The notes beneath the pieces were generated by a model. It was not told the origin of the DNA and made no database searches. It was given only the letters and a program-made list of their open reading frames with translations. Positions 1 to 64,000 of a stretch of 64,000 nucleotides of DNA are shown here, one piece after another. The stretch's first letter is position 1, and the number at the start of each line of letters is the position of its first letter. This stretch comes from Methylomonas sp. 11b (GTDB lineage: Bacteria > Pseudomonadota > Gammaproteobacteria > Methylococcales > Methylomonadaceae): the NCBI RefSeq assembly GCF_000515215.1, contig NZ_KI911557.1, positions 3,715,741 to 3,779,740 on the forward strand. The letters run 5' to 3'. The position numbers were made by a program, and so were the translations under genes.

Positions 1-1215
1 AAACGCGATGATCAGGCGGCCTATAGCGGCGAGGAAGTACATCCCTTGCATGTGTTAAAAACCAGCGATGCCAACCGTAAAACCCACACGCTGTTGTTCG
101 GTTATTTGCCGCTCGGCGGTTTTTATTATCTGCGTGATGTCAGTCAGGCTTTCGATAGTACCGATCAAGCGCAAACCGCCAGCGTCGCGGCGGCGATGTT
201 GCCTTGGCCGTTCGGTTATCGGCAGCCGTTGAATCAAACCTGGCTGGCCGAACACAGCAAGCCGGTGGCGCAAGGCGTAGCCAGCAAAGCCTGTTTCGAG
301 TTGCTGAGAATGCTGGTCAACCGCTATCACCTCGGCGAAGCCGGCATTGCCGAGAATGCCGTGCTGGAAAATAAAGCGCAGCAACTGTGGCTGTACGACG
401 AAGCCAAACTGCCGGCGGGTTTGCAAGGCCAAGCCTACACCGAAATCAGCCAGGGCTTGTTCGCCGCATATCGGCAGCAAAGCTTTTACAGCTATCTACA
501 AGCCTGCTTTGCATTAGGCGGCGAAAACCCGCTGGTGCGTTGGCTAATTCTGCAAGAACAAGTGATCGATGCGGTCGGCGGCTTGGACAAATTAGGGGCA
601 TTACCGGCCTTGCCGAATGCCAACGGTGTGGGCAATCTCAATTTGACCCTGTTGCTGCTGGCCGCCGATGCCCAGGAAATTCGAGTGTTGCTGGGCCAAC
701 GCCTCAGCGATCAGGCTCTGAGCAAGGTCAAGGAAATCCCTCTGCCCAAGTTTGCGCAAAATGCAGGCGATGTCTATCAAATAGTGGCCTTCGTCCGTGC
801 CAAAAACGATCAGGGGCAAGAACAGATTCAATGGGCCAATGCCGACACCCGCAGCATTCACTTCCGCGTCGCCGCGCCCTTCGATCCGGATGCCAGCCGA
901 CCAGCCTTGATCCAGATGCCGTCGTTGGCCGATCTGCGCCGTGGTCTGGCCAAGGGCGCGGCGATGATTACGCCGGCCGATACCTTCGATTTGATGAACA
1001 AGCTGAAATTGAACAAAGGCGCCAGCGAAGACACGGTAAAAGACACTTCCGGCCCGGATTTTGGCATTCAATGGATTTGTTCGTTTAGCTTGCCGGTGAT
1101 TACGCTGGTGGCGATGATTTTGCTGATGATCATGATCTCGCTGCTGAACATCGTGTTTTTCTGGCTGCCGTGGGTACGGATTTGCTTGCCGTTTCCAAAA
1201 ATCAAAGGAGATTAA
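1..1215 (+). CDS. eCIS-locus protein with C-terminal hydrophobic segment (5' partial)
   Basis: The reading frame is open from base 1, so the true start lies upstream of the window; the TTG at 46 is only an internal codon. The visible part is about 404 residues. I do not recognise a named family. Most of the protein looks soluble and mixed alpha/beta. The last ~45 residues hold a long hydrophobic stretch (from ICSFSLPVITLVAM to LLNIVFFWLPW, about residues 345-380 counted from the TTG) followed by a short basic tail, which looks like one long or two closely packed membrane segments. The gp25-like baseplate gene starts 2 bases after its stop, behind a good AAGGAG site that lies inside this gene's 3' end. 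Position in the locus suggests a structural or anchoring component of the injection system. That role is inference. Confidence 0.6.
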   Translation, partial: KRDDQAAYSGEEVHPLHVLKTSDANRKTHTLLFGYLPLGGFYYLRDVSQAFDSTDQAQTASVAAAMLPWPFGYRQPLNQTWLAEHSKPVAQGVASKACFELLRMLVNRYHLGEAGIAENAVLENKAQQLWLYDEAKLPAGLQGQAYTEISQGLFAAYRQQSFYSYLQACFALGGENPLVRWLILQEQVIDAVGGLDKLGALPALPNANGVGNLNLTLLLLAADAQEIRVLLGQRLSDQALSKVKEIPLPKFAQNAGDVYQIVAFVRAKNDQGQEQIQWANADTRSIHFRVAAPFDPDASRPALIQMPSLADLRRGLAKGAAMITPADTFDLMNKLKLNKGASEDTVKDTSGPDFGIQWICSFSLPVITLVAMILLMIMISLLNIVFFWLPWVRICLPFPKIKGD

Positions 1216-1217
1216 GG

Positions 1218-1613
1218 ATGCGTACGCCGGTACCGGAAATTTTGAGTTGGCCCCTGGGAAATATCGACTCCGACGGGCGCTTGAGCTGGACGCGTGACGA
1301 TCAGAGTATTCGCGAAGTGATGCTTAACATCCTGCTGACCCGGCCCGGGGAACGCTTGCAACGGCCAAACTTCGGTGCCGGTTTATTAAACTTCGTACAT
1401 CAACCCAATAACGAAACCACCCGGCATTTGATTGCGGGTGTGGTGCGCAAATCGCTGGAGACCTGGGAACCTAGAGTGGAAATCGACGAAGTGCAAGTGC
1501 AGGCCAGTCCGGCCAGCGTCGCCGATGTGCATATCAATATCCGCTACCGGCTGCGTAACAGCCAGCGTCCGGCGGAACTGGGATTCACGCTAAACCTGAG
1601 CCTGCCGGCTTGA
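1218..1613 (+). CDS. GPW/gp25-family baseplate protein of contractile injection system
   Basis: This 131-residue protein matches the gp25/GPW (Afp9-like) baseplate wedge family. These proteins join the sheath initiator end to the baseplate in contractile tails. Visible hallmarks are the N-terminal motif around DQSIREVMLNILLTRPGER and the following PNFGAGLLNFVHQPN, the conserved region around the family's EPR-type motif (WEPRVEIDEVQV, about residues 82-93). Length is normal for the family. I chose the ATG at 1218, preceded by AAAGGAG 8 bases upstream, over the earlier in-frame ATG at 1170 that overlaps the previous gene. It is followed after 19 bases by the J-like baseplate gene, the usual order in eCIS loci. 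Confidence 0.93.
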   Translation: MRTPVPEILSWPLGNIDSDGRLSWTRDDQSIREVMLNILLTRPGERLQRPNFGAGLLNFVHQPNNETTRHLIAGVVRKSLETWEPRVEIDEVQVQASPASVADVHINIRYRLRNSQRPAELGFTLNLSLPA

Positions 1614-1632
1614 GGCTGCAAGAGAGGCCGCT

Positions 1633-3804
1633 ATGCCATTACCGGTACCGAATTTAGACGACAGACGCTTCGACGACCTGGTTGCCGAGGCCAAGGCGCG
1701 GCTGGCGAGCCATTTGCCGGAACTGACACAGATTGCCCCCGGCGACCCGCTCAACAGCTTTGTCGATTTGTTCGCCTGGCTGACCGAAACCATTTTGTAT
1801 CGCGCCAATTTAATTCCGGAGCGCCAGCGCCGGGTATTTTTGAATTTGTTGCAAATTCCGGTGCGCGCTGCCCGACCAGCCAAAGGCATCGTCAGCGTTG
1901 ACGCTGGGCCGACCAGCGTGTTGCCGGCGGCATTATTGGCGGACGGCAGCCAACTGCGGGCTGGAAAACAGATTTTGACGGCGGTTGGCGAATTGCAACC
2001 CACTTGCCTGAGCTTGCAAGTGTTGATTAAACAAAAGCTGGAGGCTGCCGATTTGGCCGCGCTGGGTTTGACTTTGCAGGATTTGCAGGAGCAGTACGGT
2101 TTGCGCAACGGCCAACGCCCGGAGCCGTTTCAGCCGCGCCGCTTCGAGCCGGTTAAGGAAGTGCTGGATCTGACCGGCAGTCTGGATCGTAGCTTTTACC
2201 TGGCCTGCATCGCCCCCCGGCAACTGGAAGGCCAAATTGCCTTGCTGCGCAGCCATCTGGCCGGCATCGCCTTTAACATTGGCATCGCGCCCGCCGACGA
2301 TTTGGACGGCGAAGCGATTAACGAGCTGAATCCGCGTAAGCTGATCTGGGAGCTGGTTTCCACCGGCGAGGCCGGCGAAACGATTTATCTACCATTGGAT
2401 GTGCTGGCCGACAGCTCGAAAGGCGGTCGGCAGACCGGCGTGGTGCGCTTGCGCTTACCCAAAAATCCGGCGCTGTTTCAGGCTTTTGTGCCCACCGATC
2501 CTATGTTTAGCGGTGTCGGCGACCGGCCGCCGGAATTGGCTGATCAGGTCGAAGCCGGTCGGGTGGCTCTTTGGTTGCGCTTACGTTGTCCGGAACATCC
2601 CACGTTACAACTGGGCTACCTGGGATTGAACGCCGTCGATGTGCTTGCTCAAGGTTTGCAGCAGGATTTACTGGTGGGCATGGGTACTGGTCAGCCCGAT
2701 CAGGTGGTGGTATTGCCTGATCAGAATATCGAGGCGGCGACCTTGCAACTGGATGTCGAGGAAAATGGTGCCTGGGTGCGTTGGCAGCAGGTGGCTTTTC
2801 TGGCCGGTCAAGCCGCCGATGCTAGAGTATATCGACTCAATCCACAGTCCGGCTATGTCTACTTTGGTGACGGTACGACCGGGCGCCGTCCGCCGTCAGG
2901 TAGCCGGATTCGTATCGCGGCTTATCTGTTTGGCGGCGGCAGCGCCGGCAATATCCCCGCCGGCACCATCAAAGAGGTGGTTAACGGCAGTTCGCGCTAC
3001 AAAATTCGTCACGAATGGCCCTTGCAAGGTGGTTTGGATGCGGAGACCGTCGAACAGGCCGAAAAACGCATCCCGCAATTTCTGACTCATCGCAATCGGG
3101 CGGTGACCCAGCAGGATTTTAAAATCATCACCGAGGCCAATCCGCTGAATCCGGTGGCCCGCGCCGAAGTATTGGTCGGTTTTCTGCCCGGCGCCAGCAT
3201 CCGCGCGGCGCGGGACGGTGTGCCGGGTGTGGTCAGCGTATTCGTGCTGCCGCCGGCCGAAACGGCTGTGGGTCACACGCCCAAACCTAATCAAGGCTTG
3301 TTGAAGGACGTGTTTGCCTACTTATTGCAGCGGACCATGGTCGGCACCGAGCTGTATGTATTAAGTCCGGAGTTTGTGCCGATTGCCGTCAGTGTAAAAG
3401 TGCAGGTGCGCGACATCGAAACCGAGCAACAAACCCTGCGCGAAGTGCAGCAGACTTTGCTGGAATATCTGTGGCCCCTGGCGCCCGGCGGCGCGCGCGG
3501 TGCTGGGTGGCCCTTGGGCGGTGCGGTGCGCGCCAACGAATTATTGACTCAAGCAGCACGGGTGGCCGGGGTGCAGGCCGTGAATAGCTTGAGTCTGTTT
3601 CAACGAGGCAGCAATGGCTGGCGCCGCTTGCCAGCCGACGAAACGATCAGTCTGACTCAGTATCAGTTGCCCGAACTGCTGGGTGTGCGCGCTGACGGAG
3701 GTTCCGGCACGCCGGCTTTGCCGGACGGTATTGGTTTGCTGGAAGGCCAAACCCCGGACGACAGTCTGGGCGTGGCTGTACCGGTAATACCGGACATTTG
3801 TTGA
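1633..3804 (+). CDS. Baseplate J-like protein (putative baseplate assembly protein)
   Basis: A 723-residue protein of the large 'putative baseplate assembly protein' class related to phage gpJ and Afp11, which forms the baseplate wedge. The N-terminus (LPVPNLDDRRFDDLVAEAK, then PGDPLNSFVDLFAWLTETILYRANLIPERQR at about 37-68) is the typical opening of this class. A conserved core follows at about 390-500, including the FGDGTTGRRPPSGSRI motif near 415-430 and the GGLDAETVEQAEKRIP motif near 468-483, and then the C-terminal J domain. The class is longer than phage P2 gpJ and is characteristic of eCIS and related tail-like particles. Neighbours are gp25 upstream and the gpI-type tail protein 9 bases downstream. 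The N- and C-termini look complete. Confidence 0.92.
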   Translation: MPLPVPNLDDRRFDDLVAEAKARLASHLPELTQIAPGDPLNSFVDLFAWLTETILYRANLIPERQRRVFLNLLQIPVRAARPAKGIVSVDAGPTSVLPAALLADGSQLRAGKQILTAVGELQPTCLSLQVLIKQKLEAADLAALGLTLQDLQEQYGLRNGQRPEPFQPRRFEPVKEVLDLTGSLDRSFYLACIAPRQLEGQIALLRSHLAGIAFNIGIAPADDLDGEAINELNPRKLIWELVSTGEAGETIYLPLDVLADSSKGGRQTGVVRLRLPKNPALFQAFVPTDPMFSGVGDRPPELADQVEAGRVALWLRLRCPEHPTLQLGYLGLNAVDVLAQGLQQDLLVGMGTGQPDQVVVLPDQNIEAATLQLDVEENGAWVRWQQVAFLAGQAADARVYRLNPQSGYVYFGDGTTGRRPPSGSRIRIAAYLFGGGSAGNIPAGTIKEVVNGSSRYKIRHEWPLQGGLDAETVEQAEKRIPQFLTHRNRAVTQQDFKIITEANPLNPVARAEVLVGFLPGASIRAARDGVPGVVSVFVLPPAETAVGHTPKPNQGLLKDVFAYLLQRTMVGTELYVLSPEFVPIAVSVKVQVRDIETEQQTLREVQQTLLEYLWPLAPGGARGAGWPLGGAVRANELLTQAARVAGVQAVNSLSLFQRGSNGWRRLPADETISLTQYQLPELLGVRADGGSGTPALPDGIGLLEGQTPDDSLGVAVPVIPDIC

Positions 3805-3813
3805 GGGTGAGCG

Positions 3814-6243
3814 ATGGACGTCAACAACACCCCGTATTTTTTACTGAAAGGCCAGGCCGATTTCGAACAGGGCTCCAGCCATTTGAACTGGAATGCCGGT
3901 TTGCAGGCGCTGACGCTGGCACAAAACCAGGTTTTGCGTTTGCCGGCCTCCGATCCGGCGGCGGCTTTGCTGGCGTGGCAGAACAGTGCGCCGCTGGCCT
4001 TGGACAGTTTTAATCAGATTGGGCGTTTGAGTGCCGACGGCGCTCGCGTCGAATTCAATAGCGGTCGCGGCTACCTGACTTTGCAGGACAACGAGTTGCG
4101 AGATGTCGCTGCGCCGCAGGGCCGGTTTGCCGATATGGCTTTCGCGGCGGTCGCGAGCAGCGGCAAGCCGGACTTCGGGCAACCAGCCGGCGACGGCAGA
4201 TTGGCCTTGCCGTTCAGTGACGGGGTTAATCAGCATGGTTTGCTGTTGTTTCATCTGGCCCGGCGCTGGCAAACCTTTTGCGAATGGGACAATGCGGAAG
4301 GCGAGGACGTGGCGTCGCAAATGCCGCTAAGGGCGTGTATCGACGCCGAGCAGCGAATCTGGCTAATCAGTAATTCCGGTTTGATGTTGTGCAGCGGTCA
4401 ACCACTGCCCTTGCCGTACACGCCGCAACCGGTGCGCTTCGAACCCGAGCAGGCCAATCCGCATCCGTTAACCCGCATCTGGCAGCAAGCCTTACCCGAG
4501 GGCTTGCAGGCCCTGGCCCTGTGTTGCGATTTGCAGCAGCTTTATATCTTGTGCCACGACGGCGCCGGCGCGCAGGCCATATTGACCCGGCCTCTATCGG
4601 CATTAGCTGATGCGCCATTCAAAGCCTACGCCTGTCCTGCGGAATTGCCTTTCGCTATCGATTTGGCTTTGGCTGCCGATTCGGCTTTGCCGGACAGCGG
4701 CCGGCTGGCGGCTTTGGTGCCGCGCGCGGCTGATGATCTGAATTTTGCGCAACGCGATTGCCCGGTATTGACCCTGCATTGGGATAGCGAAACCAACACC
4801 GGCCAGGCCCGCTTGCTGCACGAGCGTTATCCAATGTTGTCGCAAGCCTTACCGCGTTTTGTCAGCAGCGCCGACGGCCAGCTGCGTTATCAAGCCGAGG
4901 CCGATCCGGATTTTCCTCAGATTGTGCCGCGCCCCAGAGAATTACACGCCTTGCGCCGGCCGCAGTTTCATCTGGAAGGCACGGCTTTGCTGCATGAGCT
5001 GGATTCCGGCCAAGTCGATACCCAATGGCACAGGCTGTATCTGGATGCCTGCATTCCGCCCGGCTGCGACATTCAGATTGCGGTGCGGGTATTTGCCAGC
5101 AGGCAGGCGGTTCGGCCCAAGCCTATCGAGCAACCCGCGCCGTTATGGAATCCGTTGCCGTCCGAATTGCCGTTCGCGCCCAGCTTGGCGGGCCAGCAAA
5201 CCGGTACTAGCGGTCTGTTCGAAATTTTGTTGCAACAGCCTTCCGGTCGGGTGCGGCAGTTGCGCGGACGTTATCTACAAATTCAAGTGACCTTGCGCGG
5301 CGACGGCCGGCAAAGTCCGGCCTTGCACGCCATCAGGGTGTATTACCCACGGTTTTCCTATCAGGAAGCTTATTTCCCGGAATTTTACCGGCAGGGGCTC
5401 AGTTATGACCCGGGGCAAGTCGTCGGTCCGGCCAATGGCGCTGATGTGCGAGAGCGTTTGCTGGCAGCCGTCGAAGGCGTGTTGACCCCCTTGGAAGGCC
5501 GGATTGCCGCCAGCGAGCAATTGCTTGCTCCGGAGGCGACGCCTGCCGCTAACCTGCCTTGGCTGGCCGAGGCGGTCGGTGGCCGCCTGCCAAGCCACTG
5601 GCCGGAAGCCCGGCAGCGGCGCTGGCTAAGGGATGTGACCCTGATTCAACAATACAAGGGCACATTGGCGGCGCTGAATCTTGCCTTAGATATTGCCAGC
5701 GACGGTGGCGTGCAGCGTGGCGAAATCGTGGTTTTAGAGAATTTCCGCTTGCGGCGCACCATGGCGACAATACTGGGTGTAGACATGGACGACGGCGATC
5801 ACCCCTTGACCTTGGGTACCGGCATGAGCGGCAACAGCATCGTCGGCGACAGCTTGATTCTGTCGGAAAGCGATGCCCGGCAATTTCTGGCTTTGTTCGC
5901 CCCGGAGTTGGCGACAGTTGACGAGGCGGCGCAGGTCAAAGCGTTTTTCGAGGAATACGCGCACCAAGTCAGCATCTTGCTACACGGGCGGGCGGTGAGT
6001 TTGCGGACTGCTGTGGAAGACATTTTGACGGAACAGCTACCGGCGCATTTGCAATACCGGATCATCGAAACCGAACACCCCTTCGTGCTAGGTATTGCGC
6101 CGCTGCTGGGCATGGATACCTTTATAGAAACCGCGCCGCCGTTCCGCCGCGTGACGCTGGACGACACTTATCTGGGCCGCGAGGGGATCTTGAAAAACCC
6201 GGCGGCATTTTCACCGGAGGACATCAATGCGTTGGCGTTGTGA
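3814..6243 (+). CDS. Large phage tail protein, gpI/Afp12-like C-terminus
   Basis: 809 residues. The C-terminal ~250 residues resemble the gpI-type tail proteins of eCIS clusters: a helical segment around residues 575-640 (LPWLAEAVGGRLPSHWPEAR, RRWLRDVTLIQQYKGTLAALNLALDIA) in which a bundle-forming domain is typical. Before it is a conserved jelly-roll-like region (about 400-520) with HRLYLDACIPPGCDIQIAVRVFAS and LRGRYLQIQVTLRGDG. The first ~350 residues are rich in short beta-strand units and could form a propeller. The N-terminal part is much longer than phage gpI (about 180 residues), so this is a multidomain baseplate or periphery protein. The start ATG at 3814 has GAGGGTGAG upstream. Family assignment of the C-terminus is firm; the N-terminal fold is a guess. 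Confidence 0.82.
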   Translation: MDVNNTPYFLLKGQADFEQGSSHLNWNAGLQALTLAQNQVLRLPASDPAAALLAWQNSAPLALDSFNQIGRLSADGARVEFNSGRGYLTLQDNELRDVAAPQGRFADMAFAAVASSGKPDFGQPAGDGRLALPFSDGVNQHGLLLFHLARRWQTFCEWDNAEGEDVASQMPLRACIDAEQRIWLISNSGLMLCSGQPLPLPYTPQPVRFEPEQANPHPLTRIWQQALPEGLQALALCCDLQQLYILCHDGAGAQAILTRPLSALADAPFKAYACPAELPFAIDLALAADSALPDSGRLAALVPRAADDLNFAQRDCPVLTLHWDSETNTGQARLLHERYPMLSQALPRFVSSADGQLRYQAEADPDFPQIVPRPRELHALRRPQFHLEGTALLHELDSGQVDTQWHRLYLDACIPPGCDIQIAVRVFASRQAVRPKPIEQPAPLWNPLPSELPFAPSLAGQQTGTSGLFEILLQQPSGRVRQLRGRYLQIQVTLRGDGRQSPALHAIRVYYPRFSYQEAYFPEFYRQGLSYDPGQVVGPANGADVRERLLAAVEGVLTPLEGRIAASEQLLAPEATPAANLPWLAEAVGGRLPSHWPEARQRRWLRDVTLIQQYKGTLAALNLALDIASDGGVQRGEIVVLENFRLRRTMATILGVDMDDGDHPLTLGTGMSGNSIVGDSLILSESDARQFLALFAPELATVDEAAQVKAFFEEYAHQVSILLHGRAVSLRTAVEDILTEQLPAHLQYRIIETEHPFVLGIAPLLGMDTFIETAPPFRRVTLDDTYLGREGILKNPAAFSPEDINALAL

Positions 6244-6376
6244 TTATCGGATTCTTCAAGTCCGCCAAACTGATCAGGCGGTTTCGGGGCGTATGTCCGG
6301 AGATCGTCAAGGTGTTGATGTTGGGGTGATATCAATCGCCCTCCACGCAACGCGTGGCACCGTATTCCGCGCCACC

Positions 6377-6394
6377 GGGCGAATGAATTCGCCC
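6377..6394. repeat. REP-like palindrome in the gap inside the eCIS locus
   Basis: A perfect 7-bp inverted repeat (GGGCGAA, 4-base loop, TTCGCCC) lies in the 210-base gap between the gpI-type tail gene and the next gene. This gap is the first break in an otherwise tightly packed locus. Short palindromes of this kind are common dispersed intergenic repeats; a weak transcription-attenuating hairpin is the alternative, but there is no T-run. Confidence 0.5.
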
Positions 6395-6453
6395 CTGCAG
6401 CAATTGGCTAATTTCCTATTAGAGGCCCGATTAGGGCCATACGCGGAGGCCGC

Positions 6454-7356
6454 ATGGATACCCTAGACGATTTCACCACGCTGGAACAGGACGCCAGTAT
6501 GTCCGAACCCTTGCGCCGCGTGGCTTACGAGGCCGGGATGATGCTGGGACTGGAAGCGACCCGCGACGAACAGGCCTACCATCGCCGCCGACTGACCCGT
6601 CATCAATATTGGCTGCAAGGTTACGGCACACTGGCGGGCATGGTGGTGAGCATGGCACCCGCGACGCACCCCAACAACACAGACAATCTAACCGTGCGCT
6701 TGCTGGTTAGTCCCGGTATCGGCATCGACGGCCTGGGCCGCGAGGTGCTGATCCACGAGCCTTATTGCATCAATCTCGGCGACTGGCTGGCGGCGCAATC
6801 CGAGAGTCATCTGCGCGAAGGTTACAGCGACGCCGACAATTTGCTCTGGCTGAAAATCTGCGTGCGGCAAAAAGACTGCCCGGTGGCGATGCAGCCGGTG
6901 CTGGCGCGCAAGCTCAATCTCAGTACCGACGCGGTGCAACCTAGTCGCACCGCCGATAGTGTGCGTCTGGAATTGATTCCGGAATTGCCGCCGCCAGCGG
7001 CAGACGATGATTATCAACCTTGGGCTTGCCATCAGGCGCTGCCGGTGGTGATGCCGGCGTTGTCGGCCGCCGAACAAGCCTTGTTGCAGCAAGTGCAAAA
7101 CGATAATGTCGAGGCCGGTGCGCAACTGGCGCTGCATGCCCGTTTGCTGTACGCGCTGGATGGAAACGGCGTTAATCCCCAACAACTGCAAGACGAGTTG
7201 GAGGAGGGCGCCCGCTTGCTACTGGCCAGGATTAGCATCAGCGTCGCAGACATCAACGCCATTCTGGTCAACCCGCAATTAATCTCGATCAACAACTTGG
7301 TGCGGCCGTTCCTGGCCACCGCCAGCCAATTGGCCTGGCTGGCGCGCCAGCCCTGA
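6454..7356 (+). CDS. eCIS-associated protein, first of three sharing an N-terminal module
   Basis: 300 residues, no named family that I can assign. Residues about 30-105 carry a pattern seen again in the next two genes: a D/E-x-x-QxYxxxRL helix (ATRDEQAYHRRRLTRHQYWL), then GxGxLxGxVV, a beta-rich stretch, then LLVSPGIGIDGLGREVLI. Similar 'xYFxGRLLTAxDLxxxQxY...GxGxxxGLxV' proteins accompany contractile injection systems in many bacteria. The remainder is helical and Leu/Ala rich. A GGAG site lies 8 bases upstream of the ATG at 6454; an internal ATG at 6499 is possible. The gene lies 13 bases before its paralogue. Structural accessory role in the particle is inferred. Confidence 0.72.
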   Translation: MDTLDDFTTLEQDASMSEPLRRVAYEAGMMLGLEATRDEQAYHRRRLTRHQYWLQGYGTLAGMVVSMAPATHPNNTDNLTVRLLVSPGIGIDGLGREVLIHEPYCINLGDWLAAQSESHLREGYSDADNLLWLKICVRQKDCPVAMQPVLARKLNLSTDAVQPSRTADSVRLELIPELPPPAADDDYQPWACHQALPVVMPALSAAEQALLQQVQNDNVEAGAQLALHARLLYALDGNGVNPQQLQDELEEGARLLLARISISVADINAILVNPQLISINNLVRPFLATASQLAWLARQP

Positions 7357-7369
7357 TCATGGAGGGTAT

Positions 7370-9061
7370 ATGAGCGAAATTTTATTTCAACCTCTCGGTA
7401 ATCCGATTGCCGCCGGGCTGGCGCTGGATCAGGTCGCCGACATCGATCCGCGTCTGACCCGCAGCCATTATTTCGATGGCCGCTTGCTGACTGCCGAAGA
7501 CCTGACCCGTGATCAAATCTATCTGGATCAGCGCTTGCGCGAACTGGGCCGGGTGCTGGGCAGCGGCATAGTTGGCGGTTTAGCATTGAGCTTCGACCGC
7601 TTCACCGGCTTGCTGACTTTGGAACCGGGTTTGGCAATGACGCCGGCCGGCCGGGTACTGGAGCTGGGTAGCCGGCTGATCGTCAATCTGCGCGACCGGG
7701 CCCTGATCAGCGGCTTGAACGACGGCAATTTTTCCAACCTGAACCGAGGTTTGTACGCAGTCGTGCTGCGGTATGCCGATGTCGGTACCGACATTGCAGA
7801 GGTGTTTCCGAAAGATTTAAGTGCAAAGCGCGGTTTTCAATACGCGATGATCACAGAGTCGGTGCAGATGGGCCTGGTGCCGTTGCCTATTCCATTGCCG
7901 CAGCAAAGTCCGTTGCAGATTCGGGCCCGACTGATGCGGGAGTTGCTCGGCGACGATCAACTGCATGGCTTATTGCCGGAAGACGCCGTGGCCTTGGGTT
8001 TGGTGGCGATACAGGAAGGCGCGCCGCAGTGGCTGGACGCACAATTGCTGCGGCATCCCTTGCGCGCCGAACCGGGCATAGACTCATTGCAAAGCGATTT
8101 GTCGCGGCAATATGAAGCTCTGCTGGCCGACATTCTGGTTAATCGCCGTAGCGGCGGCCTGACCGGCGATTTTCATGCCAGCGATTATTTTTCCTTGCTG
8201 CCGCCGGTCGGCAGTTTGCCCAAGGAAGTGGTCGATCCGGTCAACGGTCGGCAGGGCTATTTCCCGGAAAACTACCAAGTGGCGATTGCGCCGTTACGGC
8301 AATCCGACGTGGAACAGATCCGCGCCGAATCCCTGGCTTTGCCGCCCATTGATTTAAGCAACGGCGAGCCGGTGGACATCGTGGTGCTAGTGCCGCTGTC
8401 CAATTTGGATTACGGTCATTACGCCGCGCAACTGGAACGTAATTTCGATCCGAATAAACGTCTGCTGCCGCAACTGGATCTACTGCGCCTGAAACTGTAT
8501 CCGGTCAGGCCGGTACATGCGCTGGACACCGACCAGGCGGCTTGGCAGGCCATCTGGGACCGCTTCGGCAGCAACGCGCCGTTGTACGTGCGTCGGCCCA
8601 GTCGCGCGGCGGAAACCTCGATCAGCGGCATAGTGTTAGCGCTGGGCACGTCCTTGCCGGCACCGCCCGAAGTGGTGGGCGGACCGGCAGACGGCGGCGG
8701 TTTGATCGACGACGAAGACAGCGTGTTTTTGAAACGGGTCAATTATCCGATGCTGGCCGAACTGCGCGTTCCGAGAGACGATGCCGGCCGCGAGGCATTA
8801 GCTGCTTTGGTGGAGTCTTTCAGTGAATCAACATTAGTCGCCGCCAGCCAACGCATCTTGCTATTGGTGGAGCGCCAATACGACCCGGTCATCTGGCAAA
8901 CCCTGCAACAGCTGGCTGCCGCGAATAACCTGGATGCATTTTTGGTTGCATTGCGAGCCAAGCCAGTCAACCAGACAACTCGCGAATTGGTTGTTGCAGG
9001 TGGTGCGGCGTTGGGTTTGGAGAATGGTTTAATCGGGCAATGGGTGGAGTTGGTGCCGTGA
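7370..9061 (+). CDS. eCIS-associated protein, second of three sharing an N-terminal module
   Basis: 563 residues. Residues about 24-110 hold the clearest copy of the shared module: LTRSHYFDGRLLTAEDLTRD, QIYLDQRLRELGRVLGSGIVGGL, then LLTLEPGLAMTPAGRVLELGSRLIVNL. This is the form that I associate with conserved hypothetical proteins in contractile-tail loci. The rest has no motif that I can name; it contains a proline/glycine-rich region near 430-450 (LPAPPEVVGGPADGGG). The start at 7370 has a strong GGAGG site. The gene is followed by the only long gap of the locus (9062-9360). Its function is unknown; a baseplate-peripheral or spike-adjacent role is a guess from context. Confidence 0.75.
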   Translation: MSEILFQPLGNPIAAGLALDQVADIDPRLTRSHYFDGRLLTAEDLTRDQIYLDQRLRELGRVLGSGIVGGLALSFDRFTGLLTLEPGLAMTPAGRVLELGSRLIVNLRDRALISGLNDGNFSNLNRGLYAVVLRYADVGTDIAEVFPKDLSAKRGFQYAMITESVQMGLVPLPIPLPQQSPLQIRARLMRELLGDDQLHGLLPEDAVALGLVAIQEGAPQWLDAQLLRHPLRAEPGIDSLQSDLSRQYEALLADILVNRRSGGLTGDFHASDYFSLLPPVGSLPKEVVDPVNGRQGYFPENYQVAIAPLRQSDVEQIRAESLALPPIDLSNGEPVDIVVLVPLSNLDYGHYAAQLERNFDPNKRLLPQLDLLRLKLYPVRPVHALDTDQAAWQAIWDRFGSNAPLYVRRPSRAAETSISGIVLALGTSLPAPPEVVGGPADGGGLIDDEDSVFLKRVNYPMLAELRVPRDDAGREALAALVESFSESTLVAASQRILLLVERQYDPVIWQTLQQLAAANNLDAFLVALRAKPVNQTTRELVVAGGAALGLENGLIGQWVELVP

Positions 9062-9130
9062 TGGGGTGCTTGAGAAACGCTTAGTTGCTTTGCAATGCTT
9101 TAAGAGGATGGGGAAATTGGCGGTTTTAAA

Positions 9131-9167
9131 TCCCCTCACCCTAGCCATCTCCCGGAGGGAGAGGGGA
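9131..9167. repeat. REP-like imperfect palindrome (CCCCTC ... GAGGGG)
   Basis: The 299-base gap 9062-9360 contains an imperfect inverted repeat with outer arms CCCCTC and GAGGGG and an inner CTCCC/GGGAG pair. This form is a widespread intergenic REP-type sequence in proteobacteria. Nothing else in the gap looks coding. The end of the gap (about 9345) holds AGAGTAAGGAG before the next start. The palindrome could also act as an intra-operon terminator or processing site, but no T-run follows. Confidence 0.55.
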
Positions 9168-9360
9168 CTGTTTCGACTTTTGATGAGTAATCAATAGCTT
9201 TGGGTTGGAGGGGAGTGTTATCTCGCCTGTCGGTGCGAGAACCGACATTAAAAACATCCGTCGCGCTAGCGACACAATAAAAGTTGTTCCAGGTCGGGGA
9301 AAGTTTATGCGAACAAAATTTCCCCAACAGATATTGAAAGAAGAGTAAGGAGTAGCCATC

Positions 9361-12300
9361 ATGTCCATGATCCTGCTGCATAACCCAATCGCCAGCTCCC
9401 GCAGCTTGCAGCGGGTGCACATGTTTCCCGGCCGGCATCTGGGCGAGGAAGAGTTCGACCGCGAACAGGCGTATGCCGATGCGCGCCTGGCTACTGTTTT
9501 ACAGAGCAAAACCGCCGGCATCGTCCATGGCCTGGATTTACAATTGGGGCCCAACGGTGTATCCGAACCCGGTTTTAGCGTCAGTGCCGGCTTGGCTTTG
9601 GCCGCCAATGGCCAGGCGCTGGGTCTTTACTATCCGCTACGTGCCGAGTGGCAGGATTTGATCGACGCCTACCTAATCCGCAACCAGGTCACCAGCGCGG
9701 TCGGTGTTTATTATCTGATGCTGACCCGCGGCGACCGGGAAATCGACGGGTCGGGCGTCGATCCGTGTCAGCGCACCGAGTTGGACCCGACCCGTGACAC
9801 TCAGCGGGTATTGGCCGGCAGTCTGGCCTTGCAACGTATCAATATCAGCGACGCCGCCGTCAATACTTGGCCGCGCGAACGCATCGAAAACTGGGTCGCC
9901 GCCGACCGGGTCGATGCCGGTTTCATGGCCAAGTTGGGCCATGCCGTACCGCTGGCTTTGCTGGCGGCGGTGAGCAACGAGGATGCCAGCTACCGCATCG
10001 CCTGGCTATCTCAAGAAGCCGGCCGCTACGAAGCGGTGCCAAATAGTGGTTACCGGGTTTTGTTGAATCAAAGCGGCGCGGCGATGCGCCGAGTCATGCA
10101 AGCGGCAGGATTGCCGGCTAATGCTGAAATTCCGTTGCCGCAATTTCTGCAAGACAATCTGCATCTGGATTTTCTACCGGCAGCCGGTCAGTTGCCGCTG
10201 GATTGGCTGCAAAATCCCGCAGAGCCCGCGCCGAATTTGCTCTGGCTGCCCACGCATCTGGGCATAGACATGGTGCCGGTGCCGGAAGAAGCGGTGATCG
10301 AGTTGTTAAACGGCCATATCGCCCGGCGGGTAATCGATTTGCGCCAGCCGGCCGGCGATAAGATTCGCTTGCTGTTGGCGGTGAACGAGCCGGATTATCG
10401 GCCTAATTTATTGGACATTCCGCAAACCGACAGCGTACTGGAAAGCGATATTTTCCAGTTTTACATGCGTGCTTACGAGGCTTGGCGCAAATGGCGCCAA
10501 CAATTCGATGCGCTGTATTTCGTCGAACCGTCCAACACCCCGCCTTTGGCTGGCGGCATAGGCGTTATCGAACATGCGGTGCTCGATCCGGCGCAATTCA
10601 AAAATCTGGATTTGCCTAAACCGGAAATGCCGCCGGCCTTGCCTTTGACAATTTTCGAGAAAGTCATAGCCCGCGCCAACAGCGAACAACAAGACCCGCA
10701 AAATCCCGGTACGCCATATCCCTATAGCAACGGTGTACCGGCGCTGCCGAATTTTTACAGCAATTGGTTAGGTGAAGACGGCAATCCGCCGCCGATAGCC
10801 GTGCCCAGCGACGATGGCTTGGTGGTGCAATATGCGGTAGCCCTAGTGGAACTGGAAGCCATCGAAAACCAGATTCGGGCGATCCGCAGCCGGGTCGAGA
10901 AAACCCGCGACTTTTTATTATTGCAACGCCAGCAACTGGATTCGCAAACCGTGGCCTTGGCCGCCCTGGCCGGCGGCGTGGCCGGCGACGGCACCGGCTT
11001 GCAGGTGGCGCGCTGGTTGCCGTACGCCAATCTCAACGCCACCGAAATTCCCAATAATGTCGAAAAAGCCGTCAGCACGGAAAGTGTGGTCAGCAACGCG
11101 CCTAAAGCCGTTTTTGCCACCGCCTCTGCAGGCCTGTTCAACAACGCGGTTAGTAAGATGGCGGCGCCGAAAATCAGCGCCAGTAGTGCCTTGAGCAACA
11201 ATCTGTTGAGCAACGCGCTGGCGTCCACGTCATCGGTGTCCAAGTCGGCGTTTTTATTGACCAGCAAGCCGCAAACCTATTCGGCGTTTGAATTGGGCAT
11301 CAACAAAAACCGCCTGGATATGTTGTCGCGCATTACCAAGGAAGCGGTCAGCAAGCCTGCTTTCGAAGCCAAGGAATATAGGTTCGGGGTGATCGATCAC
11401 ATCAGCCCGGAAATCAACGAATATGCCAAGGCCTATTACGGGATGAAGGAATTGCTGGCCACGTTGACCGATTTATTCGACCCCACCGATGCCGCCACCT
11501 TGCGCAAACAGATGGAAAAAATCGGCGTGGTGGAAGATGATCAGGCCGGCGCCAATGCCACCAACCCGTTTGAACGTAGCGGCAAACTGGAATCGCCGAC
11601 CGTGCTGGATAATCTGGCCGACAAAAATGCCCCGAACAATCCGCAGCGTTCCAGCCTGTTGAAGACTCAATATCGCTATCATGCCTTGTTCAAAGCCGGA
11701 CGGATTTTGACGCAATGGATCGCGATTTTCGAGGCGCGGTACAACAATATCGAACGCAAACTACAAGGCAAATTACGCGAACAAGCCAACAAGCTAGCGC
11801 AGATCGACAAGCTGGCAGGATTGATTCGGGTAGCGCGGGAAACTCTGGAAGGTATGGACAGATTCCGCGTCGAGCAACTCGGCGATTACGGCGTCGCGCA
11901 GCGTTTGCTGGACGAAGACTGGCGGCAGGTTTGGGCTTTGAATAAGGAACGCACTCGTATTTTGACCAAAGCCTTGCGCGGCCTGTATTACGTCAGAGTG
12001 CGCGGCTCGCCGGTCAGCGCGGCCTTGGCCGACCCCTTGACGCTGCGTTACGGCAGCAGCAAGGACATCGTCCCCGGCTGCGACTGGGAAGAAGAAGTGG
12101 ATTTGCCGGCGGCGCTGGATCCGTTTTTTGCGGCGATCTGTGAAATTCCGATGGACGACTGGGCCGGCTTAAAACCCTTGCGGCCCAGGCTGCCGCCGTT
12201 TCAGCAATTCGATTACCTGGGGCAATTGCGCCAGGCCCGCTTCAAGGCCAGGCCCGCCAGCTTGCTGACACCGGCCAATACCGATACCTTGCAGGCCCGC

Positions 12301-13035
12301 CTGCAAACCGTGCATCTACAAACCCAGATCGTGATGCAGCAATGGGCGAGTTTTAGTTTGCCGGCTTTTACCGCCAGCAGTTTGCAAACCCAGGCCGCAG
12401 CCGCCAAGGTGTTGGCTTTGGAAGATCTGGCCGGCGTCGCTGGACCGCTACGCAAACCAGCCCACGAATTGCGCGAGCAGCTGGAGCATTGCCAGTTTTG
12501 TTTGCTGGAAAAACTCAATTTACTGCCGCCGTCCTTGCGTTTGCAATGGGGGCAATTGGCGGAAGACGATCAAATTCGGGTCGAAGACGTGTCCTGGTGG
12601 CCAGGCATGGATAGGGCGGAAGCCGATGATTTCAATGCCGCCCGCACCGTGTCGGAATTGATCGCCTGGTGGTTTCGGCAGTTGGACCGCGATGCCTCCG
12701 CCGCCAGTCGCAGCGCCATGCGCAATATGATTAGGGCAGTGCTGATTCACGCTTCGTTGGGCGATCCGCAGGAAATCATTCGCGGTAATGTGCATGTGCC
12801 GCCGCGCTTGGCGGCTGTCGGCGAGCGCTTGCAGGTAAAATTGAATCGGCCGCCTTTGCCGGGCACCCGGCTGCAATTGCTGGATACCGAGCAGCGCGTG
12901 GTGGCGGTGCTGGCGGTGGAAGACCACAGTCCGCAGAGCACCCAGGTCACTATCGTCGATATGCTGCAAAGCGGTGTGAAGATCAACACCCGCTTCAGCG
13001 TGGTGGCGAACAAGCTGACGCAGCAGCGCTTGTAA
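9361..13035 (+). CDS. Very large eCIS-associated protein, third of three sharing an N-terminal module
   Basis: 1224 residues. The N-terminus repeats the shared module in a diverged form: MFPGRHLGEEEFDREQAYAD (about residues 21-40), ARLATVLQSKTAGIVHGLDLQLG, GFSVSAGLALAANGQALGL. A predicted coiled coil follows near 500-535 (ALVELEAIENQIRAIRSRV), then an Ala/Ser/Asn-rich low-complexity stretch at about 560-640 (SNAPKAVFATASAGLFNNAV and so on), and long helical segments rich in Arg and Gln up to the C-terminus. The last ~75 residues look like a small beta domain (LKVNRPPLPGTRLQLLDTEQ type). The ATG at 9361 is followed by a second ATG at 9367. It precedes the 539-residue protein by 9 bases. Size and coiled coils suggest a scaffold or length-determining part, but this is not demonstrable here. 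Confidence 0.7.
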   Translation: MSMILLHNPIASSRSLQRVHMFPGRHLGEEEFDREQAYADARLATVLQSKTAGIVHGLDLQLGPNGVSEPGFSVSAGLALAANGQALGLYYPLRAEWQDLIDAYLIRNQVTSAVGVYYLMLTRGDREIDGSGVDPCQRTELDPTRDTQRVLAGSLALQRINISDAAVNTWPRERIENWVAADRVDAGFMAKLGHAVPLALLAAVSNEDASYRIAWLSQEAGRYEAVPNSGYRVLLNQSGAAMRRVMQAAGLPANAEIPLPQFLQDNLHLDFLPAAGQLPLDWLQNPAEPAPNLLWLPTHLGIDMVPVPEEAVIELLNGHIARRVIDLRQPAGDKIRLLLAVNEPDYRPNLLDIPQTDSVLESDIFQFYMRAYEAWRKWRQQFDALYFVEPSNTPPLAGGIGVIEHAVLDPAQFKNLDLPKPEMPPALPLTIFEKVIARANSEQQDPQNPGTPYPYSNGVPALPNFYSNWLGEDGNPPPIAVPSDDGLVVQYAVALVELEAIENQIRAIRSRVEKTRDFLLLQRQQLDSQTVALAALAGGVAGDGTGLQVARWLPYANLNATEIPNNVEKAVSTESVVSNAPKAVFATASAGLFNNAVSKMAAPKISASSALSNNLLSNALASTSSVSKSAFLLTSKPQTYSAFELGINKNRLDMLSRITKEAVSKPAFEAKEYRFGVIDHISPEINEYAKAYYGMKELLATLTDLFDPTDAATLRKQMEKIGVVEDDQAGANATNPFERSGKLESPTVLDNLADKNAPNNPQRSSLLKTQYRYHALFKAGRILTQWIAIFEARYNNIERKLQGKLREQANKLAQIDKLAGLIRVARETLEGMDRFRVEQLGDYGVAQRLLDEDWRQVWALNKERTRILTKALRGLYYVRVRGSPVSAALADPLTLRYGSSKDIVPGCDWEEEVDLPAALDPFFAAICEIPMDDWAGLKPLRPRLPPFQQFDYLGQLRQARFKARPASLLTPANTDTLQARLQTVHLQTQIVMQQWASFSLPAFTASSLQTQAAAAKVLALEDLAGVAGPLRKPAHELREQLEHCQFCLLEKLNLLPPSLRLQWGQLAEDDQIRVEDVSWWPGMDRAEADDFNAARTVSELIAWWFRQLDRDASAASRSAMRNMIRAVLIHASLGDPQEIIRGNVHVPPRLAAVGERLQVKLNRPPLPGTRLQLLDTEQRVVAVLAVEDHSPQSTQVTIVDMLQSGVKINTRFSVVANKLTQQRL

Positions 13036-13044
13036 AGCACCGTC

Positions 13045-14664
13045 ATGACTAAGCTGGCCGCTGATACCGTTGCGATACACCGTCTGACCGTCCGGGCCGG
13101 ACAACAGCGGGCGGCGGAAAGCGTGCGCGACAGTTTGCAAAGCGTGGATTGGCCGCAAGCAGGGCAGGATAGCTGGGTGTTTATCCGTCGCCTGCACGTC
13201 AGCGGTACTTCGCGGCAACTGCCTGGGCAATTGCTCGACCAATCCCGCCAATATTTAACGCAAGGCAACAACCCCGAACAGGTGATGCGCTTCGCCAGCC
13301 TGGCCGAGCTGTTGGCGGCCTTGCTTACAGATCTGGTGCGCGGTCGCGCCGGCTTTAACTGGTATTGGCGACGCTGGGCGCATTGGTTCGATTTGCCGGT
13401 GTCGCGGGCGATCGCTGGCAACTTATCGGAGCATCTGGCTTTGCTGCCGTCGGTTGCTGCGCGGTTGGCGCAACGGGGTGGCTTAGCCGCCGTCTGGTTG
13501 AGTCTGAACGACAGCGATGCTCGACAATTGGCGGTTGAACTGGCCGGACTGAATGGTTTTCGATTGCCAACTGTGTTGGAAATATCAGAACTACTTGATC
13601 CTGGAATTGGGAGGGCGGAAAGGCTACACCCGTCAGTAGCTGCAACACACACTTGGGCTGGGCAAATATCCTTGCGGCCAGAATTATCGGCGCATTGGCG
13701 CGGGGTGTTGCAAGAGTTGAATGTCACCGATGGCCGCTATCAATTGGCCTTGTTACTGATCGGTCGGGAAGCGGCCCCGCTATTGTTGCAACAGCAGCCG
13801 ACTAACGTGCTGGCGTTTTTATCCAGCTGTTTTGCCTTCCCTTTGCAAGCCAAACAAAAGGATGTTGGTGGCCAGCTTAGGTCAGCGCAGATGAATGACG
13901 CGACCCAGGCAAGGGTTCATCCGGCACCATCTAATGCCCTTCCCCAAGCACCGTCGGTGAGACAAGCCGGCCAGACGCCAGCGCAGGTAGGGCGTGATAC
14001 AAAATTAAATTCCGATAACGGTGTGGAAAACCAAACGCCTTTGCTGTCTGAGCGCAACTATTATGTCGGACCTGACGGCACAAAGAGCGGACGATCATTG
14101 CAAAATCGTATTCAAGTAGATCGGTCATTTGCCGATTCGTCTGTTCGTGCTACGGAGCTTGAACAGGTTTTACATTCCTCACAAGTCAGCGAACGCCCTG
14201 AGTTTGCCGGATTCCATACCCGGCAAAGTGGCTTGTTGTATTTATTGAATATGCTCAACCGCGCGGAAATGCGCGGCTTGATGCTGGAACATGCTGAAAT
14301 CTTGCCTAGCGGCTGGGCCTGGTTGTATCGGTTGGGGCAAGAATTGCAGTTGGAAGAGGACGATGCGCTGGTCGATTTCATCGCGCTGCAATTGGGTCTG
14401 GATGATAGCGCCGAACTGGTCCAATTGCCGCCTTTGCCAGCCCGCGAACAGGTGTTGAGTCTGGCCGAGCGCTGGTATGGCAAGACCGGCGTTTGGCAGC
14501 CTGAGTTGTTGGCGCTTGCCGGGAAAATTCACTACAGCCCCAGCCATATCGATTTGTACGCGCCGATGTCGGCGATCAGATTGCCGGTGCGCCTAGCCGG
14601 GTTGGACATCAATCCGGGCTGGCTGCCGTGGCTGGGCAGAGTCGTGAGTTTTCATTATGACTAA
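13045..14664 (+). CDS. Conserved eCIS-locus protein with disordered middle
   Basis: 539 residues. The N-terminal opening (IHRLTVRAGQQRAAESVRDSL, then WVFIRRLHVSGTSRQLPGQL) and the C-terminal end (PVRLAGLDINPGWLPWLGRV) look like conserved blocks of large proteins found in contractile injection loci; some of these are annotated as tape-measure proteins, and I cannot confirm that here. Residues about 275-390 are rich in Gln, Ser, Pro and Asn without hydrophobic pattern and look disordered; base composition there is also lower in GC than the flanks. A helical conserved block (LLYLLNMLNRAEMRGLMLEH) follows. The stop overlaps the start of the AAA+ ATPase gene by 8 bases, indicating translational coupling. 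Confidence 0.65.
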   Translation: MTKLAADTVAIHRLTVRAGQQRAAESVRDSLQSVDWPQAGQDSWVFIRRLHVSGTSRQLPGQLLDQSRQYLTQGNNPEQVMRFASLAELLAALLTDLVRGRAGFNWYWRRWAHWFDLPVSRAIAGNLSEHLALLPSVAARLAQRGGLAAVWLSLNDSDARQLAVELAGLNGFRLPTVLEISELLDPGIGRAERLHPSVAATHTWAGQISLRPELSAHWRGVLQELNVTDGRYQLALLLIGREAAPLLLQQQPTNVLAFLSSCFAFPLQAKQKDVGGQLRSAQMNDATQARVHPAPSNALPQAPSVRQAGQTPAQVGRDTKLNSDNGVENQTPLLSERNYYVGPDGTKSGRSLQNRIQVDRSFADSSVRATELEQVLHSSQVSERPEFAGFHTRQSGLLYLLNMLNRAEMRGLMLEHAEILPSGWAWLYRLGQELQLEEDDALVDFIALQLGLDDSAELVQLPPLPAREQVLSLAERWYGKTGVWQPELLALAGKIHYSPSHIDLYAPMSAIRLPVRLAGLDINPGWLPWLGRVVSFHYD

Positions 14665-16636
14665 GTCGTCGCAGCCCTTTGCCGAATCGCTAAATCTGCA
14701 AGCACCTAACCGGCAGCAACCATTCGCGGCTTTGGTGTGGGTCGGTTTGGCCGAGTTCTGGGAGCTGATGATGCCGGGCGACACCGAGCTGTCCGTGCAA
14801 TTACGTCGGCAAGCCGCCCGGCAGTTAAACGTGGAAGTTCTGCCGAGTTGGATACAAATGCAAGATGCTGCGGCGATGCAGTTTTTTAACTTGCCCGGTC
14901 CCTTCGGACATTGGCTGCGCGAACAACGTATCGACTTGCCGCAAGCCTTTTTGTTGGCCGTGGTCGGCAGCGCCGAGACCGACTATCTGGTGACCCTGAC
15001 GCTCAGCGAGTTGCAGGCGCCCAATCCCGGCAATCGCTTGGCCGTGCATTTGGCTTTGACGATGTTGGACGAATTGTTCGGTGCCGGCACGCTGGATGCG
15101 CTGGATTTGCATGCTACGCCGTTGGTGCAACAACAGGTGTTATTACTGGAAGGATCGGGGCCGTTGTCGCTCAGGCAATTGCGTATCGAGCCGGCCTTGT
15201 GGTCGGTATTGTGCGGCAGACCGGCTATTTGGCCGGGCTGTCGGGCGATTGCATTGACTGACCGCGAGTTGTTGCCGCTGCGCGTCCGCAAACAATTGCC
15301 GCATCTGGCAACATTAATCGCGAAAGGCGAGGTGCGCGGCTTGGCTATACGCGGTAACAGCGGTTGCGGTCGGCGGGCCTTGGCCTCCGAATTGGCCGGT
15401 TTGTTGGGATTGACTGCCATCGAAGTGCCGAGTGAATTGTGGCAACAGCAGCCGGCCTTACCGCTGGCCTGCCAACTGGCCGGCTGGCTGCCGGTAATCA
15501 AGGTGCAGGTCTCGGCCGGCGAGAGCTGGCAGTTACCGGCGATACAGCCCAATATTGCCCATGTGATTGTGCTGGGGATGACCGATGCGGTGTCCGGTCA
15601 GGATTTGCTGGAACTGGAAATGGGCGTACCTGACGAAGCCGAACGCCGCCAGCTTTGGGCGCGTTATCTCGCCGATCCCGAATTGGCCGGCCGTGCCGCC
15701 AGTGCGCTACTGAGCGGGCCGGTGATTCAGAAAGTAGCCCGCAATGCGGTGCTGCGCGCCGAACAAAGCCGAAGTGTATTGAATGCCGAGCACATTGCCC
15801 AAGCCCGCCGCGACTTAGGCGCGGAGCGCTTGCGACTATTGGCCGAGCCGGTGCGACGGCGGGTCGAGCGAGAGGCAGTGGTGTTTCCACCCTTGGTCGA
15901 ACAATACCTGCACGATTTCATCGCCCGTGCCCACAGCCGCGAATCGTTGTGGGAAGCTTTGGGCGTAACCTTGCAAGCGTCGCGCAATGCCGGCCTGCGG
16001 GCCTTGTTTGTCGGCGACAGCGGCACCGGCAAGTCCCTGGCCGCCAGTTATGTCGCCACCGCGCTGGGCGCGCCTTTGTACCGGGTCGATCTGGCGGCGA
16101 TCATGAACAAATACGTCGGTGAGTCGGAAAAAAACCTGGGCAGTTTGCTGGATCTAGCGGCCGCCGCCGACGCGATATTGTTGTTCGACGAAGCCGATTC
16201 GTTATTTGGTCGCCGCACCGACGCCCAGCAAAGCGGCGAGCGTTACGCCAATATGTTGACCAACTTCTTATTAACCCGCATCGAAAATCATCCCGGCATC
16301 ACCATCCTCACAACCAATAGCCGCGAGCGCATCGACAATGCCTTTACCCGGCGTTTGGATGCGATTGTGGATTTTCCAATGCCGGGGTTTCAGGAGCGTC
16401 TGGATTTATGGCGGAGCCATTTCGGCCAACGCAGCCCCAGCGACGATTTGTGCAAGACGTTGGCCAGCTATTGCGACATTAGCGGCGGCCAGATCCGGAA
16501 CGTGGTGCTGACCGCCGCAGGTTGCAGTTCGGCTGACCAGCCTATCGGTGTCGAGCCGTTACTGTCGGCTTTGCAGCGCGAATATCAAAAACTGGGCCGC
16601 AATCCGCCGGCGCAGTTAAAACAGTTAAGGAGTTAG
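14657..16636 (+). CDS. AAA+ ATPase of eCIS (Afp15-like)
   Basis: 659 residues with two AAA-like units. The C-terminal unit is intact: Walker A GDSGTGKS at 453-460, Walker B ILLFDEAD with D511/E512, sensor-type TTNSRE and an arginine-finger region (ERIDNAFTRRLDAI). It belongs to the FtsH/CDC48-type AAA ATPases that are a standard gene of eCIS loci (Afp15, Pvc15), where they are needed for assembly or for cargo loading. The N-terminal unit has only a degenerate Walker A (GNSGCGRR at 233-240, Arg in place of the Lys), so it probably does not hydrolyse ATP. The start overlaps the previous gene by 8 bases, and the DUF4157 gene begins 3 bases after the stop. Confidence 0.9.
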   Translation: MTKSSQPFAESLNLQAPNRQQPFAALVWVGLAEFWELMMPGDTELSVQLRRQAARQLNVEVLPSWIQMQDAAAMQFFNLPGPFGHWLREQRIDLPQAFLLAVVGSAETDYLVTLTLSELQAPNPGNRLAVHLALTMLDELFGAGTLDALDLHATPLVQQQVLLLEGSGPLSLRQLRIEPALWSVLCGRPAIWPGCRAIALTDRELLPLRVRKQLPHLATLIAKGEVRGLAIRGNSGCGRRALASELAGLLGLTAIEVPSELWQQQPALPLACQLAGWLPVIKVQVSAGESWQLPAIQPNIAHVIVLGMTDAVSGQDLLELEMGVPDEAERRQLWARYLADPELAGRAASALLSGPVIQKVARNAVLRAEQSRSVLNAEHIAQARRDLGAERLRLLAEPVRRRVEREAVVFPPLVEQYLHDFIARAHSRESLWEALGVTLQASRNAGLRALFVGDSGTGKSLAASYVATALGAPLYRVDLAAIMNKYVGESEKNLGSLLDLAAAADAILLFDEADSLFGRRTDAQQSGERYANMLTNFLLTRIENHPGITILTTNSRERIDNAFTRRLDAIVDFPMPGFQERLDLWRSHFGQRSPSDDLCKTLASYCDISGGQIRNVVLTAAGCSSADQPIGVEPLLSALQREYQKLGRNPPAQLKQLRS

Positions 16637-16639
16637 CTT

Positions 16640-19600
16640 ATGGCAACCCTGGCGTCCAAACTCCGTAAAAAGCAGCCACAGCGCAAATCCAGTGCGCCGC
16701 CCAAACCCAACGAAGAAAAAAAACAGCGCAAACCGGCGTATCTGCAACGCAAGATGGCCGTCAGCCAGCCGCATGACCCCGAAGAAAAGGAAGCGGACCA
16801 AGTAGCGCAGGAAGTCAGCCGCGCCAAAAAAACCGGCGAACAGCCGGGGGTGAAGGAAGACAAGGGGATGATTTCCAGCAAGCCGGTGCCGAGTGCTCAG
16901 CGCTTGCTGCGGCGGTTAAACCGGGCGGCGGCGGATACCGCCAAGCCGGAAGAGGAGCAAAGACCGGTGCGCCGGGCGAAAAAGCCGGATGACGAAAACA
17001 AAAACCCGGTTGCGCAGCGTTCTGTGGAAACCGAAGACAAAAAAGAGGATCAACTCAAACGTCTGAGTCGTAAAACCAAGGAAGAAGAAAACCCCAAGTC
17101 TGCCCGGCTATTTCGCAAGGCCGCAGGACCGGAAAAAACAGACGAACAACAAACGACTGCTGCGCGTTTGTTGCGCAAATCCAAACCGGCGGAAGAGGAG
17201 CAAGCGGTCGCCCAAACCCGCCTGCACAGGGCTGCCGCCGAACAAGTGGAACAGCCTGGAGATACCGAATCAGCCGCGTCGGCAAACACAGTCGAGCAGT
17301 CGGTGGAAGCGCGAATCGAGGAAAGCCGGGGTAAGGGGGCGCCGTTGCCGGAAAATATCCGGCGCGAGATGGAGCAACAGCTTGGTGCGGATTTTGCCGG
17401 GGTGACCATTCATAACGATGCCGAAGCGGCGGATTTGTGCAAGCAACTTAATGCCCGTGCCTTTACCGTTGGTAACGATGTTTACTTCGCGCCCGGCGAG
17501 TTTGCGCCGGAAGCCGACGCCGGACGCGAACTGCTGGCGCACGAGTTGAGCCATGTGGTGCAACAAAGCGGTGGGGTGCAACGCGTAATGCGCGCACCGC
17601 CGGCGGCACCTGCTGCCGCTCCCGCAGCGGGCGGTGCCAAAAGTGCCGGTAAAGGTACGCTGAAGGGTGGGGAATTGCATGTGCCCCTGCTGACTTTGCC
17701 GCAAAAACCGGGCATGCAGGAAAAATTCAGCGCTAAATACGGCGGGTTGACCAATTGGAAATTGCCGCAAGCCGACGAGCGTACCAACCAGATTGACGAC
17801 TGGAAAAAGCAGATCAAACCGTCGTCCGGCGGCTGGGATTTAAAACCCTACCTCGGCAGCGACAACACTTTGCCGGATACCAACGGTGCCAGCACGCAAT
17901 ATGCCTTGAAGCTGAAAGCCGGGGGTGGCGGCCAAGGCTATCTGATCGGCTCCGAAAGCGACATCCGCGAGCAGGCCATTCTGCCGTGGTGGAATAGTCA
18001 GGGCGCGCCGCACCTGTTCGATGTCGATCATATTCTGGAGCTTCAATTGGGCGGCGATGCGGACAAGCTGGAAAACTTCCAGTTACTGGATGCCAGCGCC
18101 AATCGCAGTTCGGGTAGCAAGATTAAAAACGCCATCGATAAGGCGATACGCGCGGCCATTCCACCCGAAGTGGAAGGTGGTGGCGACTTGCCGGAAAATC
18201 TCTCCAAACCGTTGCCAGGGCGGGGCAAAGCCGCCCCTGGCGCTGCACCGGCACCGGCTGCGAATGCCGCGGCGCCTACTCCGGCCCCAGCTGCGGGAGG
18301 CGGCGCAGCACCGGCTACCGCCGCCAAAGATCCGGCGTCGGCTGCACTGGACGCGATCAAAACCAGCTATCAGGATAAGCTGATTTTCGACGAAGTGAAA
18401 TTCGAGGGGGCCGTCGGCGGCAATCCGGGCATCTGTTGGCAGGCCGACCGCGTCACGAAGATGGAGCATATGAAGCCGTTGGAGAAGGCCACCAAAACCA
18501 ATGCGCCGGATCTGTTTGCCAACGATAAATTGCGGCTGCTGCCACGTCCCGGTGCCGGGGTGATGTTTGTCAGTGCGCTTAAGGGCGACCCCGGTAGCGA
18601 AACCTTCGATGCCGGCAGTTGGGGCGGCATGTCCGTGGTCGGCGGTACCTTTAACCGCAGCGCCGGTAGCGGTACGGTGACGCTGACCATGCCCAAAACC
18701 AAAAAAGTCGATGCGCAGAACACTACACTAAATTTTGTCAGCAGCGGTGCGCCGACGCTATGCCATATTCCGCCCGGCCAGGTAGCGGATGCTTATCGCA
18801 ACGCTTTTAAAGCCAAGACTTTGAGCCCGATTGCGCTGAATAACGCCGATATGGATGCCAGCGCCAATATTGTTGGCGGTGGGGTGCTGACGATAGACGG
18901 CATTCCGCTGTTGGCCGGCACGACTGTCGATGTGGCGCTGGTAGGCGGCGATCTGGTGTTCTCGAAAACCTTTTCCACTGATGAATTCGATATGAAAGGG
19001 CCTATCCAATTGGATAGCAGTTCGCTGACGCTGAGTGCCGGCGCAGCCACGCCGATTGCAGCCGCCGGCTTGGTGGAGTTTCATATCGGCGAACTAGCCA
19101 AAGGTTCTTTGGAAGGCAGTGCCACCGCCGGAGGCTTTGCGATGGCCGGCCAATTGGAATTTGATAAACAGCTGTTCACCGGTGCGGGGCGCATCGATTA
19201 TGACAGCGCTAAAGGCATCAAAGCTTCGGGTACGCTCGGCCTGAAGCCGGGGGCGTTGAAAGGCATCAAAAAAGCCAGTTTTACCCTAGCTTACGACGAT
19301 GCCAAAAAAGCCATCGATTTTGCCGGCGATGCCGAGGTTTCCGTGCCCGGCTTTAAAGGCGCCAAACTGTCCGCGCATGCCGACGATACCGGCAATATCA
19401 GCCTGGGCGGCGAGGCAACGCTGTCCGACACCATTCCGCGCATCAAGGGCGGCAAGCTGACTATTGCAGCTGATCGAAAGGGCGATGTCTGGTCATTGGG
19501 CGGCGGCGGCGAGCTGGAACCCGATTTGAGCGGATTGGACGCCAGCGCCAAAATCAAACTGGATTATAAAGATGGCTTATTGAATGGCAAACTCACGGCC

Positions 19601-20461
19601 AATTACAAACGCAGCATGCTGGCCGGTAATATCGATTTGAATGCCAAAGCCGTGGTCGGTGAAGGTGGCGGCGAGGCCGAGCCCATCAAGGTGTGGGGCA
19701 GCGGCACGGTCGATGTCACTGCCGCGCCTTGGTTGAAAGCGACGGTTGGATTGACATTGGACGAGAAAGGCGAGATTACCGTGTCCGGCGAATTGGGTTT
19801 ACCCAGTTCGTTGGAGATCTTTCCGCGCAAGGAGATCAACAAATCGTTGTTTGCCGTCGCCACGCAAGTACCGATTGTGCCGGGCATCGTCGCGGAAGTG
19901 GGCGGCAATCTCAGTGCGACGGCAGGCATTGGCCCCGGCAGCCTGGATCAGTTGAAAATTGGTTTGACCTACAATCCGGATCATGAAGAAAACACCAAAA
20001 TTACCGGCGACGCGCATCTTAAAGTGCCAGCCGATGCCGGCTTGCGCTTGGCGGTGCGAGCCGGTATCGGTCTGGGTATTACCGGCGCCAGTGCCACCGG
20101 CGGCCTGGAGATTGGCGGCAAATTGGGCATCGAAGGCGCGGCGGAGGCCGGTGTGCACGTGGATTGGACGCCGACTACCGGTCTGGATTTAACCGCCAAG
20201 CTAGCGGTATCCGCCCAACCCAGCTTTACCTTTGATATTTCCGGTTACGTAGCAGTCACTGCGCTGGGCTTTAGCGTTTATGACCAGCGTTGGCAACTGG
20301 CTTCGTACCAGTTCGGCTCTGATTATAAGTTCGGTATCAGCCTGCCGGTGCATTATCACGAAGGCCAACCCTTCGATGTGTCGCTGGACGATGTGCAGTT
20401 CGAGGTGCCGGACATTTCGCCGGGTGACATATTGAACGGTTTGATTGCCAGGATAGCTTGA
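16640..20461 (+). CDS. DUF4157 (eCIS core) protein with HNH-like motif and beta-rich tail, putative cargo effector
   Basis: 1273 residues in at least four parts. Residues 1-230 are a highly charged low-complexity tail with recurring R-L-L/F-R-K/R units. Residues about 234-315 are the DUF4157 eCIS core domain, including a zincin-type motif with H301, E302 and H305 (HELSHVVQQ). Residues about 420-500 carry FDVDHILELQLGG (D463, H464) and then FQLLDASANRSSG (N479/N488), the layout of HNH/endonuclease VII-fold toxins. A Pro/Ala linker (about 525-575) leads to a long glycine-rich, beta-strand-rich region (about 760-1270) with repeated K-G/A-S-type strand units. DUF4157 proteins are typical products of eCIS loci and are often fused to toxin domains. 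Cargo status and nuclease activity are inferred. AAGGAG precedes the ATG; the stop overlaps the TPR gene start. Confidence 0.85.
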   Translation: MATLASKLRKKQPQRKSSAPPKPNEEKKQRKPAYLQRKMAVSQPHDPEEKEADQVAQEVSRAKKTGEQPGVKEDKGMISSKPVPSAQRLLRRLNRAAADTAKPEEEQRPVRRAKKPDDENKNPVAQRSVETEDKKEDQLKRLSRKTKEEENPKSARLFRKAAGPEKTDEQQTTAARLLRKSKPAEEEQAVAQTRLHRAAAEQVEQPGDTESAASANTVEQSVEARIEESRGKGAPLPENIRREMEQQLGADFAGVTIHNDAEAADLCKQLNARAFTVGNDVYFAPGEFAPEADAGRELLAHELSHVVQQSGGVQRVMRAPPAAPAAAPAAGGAKSAGKGTLKGGELHVPLLTLPQKPGMQEKFSAKYGGLTNWKLPQADERTNQIDDWKKQIKPSSGGWDLKPYLGSDNTLPDTNGASTQYALKLKAGGGGQGYLIGSESDIREQAILPWWNSQGAPHLFDVDHILELQLGGDADKLENFQLLDASANRSSGSKIKNAIDKAIRAAIPPEVEGGGDLPENLSKPLPGRGKAAPGAAPAPAANAAAPTPAPAAGGGAAPATAAKDPASAALDAIKTSYQDKLIFDEVKFEGAVGGNPGICWQADRVTKMEHMKPLEKATKTNAPDLFANDKLRLLPRPGAGVMFVSALKGDPGSETFDAGSWGGMSVVGGTFNRSAGSGTVTLTMPKTKKVDAQNTTLNFVSSGAPTLCHIPPGQVADAYRNAFKAKTLSPIALNNADMDASANIVGGGVLTIDGIPLLAGTTVDVALVGGDLVFSKTFSTDEFDMKGPIQLDSSSLTLSAGAATPIAAAGLVEFHIGELAKGSLEGSATAGGFAMAGQLEFDKQLFTGAGRIDYDSAKGIKASGTLGLKPGALKGIKKASFTLAYDDAKKAIDFAGDAEVSVPGFKGAKLSAHADDTGNISLGGEATLSDTIPRIKGGKLTIAADRKGDVWSLGGGGELEPDLSGLDASAKIKLDYKDGLLNGKLTANYKRSMLAGNIDLNAKAVVGEGGGEAEPIKVWGSGTVDVTAAPWLKATVGLTLDEKGEITVSGELGLPSSLEIFPRKEINKSLFAVATQVPIVPGIVAEVGGNLSATAGIGPGSLDQLKIGLTYNPDHEENTKITGDAHLKVPADAGLRLAVRAGIGLGITGASATGGLEIGGKLGIEGAAEAGVHVDWTPTTGLDLTAKLAVSAQPSFTFDISGYVAVTALGFSVYDQRWQLASYQFGSDYKFGISLPVHYHEGQPFDVSLDDVQFEVPDISPGDILNGLIARIA
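18215..18240. repeat. Imperfect palindrome inside the DUF4157 coding sequence
   Basis: CCAGGGCGG and CCGCCCCTGG form an inverted repeat with one bulge around a 7-base loop. It lies exactly at the junction between the HNH-like region and the Ala/Pro linker and encodes LPGRGKAAPG. It resembles GC-rich intergenic REP palindromes, so an in-frame insertion during domain fusion is one reading; chance in GC-rich Pro/Gly codons is the other. Confidence 0.35.
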
Positions 20462-21426
20462 TGAATGCGCTTAACGATCTGCTCAGAGAAGGGGTAATCG
20501 CCCATCAGGCCGGCAATCTGGTCGAGGCGGCGCGTTTGTATCGGGCGGCGCTGGAATTGGACGCTGACAATGCCAGCGCGCATAACAATCTGGGTTTTGT
20601 GTTGGCTCAGCGGCAAGAGTGGTCGGAGGCCTTGGTGCATTTGCGTACCGCGCTACGTCTGAAACCGAATATGGCGATGGCGCATTGCAATATCGGACAG
20701 GTGCTGGTGAATACCGGTCGTGCCGGCGAGGGCTTGGCACATCTGGAGCAGGCTACGGTATGCGATCCGGATAGCGTCACGGCTTGGGACAATCTGGCCC
20801 GCATCAGAGTCTTACTCGGCGACTTTCAGGGCGGCGAGTATGCGGCGATCCGAGCCTTGAAACTGCAACCCAACGCGCCGCAGCTGCATACTCGTCTGGG
20901 CATCGCCGTGGCCGCTCAGCAACGGCTGCCCGAGGCCTTGCAGCATTATCAGCAGGCTTTGGCACTGGACAACAGACATCAAGAAGCCTGGGCGCAACTG
21001 GGTATTACCTGTTTCCTGCGTAACGATCTGGGCAGCGCCCGCGACGCGTTGGAAACCGCGCTGGCCCTTAACCCGGAAGATAGCAATGCGTTGCGGCATC
21101 TGGCCTTGGTGAACCTGAGTCTGGGTAACCGTGATGTCGCCATCGCCCAGTTCGAGCATTTGCTGGAACATAATCCGGACGATGACGAATCCCGCCTGGA
21201 TTTGGCCGTGGTTTTGTTATCCGGCCAGCATACGGCGGCGGCGTTGGAACTGCTGGAGTCGATAAGCGAGTCTGTACGCGCATCCAGCAAATATCAGTTT
21301 TATTTGGGTTTAGCCTTACAGCAAAACGGCGAGCAGGAATCCGGCGCGCAATTGCTGCGACAACTGGCGGATTTGCCGGATGATGCTTACGGGGTTAAGG
21401 CGCGGAAGATGTTGTTGGTGAGTTGA
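20461..21426 (+). CDS. TPR-repeat protein coupled to the eCIS cargo gene
   Basis: 321 residues made almost wholly of tetratricopeptide repeats, about eight units of 34 residues (for example AARLYRAALELDADNASAHNNLGFVLAQ, shown here only as its hallmark positions A-L-N-L-G; then ALVHLRTALRL, GLAHLEQATV, ALQHYQQALALD, ARDALETALALNPED). TPR solenoids bind other proteins. The ATG at 20461 overlaps the TGA of the DUF4157 gene by one base (TGATG), so translation is probably coupled. No signal peptide. Possible roles are a chaperone, an adaptor that delivers the large protein to the particle, or an immunity protein; none can be decided from sequence. It is the last gene of the locus. Confidence 0.85.
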   Translation: MNALNDLLREGVIAHQAGNLVEAARLYRAALELDADNASAHNNLGFVLAQRQEWSEALVHLRTALRLKPNMAMAHCNIGQVLVNTGRAGEGLAHLEQATVCDPDSVTAWDNLARIRVLLGDFQGGEYAAIRALKLQPNAPQLHTRLGIAVAAQQRLPEALQHYQQALALDNRHQEAWAQLGITCFLRNDLGSARDALETALALNPEDSNALRHLALVNLSLGNRDVAIAQFEHLLEHNPDDDESRLDLAVVLLSGQHTAAALELLESISESVRASSKYQFYLGLALQQNGEQESGAQLLRQLADLPDDAYGVKARKMLLVS

Positions 21427-21643
21427 GTTTAGTGAGGCGGGAAGGTTTTGAATCTGCCGGGGGTTAACCAATTTGGTGAAAAGGATTTTTTGAACGGTGG
21501 GCAACGGTCAATCGGAGACATTCAATGATTTCCGCGTATGGCAGCCGCATAATAGCAAGCTGTCTTTCCTCTCTAAGCCAAGGGAAGGGGGAGATAAAAC
21601 CCGTCTCGCTTCAACGCTATATTAATATTAGATGTTAAGAGCA
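21427..21643. other. Gap between convergent TPR and methyltransferase genes
   Basis: Between the end of the eCIS block and the 3' end of the methyltransferase gene I see no gene, tRNA or convincing terminator. Composition shifts to lower GC toward the right end. Confidence 0.5.
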
Positions 21644-22765
21644 TTATTTCGTCGCGCCAATGAATATTTCAAATGGTGACACCTTGTACACTTCGACTCC
21701 CTGAAAACCCAATAGATTCATGTATTCGGCGATCTTTTCGGAAATGTGCATCGCGAAATCAACGCTTGGGACGGTTGACCCTGGAGGTATAAGGCCATGT
21801 AGAACTCCAATAAATTTTCCCTCTTCGTTCTTCTTTAGGAACATGTTTGGAATAGAAACCACAATACCTCCGCCGTTCGCTAATACTCTGTATGCTTCAT
21901 GAAGCGACTCTTTTATATCAAAAAGGGTTGACTGATATGTTCTTAGCGAGATGTATAGATCCTTTGAAAAGGAGTCGATTTCTTTTAAATCCTCTGCACT
22001 TCCGATTTTTAGCACTGCATTGGGTAACTTGTCTTTTGCATAATTTAGCGCTTCAGGTGAGATATCAACTCCAGTTAAGCTCGCGCAATTATCCAAGAAT
22101 ACTTGTGATGCATAGGCATTTCCAATGCCTACGTCTAACACTTCAATGTTCTTAATATCCGTTATACCCAGCCTTGCCAAAAACAAGCACAGGTAAGTGT
22201 GCCATTCCTGGATCCCTTGAACTCCTAGTTCCGCAATGTTTACTAGTTTTTCATCTTCTCTAGGTGCAGCATACTTTGATGTAAAAGCTGTTTCACGGGC
22301 AAACCCTACTAAATGATCTATTTTTTCATCAGATAGTTGCTGATTTAATATTTTGATCCGCTTCTTAAGATCATGAATATTTACTCCCGGAACAATTTTA
22401 ATTCCTCCAGTATTTACATTTTGCCTGTGAAGCTCATTCAATATGATATCGGGAGTGCTCTGCAGTCGGTATTTGGATTTCGAATGTACCGCGTTTTGCT
22501 GCTCTACATTATTTGCCTCCAGATGGACGGTGTGAGTTTTCCATATTGGAATGAATAGAATCAAAAAGAGCACAAACAGAACTGGAGCTATCCACCTGAG
22601 AGACTTCTCAATTTCAGGGGGAAAGCTTGGCACCTTAAAAATCCCAAAATCGAGTCCTCCGACGTAAGGAGCGAGCAGAAGAACTACTGTGATCACGAGG
22701 AAAGTATTTATTACGTTATCTGGGATACCGATCCTTTGATACGTATTCACTGAATTGAACTCCAT
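21644..22765 (-). CDS. Membrane-anchored class I SAM-dependent methyltransferase
   Basis: 373 residues. Two hydrophobic segments lie near the N-terminus (about 18-38, VINTFLVITVVLLLAPYVGG, and about 56-75, WIAPVLFVLFLILFIPI). After a short polar linker comes a class I methyltransferase core: motif I VLDVGIGNAYAS near residue 210-221, the acidic end of beta-2 in GVDISPEAL, then IGSAEDL and the aromatic-poor strand region ending in GGGIVVSIPN. Substrate unknown. The base composition is clearly more AT-rich than the neighbours and the codon use is less biased, suggesting recent acquisition. It lies alone, convergent to the eCIS block and 5' to an intergenic region with no recognised gene. Start ATG at 22765. 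Confidence 0.82.
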   Translation of the reverse strand: MEFNSVNTYQRIGIPDNVINTFLVITVVLLLAPYVGGLDFGIFKVPSFPPEIEKSLRWIAPVLFVLFLILFIPIWKTHTVHLEANNVEQQNAVHSKSKYRLQSTPDIILNELHRQNVNTGGIKIVPGVNIHDLKKRIKILNQQLSDEKIDHLVGFARETAFTSKYAAPREDEKLVNIAELGVQGIQEWHTYLCLFLARLGITDIKNIEVLDVGIGNAYASQVFLDNCASLTGVDISPEALNYAKDKLPNAVLKIGSAEDLKEIDSFSKDLYISLRTYQSTLFDIKESLHEAYRVLANGGGIVVSIPNMFLKKNEEGKFIGVLHGLIPPGSTVPSVDFAMHISEKIAEYMNLLGFQGVEVYKVSPFEIFIGATK

Positions 22766-23080
22766 CGTTCAGTATTACCATTGTTAATTAGTTAACGGTA
22801 TATCTACCACTAATCTTGACTCTCCTCAATACATATCGGTCTGCAAGGGTTTTTCCTTCTGTTTATCATCCCGTACTGTGAAAATTAATAGCCGGTAAAG
22901 ACCAATTTGCCGTCATTTGACGAATATAGGGATTGTCAGCAAAGAGTCGGTTTTGACAATTCGCCAATTCAAAACCGCCATCATCAATTACCAATATTAT
23001 CAGAATAGGTGGCCTAGTTTAGATTAGGGAATGTGGTGGTTTTTAGTTGCGATGAATGGCTTGATTTAGGGGAATAGCAA
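22766..23080. other. AT-rich intergenic region
   Basis: About 315 bases upstream of the methyltransferase gene. It probably contains that gene's promoter on the minus strand. No ORF or RNA gene is supported. Confidence 0.4.
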
Positions 23081-23308
23081 TCAAAAAGCCTGGAAATATT
23101 CACATCTGTTCGCCCGTTGCTTGTTGGTAATCAATTTGGCCTTTGGTTCACTGCATTTGTTAGGGGTACTGTTAGCAAAGAACCGGCAATTGCGACAGAC
23201 GCGCGTGGCGGTGCGGCAGCCGGCGCATTTGGACTCGTACGCATAATCGGTTTGCCGTAGTTTGTAAGCACAGCGCCAACATTCGCCTTTACCCTCGATA
23301 CTCATCAC
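23081..23308 (-). CDS. Small Cys-rich zinc-ribbon-like protein
   Basis: 75 residues with nine cysteines, arranged as CWRC, CAGC, CRNC, then a single Cys before EPKA, and a final C close to EYF. The C-terminal part, CRNCRFFANSTPNKCSEPKA followed by ANRCEYF, matches a short conserved gammaproteobacterial pattern (C-x2-C-x2-F ... N-x-C-x-E-P ... N-x-C-x-x-F) that I recognise as a family without a known function. Probable zinc binding by two knuckles. No membrane segment. It lies alone 120 bases upstream of the group II intron. Confidence 0.65.
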   Translation of the reverse strand: MMSIEGKGECWRCAYKLRQTDYAYESKCAGCRTATRVCRNCRFFANSTPNKCSEPKAKLITNKQRANRCEYFQAF

Positions 23309-23907
23309 TACCCAGTTCTACCAGACAATATCTCGATTAGCATACGATTTTCCTGTCCATTTATCATCTGAGGTAGTTAGCCACTAAGCTTTTGTCATCG
23401 AAGCAGATCGAACGGCAGACCGCAACGGGTGTGCGCCGTGCAAAGGCGGCGCTTTACCAGTGGGTGAGAGACCCACCCGGCTAAATCGCTCCGGCCGGAA
23501 GCAATCGGAGCAGTCATGGAGGTAACGAAGTGGCTGGAGCCTCCGATGTAAAGAGATCGCTTTAGGCGATTCAGCGAGTGTGCAGGCCGTAATGTGAGTG
23601 AACACCGAGCAAGCCTCGAAAAGGTCGATGCGCAGGCCGACCCGACAACCCTTTCGGGGAAGGCTGATACGGCTGGGAAATCGAGCGAAGAGTATTTCCA
23701 GTCGCTGCGCCGGGGCAGTGGTGACAGCATGTACACAAGGTAAGCGCACGCAACACGGGAAGCCCTGTGGCGTGGCCAGCGATGACCAACCGGATGCCCG
23801 TGAGGGACAGGCCGGGCGCTGCAGGGTGGCGGAGAGGCTTGTAGTACCGAGGAAGCCGGGTAATGCTGGTGGAGGGAAGGTGCCTTAGTTCAAAATCAAC
23901 GCAATAA

Positions 23908-25257
23908 GTGGAAAAGGACAGGAGATTGGGCAACCTATCAACTCCGTTAAGCGTTCAGAAACTACAGATGGCGTTACACGCAAAAGCGAAGGCTGAAACT
24001 GACTATCGCTTCTATGCGCTGTACGACAAGCTATACCGAGAAGACATCTTGGCGCATGCCTATGCCTGCTGCCGCGCCAACAAGGGTGCACCGGGTGTGG
24101 ATGGTCAGAGCTTTGCGGATATAGAAGCGTATGGCGTGGAGCGGTGGCTTGGTGAACTGGCGCTTGCGCTCAGAGAGGAAACTTATCGACCAGATCCCAT
24201 CAGACGAGTCTACATCCCCAAGCCGAATGGCAAACTGAGGCCGCTAGGTCTATCGACGCTACGAGACCGGGTCTGTATGACGGCAGCCATGCTGGTAATA
24301 GAACCGATCTTCGAAGCCGATCTGCCGGACGAGCAGTATGCTTACCGTTCGGGCCGCAATGCTCAACAGGCGGTGATCGAGGTGAAGGATCATCTCTATC
24401 ACGGTCACCCGGATGTCGTCGATGCCGACCTTGCAGATTACTTTGGGACAATACCCCATGCCGAGCTACTCAAGTCGGTAGCACGCCGGATTGTGGATCG
24501 GCGTGTGCTGCATCTGATCACGATGTGGCTGGAATGTCCGGTAGAGGAAACCGATAAGCGAGGACGGACGAAGCGCACAACCGAGGCCAAAGATCATCGG
24601 TGTGGTATTCCACAGGGATCGCCTATCTCACCGCTGCTGTCGAATTTGTACATGCGACGGTTTGTGCTGGCGTGGAAGAAACTGGGCCTGGAACAGCGGC
24701 TCGGCAGTCGGATTGTCACCTATGCCGATGACCTAGTGATCTTGTGCCGACGAGGTAAAGCCGAAGAAGCATTGCAATGGATGCGCAAGGTCATGGGGCA
24801 AATCAAGCTGACGGTAAACGAGGATAAAACGCGAGTCTGTAATGTGTTGGAAGATGAGTTCGACTTTCTGGGTTACACATTTGGCCTGCAGTATCGGCCG
24901 CAAAACGGTAAGGTCTATTTGGGCTTCCGGCCATCGAAGAAAAGCATCAGGCGCATGGTCGAAAAGATCCATGCCTTGACGGCCTATTCAATGGCGTGGC
25001 ATGACACCACGTTGCTGATCTATAAATTGAATCGCATGCTACGCGGTTGGGCAAACTATTTTAAGGTAGGAACCTTCAATCGCGCCTATCGTGCGCTGGA
25101 TAATTACACGGCAGCGCGGTTGCGTCGGTGGTTACGCAACAAGTATAAGGTGAGAAAGCGAGCAGGCGGAGGCTATCCACTTCCGTACCTCTACCAGACG
25201 CTAGGTTTGGTGCGCTTAAGCCGCTTGGGGTGTGACGAACCGTGGGCGAACGCGTGA
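23908..25257 (+). CDS. ltrA: Group II intron reverse transcriptase/maturase
   Basis: 449 residues from GTG 23908. Reverse transcriptase blocks are intact: the N-terminal [11 protein letters not shown] region, [24 protein letters not shown], and the catalytic YADD at residues 272-275. The thumb/domain X maturase region follows (FLGYTF, then [12 protein letters not shown] near 390). No HNH endonuclease domain is present after domain X, so this is an endonuclease-lacking form; such introns commonly target nicks at replication forks. The protein helps the intron RNA to fold, splice and reinsert. The exact start is uncertain: TTG 23926 (…[10 protein letters not shown]) and ATG 23968 are in frame. 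No frameshift or stop is visible, so it may be functional. Confidence 0.93.
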
Positions 25258-25267
25258 TATTTTGTCC

Positions 25268-25302
25268 GAGAGCCGGATGCGGGAAATCTGCCAGTCCGGT
25301 TC
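25268..25302 (+). ncRNA. Group II intron domain V hairpin
   Basis: The sequence forms the canonical 34-nt hairpin with 5' AGCCGG and 3' CCGGTT arms, the AGC triad near its 5' base, a GAAA-type loop and a two-base bulge. It lies 11 bases after the maturase stop, as expected for the catalytic core of the intron. Confidence 0.8.
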
Positions 25303-25415
25303 GATGAGCGGGGTGTGGAAACGGGGTTAAGGCAAGGCTATTAGGACACCGTCAAACGAAAGGGACGGAAACAGCAAGCCAAATCTAATGCTACCGCGCC
25401 ACATCTCGACTCTAC

Positions 25416-26208
25416 CGCAGCAAGGCCATAGCGCCCTCCAGACCTGATTATCAATCTGCGCTAAGCGCTCTTTATAGCGCCCCAAGGTTATTAGTAAGCG
25501 CGCCAATTTATTTCTAATTGTTATCAGGTCTAAGGGATACGGCGTTACTTTCAACGTCCAGCTTGATGCCCTAATTGTTGAAACTGCGTCAATAACCCCC
25601 CGCAAAATCAATATTCCCGCTTGAAAAAATCGGCCGGAAGGCCAGAATGAAACGCAGAGCGCTACTGCGGTGTTAACACTGCGCAAGCGGTCGATGACGA
25701 GTGGAACAAATGAGCGGCAACGCGTGTCCTGTCTGAGGATTGAACGTTAGGGGCAATTACCACGTAAAGAGCGGGTACGGAAAGATTCAAATTGGTGCAT
25801 AGTGGCGTCGAATCCCTCGAGCAATCGTGGTTTCGTATTTTGTTCATAATTGGCTGAAATGATGGCAGATGTCTTGGTTAGTGCGGCCTCACGGTAAATT
25901 TCGGGATTTCTGACTGACTACAGACCTCGAGTCTGACCTCGCCAACGGCATCGGCGGTAGGCTGGCGGGTTGGAAACTACAGTTTAGGCTGTCGAATCCC
26001 CCGCCGGCGGGCTCATCATCCATCTCCGGTTATTTCTCCCTTCCTGCTTTGCGAACAGCACTTCGGCTGTTTCTTGATGTTAGCACCTTGCTTCTGTATC
26101 CAGGCATACGCCGCAATGACATTAAAATTCCGTGGAATAGGCCTAACCGGTCAGCATTGATACAATAAGGCATTATTTCTCAAAGCCACATTATCCAGGG
26201 AGTACTTC
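25416..26208. other. About 0.8 kb without recognisable gene
   Basis: Downstream of the intron I find no protein family, RNA gene or terminal repeat. Short ORFs on the minus strand (25327-25686, 25662-25847) lack ribosome-binding sites and family-like patterns. This may be decayed DNA on the 3' side of the element. The last ~40 bases contain AGGGAG before aguA. Confidence 0.45.
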
Positions 26209-27240
26209 ATGATTCGCTTTCCAGCAGAATGGGAAACACAATCAGCCGTTATCATTGCTTGGCCGCATCACAGCGGCGACTTTACCAATCTGTCCGCCGT
26301 CGAAGACACCTATCATTTTGTCGCCACTACCATCAGCCGCTTTCAGCCCTTGGTGATTATTTGTAAGGACGGCGAGCATCAGCAGCATATTCAGACGCAA
26401 CTGGGCCACAACGACAAAATTCATATGGTGCAGGCCGATTACAACGATATTTGGCTGCGGGATACGGTGTTTTTGACGATGGAATGGGAGCATCCTAAAG
26501 CCAGCGTGCAGTTGCTTAACTTTCGATTCAATGGCTGGGGTAAGAAATATCCGCATGCGGCCGACGATGCCTTGAATCTGGCGCTGTTTGCGCATCCGAT
26601 TTTCAAAGGCCATCCTACCGCGACGCTGGACCTGGTGCTGGAAGGCGGCAGCGTGGAATCGGACGGTCAAGGTACCGTGATGACCACCAAAAATTGTCTG
26701 CTCAACCCCAACCGCAATCCGGATTTGTCGGAAGCGGCAATTGCCGGGCAGTTGCAAAACTATTTGGGCGCGAAGCGGATTTTATGGGTCGAGCAAAGCA
26801 ATCTGGCAGGCGACGATACCGATGCGCACATCGATACGCTGGCGCGGTTTTGCGACGCCAATACGATTGCTTACACGGCTTGCGAAGACAGCGCAGATCC
26901 GCATTTCCAAAGTTTGAAAAATATGGAAGCGCAGTTAAAAACCTTTAAAACCGCAAATGGTGAAGCGTATCAGTTAGTGGCGTTGCCCTTACCAAAACCA
27001 ATTTTTGACGAACAAGGCCAGCAATTGCCGGCTAATTACTCGAATTTTTTGATCATCAACGGCGCAGTGTTGGTGCCGGTTTATGAAGACGCGATGGATG
27101 CGGTGGCGCTGGAGCGGCTGAAAACCTGCTTCCCTAATCATGAAATTATCGCCACGCCTTGTCGGCCATTAGTACATCAGTATGGCAGTTTGCATTGCGC
27201 GAGCATGCAGGTGCCGGCATTTGTGAAATTGAATTTCTAA
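26209..27240 (+). CDS. aguA: Agmatine deiminase
   Basis: 343 residues, normal for the peptidyl-arginine-deiminase-fold agmatine deiminases, which convert agmatine to N-carbamoylputrescine and ammonia. Visible motifs: the N-terminal FPAEWETQSAVIIAWPH, the YNDIWLRDTVFL catalytic region, the VLEGGSVESDG motif, the HIDTLARF catalytic-His region, and the C-terminal catalytic Cys in LHCAS (about residue 331). The start at 26209 has an AGGGAG site 9 bases upstream. aguB follows after 73 bases, giving the two consecutive steps of the agmatine route to putrescine. No oddities noted. Confidence 0.95.
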   Translation: MIRFPAEWETQSAVIIAWPHHSGDFTNLSAVEDTYHFVATTISRFQPLVIICKDGEHQQHIQTQLGHNDKIHMVQADYNDIWLRDTVFLTMEWEHPKASVQLLNFRFNGWGKKYPHAADDALNLALFAHPIFKGHPTATLDLVLEGGSVESDGQGTVMTTKNCLLNPNRNPDLSEAAIAGQLQNYLGAKRILWVEQSNLAGDDTDAHIDTLARFCDANTIAYTACEDSADPHFQSLKNMEAQLKTFKTANGEAYQLVALPLPKPIFDEQGQQLPANYSNFLIINGAVLVPVYEDAMDAVALERLKTCFPNHEIIATPCRPLVHQYGSLHCASMQVPAFVKLNF

Positions 27241-27313
27241 AGTCTTCACCCAATTTCTCGGTGCAATACGCTATCGCTATTGCACCCTACCTAGTTTTTA
27301 AAGCCGATTAACC

Positions 27314-28198
27314 ATGAAAAAATCGATTATCGCCTGCGCCGTGCAGCAGCCTTGCAATCGCGGCCGGGAAACCAATCTGGCTTATTCGATCCGTCAAATC
27401 GAAACAGCTGCCCAACAGAACGCCGATCTGGTGGTCTTGCCCGAACTACATCTCGATCATTATTTCTGCCAAAGTGAAGACACTGCCTGTTTTGATTTGG
27501 CGCAGCCAATTCCCGGCCCGGCTTGTGAAACGCTGGCTGAAGTGGCCAAGGCCAACCAGGTGGTGATTGTCTCGACCATTTTCGAGAAACGCGCGCCGGG
27601 TTTGTATCACAACACTGCCGTGGTGTTTGATAGGGACGGCAGCATCGCCGGTACGTTCCGGAAAATGCATATCCCTGACGATCCTGGGTTTTACGAGAAG
27701 TTTTATTTCACGCCTGGCGACCTGGGTTTTACCCCAATCAAAACCTCGATAGGCAAGCTGGGGGTGTTGATCTGCTGGGACCAATGGTATCCGGAAGCGG
27801 CGCGCTTGATGGCGCTGGCTGGCGCGGATGTTTTGATTTATCCGACCGCAATCGGCTGGAATCCCGAAGATGACGCCGCTGAAAAGCAGCGCCAGTGCGA
27901 TGCCTGGATTACGGTACAACGCGCGCATGCGGTGGCGAACGGCATTCCAGTTATTTCGTGTAACCGCATCGGTTTTGAAGCTGCGCCGGATCAGGCGCCG
28001 GGCATTCAGTTTTGGGGAAATAGCTTTATCGCCGGCCCGCAAGGCGAGATTCTAAGCAGCGCTGACGATAGTCAGGATGTGTTGTTATTTGCCGAACTTG
28101 ATGCGCAGCGCAGCGAAGATGTCAGACGCATTTGGCCGTTTCTGCGGGATCGCCGGATAGATGAGTATGCCGATTTGAAGAGACGGTTTATCGATTAA
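27314..28198 (+). CDS. aguB: N-carbamoylputrescine amidase
   Basis: 294 residues, a nitrilase-superfamily amidohydrolase. The Glu-Lys-Cys triad is visible as VVLPELHLD (Glu), TFRKMHIPDDP (Lys) and VLICWDQWYPEA (Cys). The LHLDHYF(C) and YEKFYFTPGDLGF stretches are those of the plant/bacterial N-carbamoylputrescine amidases. It hydrolyses N-carbamoylputrescine to putrescine, CO2 and ammonia, completing the pathway started by the neighbouring aguA. Full length. A strong terminator follows at 28225-28262. Confidence 0.95.
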   Translation: MKKSIIACAVQQPCNRGRETNLAYSIRQIETAAQQNADLVVLPELHLDHYFCQSEDTACFDLAQPIPGPACETLAEVAKANQVVIVSTIFEKRAPGLYHNTAVVFDRDGSIAGTFRKMHIPDDPGFYEKFYFTPGDLGFTPIKTSIGKLGVLICWDQWYPEAARLMALAGADVLIYPTAIGWNPEDDAAEKQRQCDAWITVQRAHAVANGIPVISCNRIGFEAAPDQAPGIQFWGNSFIAGPQGEILSSADDSQDVLLFAELDAQRSEDVRRIWPFLRDRRIDEYADLKRRFID

Positions 28199-28224
28199 AC
28201 GCTGATGAGTTCAGCGACTTGAGA

Positions 28225-28262
28225 AAGCCGGGCAACAGCAAGAACTGTTGCCCGGCTTTTTT
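28225..28262 (+). terminator. Intrinsic terminator after aguB
   Basis: A 14-bp perfect stem (AAGCCGGGCAACAG / CTGTTGCCCGGCTT) with a 6-base loop, followed by TTTT. It sits between convergent aguB and rne. The rne side has a weaker T-run, so it may act mainly for aguB, possibly also for rne. Confidence 0.9.
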
Positions 28263-28264
28263 AA

Positions 28265-30493
28265 TCAGTCTTCGCTAGCGCTACGGCTGATAGGTTCTTG
28301 AGGTGTTTCGCTGTGGCGATTGTTGCTGCGCTCGGCGAACTCTCTGTCATAAGAGCGCGGCTGGCTGGCTGCTTCGCCGCCTTCGGAATAGCTGGACGCG
28401 GGGGCTGGACGTTCGCCGTCTTGATTTCCCGCTTGGCTATTCTCGCCAGCTTCGCCACCGGCGCTTTGCTCGGGACGTCTCTCGCCGCCGTTGCGCGGGC
28501 CGCGTCTGCGGCTACGGCTGCGGCGGCTACGTTCTTGCCCGCCGTTCTCTTTTTTGGCGGTTGCAGCGGCGTCTCCACCGTTTTCCTGGTCAATAGCCAC
28601 GGTTTGTTTCGGCTCGGCCGGTAAGTTGCCGGTAGCTTCACTATTTGCCGCGCCGTTGGGTGGGCGACGGTTGTTGTTACGGCGGTTGTTGTTACGACCT
28701 GATGTTGAGCGCTCGCCTCTCTCCCCTCGGTCGCCGCGATCTCCACGGTCCCGGCGATTGTTTCTACCGGATCTGGGTTTGTCTTCGCTGCTTTTTTCAG
28801 CGGCTTCAGAGCTTTCTGAGGCTTTGCTACTCCCGATCAGACGCTGCCAGAAGCGTTGAATCAAACCGGCAGAGGTTTTTTTGCTTTGTACGGGGGCAGG
28901 GGAGTCTGGTAAAAACTCCTTGATAGCGGCTTTTTCGGCTTTGGGACCGGCCTGTTTGGCAAATTCCGGTACTGAAATATCTTCTTCCTTGATATGCAAA
29001 TGGCTGGCTTTTTCTTCGCTAACTTCGCCGGCCGATTTGATGCGTTCGATGTCGTAAGACGGCGTTTCCAGATGTTTGCTGGGCAACACGATAATGCCTA
29101 CTTGCAGTCTGGTTTCGATTTCCTGAATCGCCGCGCGTTTCTCGTTCAACAAGAACGTCGCGCAATCGATAGGCAGATGGGCGATGACGCGCTCGGTGCC
29201 TTTTTTCATCGCTTCTTCTTCGATCAAGCGCAATACAGCCAGCGTGACGGATTCGACGTTACGGATGGTGCCTTGGCCCTTGCAGCGAGGGCAAGTCAGT
29301 TGCGTCGAATCGCCCAGTGAGGGACGCAGACGCTGTCTGGACATTTCCATCAAGCCGAACCGCGAGATGCGACCGGTCTGGATGCGGGCACGGTCGATTT
29401 TCAGGGCATCGCGCAAGCGGTTTTCCACTTCGCGTTGGTTTTTGTTCGACATCATGTCGATGAAATCGATGACGAACAAGCCACCCAAGTCGCGCAAACG
29501 CAGTTGGCGGGCGATTTCGTCGGCCGCTTCCAGGTTGGTGTTCAGCGCGGTTTCTTCGATGTCGCTGCCTTTGGTGGCGCGCGCCGAGTTGATGTCGACC
29601 GAAGTCAATGCTTCGGTATGATCGATGACTATCGAGCCGCCGGAAGGCAGAGACACTTCGCGGCGATAGGCCATTTCGATTTGGGTTTCGATTTGATAGC
29701 GGCTGAACAAGGGCACGCTGTCCTGATAGAGTTTGGCCTTGTGCAGATTGTGCGGCATCACCTGTTTCAGGAAGTTATGCACCAGCTTAAAGGCGCCTTC
29801 CTGGTCGATCAGGATTTCGTCGATGTCGCCGCGCAAGTGATCACGCAGGGCGCGAATGATCACGTTGCTTTCCTGGAATATCAGGAAGGGCGCCGTTTGT
29901 TCGCTGCTGGAACGGTCGATGGCTTCCCAGAGTTGCAGCAGGTAGTTCAAATCCCACTGTAGCTCTTCGACGTTTTTGTCGGAGCCAGCGGTGCGGATGA
30001 TCAAGCCCATGCTGTCCGGAATTTCCAAAGCAGCCATGGTTTCGCGCAATTCGCTACGGTTGTCGCCTTCGATGCGGCGGGAAATCCCACCGGCTTTCGG
30101 ATTGTTCGGCATCAGCACCAAGTAGGTGCCGGCCAGACTGATGTAAGTCGTTAGCGCCGCGCCTTTGTTGCCGCGTTCTTCTTTTTCGATCTGAACGACG
30201 ATTTCCTGGCCTTCGCGAATATTGGACTTGGAGGATTTACCTTCTTCGTTATCGCCTGTTCTATATTCAGGAGCGATTTCCTTGAACGGCAGGAAACCGT
30301 GTTTTTCGGCGCCGTAATTAACGAAGGCGGCTTCTAGGCTGGGTTCTACCCGAGTGATGATACCTTTATAAATGTTAGATTTTTTTTGTTCTTTTGAAGG
30401 AACTTCGATGTCGAAATCATAGAGTTTCTGACCATCTACCAATGCCACCCGCAGCTCTTCGGGCTGCGTGGCGTTGATAAGCATTCTTTTCAT
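28265..30493 (-). CDS. rne: Ribonuclease E
   Basis: 742 residues. The N-terminal catalytic half is typical: [21 protein letters not shown], the S1 RNA-binding domain (about 35-125), the DNase I-like catalytic region with [11 protein letters not shown] and VIDFIDM (metal-binding Asp residues) and the Zn-link CPRCKGQGT (about 405-413). It cuts single-stranded AU-rich RNA, matures rRNA and tRNA and scaffolds the degradosome. The C-terminal third (about 520-742) is low complexity, rich in Arg, Gly, Asn and Glu (runs such as [13 protein letters not shown]), and shorter than in E. coli (1061 residues). It probably binds RNA and partners. The 5' region is a long gap shared with divergent rluC. Confidence 0.95.
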
Positions 30494-30912
30494 TAAATTA
30501 TCCTTATTGTAATTTGTATCCTACTTAGAGCTTAAACAGGTTTGGTTGTCGCGGATAAAGGCGGCGTGTTTCCCAATATGTACTTAAGTGAGCGGCCAGA
30601 CTGACGGAAAACTGCAATTAGTTGTAGTAATTGTCGCAGCGGGTTATCGGCATTGCCGAGGGTGGCGCTTGAAAAGTGGGAGGTCTGTTATACCGAACTC
30701 TATTCTAAGGATGCAGCTCGCTCATCATGGGTTGAGCGATAAAACCCGAAAAAATTCTTTTAGGTCAGCGCGAAGACACAACGCTGAAACCCCGGTCTTT
30801 AAATTTTTATAGCTAAAGTCTATCCAAAGATAAACTAGCCTAATATAGCAATGTTTATTGACAGCAGCAATTTTAAACATGGCTGGCGGATATGTTGTTA
30901 TTATTTGCTGCA
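30494..30912. promoter_or_regulatory. Long divergent leader between rne and rluC
   Basis: About 420 bases separate the rne start (minus) and the chosen rluC start (plus). No gene is supported inside it. In E. coli the long rne 5' UTR feeds back on RNase E levels, and a leader of similar position and size fits that scheme here; the specific hairpins were not worked out. TTGACA-like and AT-rich stretches near 30855-30900 may hold the rluC promoter. Confidence 0.4.
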
Positions 30913-31871
30913 TGAATACCGCAGAAAATCAGACCAATCCGCAAGTACAATGGCTAGAGATTACCGAGGCAAACAGCGAACAAAGGCTCGATAATTTTCT
31001 GATCACTTATCTCAAAGGCGTCCCCAAAACCCGTATCTATCGCATGGTTAGAAAGGGCGAAGTTCGGGTCAATAAAGGCCGTATCGACGTCAGTTACAAG
31101 TTGCAGTTGGGCGATATTGTGCGAATTCCCCCGGTCAGAGTCGCGGAAAAAAAAGACGAAATCATCGTTCAGCCCACCTTGAAGTTCAGCCTGGAAAACC
31201 ACATTCTCTACGAAGACGACGGCTTTATCGTGTTGAACAAGCCAGCGGGTTTTGCGGTGCATGGCGGTAGCGGCGTCAGTTCCGGCGTGATCGAGGGGCT
31301 AAGACAGGTTCGGCCGCAACAGAAATTTTTGGAGCTGGTGCATAGGCTGGACAAGGAAACCTCCGGTTGTCTGTTGATTGCCAAGAAGCGCTCGGTATTG
31401 AAGCTATTGCATGAACTTTTTCGCGGCGATGGTATTCAGAAGACGTATCTTGCCTTGCTGGTTGGGCAGTTCCAACGCAAGAAGCAGTTAGTCGAGGTGC
31501 CCTTGTTGAAAAACGTCGCCCAAGGTGGCGAACGGATGGTGGTGGTCAGCCAAGCCGGCAAATCCGCGGAAACCTTGTTCACCCGCTTGAAGCAGTTTCA
31601 GGATGTGACCTTGGTGCATGCTGCACCCAAGACTGGCCGCACCCATCAGATTAGGGTGCATGCTGCTTGGTTGGGGCATCCGATTGTGGCCGACGACCGC
31701 TACGGCGATGACAGTACGAATAAAACCTTTAAAAAGCGCGGCTACAAACGTTTGTTTTTGCATGCCGAGCAATTGCAGTTCGCCCACCCTGTAAGCGGTG
31801 CCGTGCTGCACTTCACGGCGCCTTTACCCGAGGATTTACAAGACTTGCTGAATCATGAAAAACCGCTTTGA
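30913..31871 (+). CDS. rluC: 23S rRNA pseudouridine synthase RluC
   Basis: 319 residues from ATG 30913. The S4-like domain is at the N-terminus (QRLDNFLITYLKGVPKTRIYR, about 22-42, and KGEVRVNKGRI) and the RluA-family catalytic core has the Asp motif HRLDKETSGCLLIAK. In E. coli RluC modifies U955, U2504 and U2580 of 23S rRNA. I prefer ATG 30913 over TTG 30858, because the family begins a few residues before the S4 domain and the extra N-terminus would have no counterpart. Its end overlaps the HAD phosphatase gene by 17 bases. Confidence 0.9.
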
Positions 31872-32502
31872 TTTAATTATTTTCGATTGGGACGGTACTT
31901 TGATGGATTCGGTGGACTGGATCGTGCATTGCATCCAGCAAGCGGCGATGAATTGCGAATGTGCGGTGCCAGACGTGCAAGCTGTCAGGGACATTGTCGG
32001 CTTGAGCATCGAAAATGCGATGAAGCAATTGTTTCCGGATGAAGAGTCCGATATCCGTCAAAAGATCGCTGCCGATTACGCGAAAACCTTTTTTACCAAG
32101 AAAATTGGCCCTGACGACTTGTTTCCCGGTGTGCATGAGATGTTGAAGCAGTTTCGTGACCAAGGGTATCACTTGGCTGTGGCGACCGGCAAGAAAAGCA
32201 CGGGTTTGCATGCGGCAATGAATGCGACAGGTGCGGCAGGTTTGTTTTCTACCACGCGCTGCGCGGACCAAACGGCTTCCAAGCCCAATCCGCTAATGCT
32301 GGATGAAATCATGGCCGAACTGGGCGTAGATAAACAGCGGACCTTGATGGTCGGCGATTCGGTGCACGATTTGCAAATGGCTTTAAATGCGCAAGTCGCG
32401 TCAGTCGGCGTCACTTGCGGGGCGCATTCCGCGGCAACCTTGCAAAAGTACAATCCCTTGTTGTGTGTGAACTACCCCACCGACTTAATCGGAATCATAT
32501 AG
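31855..32502 (+). CDS. HAD-superfamily phosphatase, phosphoglycolate phosphatase-like
   Basis: 215 residues. HAD motif I is IIFDWDGTLMDS (nucleophile Asp about residue 9 and acid Asp), motif II is the VATGKKSTG region, motif III the Lys in SKPNPLMLDEI, motif IV MVGDSVHDLQMA. A helical cap lies between motif I and II, as in Gph-type enzymes. Substrate cannot be read from sequence. The start lies inside the end of rluC (17-base overlap), and the S49 peptidase gene begins 7 bases after the stop. This rluC-HAD-sppA order is conserved in gammaproteobacteria. Confidence 0.9.
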   Translation: MKNRFDLIIFDWDGTLMDSVDWIVHCIQQAAMNCECAVPDVQAVRDIVGLSIENAMKQLFPDEESDIRQKIAADYAKTFFTKKIGPDDLFPGVHEMLKQFRDQGYHLAVATGKKSTGLHAAMNATGAAGLFSTTRCADQTASKPNPLMLDEIMAELGVDKQRTLMVGDSVHDLQMALNAQVASVGVTCGAHSAATLQKYNPLLCVNYPTDLIGII

Positions 32503-32509
32503 GAGACAA

Positions 32510-33493
32510 ATGGTGGAGAATAATTACGATCTTCCCGAAGATAATGCTGAAAACAGCCCCGGTTGGGAAAAGTCGGTGCTGGAAAAATTGGCGTTCGCGG
32601 CGATCGATGAGCAAAAAGCCGCGCGGCGCTGGGGAATATTCTTTAAGCTGCTGACCTTTGCTTATTTGACTGTCGCGTTGGGTATAGCGGTGTATCCAAA
32701 ATTTAAGGAGGGCATCGATTCCGGTACGGGCGAGCATGTGGCTATCGTCGATGTGTTGGGGCAGATTGTAGAAGGTGAGGCCGCCGGCGCCGATACGGTG
32801 ATTGAGGGCTTGCGCGATGCAGCCAAGGATAAAAATACCAAGGGTATCATCCTCAATATCAATTCGCCCGGCGGCAGTCCGGTACAATCGGCATACATTT
32901 ACGATGAAATCAGGCGCTTGAAAGTCGAACATCCGCAATTGCCGATTTATTCGGTAGTGGGCGATATGTGCGCATCCGGCGGTTATTATGTTGCTTCGGC
33001 TACCGACAAGATATTCGTGAATCAGGCCAGTATCATCGGCTCTATCGGCGTAATCATGAATGGCTTCGGTTTTACCGATGTGTTGGACAAACTGGGCGTG
33101 GAGCGGCGCTTGTTGACCGCCGGCGCGCACAAAGCCATGCTCGATCCGTTCTCGCCGGTCAATCAGCAAGAAAGCAAGCATATGCAGTCATTGCTGGATC
33201 AAGTACACCAACAATTCATCGGTGCGGTGCGGGAAGGACGCGGCAAACGTTTGAAGGAAGTCGAAGCGCCGGAGATGTTCTCCGGGCTGATTTGGACCGG
33301 TACGGAAGGCGTCAGGCTGGGGTTGGCGGACGATTTCGGCAGCGTTGATAGTGTCGCGCGCGACCAGTTCGGCACCGAGGAAAAAGTAAACTTTACCCCG
33401 CAGGAGCGCTTGATCGACCGCTTGGCCGGCAAGTTCGGCGCCTCGTTCGGTCATGCCATTGCCAGCAGTTTGCCTATTCCGGCAATACAGTAG
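32510..33493 (+). CDS. sppA: S49 family signal peptide peptidase (SppA-like)
   Basis: 327 residues, the single-domain form. One membrane segment lies near residues 50-66 (FFKLLTFAYLTVALGIAVY). The S49 core has the nucleophile Ser in MCASGGYYVAS (about residue 160) and a likely general-base Lys in AHKAMLDPF (about residue 206), with SIIGSIGVIMNGFG between. The protein cleaves remnant signal peptides or other membrane peptides with its active site facing out. The start overlaps nothing; AGGAGAC lies 8 bases before ATG 32510. Confidence 0.9.
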   Translation: MVENNYDLPEDNAENSPGWEKSVLEKLAFAAIDEQKAARRWGIFFKLLTFAYLTVALGIAVYPKFKEGIDSGTGEHVAIVDVLGQIVEGEAAGADTVIEGLRDAAKDKNTKGIILNINSPGGSPVQSAYIYDEIRRLKVEHPQLPIYSVVGDMCASGGYYVASATDKIFVNQASIIGSIGVIMNGFGFTDVLDKLGVERRLLTAGAHKAMLDPFSPVNQQESKHMQSLLDQVHQQFIGAVREGRGKRLKEVEAPEMFSGLIWTGTEGVRLGLADDFGSVDSVARDQFGTEEKVNFTPQERLIDRLAGKFGASFGHAIASSLPIPAIQ

Positions 33494-33600
33494 CCGAGGG
33501 GCGTTGTCGGAGTTATTTACTTAATTTTGGCAAGACAGTTGCTTATCTGTTGGCTTTTATGGATAATGCGCAACTCTTCAGCGTCTTGCTGATGTTTTAT

Positions 33601-33710
33601 GGTTACTGTGTCGGTCCTCTCGCAACGATACGCTGTAAACCCCGCCAGGTCCGGAAGGAAGCAACGGTAGCAGCGGACTCGTGTGCCGGGATGTGGCTGG
33701 CGCAGTAGCC
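33601..33710 (+). ncRNA. ffs: 4.5S SRP RNA
   Basis: The core CAGGTCCGGAAGGAAGCAACGG and the following CGTGTGCCGGGATGTGGCTGG are the conserved SRP-RNA apical loop sequences that bind Ffh. The flanks pair: 5' GGTTACTGTGTCGG with 3' ...GCGCAGTAGCC (allowing G-U), giving an RNA of about 110 nt, as in E. coli. It lies directly upstream of dnaX, a common position. Exact ends are within a few bases. Confidence 0.93.
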
Positions 33711-33738
33711 GCCCAACTCTTGCCTTTCCGCGTTGCTA

Positions 33739-35337
33739 ATGGCTTATCAGGTTCTTGCCAGAAAATGGCGTCCCAGCAACTTCACCCAGCTTGTCGGTCA
33801 GGAGCATGTCAGCCAATCGCTAATGCACGCCTTGCAACATGATAGATTGCATCATGCCTATCTGTTCACCGGCACGCGCGGCGTTGGCAAAACCACGGTG
33901 GCGCGGATTCTCGCCAAAGCCATCAACTGCGAAAATCTGAAAGATTTTAATCCCTGCGGCGAATGCCAGGTGTGCCGGGATTTCGAACAGGGCCGGTTTA
34001 TGGACTTGATCGAAGTCGATGCCGCCTCCCGCACCAAAGTCGAAGATACCCGCGATCTGCTCGACAACGCTCAGTACGCCCCCAATCAAGGTCGCTACAA
34101 AGTCTATTTGATCGACGAAGTGCACATGCTGTCCGGGCATAGCTTTAACGCCCTGTTAAAGACCCTGGAAGAGCCGCCGCCGCACGTCAAGTTTCTGCTG
34201 GCTACTACCGATCCGCATAAAATTCCGGTCACGGTATTGTCGCGCTGCTTGCAATTCAATTTGAAGCGGCTGTTGCCGGAGCAAATCGATGCGCAGATGC
34301 AGTTTATTTTGGGCCAGGAGCAAATCGCTTTCGAGCCTGCTGCGCTAAAAATGTTGGGCCGAGCCGCCGACGGCAGCTTGCGAGATGGCTTGAGTCTGCT
34401 GGATCAGGCTATCGTTTACGGTAGCGGCAGCGTCGCCACGGAAGCGGTGATCGGCATGCTCGGTACCGTCGCGCAGCAACCCATCGACGATATTTTGCAA
34501 GCGCTGGCTGCTGGTGATGCGCGGAGGTTACTGGCAAAAATTGCCGATGTGGCGGAATTGACGCCCGATTTTGCAGATATTTTGCAACAGATGCTGCGAG
34601 TGTTGCATCGGGTAGCGCTGTTACAGCAAATGCCGGATTTCGTCGATCAGGAATTCGATAAACAGTTACTGGATACGCTGGCCCAGAGCTTATTGCCGGA
34701 AGATGTGCAACTGTATTATCAGATTTGTTTGATCGGCCAACGCGATCTGCCGCTGGCGCCCGATCCGCGCAGCGGGTTTGAAATGGTGATGTTGCGGATG
34801 CTGACTTTTCGGCCGCAAGCCGCAGAAGCGCAAGCGCTTGAGCCCATCAAACCGGTTGTCGTTAAACCGAATGCTAGTGTATCGGCGCCGGCTGCGGCGG
34901 TGGCGACCGAGGCCAGGCATATCGACGAGCCGCGTCCTACATCGGTCTCGCAAACTACCAATCCGGGCAATTGGACCGAGATTATCGCTGCGTTGAATAT
35001 CAGCGGCCGTACCCGCGAACTTGCGAATAATTGCGTGTTGGACGGTATAGACGACAGCAGTTGTCGCTTGCTGCTCGATCCGAGCTTCCAGCAGATCGGT
35101 ACTAAAGCCGAGGACAATCTAAGGGTAGCGTTGCAAAATTATTACGGTAAACCCTTAAAACTGGTCATAAGCAAGCAAGCAGAGCAGCAAATGACGCCTG
35201 CGCTGGAAATTCAAAAAGCCCGCGAAGATCGGCAGCAAGCGGCGGTGGATAGCATTAACACCGATGAAAATGTACAGGCTTTGAAAGACACCTTTGGCGC
35301 CAGAATCATGCCTGGTAGTATCGAACCGCTGAATTAA
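33739..35337 (+). CDS. dnaX: DNA polymerase III subunit gamma/tau
   Basis: 532 residues from ATG 33739. Clamp-loader AAA+ features: Walker [11 protein letters not shown], the zinc module [10 protein letters not shown] (preceded by an earlier Cys), Walker [10 protein letters not shown], and SRC sensor (TVLSRCLQF). The C-terminal third (tau-specific) binds DnaB and the polymerase core. It is shorter than E. coli tau (643). I found no clear slippery heptamer plus stem for gamma by frameshifting, so only tau is claimed. The upstream TTG at 33733 is less likely than the ATG, because the family begins [12 protein letters not shown]. It follows ffs and precedes ybaB by 14 bases. Confidence 0.95.
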
Positions 35338-35351
35338 ATATTGGAGAGACG

Positions 35352-35678
35352 ATGATGAAAAATGCGCTAGCGGGCATCATGCAACAAGCCCAAAAAATGC
35401 AGGACAACTTAAAAAAAGCCCAGGAAGAACTGGGGGCGATGGAAGTACACGGCGAATCCGGCGGCGGCTTGGTGACGATTGTGATGACCGGCAAACGCGA
35501 GGTGCGTAAGGTCAGTATCGATCCATCCCTGGTCGGCGACGACAAGGATATGCTGGAAGACTTGGTGGCGGCGGCGATCAACGACGCCGTGCATAAAGTC
35601 GGCAAAATGAAAAAAGAAAAAATGGCCGACGTCACAGCCGGCATCCCGATTCCGCCCGGTTTCCAAATGCCGTTCTAA
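35352..35678 (+). CDS. ybaB: YbaB/EbfC nucleoid-associated protein
   Basis: 108 residues: [20 protein letters not shown] opening helix, conserved [12 protein letters not shown] strand pair and the C-terminal [12 protein letters not shown]. YbaB is a small DNA-binding dimer. ATG 35352 (MMK..) has a GGAGAG site upstream. The order dnaX-ybaB-recR is one of the most conserved bacterial blocks; recR starts 2 bases after its stop. Confidence 0.95.
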
Positions 35679-35680
35679 AC

Positions 35681-36277
35681 ATGCAAAACCAGGGTTTGCT
35701 GAAAGAGTTGATCCAAAGCCTGTGCTGCCTGCCCGGCGTCGGGCCGAAATCGGCGCAACGCATGGCTTTTCATCTGTTGCAGCGCAACCGCGACGGCGGC
35801 ATGCAGCTAAGCAAAATGCTTGCGAAAGCCATCGCCGAAGTCGGCCACTGCCGCGAGTGTCGGACCTTGACCGAAGCGGAATTGTGCGAGGTCTGCGCCA
35901 ACCCGTTACGCGATTCGGAAACCTTGTGTGTAGTCGAAAGTCCGGCCGATGTATGGGTGATCGATCAAGCTACCACCTTCAAAGGCAAATACTTTGTGCT
36001 GCATGGCCGCTTGTCGCCGTTGGATGGCATCGGTCCCGATCAGCTTGGTGTTGAGTTACTCGAGCAGCGCATGGCATCCGGGCAAATCAAGGAAATCATT
36101 CTGGCCACTAATTCCACCGTGGAAGGCCAGGCCACCGCGCATTTCATCGGCGAAGTCGCGGCCAAATTCAATATCCGCGCTACGCGCATCGCGCACGGTG
36201 TACCGATGGGCGGTGAGCTGGAATTTATCGACAGCGGTACCTTGGCACATGCCTTCAACGGCCGCCGGGAATTTTAG
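35681..36277 (+). CDS. recR: Recombination protein RecR
   Basis: 198 residues. N-terminal helix-hairpin-helix ([17 protein letters not shown]), zinc finger Cys residues in [17 protein letters not shown], then the Toprim domain ([14 protein letters not shown]) and the C-terminal Walker B-like [16 protein letters not shown]. RecR works with RecO and RecF to load RecA at gaps. Full length, with the dnaX-ybaB context. Confidence 0.96.
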
Positions 36278-36285
36278 GAGGAAAC

Positions 36286-36624
36286 ATGAGCGATTGTTTG
36301 TTTTGCAAGATGGCCAGCGGCGAAATCAAGCCGGATGTGGTTTACGAAGATGAGCAACTATTGGCGTTCCGAGATATTCATCCGCAGGCGCCCTTGCATG
36401 TGCTGGTCATTCCGAAGCGACATGTCGCCAATTTAAACGATCTCGATGATGCCTTGCTAGGCGGGCGAATGCTGCAAACCGCCGCTAAAATTGCGGGGCA
36501 GTTTGGCTATGCGGAAAGCGGTTACCGGACAATATTCAACTGCAACGGCGATGGCGGACAGACCGTGCATCACTTACATCTGCATCTGCTGGCGGGCAGA
36601 CAGATGCATTGGCCTCCGGGTTAA
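36286..36624 (+). CDS. HIT-family nucleotide hydrolase (HinT-like)
   Basis: 112 residues. The HIT triad motif is HHLHLHLLAGRQMHWPPG, with the C-terminal WPPG typical of the HINT branch (purine nucleoside phosphoramidase). The N-terminal CLFCKMASGEIKPDVVYEDE is also canonical. Starts 8 bases after recR with an AGGAGG site, so it probably belongs to the same operon. A bidirectional terminator follows. Confidence 0.93.
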   Translation: MSDCLFCKMASGEIKPDVVYEDEQLLAFRDIHPQAPLHVLVIPKRHVANLNDLDDALLGGRMLQTAAKIAGQFGYAESGYRTIFNCNGDGGQTVHHLHLHLLAGRQMHWPPG

Positions 36625-36631
36625 ATCAAAT

Positions 36632-36661
36632 AAAAAAAGCCGCGAAATTCGCGGCTTTTTT
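36632..36661. terminator. Bidirectional terminator between hinT and the WalW-like gene
   Basis: AAAAAAGCCGCGAA / TTCGCGGCTTTTTT forms a perfect hairpin with T-runs on both strands, fitting the convergent gene ends around it. Confidence 0.92.
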
Positions 36662-36687
36662 ATGCATTTTGGTAACCGCCGGGCGGA

Positions 36688-37680
36688 TCAATGCTGTTCC
36701 AGCCAGTCCTTTATCTCTAGCGGGGTCATGGAGGTTCCGCCCAGTTCGCGCATAAAAAAGTCGAAGTAGCGACGGCATTTTTCCAAAAACCGTTCAAGAT
36801 CCGCGTCGCTGTTCACGTAAGGCGTACCGCCAGGCATCACCGAGGGTGAGTGAAAGCTGAACACAAAGATTCGCACGCCATCGTCCAGCAAGGAATTGGT
36901 TAAGCGGCGCATTTCCGGTTCACTGTAATCCTCCGGCGATAGCCTAATCCGTTCCAATAGCCGGAGCCTTGCGACAGCGCCCGATATTTTGGACTTGCGC
37001 AGCCAAGGATGCATCAATCGGCGGTAAAGGGGCGTGCCGCCTGCTCGTAAGCTTCCTACATAACCGCCGGAGCCCGGTAAGCTGAGCAGGCGGCGCTGGC
37101 TGCCAAACCAAAACGGGTCACTGGTGTAGCTAGAGTAGTCCGGACCGCCGTCAGCGCTGTAATCGATTGAAGCGGCAACGCTGATATCGACTTCATAGCC
37201 CAGATCCTCGAGAATCTCACCGGTATTGGGGCCGAAGCCGTAACGGCCGGCAAGATAAGTTAAGGGCGAGGTGCCGAACGAGGTCTTGATTTGCTCAGTG
37301 AGTAGCCGGAGTTTTTCATGCTCCAACGCGCGCGGTAAATTGCCGGGATAGGAATTGCGCGCATTCAGTTCTTCATCGTACGGTGGCGACACCCAGGGAT
37401 GCAAATGCGCACCGATCAGTGCTCGGCCCGAATCGGCGTAGGCTTTAAGCGGACCGAAGGCTGCTTCTTGCGAGGCAATCGGATAGTCGACCACATAGTT
37501 CGGCACAATACCAAAACTATCGAAAACATTCTGCGCACGGTCGATGTGACGCATATGCTTGACGCCTGTGGCGTGTCTGTCGTGCGGCTTGTTCCAGTCG
37601 AACTCCTCTTCGGTATGGATGACTACCGTGAGGATGGGGCGAGTTTCGCTGTCTACGCGAATCAGTTTTCGCTCACTCAC
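36688..37680 (-). CDS. WalW-like polysaccharide deacetylase family protein
   Basis: 330 residues. The NodB-fold signature is present: TVVIHTEEEFDWNKPHD (about residues 14-31; acidic metal/catalytic pair), the His motif GAHLHPWVSPPYD, and the RYGFGPNTGEIL motif of the WalW group. WalW-type proteins occur in glycan (lipopolysaccharide/capsule) gene sets; the substrate is not known. It ends the minus-strand operon and its start overlaps the GNAT-like gene stop by 4 bases (ATGA type), a sign of coupling. Missing of classic NodB His residues beyond the first cannot be judged without alignment. Confidence 0.8.
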   Translation of the reverse strand: MSERKLIRVDSETRPILTVVIHTEEEFDWNKPHDRHATGVKHMRHIDRAQNVFDSFGIVPNYVVDYPIASQEAAFGPLKAYADSGRALIGAHLHPWVSPPYDEELNARNSYPGNLPRALEHEKLRLLTEQIKTSFGTSPLTYLAGRYGFGPNTGEILEDLGYEVDISVAASIDYSADGGPDYSSYTSDPFWFGSQRRLLSLPGSGGYVGSLRAGGTPLYRRLMHPWLRKSKISGAVARLRLLERIRLSPEDYSEPEMRRLTNSLLDDGVRIFVFSFHSPSVMPGGTPYVNSDADLERFLEKCRRYFDFFMRELGGTSMTPLEIKDWLEQH

Positions 37681-38534
37681 TGGTTTAGCCCCACGATCTC
37701 GGAATAAAAGTTGCTGATGTCTGACTCGACCAGCGTGTCGCTGCGAAATACTTTGTTGCGATAGCCGGCTAGTTCGTGCGAAATCAGCGGTAACCTAGGT
37801 AGCAGACGTGATTCCACTCGCGTATAAAAACAGCCGTTTTGTAACAGGTGCCAGCCGATGGTTTGTCGGTAATTCAGAAACAGCTCGGGATCGCTGAATC
37901 CTATTATTAGCGCGCCGGGTATGCCTTTCAATCGGTTCGGTTTCCACGTCACAAGACAATACGCGCCGGGTTTCCCAACGGCAAGATGTCTTAGCCAGGG
38001 TAGGTGGCGGTGATCATGAAATACTTTGGCATCCGCCGGCGCCAGCGCTTGCTCGATTGCATCGTAATCGGTAAGCACGCGAATGCCGGTGAGGCGGGCA
38101 AATGGCCAGGGAAGATTGGGCCACAGTGCGTGGCGTTCGTTCATGGGCTTGAACTTCAGGAACTGTAGCGTCTTCGATACCACTTCCGTCGGCGTCAGGT
38201 CGGTGAAATGGAAGCCGGGCTGCGAGACGACAGCCATCGCCAGCCGCATGCTTTGGGAGCGGAAGGCTTCCAGCACGCACCAACTGGTGATATTGCAAAA
38301 TTGTTCCGCTTGGCCGCGGATGATGCACTCGGCATAGATCGCGCCTATGCCGCCGACAATTTTGCCCTCGTCGCGAATCAGAAAGCCGTTGTTGGGTTTG
38401 GCGACCCCCCAGTTCTGCTGGAAAGCTTGCACCCATTGTTCGGCGCTGCGCTCGGAACTGAGGTGCTCCGTAAGAAATTGGCAGAAAGCGAGCAGGTCGC
38501 CGTCTTGAATCGGTTCCAGCGTCGGCATGGCCAT
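37677..38534 (-). CDS. GNAT-like acyltransferase in E1-E2-ACP operon
   Basis: 285 residues. It looks like an acyl-CoA N-acyltransferase-fold protein: FLIRDEGKIVGGIGAIYAEC (strands beta-2 to beta-4) followed by the RSQSMRLAMAV helix in the place of the acyl-CoA loop. This assignment rests on pattern only; the loop motif Q/R-x-x-G-x-A is weak. It lies between the acyl carrier protein (upstream) and WalW-like deacetylase (overlap of 4 bases), so an acyl-ACP donor is attractive, but this is inference. Confidence 0.6.
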   Translation of the reverse strand: MAMPTLEPIQDGDLLAFCQFLTEHLSSERSAEQWVQAFQQNWGVAKPNNGFLIRDEGKIVGGIGAIYAECIIRGQAEQFCNITSWCVLEAFRSQSMRLAMAVVSQPGFHFTDLTPTEVVSKTLQFLKFKPMNERHALWPNLPWPFARLTGIRVLTDYDAIEQALAPADAKVFHDHRHLPWLRHLAVGKPGAYCLVTWKPNRLKGIPGALIIGFSDPELFLNYRQTIGWHLLQNGCFYTRVESRLLPRLPLISHELAGYRNKVFRSDTLVESDISNFYSEIVGLNQ

Positions 38535-38588
38535 GATTATTCCTTCAGCGCAATGGGGTCAAATAGGCGTATGGGGTGATTATTATGG

Positions 38589-38855
38589 TTACGCTGGTTT
38601 GCTGGAAAGCAGAAAGTTGGTCATCGCGTTAATCGAGCCGAGATTGTCGATGTTCATGTCTTCCTGTTTGATCCGAAAGTCGTAGCTGGCCTCGAACCAG
38701 ACCACCAATTCCAGAATGGCGCCGGAGTCGAGCAAGCCGGTGGCGGGCAGGATGTCTTCGTCAGTGACGCCGGACGCGTCCATATCCAACGCTTTGGCAA
38801 GTTCTATTACTTTGTTGCGAATCGCGGCTTTGATCTGGTCGGGATTTAGGTTCAT
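38589..38855 (-). CDS. Acyl carrier protein
   Basis: 88 residues. The phosphopantetheine site is LLDSGAI with Ser44, within the usual helix 2 region, and the sequence keeps the acidic four-helix pattern (LNPDQIKAAIRNKVIELAKAL, ILELVVWFEASYDF). It is not the fatty-acid AcpP type (no DSLDTVE) but an accessory ACP. The gene lies between the E2 gene and the GNAT-like gene on the minus strand, 31 and 54 bases apart. Confidence 0.88.
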   Translation of the reverse strand: MNLNPDQIKAAIRNKVIELAKALDMDASGVTDEDILPATGLLDSGAILELVVWFEASYDFRIKQEDMNIDNLGSINAMTNFLLSSKPA

Positions 38856-38886
38856 TTATCGGTAGCCTCTGGTTTATGTGTGCTGG

Positions 38887-39990
38887 TTATGCCGGACGAG
38901 ACAACGCCAGCAGCACCTGTGCGACGTCAAAACCCGTGAGAACACGATGATCGTAAGTGGCGCCCAATACGGCCTTGTCCGAATTTTTCGGGGCTGCGTG
39001 GGCGATAATCAGCGATGTTTGCGGCGGTAGAATAGGGGTGTGGCGGCTGACATTCCAGCGGGCCATACTCGAAAACGATAAGGTGGCGCCGGAGGCTTCC
39101 TGCGGCGGCAGCTTGTGAGCCATCGCGTGGCGCTGTACCTCGCCTAGGGCGCTGATGAATTGTGCCGCATCCATGTCTTGAGTGTCGCGGACCACAGTTA
39201 GATAAAGCATAGATCCGGCCTGCACGGTAAAGCCGATATTCACGGGCGTATATTGGAAACGCTGACCGTTGACTATCGTGGAATTGATCAAAGGCCGTTC
39301 GCGGCCCAGTTCGGCCAGACGAAAAGCCATCAGCGGCAGCAAGGGCGAGAGCATTAGTTTATGTTCCGCCGCATAGGCGGCGGCCCGCTCCTCCCAGGGT
39401 TTGGGGTCGTATTCGACCTCCAGATAGGCCGAGGCCGCAAAATCCCGATGCCAGGCAACTGTGTGCAGCATGCCCGCCGCTTCCGGCGACAATTCCTGCA
39501 AGTCGCCGGCAACTGCTGGCGTATCTTCCCGGCGGATAGCCGTTTGGGTCGATAGTGCGGATTTGCCCGGCTTGCCGCCCTTGCTCAGCCAAGCTTCGAT
39601 ATCGGCTACCGACAGGCGCTCGCCACTGGCAGGAACGCGGGCCGGGTCGATGTCCAGTTCCTTGAGCATGGCTCTGGCTTTTGCAGTGGGTTGGCGCACG
39701 GAGCTTACTGTTGACGAACTGTCCTTGGTTTCTTCCGGGATCGCTTCGTCGCGCGTGGCGCCCAGCCAGAACATCACTGCACCGACGCGGATTTTTTGTC
39801 CCGGTTCGCAGTCGACCCTCAGCACGTAGCCGTCCTGTTCCGCGACCACGTCTATCATGGATTTGTCGGTTTCGACGGTGGCGACTACGTCACCGCTATT
39901 GATGAACTCGCCTTGCTTGACGTCGATGCTGACGACGTCCACGAACTCGTCGTTGATGTTCACGCAGGGGACGGTTTGGAAACTGGGCAT
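38887..39990 (-). CDS. 2-oxoacid dehydrogenase E2 component (dihydrolipoamide acyltransferase)
   Basis: 367 residues in classic order: lipoyl domain (ATVETDKSMIDV with lipoyl Lys43), peripheral-subunit binding region (TAKARAMLKELDIDPARVPASG), and CAT-like catalytic domain (about 150-367). The active-site His lies in YDHRVLTGF near the C-terminus; in standard E2 enzymes the matching segment is HRxxDG, so the Asp is replaced by Thr here. Such variants exist in diverged E2 families, but transacylation cannot be taken for granted. It follows E1 by 9 bases and precedes the ACP gene. No E3 (lipoamide dehydrogenase) lies in the window. Confidence 0.88.
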   Translation of the reverse strand: MPSFQTVPCVNINDEFVDVVSIDVKQGEFINSGDVVATVETDKSMIDVVAEQDGYVLRVDCEPGQKIRVGAVMFWLGATRDEAIPEETKDSSSTVSSVRQPTAKARAMLKELDIDPARVPASGERLSVADIEAWLSKGGKPGKSALSTQTAIRREDTPAVAGDLQELSPEAAGMLHTVAWHRDFAASAYLEVEYDPKPWEERAAAYAAEHKLMLSPLLPLMAFRLAELGRERPLINSTIVNGQRFQYTPVNIGFTVQAGSMLYLTVVRDTQDMDAAQFISALGEVQRHAMAHKLPPQEASGATLSFSSMARWNVSRHTPILPPQTSLIIAHAAPKNSDKAVLGATYDHRVLTGFDVAQVLLALSRPA

Positions 39991-39999
39991 GGCTGTCCT

Positions 40000-42027
40000 T
40001 TAAAAAAGGTCGAGAATTTGGTCGATGATCGATTGTTCGTCGGGAATAATGCTGCGCTCCAGACTGCGGGCGGAGGCGATGGGCACGGGCGGTGTACCGA
40101 TGCGCAGAAACTCGCCCTTGAATCCGGACTCGAGCAAAGCGGCGGCTATTTCGGCGCTGACGCCGAAGTCGTGGTGAGATTCCTCGATCACGACCACGCA
40201 CTCCCGCGTTGCCAGATGCTTGATCAACGATTCGCGCGGCAGTGGCGAAAGCAGCGACGGCGAGACGATTTCAACTTCCAGCTCTTCTTCGTTTTCCAGC
40301 CTGTTTGCCACGGCTTCCGTCATCGTCAGCATGCCACCGTAGCTTACTAAGGTTACATCAGGTTCGTTCGCACCGCGACGTAATGTAGGGAACAGGTGGG
40401 TAGCGACATCATCCGTTGCCGCCAGCGCGACATAATCCGCCTGATCCATCTTTTCGCCGTACAGCAGTTTGTGTTCAAGAAACAGCACCGGATAGTGCCA
40501 GCGCAGTACCGCGTCGATCAGGAGTTCGGCGACATTGTGTCTGTGGCTGCCGTAAACCACGGTCAGACCCGGCACCGAGGTAAACAGGTGTTCCGGGCTT
40601 TGGCTGTGTGTGGGGCCGTAACCGCGCCGGCCGCCGCAAGGCGTGCGGATGACGATAGGCACCGAGGTGTCTGCGAACATGCCGGGAAACTTTACGGCAT
40701 GGTTGAGCAGTTGATCCAGGCATAGCGACAGGAAGTCGGCGAACATGATTTCCACGATGGGCAAGTAGCCATCAAGCGACAAGCCGATAGACGAGCCGGT
40801 GATGCCTGCCTCGCTGATCGGTGTGGAGATGACGCGACCGGGAAATTCGCTGGACAGGCCTTGTGTGACTTTGAAGGCGCCGCCGTAGGGGTCGTGCAGG
40901 TCTTCGCCGATTAATAGCGTGCGCTGATCGGACTTGAGCAGAAATTGCAAGGCGGTGTTAAGCGCCTGACGCACGTTGCTGCCCGCCGCGACTAGCGGAT
41001 AACTGGGCACTGGGTGCTCAAGTTGGGCGGTGAAGATATGGGTTGGGGGTTCGGCAAGCGTGGCTTCCGGCGAGGCGTTGGCTGCCTGGCGTACCGTTTC
41101 CACAAACTCGCGATTACGGGCCTCGATGGTTGCCAGCGTATCGGCAGGCAACTGTCTGGCTAACGCGGCCAAGGGATCGCGGGCGCGAATTTCTGCAAGT
41201 TCGTTTGGATCGCGCAGATCGTCGCCTTTGCTGTGCGGACCCATCCGTCGGGTGTCAATCACCAGGAAACCGGGACCGCGACTTGCGCGTACCGCGCTGA
41301 CTACTTCCGCTACTTTGTCGCAAAACTCCGGATCATTGTCCGCAATGCGCCAGGTGGGTAGCCCGAATGCCGTGCCGCGGGCTTCGATGTCGCCGCCCAG
41401 GTTGTCGCGACTGACTGTAGTTTGAGAAATGCCGTTGTTCTCGACTACGACCAGCAGCGGTGCTTTCCAGACCGACGCCAGATTCATAGCTTCGTATAGC
41501 AAGCCCTGACCTAGGGTGCCGTCGCCAATGATGGCTGCTACGATTCCGGCACTGCCGTGCAGCTTGCGCGCCAAAGCCAGGCCGGCGCCGATGCCCAGCA
41601 TGCCGCCTTGGACTCCGTTGCTGTGAAAATTGCGGTGGACCAGATGTTGACTGCCGCCCCAACCGCGGCAGGCGCCAGCCTCGCGACCCATAATTTCGCC
41701 AACCAGCCCGACAAAGTCGCCGGAGTACGACAGGAAATGCCCGTGATTGCGATGATTGGAGAGGACGGCGTCATCAGGATGATCCAAGGCACGCACCACC
41801 GATAATGCGGTAAGTTCTTGGCCGATGCAGGTGTGGGTGGTGCCCGAGACCAGGCCGCGGGAAAATTGATCAAGCACCAGCTCTTCGGTCAGGCGAATCA
41901 GGTGACCGTAAGCATAAAGACTTTCCGGCTCAAGCCCGATTTGCGGTTTACCGTGCTGGTCGCGAATGAAACCCGGCACTTCCCAAGTTTTATCCTCCGG
42001 AAGGCGTGCTACTTTATGTGTGTCCAT
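40000..42027 (-). CDS. Fused E1 alpha-beta thiamine-diphosphate dehydrogenase
   Basis: 675 residues. The N-terminal ~320 residues are an E1-alpha unit: GRGLVSGTTHTCIGQE region, RNHGHFL, GDGTLGQG ... VVENNGISQTT, the ThDP/Mg2+ GDG-x(~27)-NN motif. The C-terminal ~330 residues are an E1-beta unit (TLLIGEDLHDPYGGAFKVTQGL, PIVEIMFADFLSLCLDQLLNHA, RTPCGGRRGYGPTHSQSPEHLF, the H of the beta subunit). Such fused E1 enzymes decarboxylate a 2-oxoacid and pass the acyl group to E2 lipoate. The acid cannot be read from sequence. It heads the minus operon; ATG 42027. Confidence 0.9.
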   Translation of the reverse strand: MDTHKVARLPEDKTWEVPGFIRDQHGKPQIGLEPESLYAYGHLIRLTEELVLDQFSRGLVSGTTHTCIGQELTALSVVRALDHPDDAVLSNHRNHGHFLSYSGDFVGLVGEIMGREAGACRGWGGSQHLVHRNFHSNGVQGGMLGIGAGLALARKLHGSAGIVAAIIGDGTLGQGLLYEAMNLASVWKAPLLVVVENNGISQTTVSRDNLGGDIEARGTAFGLPTWRIADNDPEFCDKVAEVVSAVRASRGPGFLVIDTRRMGPHSKGDDLRDPNELAEIRARDPLAALARQLPADTLATIEARNREFVETVRQAANASPEATLAEPPTHIFTAQLEHPVPSYPLVAAGSNVRQALNTALQFLLKSDQRTLLIGEDLHDPYGGAFKVTQGLSSEFPGRVISTPISEAGITGSSIGLSLDGYLPIVEIMFADFLSLCLDQLLNHAVKFPGMFADTSVPIVIRTPCGGRRGYGPTHSQSPEHLFTSVPGLTVVYGSHRHNVAELLIDAVLRWHYPVLFLEHKLLYGEKMDQADYVALAATDDVATHLFPTLRRGANEPDVTLVSYGGMLTMTEAVANRLENEEELEVEIVSPSLLSPLPRESLIKHLATRECVVVIEESHHDFGVSAEIAAALLESGFKGEFLRIGTPPVPIASARSLERSIIPDEQSIIDQILDLF

Positions 42028-42149
42028 TTACTGGTTCCGGCGGTCTTGGATAGTGCTTTAGTCATAAGAATATAATTTACGCGAACCGAGAATACCGTGC
42101 AAGAACCGATTGAATTGATCCGGGGTGCGAAATCATCTGTTTGGAGAGA

Positions 42150-43061
42150 TTAGTTGCGATTGCCTGGCGGCATCTTTTCTCTGAGTTTTAAGAAGCGCTG
42201 ATAGCGCTCGGAAGCAATTTGCCCCGCTTCTACGGCCAGCCGCACCGCGCAATCCTTGTCGGTGACGTGCCGACAGTCGTTGAAGCGGCATTTGGAAATG
42301 TACGGCTGAAACTCTCTATAACCCCAAGCCAGTTGCCCTTCCGACAACCCCGCCAAGCCAAATATCGCGACGCCGGGGCTGTCGATCAGATCGCCGCCGC
42401 CCGGTAAATGGTAAAGCGTCGCGGCAGTAGTGGTGTGGCGACCGTGGCGGGTGATTTCAGAGACGCTGTTGATCTTTAAATTCCGATCCGGCAATAGCGC
42501 ATTAGTTAATGAGGACTTGCCAACCCCGGATTGGCCGGCGAACATGCTGGTTCGCTGCGCCAAAACCTGTTGCAAGCCGGCTATGCCGATTTTTTGGTTG
42601 GCACTGACTCTATGCAGGCTGTAGCCCAAGTTTTGATAATAGGCTAACCCTTCTTCAACCAAAGGTGACAGCGGCAGATCGACTTTATTTAACACCAAAG
42701 CAGCATCGATATTGCAGTTTTCGCAGATTGCCAGGTATTGATCCAGCAGCAAAAAATCGCATTCCGGTTCGGCGGCGAAGACGATGAAAATGGTATCCAG
42801 ATTAGCCGCTACCGGCCGCGTGTCGTTGCCGCGGCTGGGACGCTGCAACACCGAGCGCCTGGGCAGTATCTGCTCGATGCGGCCTTGCTCGGGGGAGGAC
42901 ATGGAGAGCAACACTCGGTCGCCGACGACCACTGTGTCCAGTTTACGTAAAGTCTGGCAGAGCACGAGTTGCTCGGCAGCTTTGTCAGCGTCGTCGCTAA
43001 CCTCGACGGCGATACCCTTGCCGAGATGGGCGACCACCAATCCCTCGTGCAGGCCTGCCAT
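42150..43061 (-). CDS. rsgA: Ribosome small subunit-dependent GTPase RsgA
   Basis: 303 residues with circularly permuted GTPase motifs: G4 NKVDLPLS, then G1 GQSGVGKSSL, then G3 DSPG, after an OB-fold N-terminus (RRSVLQRPSRGNDTRP). The zinc site is C-x4-C-x-H-x5-C (CRFNDCRHVTDKDC). RsgA checks and releases factors from the late 30S subunit. Its ATG overlaps the TGA of the M48 gene by one base, so the two are coupled. Confidence 0.95.
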   Translation of the reverse strand: MAGLHEGLVVAHLGKGIAVEVSDDADKAAEQLVLCQTLRKLDTVVVGDRVLLSMSSPEQGRIEQILPRRSVLQRPSRGNDTRPVAANLDTIFIVFAAEPECDFLLLDQYLAICENCNIDAALVLNKVDLPLSPLVEEGLAYYQNLGYSLHRVSANQKIGIAGLQQVLAQRTSMFAGQSGVGKSSLTNALLPDRNLKINSVSEITRHGRHTTTAATLYHLPGGGDLIDSPGVAIFGLAGLSEGQLAWGYREFQPYISKCRFNDCRHVTDKDCAVRLAVEAGQIASERYQRFLKLREKMPPGNRN

Positions 43062-44314
43062 CAGGCGGACTGCATCTTTTCTTCGATATGCGCTATGCGG
43101 ATCGCGGCGGGCGGATGGCTGTAATGGAACGCCGAGTAAAGTGGGTCGGGCGTCAGGGTGCTGGCGTTTTCTTCATAAAGTTTCACCAAGCCGCTAATCA
43201 TTTTGCTGCCTTGGGCGTTGCGGGTGGCAAAATCATCGGCTTCGAATTCGAATTTACGTTGAAAATAGGCGCTGATCGGTTGCATGAAGGTGGTGAAGAC
43301 AGGCGATACCAGCATAAACAGCAACAGCGCCGCGGCGTTGGAGTGGGTGCTGACGCCTAGGCCGTCAAAGAACCAATCCTGAGTAATCAACCAGCCCAAG
43401 ACTGCAAAGCTGATTAGTGTCATTACCGACGATGCGACCAGCATTTTGATGGTGTGTTTGCATTTGAAATGGCCCAGTTCATGGGCCAAAACCGCTTCCA
43501 ATTCTTCCTCGTCCAGCGAATTGACCAGCGTATCGAAAAATACGATGCGCTTGTTGTTGCCCAAGCCGGTGAAATAAGCATTGCCATGACCGGAACGGCG
43601 TGAACCGTCCATGATGAAAATACCTTGGCTGTTAAAGCCGCAACGTTCCAGCAAGCCCTGAATGCGTTGTTTCAACGACCCTTCCTGCATAGGCTCGAAT
43701 TTGTTAAACAGTGGGGCGATTAGAGTAGGAAACAGCCAACTCATCAACAGCGAAAAACTCATGATGATGGCCCAGGCATAAAGCCACCAGAGGCCGCCGA
43801 TGCTGTCCATTACCCACAGAATCAGGGCCAGAATCGGCAAACCTATCGCCAGCGTCAAGCCCATGGACATCAGTTGGTCTTTCACGAACTGCGGCAGTTT
43901 GCTTTTATTGAAGCCGTATTTTTCTTCGATGACAAAGGTTTGGTACAAGCTGAACGGGATTTCAATCACGGTCATCAGCAGAAAAATGCTGGCCATTGAG
44001 AACAAACTCGCTATCAGCGGCGACAAGTCGAAGGTCGACCAGAAATCGAATACCAGGCTGATGCCGCCACCCAAGGTCAGCGCCAGCAGAAATATCATGC
44101 CGATCACGCTGTCGATGTCGCCCAGCTTGCTTTTCTCTATGGTGTAATCGGCAGCCTTTTGGTGGGCGCTGAGCGACACCCGGTCTTGAAAGGCGGTCGG
44201 CACCTGCTCACGATGCTGCAAAACGTAGGATTTCTGGCGCATTGCCAGCCAGAATTGGGTGCCGTAGGAAAGGACTAAAGCTACTAAAAAAATGCCGGTA
44301 AACGTGTTCATCAA
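43061..44314 (-). CDS. M48 family (Ste24-like) membrane zinc metalloprotease
   Basis: 417 residues. Several hydrophobic segments flank the catalytic HELGHFKCKH (His-Glu-x-x-His), and a conserved EADDFATRN provides the third zinc ligand. The fold resembles Ste24/CAAX-protease 1. It probably degrades or processes membrane proteins; the substrate is unknown. Length matches Ste24-like bacterial proteins rather than HtpX (about 290). The stop touches the rsgA start, and the gene is divergent from orn. Confidence 0.9.
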   Translation of the reverse strand: MMNTFTGIFLVALVLSYGTQFWLAMRQKSYVLQHREQVPTAFQDRVSLSAHQKAADYTIEKSKLGDIDSVIGMIFLLALTLGGGISLVFDFWSTFDLSPLIASLFSMASIFLLMTVIEIPFSLYQTFVIEEKYGFNKSKLPQFVKDQLMSMGLTLAIGLPILALILWVMDSIGGLWWLYAWAIIMSFSLLMSWLFPTLIAPLFNKFEPMQEGSLKQRIQGLLERCGFNSQGIFIMDGSRRSGHGNAYFTGLGNNKRIVFFDTLVNSLDEEELEAVLAHELGHFKCKHTIKMLVASSVMTLISFAVLGWLITQDWFFDGLGVSTHSNAAALLLFMLVSPVFTTFMQPISAYFQRKFEFEADDFATRNAQGSKMISGLVKLYEENASTLTPDPLYSAFHYSHPPAAIRIAHIEEKMQSA

Positions 44315-44394
44315 GCCTATGTAGGTGGGGTTAACAATTAGCGGTACAGATTAGCTAATGCTACAATTTGCCGCAACATTATTAATACCATGGA

Positions 44395-44946
44395 ATGAAA
44401 ATGGCTCAAGATGCCGACAATCTTATCTGGATCGATCTGGAAATGACAGGCTTAGATCCTGATAACGATCTGATCATCGAAATCGCCACGGTAGTGACCG
44501 ACAAAAATCTGCAAATCCTGGCCGAAGGGCCGGTGATGGCGGTGCATCAATCCGACGCGGCGTTGGCGGCAATGGACGACTGGAACCAGCAGCATCATGG
44601 TCAATCCGGCCTGATTCAGCGGGTCAAAGACTCCAAAATCGATGCTGCCGAAGCGGAGGCTCGCACCATCGCGTTTTTGCAGCAATGGGTGCCCGCCAAA
44701 ACCTCGCCGATATGCGGTAACAGCATTTGTCAGGATAGGCGGTTTTTGTATCGCTACATGCCCAAATTAGAAGCGTTTTTCCACTACCGTAACCTGGATG
44801 TGTCTACCGTGAAAGAATTGGCCGCGCGCTGGGCGCCGCAGTTGAAGGACGGCTTCAACAAGCAGGCCTCGCACAAAGCCTTGGACGACATTATCGAGTC
44901 CATCGAAGAACTGCGGTACTACCGGGAAACGTTCTTTAAATTCTGA
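44395..44946 (+). CDS. orn: Oligoribonuclease
   Basis: 183 residues. DEDDh exonuclease: [14 protein letters not shown] (Asp, Glu), the middle Asp in [18 protein letters not shown], and the final [14 protein letters not shown] (His, Asp). It degrades 2-5-mers such as pGpG. The first ATG is at 44395; ATG 44401 (MAQDADN) is equally credible. crcB begins at the A of its TGA overlap (TGATG). Confidence 0.95.
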
Positions 44947-45653
44947 TGTTGCAATTGTTCGCGGTCGCACTGGGCGGCGCCATCGGCTCCATGTTGCGCT
45001 ATCTGGCCTCCAGCGGGGTGTATTTGTGGCTGGGTAGGGGCTTTCCTTACGGTACGTTGACTGTAAATTTGCTCGGCTCGTTTCTGATCGGGCTGATGAC
45101 TGAAGCACTGATCCTGCAAAGGCTTGCGATAGCGTTGGAATACCGGACCGCGATTATCGTCGGAGTGATGGGCGGCTTTACCACCTTTTCCAGCTTTTCC
45201 CTGGAAACTTTCTATTTGCTGGAACAAGGTCAAATCAGCAAGGCCGGGCTAAATATTGTCGCCAGCGTGTTTGGGTGTCTGTTGGCCGTATGGGCCGGTC
45301 TGGCGCTAGGCAAAGGGTTATTTTTCTATTCGCAAGGTACATTCCGCCTGTTCGATTGGCCGTTTCCTTATGCCTTGACGCTGGTTAATGGCATCGGCGC
45401 GTTTTTGATCGGCATCGTCGCCACGGTGTTGATGCACAAACTGTCCGTTTCAATAGAATACCGGGCTATTTTAGTGACCGTGCTGATTGGTTTATTCATC
45501 ACCCTGTCCGGCTTATATTTAATTCTCTACCTGCTGGAAAGCGGCCATTCCTTTGAATCGCATATGGGGGCAATGCTGACCGTTTTTTTGAGTAATGTCG
45601 TTTTTTGCACTGCTGCGCTTTGGCTTGGCTTGTGGCTGGGCAAGCAGGTATAG
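44946..45653 (+). CDS. crcB: Double-length CrcB-like fluoride channel (fused, second half degenerate)
   Basis: 235 residues, about twice a normal CrcB/Fluc subunit (about 125). Residues 1-125 are a complete subunit with four predicted membrane segments, pore Asn41 (LTVNLLGSF) and the GGFTTFSSF motif at 76-84. Residues 137-235 form a second copy with three segments: FPYALTLVNGIGAFLIG (Asn148) aligns with 33-49, EYRAILVT (Arg173) with EYRTAIIV, then ITLSGLYL in place of TTFSSFSL. The second copy has lost TM1, and the Phe box (F81, F84 become L187, L190) and Thr79/Ser83. Fluc subunits work as antiparallel dimers; removal of one segment would invert the second half in the membrane. The TGATG overlap with orn implies coupling. 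Activity is inferred. Confidence 0.9.
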   Translation: MLQLFAVALGGAIGSMLRYLASSGVYLWLGRGFPYGTLTVNLLGSFLIGLMTEALILQRLAIALEYRTAIIVGVMGGFTTFSSFSLETFYLLEQGQISKAGLNIVASVFGCLLAVWAGLALGKGLFFYSQGTFRLFDWPFPYALTLVNGIGAFLIGIVATVLMHKLSVSIEYRAILVTVLIGLFITLSGLYLILYLLESGHSFESHMGAMLTVFLSNVVFCTAALWLGLWLGKQV

Positions 45654-46967
<1,314 letters not shown>

Positions 46968-47124
46968 CTTACAACCAGTCGGGTCTTTGGCGGCGGTGAA
47001 ATAGTTTGGATGCGAAACTATCATCGGGTATCATCGCCGCCGAGGCCGCTAAATCAGTCAAAATCAATAGTTTGCCGGTTTAGACGCCGCCTCGAAAATT
47101 AGAAAATTATAATGAGGGGGTAAC

Positions 47125-47514
47125 ATGAGTGAAGCAAACGAAGTACAAGGACCATCTTTATATGAACGTATCGGCGGCGAAGCGGCAGTCAACGCGGCGG
47201 TCGATGTGTTCTACGGCAAAGTGCTGGGTGATTATCGAATCAACCGCTTTTTTGAAAGAACCGACATGGCTAAACAAGCCGAGCATTTAAAAACCTTTAT
47301 GACGGTGGCTTTCGGCGGCCCCAACAACTACACCGGACGTTCCTTGCGCGACGGCCACGCACGCTTGGTGAAAATGGGTTTGAACGACTCCCATTACGAT
47401 GCCGTCATGGAACATCTGGGCGCAACCATGCAAGAGCTGAATGTGCCTGCCGAACTCATTGCGGAAGCTGCGGCACTGGTAGAAAGCGTTAGAGGCGAAG
47501 TACTCGGTAAATAA
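47125..47514 (+). CDS. Group I truncated haemoglobin
   Basis: 129 residues with the two-over-two globin pattern: SLYERIGGEAAVNAAVDVFYGKVLGDYRINRFFE, the proximal-His region DGHARLVKMGLND, and MTVAFGGPNNYTG. Binds haem for oxygen or nitric oxide handling. A GAGGGGG site lies 8 bases upstream of ATG 47125. A hairpin of CCGCTACC/GGTAGCGG follows. It stands alone between serS and a chemotaxis receptor. Confidence 0.93.
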   Translation: MSEANEVQGPSLYERIGGEAAVNAAVDVFYGKVLGDYRINRFFERTDMAKQAEHLKTFMTVAFGGPNNYTGRSLRDGHARLVKMGLNDSHYDAVMEHLGATMQELNVPAELIAEAAALVESVRGEVLGK

Positions 47515-47522
47515 AATTGGTT

Positions 47523-47557
47523 CCGCTACCTGGTCGCCTGCGCAAATCGGGTAGCGG
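47523..47557 (+). terminator. Hairpin after the truncated haemoglobin gene
   Basis: Stem CCGCTACC / GGTAGCGG with a 19-base loop, then a weak T/C-rich tail. Likely an intrinsic terminator shared with the convergent chemotaxis receptor gene. Confidence 0.55.
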
Positions 47558-47566
47558 CTTCTCCTG

Positions 47567-49597
47567 CTAGATATTCAGTTTGAATTGCGTGGTTAGTTTT
47601 TGTAAGTTTTCCGCCAGCTGATTCAACTGGTGGGCTTCAGAGGTAGTCTGATTCGCCCCGTTACTGGTGTGTTCCGATAAATTGGTAATGTGGACGATAT
47701 TCCGATTGATTTCCTCGGTCACGGCCGTTTGTTCTTCGGCCGCGCTGGCAATTTGCAGGTTCATCGCGTCGATAGTTTCCACCGATTGGCTGATCGCTTC
47801 CAGGGATTGCATCGCCTCCCGAGATTTCTCCACACCTATATGAGCTTGCGTACGGCTTTGCCGCATCACAGCGACCGCCTCGCGCGATCCGGCCTGTAAT
47901 TCGCCTATCATGTTCTCGATTACTGCAGTTGATTCTTGGGTACGGCTTGCCAGGCTGCGAACTTCATCCGCCACTACCGCAAAACCGCGCCCGTGTTCGC
48001 CGGCGCGGGCGGCTTCAATGGCGGCGTTCAAGGCCAATAAGTTGGTTTGTTCGGCGATACTTTTAATCACGTCCACCAAGGAGCCTATGGATTCGCTGCT
48101 TTTTTCAAGGCTTTGAATCACATTGGCGGCGCCTTCGATGTCTTTAGCCAATTGGCTGATCGATATTGTGGCGCTTGCCACTATGCTTTGACCGTTTTTT
48201 GTTTGCTCGTTAGCGGTGCTGGCCGCTTGGGCCGCCGTATTGGTGGTGGAGGCAACGTCCTGGATGGTAGCGCTCATCTGGTTGACCGCCGTCGCGACCG
48301 AGGTGGTTTCTTCGCGTTGCCGGTCGAGATGAATCGCGCTTTGGCTGGCAACTGTGTAGACTTTTTGCGCCGACGTATGCAATTCGGCACTGGTATGAAT
48401 GATTTCCCTCAGCAAAGCCGAACTGGTGTCTATCATGGCGTTGAAGTTTTCGGCAATCTCCCGCATTTCATCGTTGGCATCGATATGTACTCTCGCGCTC
48501 AGGTCGTTTTGGGCAACGCGTTTAGTCGCGATGTTAATAGCGGTTATGTTGCGACTGACCGACTTGGTCAAGCCCAGCAATAACACAATGACCACCAACA
48601 ACACCCCGAGTAGTCCGGCCAGCGTAAATTGTAAAAATCGGTCAGCCGCCGCGCTGCGGGTGCGAAAAAGCAGGTCGAGTTCCGCTATCAGTCCGGTGTA
48701 AAGTTGGTAAGACTGGGTGATGGCTTGGGTGGAGGTTTCGAATACTGTGTCGCTACCAACAGAAATGGTTTCGCTTTCGACCAATTGCTGGCGTAATAAA
48801 CCGAGCATGGTTTGTAAGGCTGTTTGGTAGTTTTCATTGGTGCCGCGCAAATTTCGCGACACCTCGGGATTTTCCGCAAACGCCACGGCCAAGCCTTCAT
48901 CCACCTTGCGGGCATGGGTTTCTATATTGGCGATTAAGATTAACAACTTGGTTAATGTTTGCGGCGTGTAGCTACCCTTGGCTGCGATGCCGGAGGCCAG
49001 AGCCCGCGCTTGCCCCATCACTTCGATTAATTCGGGCAAATCGGACGTTAGTACGAATCCCATATGAAAACTATCGAGCTTGGGGTCGAGGATGATGCCG
49101 GATGTATTCGAAATATGGTTTAGTAGCTTCAAACCATCGGCAATCAAAACGTTATGAGCGGTTATCGCTGCACTTAACTCTTGATCCTGGGAATGTGTTT
49201 TGATGTCGTTCCATTGTTGGCTGAGCTTGGCGAGCATGCTGTCGGTTTGCAAGGCGTCATGCAGTTCACGGTCGGTTTTTTCAAGTTCCGTAAAATAGCC
49301 ATCGATTTCTTCGCGTTTACTAGTGATGCGTTCCTTAAATTGGGTCGCGCCGTTACGAAACGCGCTGGTCATGCCCCGATGCTGTTGAATGTGCTCGATT
49401 GGTTTTCTGAGGGCGGCGATGTAACTTAGGCCATGGCGTTCTCGCTCCAAGGAGTCGATTTCCGTCTGAAATTGCCTGACCAAGGTGCCTGCCATGAACA
49501 GCATGGGGATCAGCACGATGCTGAATAGCAGCGCAAATTTTGCGGGATAGCGGAGCCTATCCATCAAAGCGATTGCGGGCGAAATAACAAAATCCAT
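47567..49597 (-). CDS. Methyl-accepting chemotaxis protein
   Basis: 676 residues. Membrane segment 1 is near 17-37, a large extracellular helical sensor region is at about 40-320 (with [10 protein letters not shown], resembling the nitrate/nitrite-sensing NIT motif), membrane segment 2 is near 322-342, HAMP is at about 345-395, and the signalling tip is [23 protein letters not shown] followed by [12 protein letters not shown]. It reports an unknown signal to CheA/CheW. No pentapeptide for CheR binding is visible at the end (…TQFKLNI). Overlapping plus-strand frames are shadows. Confidence 0.92.
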
Positions 49598-49729
49598 AGT
49601 TAAGATCCTGGCGATGTTGTTGAGGCGCGTTTGCAGGCAACTATAGTTGTTTTATGTTTTTTGGAAAGTATCTAGTAAATTTAATCGGCGGCTTAGCGCG
49701 GCGGTGAGCTTGTTAAGCAGTTTTATGTT

Positions 49730-49999
49730 CTACAGGCGGGCAATCAGCAGGATCGCCGCCGAAATGATTAAACAGCTTCCCGCCAGCCAAGTGCCTGGAC
49801 GGGACGGTTTTTTCGAAACTCGCAGCATGATGAGGATTGTCAGGGAAATCAGTAGGGCCGGATACGCTATCATGAACGCTAACGCCGGTAGCGCGGTGTT
49901 TGGACCGGCTTCTTCAAGCGTGTAATAGCTGAAACAGCCTAAACCGGGTAGCGCTAGTATCAGTGCCAAACTCAATAATTTATGACAGAACGCGTTCAC
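49730..49999 (-). CDS. Small membrane protein of unknown function
   Basis: 89 residues with three hydrophobic segments (LLSLALILALPGLGCF; LPALAFMIAYPALLISLTILI; WLAGSCLIISAAILLIA) and a basic loop RVSKKPSRPGTW. Looks like a real inner-membrane protein, but no family is recognised. Codon use resembles that of nearby genes. It lies alone; the competing plus-strand frame has no plausible features. Confidence 0.55.
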   Translation of the reverse strand: MNAFCHKLLSLALILALPGLGCFSYYTLEEAGPNTALPALAFMIAYPALLISLTILIMLRVSKKPSRPGTWLAGSCLIISAAILLIARL

Positions 50000-50190
50000 G
50001 GTATAAAGCCTACCTTGGTTGTGTTGCGAAAAGTATATAGCTTGCCGGTAAGCCCTTAATCATGACTGGCCTGAAGTAGTTTCTATCCGGCGGGAAAATT
50101 TGCCTAAAGCCTGATTTATTGGATTATGATGCACTGAAACTCGCAAGATGGCGGTCCTTGTGACCGTTTAACCCGCTTTGAGGAGTAGTT

Positions 50191-50916
50191 ATGCAATACG
50201 ATTCCGGTGTTTGCCAAACATTGGTAGCTTTCAGTTTGGGTTTTTGGCTATTGCCATGCGCTTCCGCGGAACTCACTCGAGAAGGTGTTATCGCGATTAT
50301 AGCTGAAGCCGGCAGTCAGCGGCCGAACTTGATCAAGAAAGACCTGTCGGGTTTGGATTTATCCGGGATCGATTTCAATAAAGCCGACTTGTTTTCCAGC
50401 AATCTTGACGGTGCAAAGCTAACGGCGGCTAGGTTGGTAGGTGTCAATCTGAATCTTGCGCAGATGCGTAATGCGAATTTGCAGAATGCCAATTTATCCT
50501 ATGCCAGCTTATATGGCGTGCTGATGGACTATGCCGACTTATCGGGCGCGGACCTGAGCCGCAGTCGTGTGACCGGATCGCTGAACAATGTTAATTTCGC
50601 GGGCGCCAAATTAGCACAGGCCAATTTAGGTCCCAATTCCGCGAGTCCGCGGCAACTGCGCGATAAGCTGGAAATCAACAATGCGATACTGAACGATGCG
50701 GATTTGAGCGGCGCTAATTTTAATTATGCGCTGATGAGCAATACATCGCTCCGCCATGCCAATTTAAGCGGAGGTCAGTTTATCTGGGCGGACTTGTCCG
50801 GTGCTAATTTAGACGGTGCGACCATTTCCGGCGCGGATTTTAGAAGTGCCAACTTTGATGACGCAAATTTGAGTAATGTGAAAGGGGCCGATACAGCCCT
50901 GGGCTTTAAAAAATGA
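50191..50916 (+). CDS. Pentapeptide-repeat protein with signal-like N-terminus
   Basis: 241 residues. After a hydrophobic N-terminus (VAFSLGFWLLPCASA) that could be a signal peptide or lipobox-like sequence come two blocks of A(D/N)Lxx repeats (e.g. ADLSGADLSR, ANLSGGQFIWADLSGANLDGA) folding into a right-handed quadrilateral beta helix. Function unknown; some such proteins mimic DNA, but the secretion signal argues for an envelope role. A GAGGAG site lies upstream of ATG 50191. Convergent with the ApaH-like gene. Confidence 0.85.
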   Translation: MQYDSGVCQTLVAFSLGFWLLPCASAELTREGVIAIIAEAGSQRPNLIKKDLSGLDLSGIDFNKADLFSSNLDGAKLTAARLVGVNLNLAQMRNANLQNANLSYASLYGVLMDYADLSGADLSRSRVTGSLNNVNFAGAKLAQANLGPNSASPRQLRDKLEINNAILNDADLSGANFNYALMSNTSLRHANLSGGQFIWADLSGANLDGATISGADFRSANFDDANLSNVKGADTALGFKK

Positions 50917-50966
50917 GTTTAAATTGGCCGGTCCGGCAGGACAGGCTGAGTTCAAACAAACGCTCA

Positions 50967-51749
50967 TTAAGACATTGCTGCGATCATTTCGCCGGGTGTC
51001 GATAATGACAACGCCGACAAAGCGGGCAGCGGATAGAAGCCCACGCAATCACTATCGGCAAAATGCGCGTCATCGGCAAAAACTATGTTCAATTGCGATG
51101 TCAGTCGGTTGGGTACACGATACCAAGGCATTAAACCGGCTGGTTGAGAATAGACTGAGCCCGTTGCTTTAAAATCCAGCTTGCCTTGCTCGTTACAATA
51201 CGCCATTTGCGTGTAAGCATTGGCAATAAAATTCAGTCGTTTCCAGCCGCGCAGTTTGGCATGCCAGCGCGACTGGTCTTGCTTGCGGTTTTCCAGAAAC
51301 GCCGCGTAATTGCTTCCCGATAAAACCGATTCCACTTCATACGCAAAAGTCAGCGCCTGGCTGAAAGTCCATTCGCCAGGAAGACCGGCATTCACCAACG
51401 TAAAATTAAGCTTGGAATCGTGATGAATCAGGCTGCGCAGCCGCAGCCATTTCAATAACTCGTCCCGGTCCGGTGTGTTAAGAATTTCATCCAAAGTATC
51501 GTCCGGGCCCAATTGGGCGTAGCCGAGCGCAACGCTGAGGAGATGGAGTTCTTGTTTGCCCAATACCACGACTGCCGCCTTGCCCAGGCTTTTAACGTAA
51601 CGCAGTACCTGCAAAGATTCCGGCCCTTGATTGACAAGATTGCCGGCAAACCATACCCGGTCTTCCAACGGATCGAAGCCGATAGTCGTCAGAAGTTGCA
51701 TAAGTCTTTGGTAATCGCCGTTTACGCTGCCGATGGCATAGGTGGTCAT
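50967..51749 (-). CDS. ApaH-like protein lacking all metal ligands (probable pseudo-enzyme)
   Basis: 260 residues, collinear with ApaH diadenosine tetraphosphatase over its full length: ATG-TYAIG, LRYVKSLG, LHLL, NAGLPG, LRGWKRLNFIANAYTQMAYC and PAGLMPWYRVP. However, every metal-binding motif is changed: GDVHG is GSVNG (S8, N10), GDLVxRG is GNLVNQG (N37, Q41), GNHDLHLL is GKQELHLL (K65, Q66, E67), the HAG is NAG, and the late GHW is ADD. The frame is intact and the rest of the protein is well kept, so this looks like a retained regulatory or binding protein rather than decay. Phosphatase activity is very unlikely. Confidence 0.88.
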   Translation of the reverse strand: MTTYAIGSVNGDYQRLMQLLTTIGFDPLEDRVWFAGNLVNQGPESLQVLRYVKSLGKAAVVVLGKQELHLLSVALGYAQLGPDDTLDEILNTPDRDELLKWLRLRSLIHHDSKLNFTLVNAGLPGEWTFSQALTFAYEVESVLSGSNYAAFLENRKQDQSRWHAKLRGWKRLNFIANAYTQMAYCNEQGKLDFKATGSVYSQPAGLMPWYRVPNRLTSQLNIVFADDAHFADSDCVGFYPLPALSALSLSTPGEMIAAMS

Positions 51750-52326
51750 AGGTATTTAAATTCCAAAGCCATGTCTGAACAAATGCCCGGCCATGACCGG
51801 AAGGTCAGCGCAAGGCCGGGAGATTTCCATCTTATCGTTAAACGCTATCAATTTTGATGCCATCAGTCTTGGCGCCGGATTTCTGGCGGTGATGATCCTG
51901 CCAACTCACTGATTATTCGTTGGAAACAGATGAAAAGTCGGCAATAGGGTGTTGGGACTTAACTGGGTAAATCTGGTTCGTTCCCCGCCAAATCCGCAGT
52001 TTTGCGTGTGAAATGTAAAGTAATCGACAGGTTTTGCAGCGCTGATGAACAAAGCCAATCATCCCCGCTGGCGATACTGAGAACGCCGTTATATTCGACA
52101 AGTCGGGAAGGAATTTACTATATGTAAAATCTATTGAAGCTATAAAAACAATCAATTTTATTTGTTGCAGGGGTTTGTTCACAATGGTCCCCAAGCTGGA
52201 TCGGTTGAATTTCCAATCAGATTTCCAGTGATTTATTAACCCAGTCGGAAAATACTGTTCTTACCGAACGGAGTGTCAATAGCAGATACGGCCGGGTTCA
52301 TAACAATTATTACCAGGAGACTTATC
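51750..52326. other. Intergenic region upstream of the small secreted protein
   Basis: About 575 bases. I see no supported gene. The minus-strand frame 51913-52194 is AT-rich and without a ribosome-binding site. The last bases carry AGGAGA before ATG 52327. Confidence 0.45.
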
Positions 52327-52596
52327 ATGAAAACCTTAAACACCATCCAAGTTGCTATCGTCCTTACTGCCGCTCTTGTTTCGACAAGTGTTCAAGCACA
52401 GGGTGATCGCATCGCCTCCGGCGGCTTTTTAAATAGTTGGGTTGCTGAAGTGGTTTACGACAATCCCGCGCACAATCGCGGCATACATAGTTATCCCAAT
52501 CCGCTTGCGCCTGTTGTGGTAGCGGAAAAAGATATGATTTATGTCGATAAGGCCTATGGACAAGCTATTTACAGCTATCCCAGAAATACAAAATGA
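52327..52596 (+). CDS. Small secreted protein
   Basis: 89 residues. A clear signal peptide (MKTLNTIQVAIVLTAALVST, cleavage likely after SVQA-Q) and a short mature part (about 65 residues) with Tyr/Asn/Pro. The start ATG 52327 has CCAGGAGACTT upstream and is preferred over the frame start at 52273. No family recognised. A hairpin at 52609-52631 follows. Confidence 0.7.
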   Translation: MKTLNTIQVAIVLTAALVSTSVQAQGDRIASGGFLNSWVAEVVYDNPAHNRGIHSYPNPLAPVVVAEKDMIYVDKAYGQAIYSYPRNTK

Positions 52597-52608
52597 GCTC
52601 AACTCTTG

Positions 52609-52631
52609 GCGGACGCCTTCGGGCGTTCCGC
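52609..52631 (+). terminator. Hairpin downstream of the small secreted protein
   Basis: GCGGACGCC / GGCGTTCCGC with a TTCG-type loop. No T-run follows, so efficiency is uncertain. Confidence 0.45.
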
Positions 52632-52654
52632 TTGTATCGACCGAATAAGCCCGT

Positions 52655-52750
52655 CGCCGCCATTCTCGTGAAAGTGGGGATCCAAGATTACCGTTGGGTT
52701 CCCATCGGCGCGGGAGCGACGATAATTAAGGGTCGGATTAACAGATTCTT
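52655..52750. repeat. Degenerate repeat copy, left of the DUF805 gene
   Basis: The minus-strand reading (TAATCCGACCCTTAATTATCGTCGCTCCCGCGCC) resembles plus-strand sequence at 53431-53500 (GAATCCGGCCCTTCAATATCGTCGCCTGCGGC). The two copies lie in inverted orientation around the 52839-53246 gene. They resemble known REP-type GC palindromes. Confidence 0.4.
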
Positions 52751-52838
52751 GCCTATCCGGGAACCAAGGCTTTAGGGGCGTCTAAGGGCATGGTTGATAA
52801 TCTTGAAAAGGTTCAAACCAGCTGATTGGAATACGCGT

Positions 52839-53246
52839 TTACAAAGCCCTTACTAATAGCACCGGCATCCACGGGCTTACCAATAACAGAAAGCCGGTAA
52901 ACCAGATATCGAAAGTAGGGCGCAAGGCCGGAGCTTCGAGTTGGTCTGCCGACGGATTGCTGGGGGCGAATATTAATACCAAAGCGACCAACAGCATCAG
53001 CGGCGGCGCGAACAAAAATCCGAGCAATATTCCCCAGGCCGAAGAGCCGATGTCGCGGCAGCGTTTTATCATGGCGGATACACCGAATAAGCCGCATGCC
53101 AAGGCGATAATCAGGTAAAACGGCACGGCATATTCGTCGGACGACCCGCTGGTCGTTATCTGATGCGCATACAAGGGTAGTGCCAAAGCATTCAGCAAAG
53201 CTGGCAGCCCTAAAGCTATATATCGAGAGCGGTCGTAACGCAGCAT
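52839..53246 (-). CDS. DUF805-like inner-membrane protein
   Basis: 135 residues with four hydrophobic segments. The MIKRCRDIGSSAWGIL motif after the second segment matches the R-x-R/C-D-x-G-x-S-x-W signature of DUF805. Function unknown. Start ATG at 53246. Flanked by two inverted degenerate repeats. Confidence 0.75.
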   Translation of the reverse strand: MLRYDRSRYIALGLPALLNALALPLYAHQITTSGSSDEYAVPFYLIIALACGLFGVSAMIKRCRDIGSSAWGILLGFLFAPPLMLLVALVLIFAPSNPSADQLEAPALRPTFDIWFTGFLLLVSPWMPVLLVRAL

Positions 53247-53430
53247 GGTTCTGTGTATTCCCTAAATTAGCAGTTAACGGGATCGTCTAGGTTAGCTCAG
53301 CGGCTGGCGATTGCCAATTTTTGCGTGTTTTTTGATGATCCCGGCACGAGGATTAGGGATTGTTTTAGTGGCTTTATTGGTTACTGCTATGGCCACGACC
53401 ACTGCTGATACACTTACAGCTAACCCGCTA

Positions 53431-53500
53431 TGAATCCGGCCCTTCAATATCGTCGCCTGCGGCTTCGCGGGAATCACGATTCCAGGGAATTTAAGCCCCG
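53431..53500. repeat. Degenerate repeat copy, right of the DUF805 gene
   Basis: See 52655-52750; plus-strand copy with GGCCCTTCAATATCGTCGCC and a palindromic GCGGGAATC core. It occupies most of the gap before the HD-GYP gene, which otherwise shows nothing. Confidence 0.4.
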
Positions 53501-53550
53501 GGTTAATAAACGTACCGCAATTCAGTCGCAATTCGGCAGGCAAATGCGCA

Positions 53551-54759
53551 ATGATCAAAAAAATTGATGTAGCCGACCTGAAGCCCAAGATGTTCATCCA
53601 CGACATCAACTGTCCGTGGATAAACCACCCGTTTTTGCGCAACAGCTTTTTGATCGAATCCGCTCAAGACATCGAAAAAATCGCCGCCTACGGCATTCGC
53701 CAGGTCTACATTGATACCGCACTCGGACCGGATATGCCGGAAGCTCCGACTATGCATGAAGTAAACCGGCAGCTAGACGAGCATATGCAGCATTTGGGGC
53801 GCACGCTTAAGCGCGTGCCGCCGCCGCTGGTAAGCGTCGAAAAGGAACGGGTTAAAGCCAAGCAAGTCTGCCGCGAAGCCAATCGCATCGTACACAACGT
53901 CCTACAGGATTGTCGCTTGGGTAAGCAGGTTCAATTGGAGCAGGTTGAACCGGTGGTTTCCGGCATCATCGAGTCGATTTTTCGGAACCCGGATGCCATT
54001 GTCAGTCTGCTCAGAATCAAGCAGGCCGATAAATATACTTTTCAGCATTCCGTTGCGGTGGGCACGCTGCTGATTAGCTTTTGCAGAGCCTTGGATATAG
54101 ACCGCAAACTCATCGAACAGGTCGGCCTTGGCGGTTTGTTGCACGACATCGGCAAAATGCAGGTGCCGAATAACATCCTCAATAAACCTGGAAAGCTGAC
54201 GGAAAGCGAATTTGAGATCATGAAGAAGCATGTAAGCTACGGCTGCCAGGTGTTGGAGAAAACGCCGGGTCTTTCACCCATTACCTTAAGTGTCGCGGCT
54301 GAGCATCACGAGTGTTTTGACGGCAGCGGTTATCCATTGGGTTTGAAGGGCGATGAAATCAGCCTGTATGGGCAGATGGCATCGGTGGTGGATGTGTACG
54401 ATGCGCTGACCTCCACGCGTATCTATCACACCGGCATCGAACCCACGGAAGTGTTAAGAAAATTGCTGGAATGGAGTGACCACCATTTCAATCTGACACT
54501 GGTACATCAATTTATCCGCAGCATCGGCATTTACCCGGTCGGCACCTTGGTGCGACTGGAGAGCGGCTATCTGGCCGTCGTAGTGGAACAACATCATGAA
54601 AACCTGCTGCATCCCAGGGTAAGGGTGGTATTCAATGCCCGGACTCGCTGCTACACACCTCCCGCAGATTTCGATCTGTCCAAACCCGATTGCCATGACC
54701 GCATCACTTCGTTTGAGGTACCCGCGAAGTGCGGGGTCGATCCTCAGCGCTATTTATAG
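53551..54759 (+). CDS. HD-GYP domain phosphodiesterase
   Basis: 402 residues. An N-terminal ~140-residue DUF3391-like region (IKKIDVADLKPKMFIHDINC) precedes the HD-GYP domain: HSVAVGTLLI, LLHDIGK (metal-binding HD), then HHECFDGSGYPLGLKGDEI with the GYP signature. The metal ligands appear intact, so cyclic di-GMP hydrolysis is likely. No membrane segment. Start ATG 53551. Confidence 0.9.
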   Translation: MIKKIDVADLKPKMFIHDINCPWINHPFLRNSFLIESAQDIEKIAAYGIRQVYIDTALGPDMPEAPTMHEVNRQLDEHMQHLGRTLKRVPPPLVSVEKERVKAKQVCREANRIVHNVLQDCRLGKQVQLEQVEPVVSGIIESIFRNPDAIVSLLRIKQADKYTFQHSVAVGTLLISFCRALDIDRKLIEQVGLGGLLHDIGKMQVPNNILNKPGKLTESEFEIMKKHVSYGCQVLEKTPGLSPITLSVAAEHHECFDGSGYPLGLKGDEISLYGQMASVVDVYDALTSTRIYHTGIEPTEVLRKLLEWSDHHFNLTLVHQFIRSIGIYPVGTLVRLESGYLAVVVEQHHENLLHPRVRVVFNARTRCYTPPADFDLSKPDCHDRITSFEVPAKCGVDPQRYL

Positions 54760-54832
54760 TTACGGTTCAGATAAGCCAAAAATTTGATGGAGGGCTTGAG
54801 CCAAGCTGAAGTTGCCGTCTGATTTTATGACG

Positions 54833-54865
54833 CTGTATTGAGCTACTTTCGTCAGCTCAATACAG
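54833..54865. terminator. Hairpin between convergent HD-GYP and secreted-protein genes
   Basis: CTGTATTGAGCT / AGCTCAATACAG, a perfect 12-bp stem. No strong T-run on the plus strand; probably a bidirectional transcription barrier. Confidence 0.6.
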
Positions 54866-54897
54866 GTTAGATAGTCGATTTAAAAAGCAAAATCAGT

Positions 54898-55239
54898 TTA
54901 TTCGGCTTCTTTGGCTATGGGGTCACCTGATTCATCGACTGGCTGCACAAATTCAAACAGTTTGGAGCCGGTGTTGATGACTTCTACGTTACCTTGAAAA
55001 CCACTGCGCGCAGCAACATTTTTGCAGAACGTTCTTTTGATAAAACCGGTTGTACATTTATTGGTGCCGTTGCTCAGGTCGTCGGCTATGGTCCAACCGT
55101 CCGGACAAATAATCGTGGGAATATCAAACGTTTTGCATACCGGTTTTGGTGTCGTGCCGCCGCCGGTCGGCTGGGCATGGGAAATGGCGCTGGCGCCGAA
55201 CAAAACGGCGGATAGGACAAATAATTTTGGGGTTTTCAT
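54898..55239 (-). CDS. Small secreted Cys-containing protein
   Basis: 113 residues. Signal peptide MKTPKLFVLSAVLFGASAIS with likely cleavage after SHA-Q. Four Cys in the mature part (VCKTF, IICPDG, NKCTTG, TFCKNV) could form two disulfides. No known family. Convergent to the HD-GYP gene. Confidence 0.65.
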   Translation of the reverse strand: MKTPKLFVLSAVLFGASAISHAQPTGGGTTPKPVCKTFDIPTIICPDGWTIADDLSNGTNKCTTGFIKRTFCKNVAARSGFQGNVEVINTGSKLFEFVQPVDESGDPIAKEAE

Positions 55240-55423
55240 GTGATACCTCTTCGATGATTTAATTGATCAAGCTCCCTGGGATGTGGGGCGGCATGAATAA
55301 TCCCTTTCGAAGAGGATATTAAGATTTAAGCTTGGACTTTTATATGAACTATTCCATCTGATCCGGCGTGATTAATTAACAGCAATTTTCTGCGCTATTG
55401 ACGGTGTTTGAGTGCCTGTTAGG

Positions 55424-56221
55424 CTAATTAAAATCTCGCTGCCAATCATTGATGATCCGGCACAACTGGTCCAAACCGTCGCTGAGTGCCGCCGGGCCGG
55501 GTTGTAAAATATCGCAAGACTTAATCTCGTAAACCCGCTGCTGTTGCACGGCCGGAATGCTATCCCAACCGGGGCGAGCAGCTAGATGATCCGGGCGGAA
55601 TTTTTTGCCGCACCAGGAGCCGATGATAATATCCGGCGCGCGGCGCACGACTTCCTGGGGATCAGCAATGATGCGTTGTTTGGCGGAATGTTCGGTGGAC
55701 AATTCGGCAAAACAGTCCTCGCCACCGGCGATGCCAATCAACTCCGATACCCAGCGAATGCCGGAAATCATCGGCTCGTCCCATTCTTCAAAATACACCT
55801 TCGGCCGTTTGGCAAACCTTAGGCTGTGTTGGCGGGTTGTTTCCAGTTGCTGCCGGTATTGCGCCACTAGCACAGCGGCCTTTTCCGGAGCGCCGACCAT
55901 AGCTCCCAGCAAGCCAATCATTCGCAAAATGCCGTCCACCGAGCGTTGGTTAAAAACGTGTACTTCTACGCCGGCCCGGATTAAATCCGCGGCGATGTCG
56001 GCCTGCAAATTGGAAAATCCGAGCACCAAATCCGGTTGCAGCGCCAGAATTTTATCGATTTTGGCGCTGGTAAATGCCGAGACTTTGGGTTTTTCCTTGC
56101 GAGCCTGTGCCGGCCTGACGGTATAGCCGGAGATACCAACGATGCGCGCTTGCTCGCCTAACAAATACAAGGTTTCGGTGGTTTCGTCGGTTAAACAGAC
56201 GATGCGTTCAGGGTAATCCAT
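55424..56221 (-). CDS. Cobalamin-binding/BtuF-type substrate-binding protein without signal peptide
   Basis: 265 residues from ATG 56221; TTG at 56233 would add four residues. It resembles the periplasmic BtuF/FecB substrate-binding fold (RIVCLTDETTETLYLLGEQARIVGIS, then KPKVSAFTSAKIDKILALQPDLVLGF), typical of annotated 'cobalamin-binding protein' genes. No signal peptide or lipobox is visible, so the protein appears cytosolic as written; no transporter genes are adjacent. The ligand is unproven. Confidence 0.8.
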   Translation of the reverse strand: MDYPERIVCLTDETTETLYLLGEQARIVGISGYTVRPAQARKEKPKVSAFTSAKIDKILALQPDLVLGFSNLQADIAADLIRAGVEVHVFNQRSVDGILRMIGLLGAMVGAPEKAAVLVAQYRQQLETTRQHSLRFAKRPKVYFEEWDEPMISGIRWVSELIGIAGGEDCFAELSTEHSAKQRIIADPQEVVRRAPDIIIGSWCGKKFRPDHLAARPGWDSIPAVQQQRVYEIKSCDILQPGPAALSDGLDQLCRIINDWQRDFN

Positions 56222-56275
56222 TTGGCAATCCAAATTAGGTAATCAGAGGCGTTAACTCAGTTTGCTGCGGACAAT

Positions 56276-56314
56276 AAAAACCGCCCAACAGCGTGTAGCC
56301 GGTAGGCGGCTTTT
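56276..56314 (-). terminator. Terminator of gpmI (minus strand)
   Basis: On the minus strand, TAAAAGCCGCC ... GGCGGTTTTTATT forms a stem-loop with T-run downstream of the gpmI stop. Confidence 0.8.
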
Positions 56315-56334
56315 AGGTCCAGAGCGGTTTGGTC

Positions 56335-57987
56335 TTAGTTGGCTTCGATCAGACTAGGATCGTAATCTTCCGGCGCATCAAAACCCAACAGATTTAAAAC
56401 GGTTGCCGCTACATTGGATAGACCGGCTTTCGGTAAATCCTGGCGCAATGTGTAACCTGGGTTTTCTCCGGAGATCAACACAAACGGCACCGGGTTTAAG
56501 GTGTGGGAGGTTTTGGCTTTAGCGCGGCCTTCGGCATTGCGCGTGACATTGCCTTTCTTGTCGAGCTCGTACATTTCGTCGGCGTTGCCGTGGTCGGCGG
56601 TGATGATCGCGGTGCCGTTCATTTCCAGAATCACCGGAATCAAACGTGCCAATTGCAGATCCAGGCCTTGCATCGCGGTAACCGCCGCTTCGAAATTGCC
56701 GGTGTGGCCGACCATGTCGCCGTTGGCATAATTGACCCGCAGGTATTTGTATTTACCGCTGCGCACCGCGTCGATCAGGGCGTCGGTGATCTCCGCGCAT
56801 TTCATCCACGGCCGTTGTTCGAACGGCACCACGTCGCTGGGGATTTCGACATAAGTTTCGGAAGCCTCGTCGAATTTACCGGAGCGGTTACCGTTCCAAA
56901 AATACGTCACGTGACCGAATTTTTGAGTTTCGCTGATCGCATATTGGCTGATACCGTTTTTGGCTAAATATTCGCCGAGAGTGCGGTCGATGGTCGGTGG
57001 TTCCACCAGAAAGCGCGGCGGTAATTTGGTATCGCCGTCGTACTGCATCATGCCGGCGTAAGTCACTTTCGGCAGCGGGCCGCGCTCGAATGGGCTGAAT
57101 TGCTCTTCGATAAAGGCCCGGGAAATTTCGATAGACCGGTCGCCTCGGAAGTTAAAAAACACCACCGCATCGCCGTCAACGATAGTGCCTAGCGGTTGGC
57201 CGTCTTTGGCAATTACGAAACCGGGCAAATCTTGGTCGATGACGTTGGCTTCGTTGCGGAAGGTTTCAATCGCTTCGTGGGCGCTGGCAAATTGTCTGCC
57301 CAGACCCAGTACGTGAATGTCCCAGCCGCGTTTCACCATGCTCCAGTCTGCTTCATAACGATCCATGGTGATTTGCATGCGGCCACCGCCGGAGGCAATC
57401 GCCACGTCGAACTCAGAGCTGCGCAAGCCTTCCAGGTAAGCTTCAAACGGATCGACATACTCCAACGCAGAAGTCTCGCCGACATCGCGGCCATCCAACA
57501 GGATATGCAAGCGCACTTTGGCTACGCCTTCTTGCTTTGCCTGCTCGATCATCGCTTTCAGATGGTCGATATGCGAATGCACGTTACCGTCGGAGAACAG
57601 ACCTAAGAAATGTAAAGTGCCGCCTTGCTTGGCGGTGGCGATCACGTCGTGCCAGGCTTGGCCTTGCCAGAGGTGGCCGCTGCTGATGGATTCGGCGACC
57701 AATTTGGCGCCTTGCGCGAACACCCGGCCGGCGCCGAAGGCATTGTGTCCAACTTCGCTATTGCCCATGTCTTCGTCGCTGGGCATGCCGACAGCGGTGC
57801 CGTGCGCTAGCAGTTTGATCATTGGATAGCTGGCCATGTAACGGTCCAGATTAGGTGTGCGCGCGGCTTTGACTGCATCGCCATCTTCGCGCGGCGAAAT
57901 GCCGACGCCGTCCAGCACGATGGTAACGACAGGACCGGGGGAGGCGGGAAAACGGGAAGATTTTGCTAATTTCATGGTGTTATTCAA
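56335..57987 (-). CDS. gpmI: 2,3-bisphosphoglycerate-independent phosphoglycerate mutase
   Basis: 550 residues, slightly longer than the usual ~510. The alkaline phosphatase-superfamily core shows [20 protein letters not shown], the nucleophile Ser in [41 protein letters not shown] and the metal motif [12 protein letters not shown]. It interconverts 3- and 2-phosphoglycerate. Start ATG 57987. A ~27-residue N-terminal tail precedes the fold; I cannot tell whether a later start is used. Confidence 0.94.
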
Positions 57988-58067
57988 TGGGTGGTACTTT
58001 GGAAGTTAAAGGAAATGGGGTCAGATCAACAGCGGAAATGGCGCTTGGGCGATGACAAAGCTGAACA

Positions 58068-58646
58068 TCATACCTGATCGGCAAGGTCCAACAGCACGTC
58101 CTCATAAATCGCGTTTAAATCCAGCGTGATGTTCAAGCCGGCTAGCGGCAGACGGTCGCCGATGTTGGAAAAACTATGTAACAACCAGCCTTGCGCAGTG
58201 CGCTGAAAACAGTCAATAGCCTGGCTTTGGCTGTCGATCAGCCAGTAATGTTGCAGGCTGTCGAGTTGGCGGTAGGTGGCAAATTTGGCGCCGCGATCAA
58301 ACGCTTCGGTGGAAGGTGACAATACTTCGGCGATGAATAGCGGATGCTGTTTGAACAGGCGGTTGTCGCGGTCTTTGGCTTCGCGGGTCACCAGCACATC
58401 GGGGTAGAAAAACGCGTTAGCTTTAGTAACATTGACTTTCATGTCGGAGATATAGGTGCGGCAGGGAGTGTCTTTCAGATGTTGTTTAAGTAGAAAGAAC
58501 AGATTCCCGGCGATTGAAACATGCGCATCGCTGGCACCGACCATGGCCCAAACCTCGCCGTCGAGATATTCATGTTTGATTTGCGCCGAGGCCTCGCCTT
58601 GCAGGTAGTCTTCCGCGCTTAGTTTTAATTTTTCTGCCAGAGCCAT
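58068..58646 (-). CDS. Uma2-family putative endonuclease
   Basis: 192 residues from ATG 58646 (MALAEKLKLSAEDYLQGEAS). It has the Uma2 (PD-(D/E)xK-like) pattern: YLQGE...HEYLDGEVWAMVGAS, SDMKVNV, YPDVLVT and FIAEVLSPSTEAFDRGAKFATY. Function in cells is not known. The frame extends to 58889, but the added N-terminus (Cys/Trp/Phe-rich) has no family match, so I use the internal ATG. It has a degenerate GGTCAG-type neighbour at its 3' side but no other link. Confidence 0.82.
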   Translation of the reverse strand: MALAEKLKLSAEDYLQGEASAQIKHEYLDGEVWAMVGASDAHVSIAGNLFFLLKQHLKDTPCRTYISDMKVNVTKANAFFYPDVLVTREAKDRDNRLFKQHPLFIAEVLSPSTEAFDRGAKFATYRQLDSLQHYWLIDSQSQAIDCFQRTAQGWLLHSFSNIGDRLPLAGLNITLDLNAIYEDVLLDLADQV

Positions 58647-58889
58647 CGCTGATTTGTCTTGGATATATAAAACGATTCTAACGGTTGCCGGGTAAATGTG
58701 GAACCCTCGCGCCAAGTATTTCGCTAGGAATTTTGCTAAGCAAAACGTCTGCGCTTGCTTGGGCTGTATATAAGATTTTTCAAAAAATAAGACCTCAACG
58801 TGTCTCAGTCTTAAACACCCGATATTTGCGCAGCTAAACCTCCAAGCCCAGCATGGATTTCTATAGGCGATACGCCAAAAAGCTAGCAA

Positions 58890-59185
58890 ATAACTGATTG
58901 CGATTGAACATAGCTCATCCTTTCGAACGAAACCCGCTGATGACGGAGCAGTGTCTTCGATTACCCAATCAGGTAACCATCCCGAAATAGGTAATCGCTT
59001 TATGAAAAATCTTTCAACGCTTTATTTTGCCGGCAAGTGTAATTTTATCTCCCCAAATGAACCATACGTCCCTTTTTTGGAATCAACCCGCGGGAAAGGC
59101 AACGCTATCAAGTTGTACTTCCCGCTAAGTTGATTAGATAACTTTATGGTCTGGTCGATAACAATAACAATTTTTGGAGAGAACA
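58890..59185. other. Intergenic region upstream of small secreted protein
   Basis: About 296 bases with no supported gene; the ORF 58951-59133 lacks a ribosome-binding site. GGAGAG at 59176 serves ATG 59186. Confidence 0.4.
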
Positions 59186-59569
59186 ATGAACAAAACTGCT
59201 TTGCTCACGACAGTGTTTACAAGTCTTGCCGCTTTTATAGAGCCGGCCGCAGCAAAAAGTGTCACGTTGTTGCCTGTCGTTTGCAGCCAAGGTACCCCGA
59301 CAGCGGCAGTCTTTCAAAAGCAAGGGGCTCTGTTCAGTAATTTGGGCTTTAATGGCGGAAGTGTTAGTGTTCCCGGAATATGGCATACCACGATCACCGA
59401 TAACCAAACTACTCTCCTTCTGGATTTCACAGATACCAATGAGCGGCCGGCGCCATCGATTTTTTTGGCTAGTGTAACCCTACCAAAAGGAACGCATTTG
59501 CTAACGTATCACTCGGAAAACTTGAACACTGGCGAAACGTGCGACTTTTTGATCAATTCAAAGGTTTAG
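59186..59569 (+). CDS. Small secreted protein
   Basis: 127 residues from ATG 59186 with TTGGAGAG upstream. Signal peptide (MNKTALLTTVFTSLAAFIEP, cleavage after AAA-K). The mature part is beta-rich (KSVTLLPVVC, then TDNQTTLLLDF, ILASVTLP) with two Cys. No family recognised. Preferred over the frame start at 59174. Confidence 0.65.
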   Translation: MNKTALLTTVFTSLAAFIEPAAAKSVTLLPVVCSQGTPTAAVFQKQGALFSNLGFNGGSVSVPGIWHTTITDNQTTLLLDFTDTNERPAPSIFLASVTLPKGTHLLTYHSENLNTGETCDFLINSKV

Positions 59570-59852
59570 TCTGTCTGGCGGCTGCCGACAGGCGAGACGC
59601 CGAAATACAGACAAGAAATCAATATCCATAGAATCCATCAAGCCAAACTAAACAGGCAAGGCTGTTGGGAAGATCTTATTCGGCGGAATACGGTAAACCG
59701 GTTCCGCCGAATGGGCTGCACCAAACAAATCGGCCATGTGTTTGCGGGCTGACTATCTAACTTAAGAAACCAACTTTTCCAAAACACTGCGCGTACAATT
59801 TAAGCCATCACATTGTTTGTCTGGATTGCTTAAATCTTCAAGAGGTGCCGCC

Positions 59853-60809
59853 ATGACCATACCCCAACCGCATAACCCGCTTGAGCAGTTGCAGGAAAAT
59901 TGCCGCTATTTCGAATATACCCAAGCCGCCGATCCAATCGGTTCAGGAACGATTTCCAAACTGCCGTTCGCCAATTTCGGTAGCGAGTTACATCAAAGCG
60001 GCGAAACTCGGGTTATCCCGCTGGATGTCAGCGCGCAATTAAATTGTCCCGGCCCGGCCACAAGTCCGGCGTTGTGCGCGAACTTTGTCAGAATTCTGGC
60101 CGGCGAGTCGCTGGCGACTAATTTCAATGCCACCTCGCTGTTGTTTTACGTGATGTACGGCAGCGGCCACACCGAATTCGATGACCTGACTATTCCGTGG
60201 CAAACCGGCGATTTTGTGGTGCTGCCGATAGGTAAGGACACCCGGCATTTTGCCGACAGCGATGCGGCTTTTTATCTGGTGCACGACCAGCCCTTGTTGA
60301 CTTACCTGGGCGTCAAAGCCGAAACGCAGTGCTTTAAACCGACGCTGTATACCGCAGCCGATTCTCTTCGCGAGTTGGCTGCGGCGCAAAAAGCAGCGGA
60401 GGCGGTGAATCGCAACCGCATCAGTGTGTTGCTGGCCAACAAAGCCATGGACCAAACCTTGACCGTGACTCACACGCTGTGGGCGATGCTGGGTGTGTTG
60501 CCCAAGGGCGCGGTGCAATTGCCGCATCGGCACCAATCGGTAGCCTTGGATTTGATTCTGGATTGCGCGCCGGGTTGTTACACCCTGGTCGGGCCGCAGA
60601 TTTCGGCTAACGGCCAGATCGTCAATCCCACCCGCGTCGATTGGCAACCCTATTCGGCCTTCATCACCCCTCCGGGCTACTGGCACGCGCATTACAACGA
60701 GTCGGATAAAGAGGCGCATTTGATTCCGTTGCAAGACGCCGGATTACAGACTTATTTGCGCAGTTTGGATATTAAGTTTGTGTTGCCGGATGGGAGTGTT
60801 TCGGGGTGA
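59853..60809 (+). CDS. Bicupin protein
   Basis: 318 residues from ATG 59853, AGAGGTG upstream. Two cupin units are visible: ATSLLFYVMYGSGHTEFD followed by DFVVLPIGKDTRHF, and PHRHQSVALDLILD with AFITPPGYWHAHYN. The second has a clear His-x-His ... His metal site, the first is weaker. The layout recalls bicupin dioxygenases such as gentisate 1,2-dioxygenase, but substrate and activity cannot be assigned. Confidence 0.75.
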   Translation: MTIPQPHNPLEQLQENCRYFEYTQAADPIGSGTISKLPFANFGSELHQSGETRVIPLDVSAQLNCPGPATSPALCANFVRILAGESLATNFNATSLLFYVMYGSGHTEFDDLTIPWQTGDFVVLPIGKDTRHFADSDAAFYLVHDQPLLTYLGVKAETQCFKPTLYTAADSLRELAAAQKAAEAVNRNRISVLLANKAMDQTLTVTHTLWAMLGVLPKGAVQLPHRHQSVALDLILDCAPGCYTLVGPQISANGQIVNPTRVDWQPYSAFITPPGYWHAHYNESDKEAHLIPLQDAGLQTYLRSLDIKFVLPDGSVSG

Positions 60810-60837
60810 GGCTATTTAGGCAATTGAGATTGTTCCG

Positions 60838-61512
60838 TTAATGATCTTCTGTTCCGGTTTTCGTTTCATCGTACATACTGTCTATCAACTCGCCAAAAAT
60901 TTTCATCTTTCCCTCTTTTGAGCATAGCAATTCAGGGCTCATACCATCCAAGACACCGTTAAATTTATTCAAGAAATTTAAGTATGATTTTTCTTTCTCC
61001 TCTCGTGTCCAGAGATGATCAACCGGTGTTTTAAAGGAATTCACTCGAATAATTGAAGCGTCAATACTAGAGAGTACTCCGAAACAGGTGTTTGTGAATT
61101 TAAGTCTCGGCCACGCATCTATCGGGGTATTATTATTTTGAAGCTGTTCACAACGAGATCGGATTTCTGGGGTTTCGAAAGAAATAGGTTCAACTCGATG
61201 TCCGAATTCATTGCGTATTTTTCTAATTAGATTTAGATCGCTATATACTGATTTAGTTAGTAGTCCCGTTAGATAGCAGAAATCTATTCGGGATGAGAAA
61301 CTTCCTGCCACGCCGTTGAATTCTAGAAATTGCTGAACAATTTTTCTGTCATCCACTAGCTTCTTACTAATAAGTAGCTCTAGCCGGCTGTCGAGAAATG
61401 CTGCTGCCATAAGTGCGCACCCCCGATCAGATTCTGGTGAAAGTGTTTGTCGGAATTCAAAGGCCTCCTGGGCAAAAGACCTTAGGTCTTCCGGTAGGTT
61501 ATCAATGACCAT
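60838..61512 (-). CDS. MltR-like protein (mannitol repressor family)
   Basis: 224 residues. The signature ESDRGCALMAAAFLDSRLELLI, SFSSRIDFCYLTGLL and DLNLIRKIRNEFGHRV matches the MltR/DUF4145-type helical family. MltR itself acts as a repressor of the mannitol operon, but no sugar genes are nearby, so a specific target is not implied. The base composition is AT-richer than the neighbours. Start ATG at 61512. Confidence 0.7.
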   Translation of the reverse strand: MVIDNLPEDLRSFAQEAFEFRQTLSPESDRGCALMAAAFLDSRLELLISKKLVDDRKIVQQFLEFNGVAGSFSSRIDFCYLTGLLTKSVYSDLNLIRKIRNEFGHRVEPISFETPEIRSRCEQLQNNNTPIDAWPRLKFTNTCFGVLSSIDASIIRVNSFKTPVDHLWTREEKEKSYLNFLNKFNGVLDGMSPELLCSKEGKMKIFGELIDSMYDETKTGTEDH

Positions 61513-61629
61513 TTCTTTTGATATTCAAAAAAGTTTCTTTAACTTACATAGCTCGTTTAGGGGTGCCTAACTCGAGGATTTCAAATGCTGTTCACCCCCC
61601 CAAGTTTAGCCGGATAGCTAAGCCACTGG

Positions 61630-64000
61630 CTACGTTTTCGCCCCCAACCTCGCCAACAACTTCTCCAAAAACACCACCTTATCCTCCATATCCTTGAAGG
61701 TTTGGGTAAAGCGTAATTTGTCCGCGCCATCGAATTTATACACCTGCGATTGGCTTTGAATCATCAGGATCAACTCGCCGGTATCGATCTGCGGGGTGGC
61801 GGTAAAGACGATGCGGCCGCCGGTGGCGTGGGCTTCAATTTTGCGGATGCCCAGATGCGCGGCTTGTTGTTTCAGTTCGGTGATCGCGAACAAGGCTTTG
61901 ACTTGATCCGGCAATAAACCGAAGCGGTCGATCATTTCGATTTTTAATTTGCGCAAATCGTCTTCGGTTTCGGCGCTGGCAATGCGTTTGTACAGCACCA
62001 AACGAGCGTGGATGTCCGGCAAGTAGTCTTCCGGAATCAACGCGGCGATTTGCAAATCCACTTCCGGGCCGGTATCCAGCGGCGCGTCCAGTTCCGGTTG
62101 TTTGCCGGATTTCAAGGCTTTGACCGCGCGCTCCAACAACTCGGTGTACATGGTAAAGCCGATTTCCTGAATCTGGCCGCTTTGCTCGTCGCCCAGCAAT
62201 TCCCCGGCGCCGCGGATTTCCATGTCGTGCGAAGACAGCATGAAGCCGGCACCCAGTTCGCCGGAGGTCTCGAAGGCTTCCAGACGTTTGATGGCGTCCT
62301 TGGTCATTAACGACTTGGGCGGCACGATGCAGTAAGCATAGGCGCGGTGATGGGAACGACCGACTCGGCCGCGTAACTGATGCAATTGAGCCAGACCCAG
62401 CTTGTCGGCGCGGTTGATGACGATGGTGTTGGCACTGGGGATGTCGATGCCGCTTTCGATGATCGTGCTGGCAATCAGCAGATTGAAACGCTGGTGGTAA
62501 AAATCCAGCATGATCTGCTCCAGCTCGCGTTCGGCCATCTGGCCGTGGGCGATCTGAATCCGCGCTTCCGGCACCAGTTCGCTCAGCTCGCGCATCATTT
62601 TTTCCATGCTTTTCACGTCGTTGTGCAGGAAAAACACCTGGCCACCGCGTTTGATTTCCCGTTGGCAGGCTTCCTGTACTTGCGAGTCTATCCATTCGGT
62701 GACGAAGGTCTTAATGGCATGGCGATTTGGTGGCGGTGTGGCGATGATGGAAATATCGCGCAGCCCGGCCATGGCCATGTTCAAGGTGCGCGGAATTGGC
62801 GTCGCGGTCAGCGTCAGCAAATCCAGTTCGTGGCGCAGCTTTTTGAAATGCTCTTTTTGGGTGACGCCAAAACGGTGTTCTTCGTCGATGATCACCAGGC
62901 CCAGGGCTTTGTACCGCATTTCCTTGGATAACAGCTTGTGCGTACCGATGACAATATCAACTTTGCCGTCCGCCAAGTCGTCGGCGATGGCTTTTTGCTG
63001 TTTAGGCGTAACGAAGCGCGAGGTGACTTCGATACGCACCGGCCAGTCGGCGAAGCGGTCGCGAAAATTTTGATAATGCTGCTGAGCCAGCAGGGTGGTC
63101 GGCACCAGCACCGCGACTTGTTTACCGCTTTGCACTGCCACAAAGGCCGCGCGCATCGCCACCTCGGTTTTGCCGAAACCGACGTCGCCGCAAACCACTC
63201 GATCCATCGGTTGAGTGGCGGCCATGTCTTGCAGGATGGCTTCGATGGCGCTGAGCTGATCCGGGGTTTCCTCGAAGGGGAAGGCGGCTGCAAAGGCGTT
63301 GTAGTCGCTGTTGTCGATGTTAAAAGCAAAACCTTCGCGGGCCGCGCGTTTGGCGTGGATGTCCAGCAATTCGGCGGCCACGTCGCGGGCGCGCTCCATG
63401 GCTTTTTTCTTGGCCTTGCTCCATTGGTCGGTGCCTAAACGATGCAGCGGGGCGTTTTCGGCGCTGACGCCGCTGTAACGACCGATCATGTGCAGCGACG
63501 ATACCGGCACATAAATCTTGTCGTTATTGGCGTATTCCAGCATCAAAAACTCGGCGTCGATACCGCCGACGTTAAGGATCTGCAAACCCAGGTAACGACC
63601 GACGCCATGTTCCTGATGCACCACCGGCGAACCGATGCTCAGCTCGTCGAGGTTGTTGAAAATGTTTTCCAGCGCCCGCGCCGCGGATTTTTGCCGGCGC
63701 CGGCGTTGCTGGACTTTTTCGCCGCTGAGCTGGCTTTCGGTGATGATGGCTAGTTTTTGATTCTCGAGCCAAAGCCCATGATCCATCGGCGCGACGACGA
63801 TGCATGGTGAATGATCGGTTTGGAGAAACTCCGGCCAGCTTTGTACTTGTTTCGCAGTGAGTTTGACGCTTTTTAGTTTGTCGATCAGGCCTTCGCGGTG
63901 GCCGGCGGTTTCGGCGACGAAAAGGATTTTACCGGCAAAGCCTTCGATGAATTGGCGCAGGCGTTGGGCGGGTTCTTTCAAACGGCTGTCGATAGCCACA
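61630..64000 (-). CDS. mfd: Transcription-repair coupling factor Mfd (N-terminus outside window)
   Basis: About 790 residues of the C-terminal part of Mfd (full length about 1150); the frame continues past the right edge, so GTG 63999 is internal. Present: end of the UvrB-like region, RNA polymerase-interacting domain (VHQEHGVGRYLGLQI), helicase motifs GDVGFGKTEVAM (Walker A), VIIDEEHRFG (DEEH box), TATPIPRTL, the ATTIIESGIDIPSAN motif and QLRGRVGRS, and the C-terminal UvrA-inhibiting domain. It removes stalled RNA polymerase at lesions and recruits UvrA. Confidence 0.95.
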   Translation of the reverse strand, partial: VAIDSRLKEPAQRLRQFIEGFAGKILFVAETAGHREGLIDKLKSVKLTAKQVQSWPEFLQTDHSPCIVVAPMDHGLWLENQKLAIITESQLSGEKVQQRRRRQKSAARALENIFNNLDELSIGSPVVHQEHGVGRYLGLQILNVGGIDAEFLMLEYANNDKIYVPVSSLHMIGRYSGVSAENAPLHRLGTDQWSKAKKKAMERARDVAAELLDIHAKRAAREGFAFNIDNSDYNAFAAAFPFEETPDQLSAIEAILQDMAATQPMDRVVCGDVGFGKTEVAMRAAFVAVQSGKQVAVLVPTTLLAQQHYQNFRDRFADWPVRIEVTSRFVTPKQQKAIADDLADGKVDIVIGTHKLLSKEMRYKALGLVIIDEEHRFGVTQKEHFKKLRHELDLLTLTATPIPRTLNMAMAGLRDISIIATPPPNRHAIKTFVTEWIDSQVQEACQREIKRGGQVFFLHNDVKSMEKMMRELSELVPEARIQIAHGQMAERELEQIMLDFYHQRFNLLIASTIIESGIDIPSANTIVINRADKLGLAQLHQLRGRVGRSHHRAYAYCIVPPKSLMTKDAIKRLEAFETSGELGAGFMLSSHDMEIRGAGELLGDEQSGQIQEIGFTMYTELLERAVKALKSGKQPELDAPLDTGPEVDLQIAALIPEDYLPDIHARLVLYKRIASAETEDDLRKLKIEMIDRFGLLPDQVKALFAITELKQQAAHLGIRKIEAHATGGRIVFTATPQIDTGELILMIQSQSQVYKFDGADKLRFTQTFKDMEDKVVFLEKLLARLGAKT

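Follow-up and report, generated by a model that had tools for sequence, protein, structure and literature searches.

In the bacterial Fluc (CrcB) fluoride channels each pore is built from the first phenylalanine of one subunit and the second phenylalanine of the other (PMC4969038, PMC5417652; this and the other literature cited here is taken from the portions of the articles consulted). Transport by Fluc-Ec2 is abolished by F80L and by F83L (PMC5636608), and F82L is given as a loss of activity in Table 4 of PMC8315801. For the Fluc-Bpe mutants F82I and F85I of 2015, permeation is retained according to the same table, whereas it is severely inhibited according to PMC4969038. Fluc pairs of Lactobacillus and Staphylococcus have three of the four central phenylalanines and the M. 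tuberculosis pair has two, with Met and Trp at both of the second-Phe places and a function that is untested (PMC5636608). In the eukaryotic FEX proteins there is one phenylalanine per domain and both lie in pore II, the loss of tolerance being 11-fold for F96A and 1.4-fold for F330A (PMC5417652). Engineered Fluc fusions had minimal activity when parallel and were active when antiparallel (PMC3755343), and the same article, of 2013, places fused Fluc genes in the eukaryotes. A 2024 review (PMC11139923) describes bacterial Fluc genes as single or paired; the term "fused" did not turn up in the portions consulted. Judging by titles and the openings of abstracts, we found no natural bacterial fused Fluc in the open-licence literature, and an earlier mention elsewhere is possible.

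The window, that is, the whole stretch of 64,000 nucleotides of Methylomonas sp. 11b that was analyzed, contains a crcB gene at 44946..45653 on the forward strand, which starts with ATG and encodes a protein of 235 residues (P0001) with seven predicted membrane helices. The protein matches the Pfam family CRCB (PF02537) in two stretches with 111.1 bits (4e-32; curated cut-off 32.9), is named fluoride efflux transporter by NCBIfam, and has its nearest named protein matches in Methylomonas. Directly upstream, on the same strand, is a gene for an RNase_T-family exonuclease (44395..44946), which we take to be orn. Base A44946 is common to the stop codon of the exonuclease gene and the start codon of crcB (TGATG, 44944-44948), suggesting that the two genes are translationally coupled. 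The seryl-tRNA synthetase gene serS (45696..46967, forward strand) also adjoins single-copy crcB genes in related bacteria. Elsewhere in the window, two Rfam group II intron matches, RF02003 (23458-23597) and RF00029 (25268-25415), lie on the forward strand about 2 kb apart, and a bacterial small SRP RNA (RF00169) was found at 33609-33705.

A preliminary description of this DNA had proposed a single-chain channel and had named beforehand, as a refutation, an independent second crcB partner gene. The search of the genome (one contig, 5,412,720 bases) with the PF02537 profile at E <= 0.001 gave this single locus and no second CrcB partner, and a heterodimer with another CrcB was rejected for that reason. 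No match to a CLC family protein or to a fluoride riboswitch was found in the genome, and an Rfam scan with gathering scores listed no riboswitch in the window either.

The same description had divided the protein into two homologous CrcB halves, and this division is confirmed by BLASTP, which aligns the halves from residues 19 and 126, respectively, with 34% identity (37/110; E 7e-16), as well as by the two Pfam stretches. For the ungapped segments 22-56 against 129-163, and 64-94 against 170-200, the score was reached by 0 of 20000 shuffles each. The residues listed there (N41, R67, GGFTTFSSF at 76-84, FPYALTLVN, EYR at 171-173, I185, L187, G189 and L190) are all present as written. Half 1 (residues 1-123; 44946..45314) is a complete four-helix CrcB in which the canonical pore residues are present: R18, T37, N41, F81, S82, F84, E87 and N103. 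It has both the TM3 signature GxxGGxTTFSTFxxE, in the form GVMGGFTTFSSFSLE, and the TM2 asparagine, N41, and its TM3 break motif GGFTTFSSF (45171..45197) carries the two Phe-box residues, F81 and F84. The solved Fluc sequences found match P0001 within residues 2-121. Half 2 (45321..45650) is homologous to residues 19-123 of half 1 and has three helices, predicted to be inverted. It keeps N148 (45387..45389), the equivalent of the pore residue Asn41, and fails the TM3 signature: its degenerate TM3' motif GLFITLSGLY (residues 182-191; 45489..45518) retains T186 and S188, has L187 and L190 at the Phe positions and contains no Glu, the equivalent of Glu87 falling in a one-residue gap of the BLAST alignment. 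In TM4', N217 (45594..45596) falls in a five-residue gap by BLAST and matches the polar-track residue S107 when TM4 is aligned from its C-terminal end.

The first membrane segment is missing from half 2, as had been stated. Homology begins at residue 19, and the best placement of residues 1-21 ahead of half 2 scores 16 against a self score of 99. Hydropathy in 19-residue windows shows three peaks in half 2 and is flat, 0.04 to -0.01, across residues 121-145, and therefore neither a TM1' nor an inversion helix is visible; the profile of the whole protein is consistent with four helices, a gap and three helices. The absence of a linker helix of the FEX type, also claimed beforehand, thus holds, TM1' being missing instead. 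The junction (residues 124-140; 45315..45365) is homologous, from about residues 126-129, to the loop that follows TM1 in half 1, and the family consensus at this place, SSGVYQWLGRGFPY, resembles the loop sequence SGGVxRWxGWxFPY. Taken together, these observations indicate that the second copy of a duplicated gene lost TM1 and little else. The helix number is odd (4+3) through loss of a segment, again as proposed, and from this count we infer that half 2 should insert into the membrane upside down.

In the order to which Methylomonas belongs, a CRCB match was found in 286 of 311 genomes. We read 179 genomes, mostly the best-scoring CRCB rows of the order and not a random choice, and 156 of them contain a gene of fused length (at least 95 residues beyond half 1), so that the homologue search suggested in the preliminary description yielded a conserved family. 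Fused length was observed in 123/124 genomes of family f1, 2/2 of f3, 17/20 of f4, 10/10 of f5, 3/3 of f6 and 1/1 of f7, and in none of the single-copy families f2 (0/17) and f8 (0/2; 0/19 together). By inference f1 is Methylomonadaceae-like, f4 Methylococcaceae-like and f2 Cycloclasticus-like. Two of the remaining three f4 genomes have short genes, and in the third the gene is interrupted by a contig end. In a class-wide sample the fused profile matched in 299 of 369 genomes; among the matches listed, only G000 and G034, both of the same order, are stop-free through the profile, the others ending by position 193 of 235, and none of those listed from outside the order covers half 2 without a stop. 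Among the matches listed for named genomes (80 loci), at least five near full-length ones belong to Methylococcaceae (two), Methylobacter, Methylococcales and Methylocucumis, and the Cycloclasticus match is single-copy. Additionally, 23 pattern matches in a viral collection gave none that was confirmed, and none of 17 plasmid records reached 80% query coverage.

From 208 extracted proteins we left out 44 with fewer than 95 residues beyond half 1 and one over-length protein with a masked stretch. After removal of exact duplicates and addition of metagenome proteins, 272 distinct fused proteins were obtained. A frameshift or assembly artefact was rejected on account of these 272 proteins, which come from genomes as well as metagenomes. 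Half 2 as a stand-alone gene was also rejected: a search with half 2 gave three matches among 62 candidates, all of them pieces of fused proteins on short contigs. Class I, defined by at least 50% identity to P0001 and few gaps, comprises 224 of the 272, and its half 2 is well preserved. The remaining 48 form a mixed group, in which some members from f3 and f5 preserve a large part of the motif and many have a half 2 of similar length and strongly altered sequence. Class II proteins combine a highly degenerate half 2 with unchanged pore residues in half 1.

Our tentative preference is for pairing of the two halves within one chain, which would give a passive Fluc/CrcB channel for fluoride export; the pairing, the identity of the working pore and fluoride as the substrate are all deduced from sequence features. 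According to this proposal, one crcB gene duplicated in tandem and the second copy lost TM1; with 4+3 helices, half 2 would then pack antiparallel on the half 1 to which it is fused, restoring the TM3-TM3 crossing of Fluc with neither a partner gene nor a linker helix. Fluoride would pass mainly through the pore centred on half 1 (T37, N41, F84, E87, N103, S107), the pore centred on half 2 being dead, since it lacks TM1' as well as counterparts of T37, F84 and E87. An odd helix number is a requirement of such a pair, and the search of the genome, which revealed no further CrcB, no CLC and no fluoride riboswitch, agrees with it. The Phe box argues against it: since half 1 contains both phenylalanines and the two corresponding positions of half 2 are occupied by Leu, each pore within the chain would consist of one Phe and one Leu, and leucine at either position abolishes transport in Fluc-Ec2 (PMC5636608). 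Some precedent for one-Phe pores is provided by FEX, with F96A and F330A, and by the paired Flucs of M. tuberculosis. The preliminary description had expected the same end as in FEX, with one working pore; of this, the two halves in one chain, one of them degenerate, agree with what we observed, but no pore within the chain has two phenylalanines. The pore pattern is not that of FEX, because F81 and F84 are both in half 1.

A pore with two phenylalanines is obtained in one arrangement only, between chains. Two seven-helix chains would be inserted in opposite orientations, their first halves forming a double-barrelled Fluc dimer with two complete Phe boxes, and half 2 would be an inverted, non-conducting accessory that might pair with its counterpart in the other chain. 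We regard this as a serious possibility, if a less probable one; the two arrangements are close, with pairing within the chain slightly ahead. Pairing between chains would require dual topology of a seven-helix chain, and by itself it explains neither the loss of TM1 nor the conservation of half 2 residues in class I described below. That no pore within the chain satisfies the two-Phe rule (PMC5636608) could also mean that fluoride conduction has been lost and that the protein serves some other purpose. We consider this very unlikely: half 1 has kept the canonical fluoride-pore residues, the genome yielded no further fluoride exporter, and the review PMC11139923 states that no additional role is ascribed to any Fluc.

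For the favoured pairing within the chain, the contribution of half 2 to the working pore would be L187, at the usual Phe place, and Tyr191, one helical turn on and on the same face. The equivalent of Tyr191 in Fluc-Ec2 is Ser84, which enters the pore from the partner subunit (PMC5636608). It is a guess, and a doubtful one, that the single-chain pore has given up one fluoride-coordinating phenylalanine for Leu187 and passed its job to Tyr191. If it were true, the protein would be a natural channel of a kind, with both phenylalanines lost from one domain, that Last et al. in 2016 reportedly found to be biochemically intractable. The distribution of phenylalanines between the halves probes whether the Fluc pore truly requires two of them.

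Residue conservation bears on each of these arrangements. In half 1, R18, T37, N41, G76, T79, T80, F81, S82 and F84 are invariant in the 272 fused proteins and have the same state in the singles, and G10, G11 and G14 of TM1 are present in all 63 thinned class I rows. Such a half 1, like a single CrcB at the pore and TM1 positions, fits pairing between chains, and so does the invariance of F81 together with F84. If only the pore centred on half 1 works, F81 would face the dead pore and be expected to drift, yet it is Phe throughout, unlike its counterpart in FEX. Half 1 of the fused proteins is, however, partly relaxed, E87 being Asp in 27/272 and S107 being Asn in 20/272, which speaks against pairing between chains. 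In half 2 the residues of its own pore are gone: Thr or Ser at position 144 (the T37 equivalent) and an acidic residue at 193 each occur in 0/272, and Phe at 190 in 2/272. The phenylalanine that half 2 would lend to the pore of half 1 is kept in 24/272, the genome-derived ones being from f1, f3, f5, f6 and f7. Loss of own-pore residues with the lent Phe sometimes kept is what a pair within the chain with one working pore would leave.

Moreover, half 2 has conserved positions of its own. In class I, N148 and Y191 are present in 224/224 and N217 in 222/224; T186 is found in 224/272 and S188 in 246/272 of all fused sequences, and position 191 is Trp or Tyr in 31 of the 48 fused proteins outside class I. 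Among 17 congeners half 1 had a dN/dS of 0.054 and half 2 one of 0.066; among the closest 11 the values were 0.032 and 0.061, respectively (saturated pairs were left out, 134/136 pairs being kept for half 1 and 113/136 for half 2). In class I, half 2 is thus important, if less constrained than half 1, and this purifying selection, with the conservation of N148, T186, S188, Y191 and N217, supports pairing within the chain. It also makes it improbable that half 2 is a disappearing vestige and that the fusion serves only to carry half 1, given a class I half 2 with dN/dS of 0.06-0.07 and invariant residues. The evidence in favour of a vestige comes from the degenerate half 2 of class II and from three short forms: half 2 is reduced to a 38-residue tail in G024 (L036, L202), G040 of f4 (L051, L203) consists of half 1 with an 11-residue tail, and G182 (L199) is half 1 with 0 extra residues. 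No half-2 match was found in the stretches read around the G182 and G040 loci. Class II, G040 and G182 are likewise in line with pairing between chains, and relatives that keep the half 1 pore residues unchanged while half 2 is degenerate or absent weigh against pairing within the chain.

Of 38 singles, 35 show no difference in K+R between the two membrane faces; in class I the difference averages -2.15 and is positive in 0/224. This shift favours pairing within the chain and weakly suggests an N-out/C-in orientation. EmrE, a dual-topology protein, also has a bias of -2 (PMC3962082), so the class I bias is weak, within the dual-topology range, and in this respect counts against that pairing. 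In the other 48 fused proteins the mean is -1.40, with 5 positive and 12 at zero. The bias is near 0 in 17 members of f4 (10 at zero), which supports pairing between chains, whereas the mean for 12 class II members from Methylomonas is -1.67 and not zero. The classes may differ, class II, where half 2 is degenerate, fitting pairing between chains better and class I, where it is conserved, pairing within the chain.

Mean-field DCA of the 224 class I sequences (Neff 69 at 80%) gave no signal between the halves above the area share, 51 of the top 100 pairs joining half 1 and half 2 against a 50% share of all pairs, which lends pairing within the chain no support and does not decide between the arrangements. 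The TM3-TM3' core block was above 77% of shifted blocks, and the three top-ranking pairs lie within half 1 and connect S15, G77 and S83. The pair G110-G189 (z 5.6) and the class-I-specific changes of half 1 at positions 75, 77, 106, 110 and 113 are suggestive only as a sign of pairing; Fluc-Ec2 and Bpe also have Gly at the equivalent of position 110.

Of the 36 Methylomonas genomes with a match, 19, among them the present one, encode a protein with 62-100% identity to P0001, 16 encode a fused protein with 37-46% identity to it, and G182 has a single. The 19 close loci lie between orn and serS in 18 cases, only orn being seen in L085, and these neighbours were found at 0/10 distant loci of the genus with enough flank. 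In L095-L101 and L103-L105 the distant fused crcB (37-46% identical), away from orn/serS, takes the place of the version in the window, as if one crcB version had been replaced by another. As serS adjoins crcB in 19/19 singles of f2 and f8, class I appears to stand at the old crcB-serS place. Some f5 genomes (L046, L052, L039) have a closely spaced pair of fused crcB genes on opposite strands, and in one of the two the first Phe of half 2 is kept in L046 and L039 and not in L052. In the half-1 tree (110 rows, 123 columns; 38/107 inner branches open) the fused rows are spread over several positions and singles occur within the class II side; the tree consequently gives no demonstration of a single fusion. 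One fusion event would be inferred from the common junction and length.

The origin of inverted-repeat membrane proteins from dual-topology dimers is an old question, for which the known Fluc steps are single genes and gene pairs in bacteria and, in eukaryotes, natural fusion via capture of a linker helix, according to the sources cited above. Here a fusion with predicted inversion by helix loss is spread over one bacterial order, and because this order also has single-copy relatives, degenerate fusions and forms that lack half 2, the steps can be tested one by one.

Compared with the homodimers Fluc-Bpe and Fluc-Ec2, half 1 is a full representative of the family, possessing the TM3 signature, the pore Asn, the triad Thr/Glu/Asn and both phenylalanines; the difference is a second half in the chain that has neither TM1 nor phenylalanines, giving 235 residues against about 125. 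The heterodimeric Flucs La1/La2 of Lactobacillus likewise consist of two diverged CrcB units from a duplication, whereas here no partner gene was found and two of the four phenylalanines are present, both in the same half, Leu taking their places in the other. The two-domain fusions of DUF606 (PMC3962082) share the route of duplication and fusion to an antiparallel two-domain membrane protein, but belong to another family, and here the inversion would be by deletion of a helix. Yeast Fex1p and the other FEX proteins also have two Fluc halves in one chain, one of them degenerate, with an antiparallel order expected. FEX inverts by an added linker helix (4+1+4), and the Methylomonas protein would do so by the loss of TM1 (4+3); the better-kept half is C-terminal in FEX and N-terminal here; and FEX has both phenylalanines in pore II, one from each domain, whereas here half 1 has both and half 2 has none. 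The fused CrcB, the halves of which should sit antiparallel, would thus be a bacterial equivalent to the fused fluoride channels found in yeast and plants, differently built and differently worn down.
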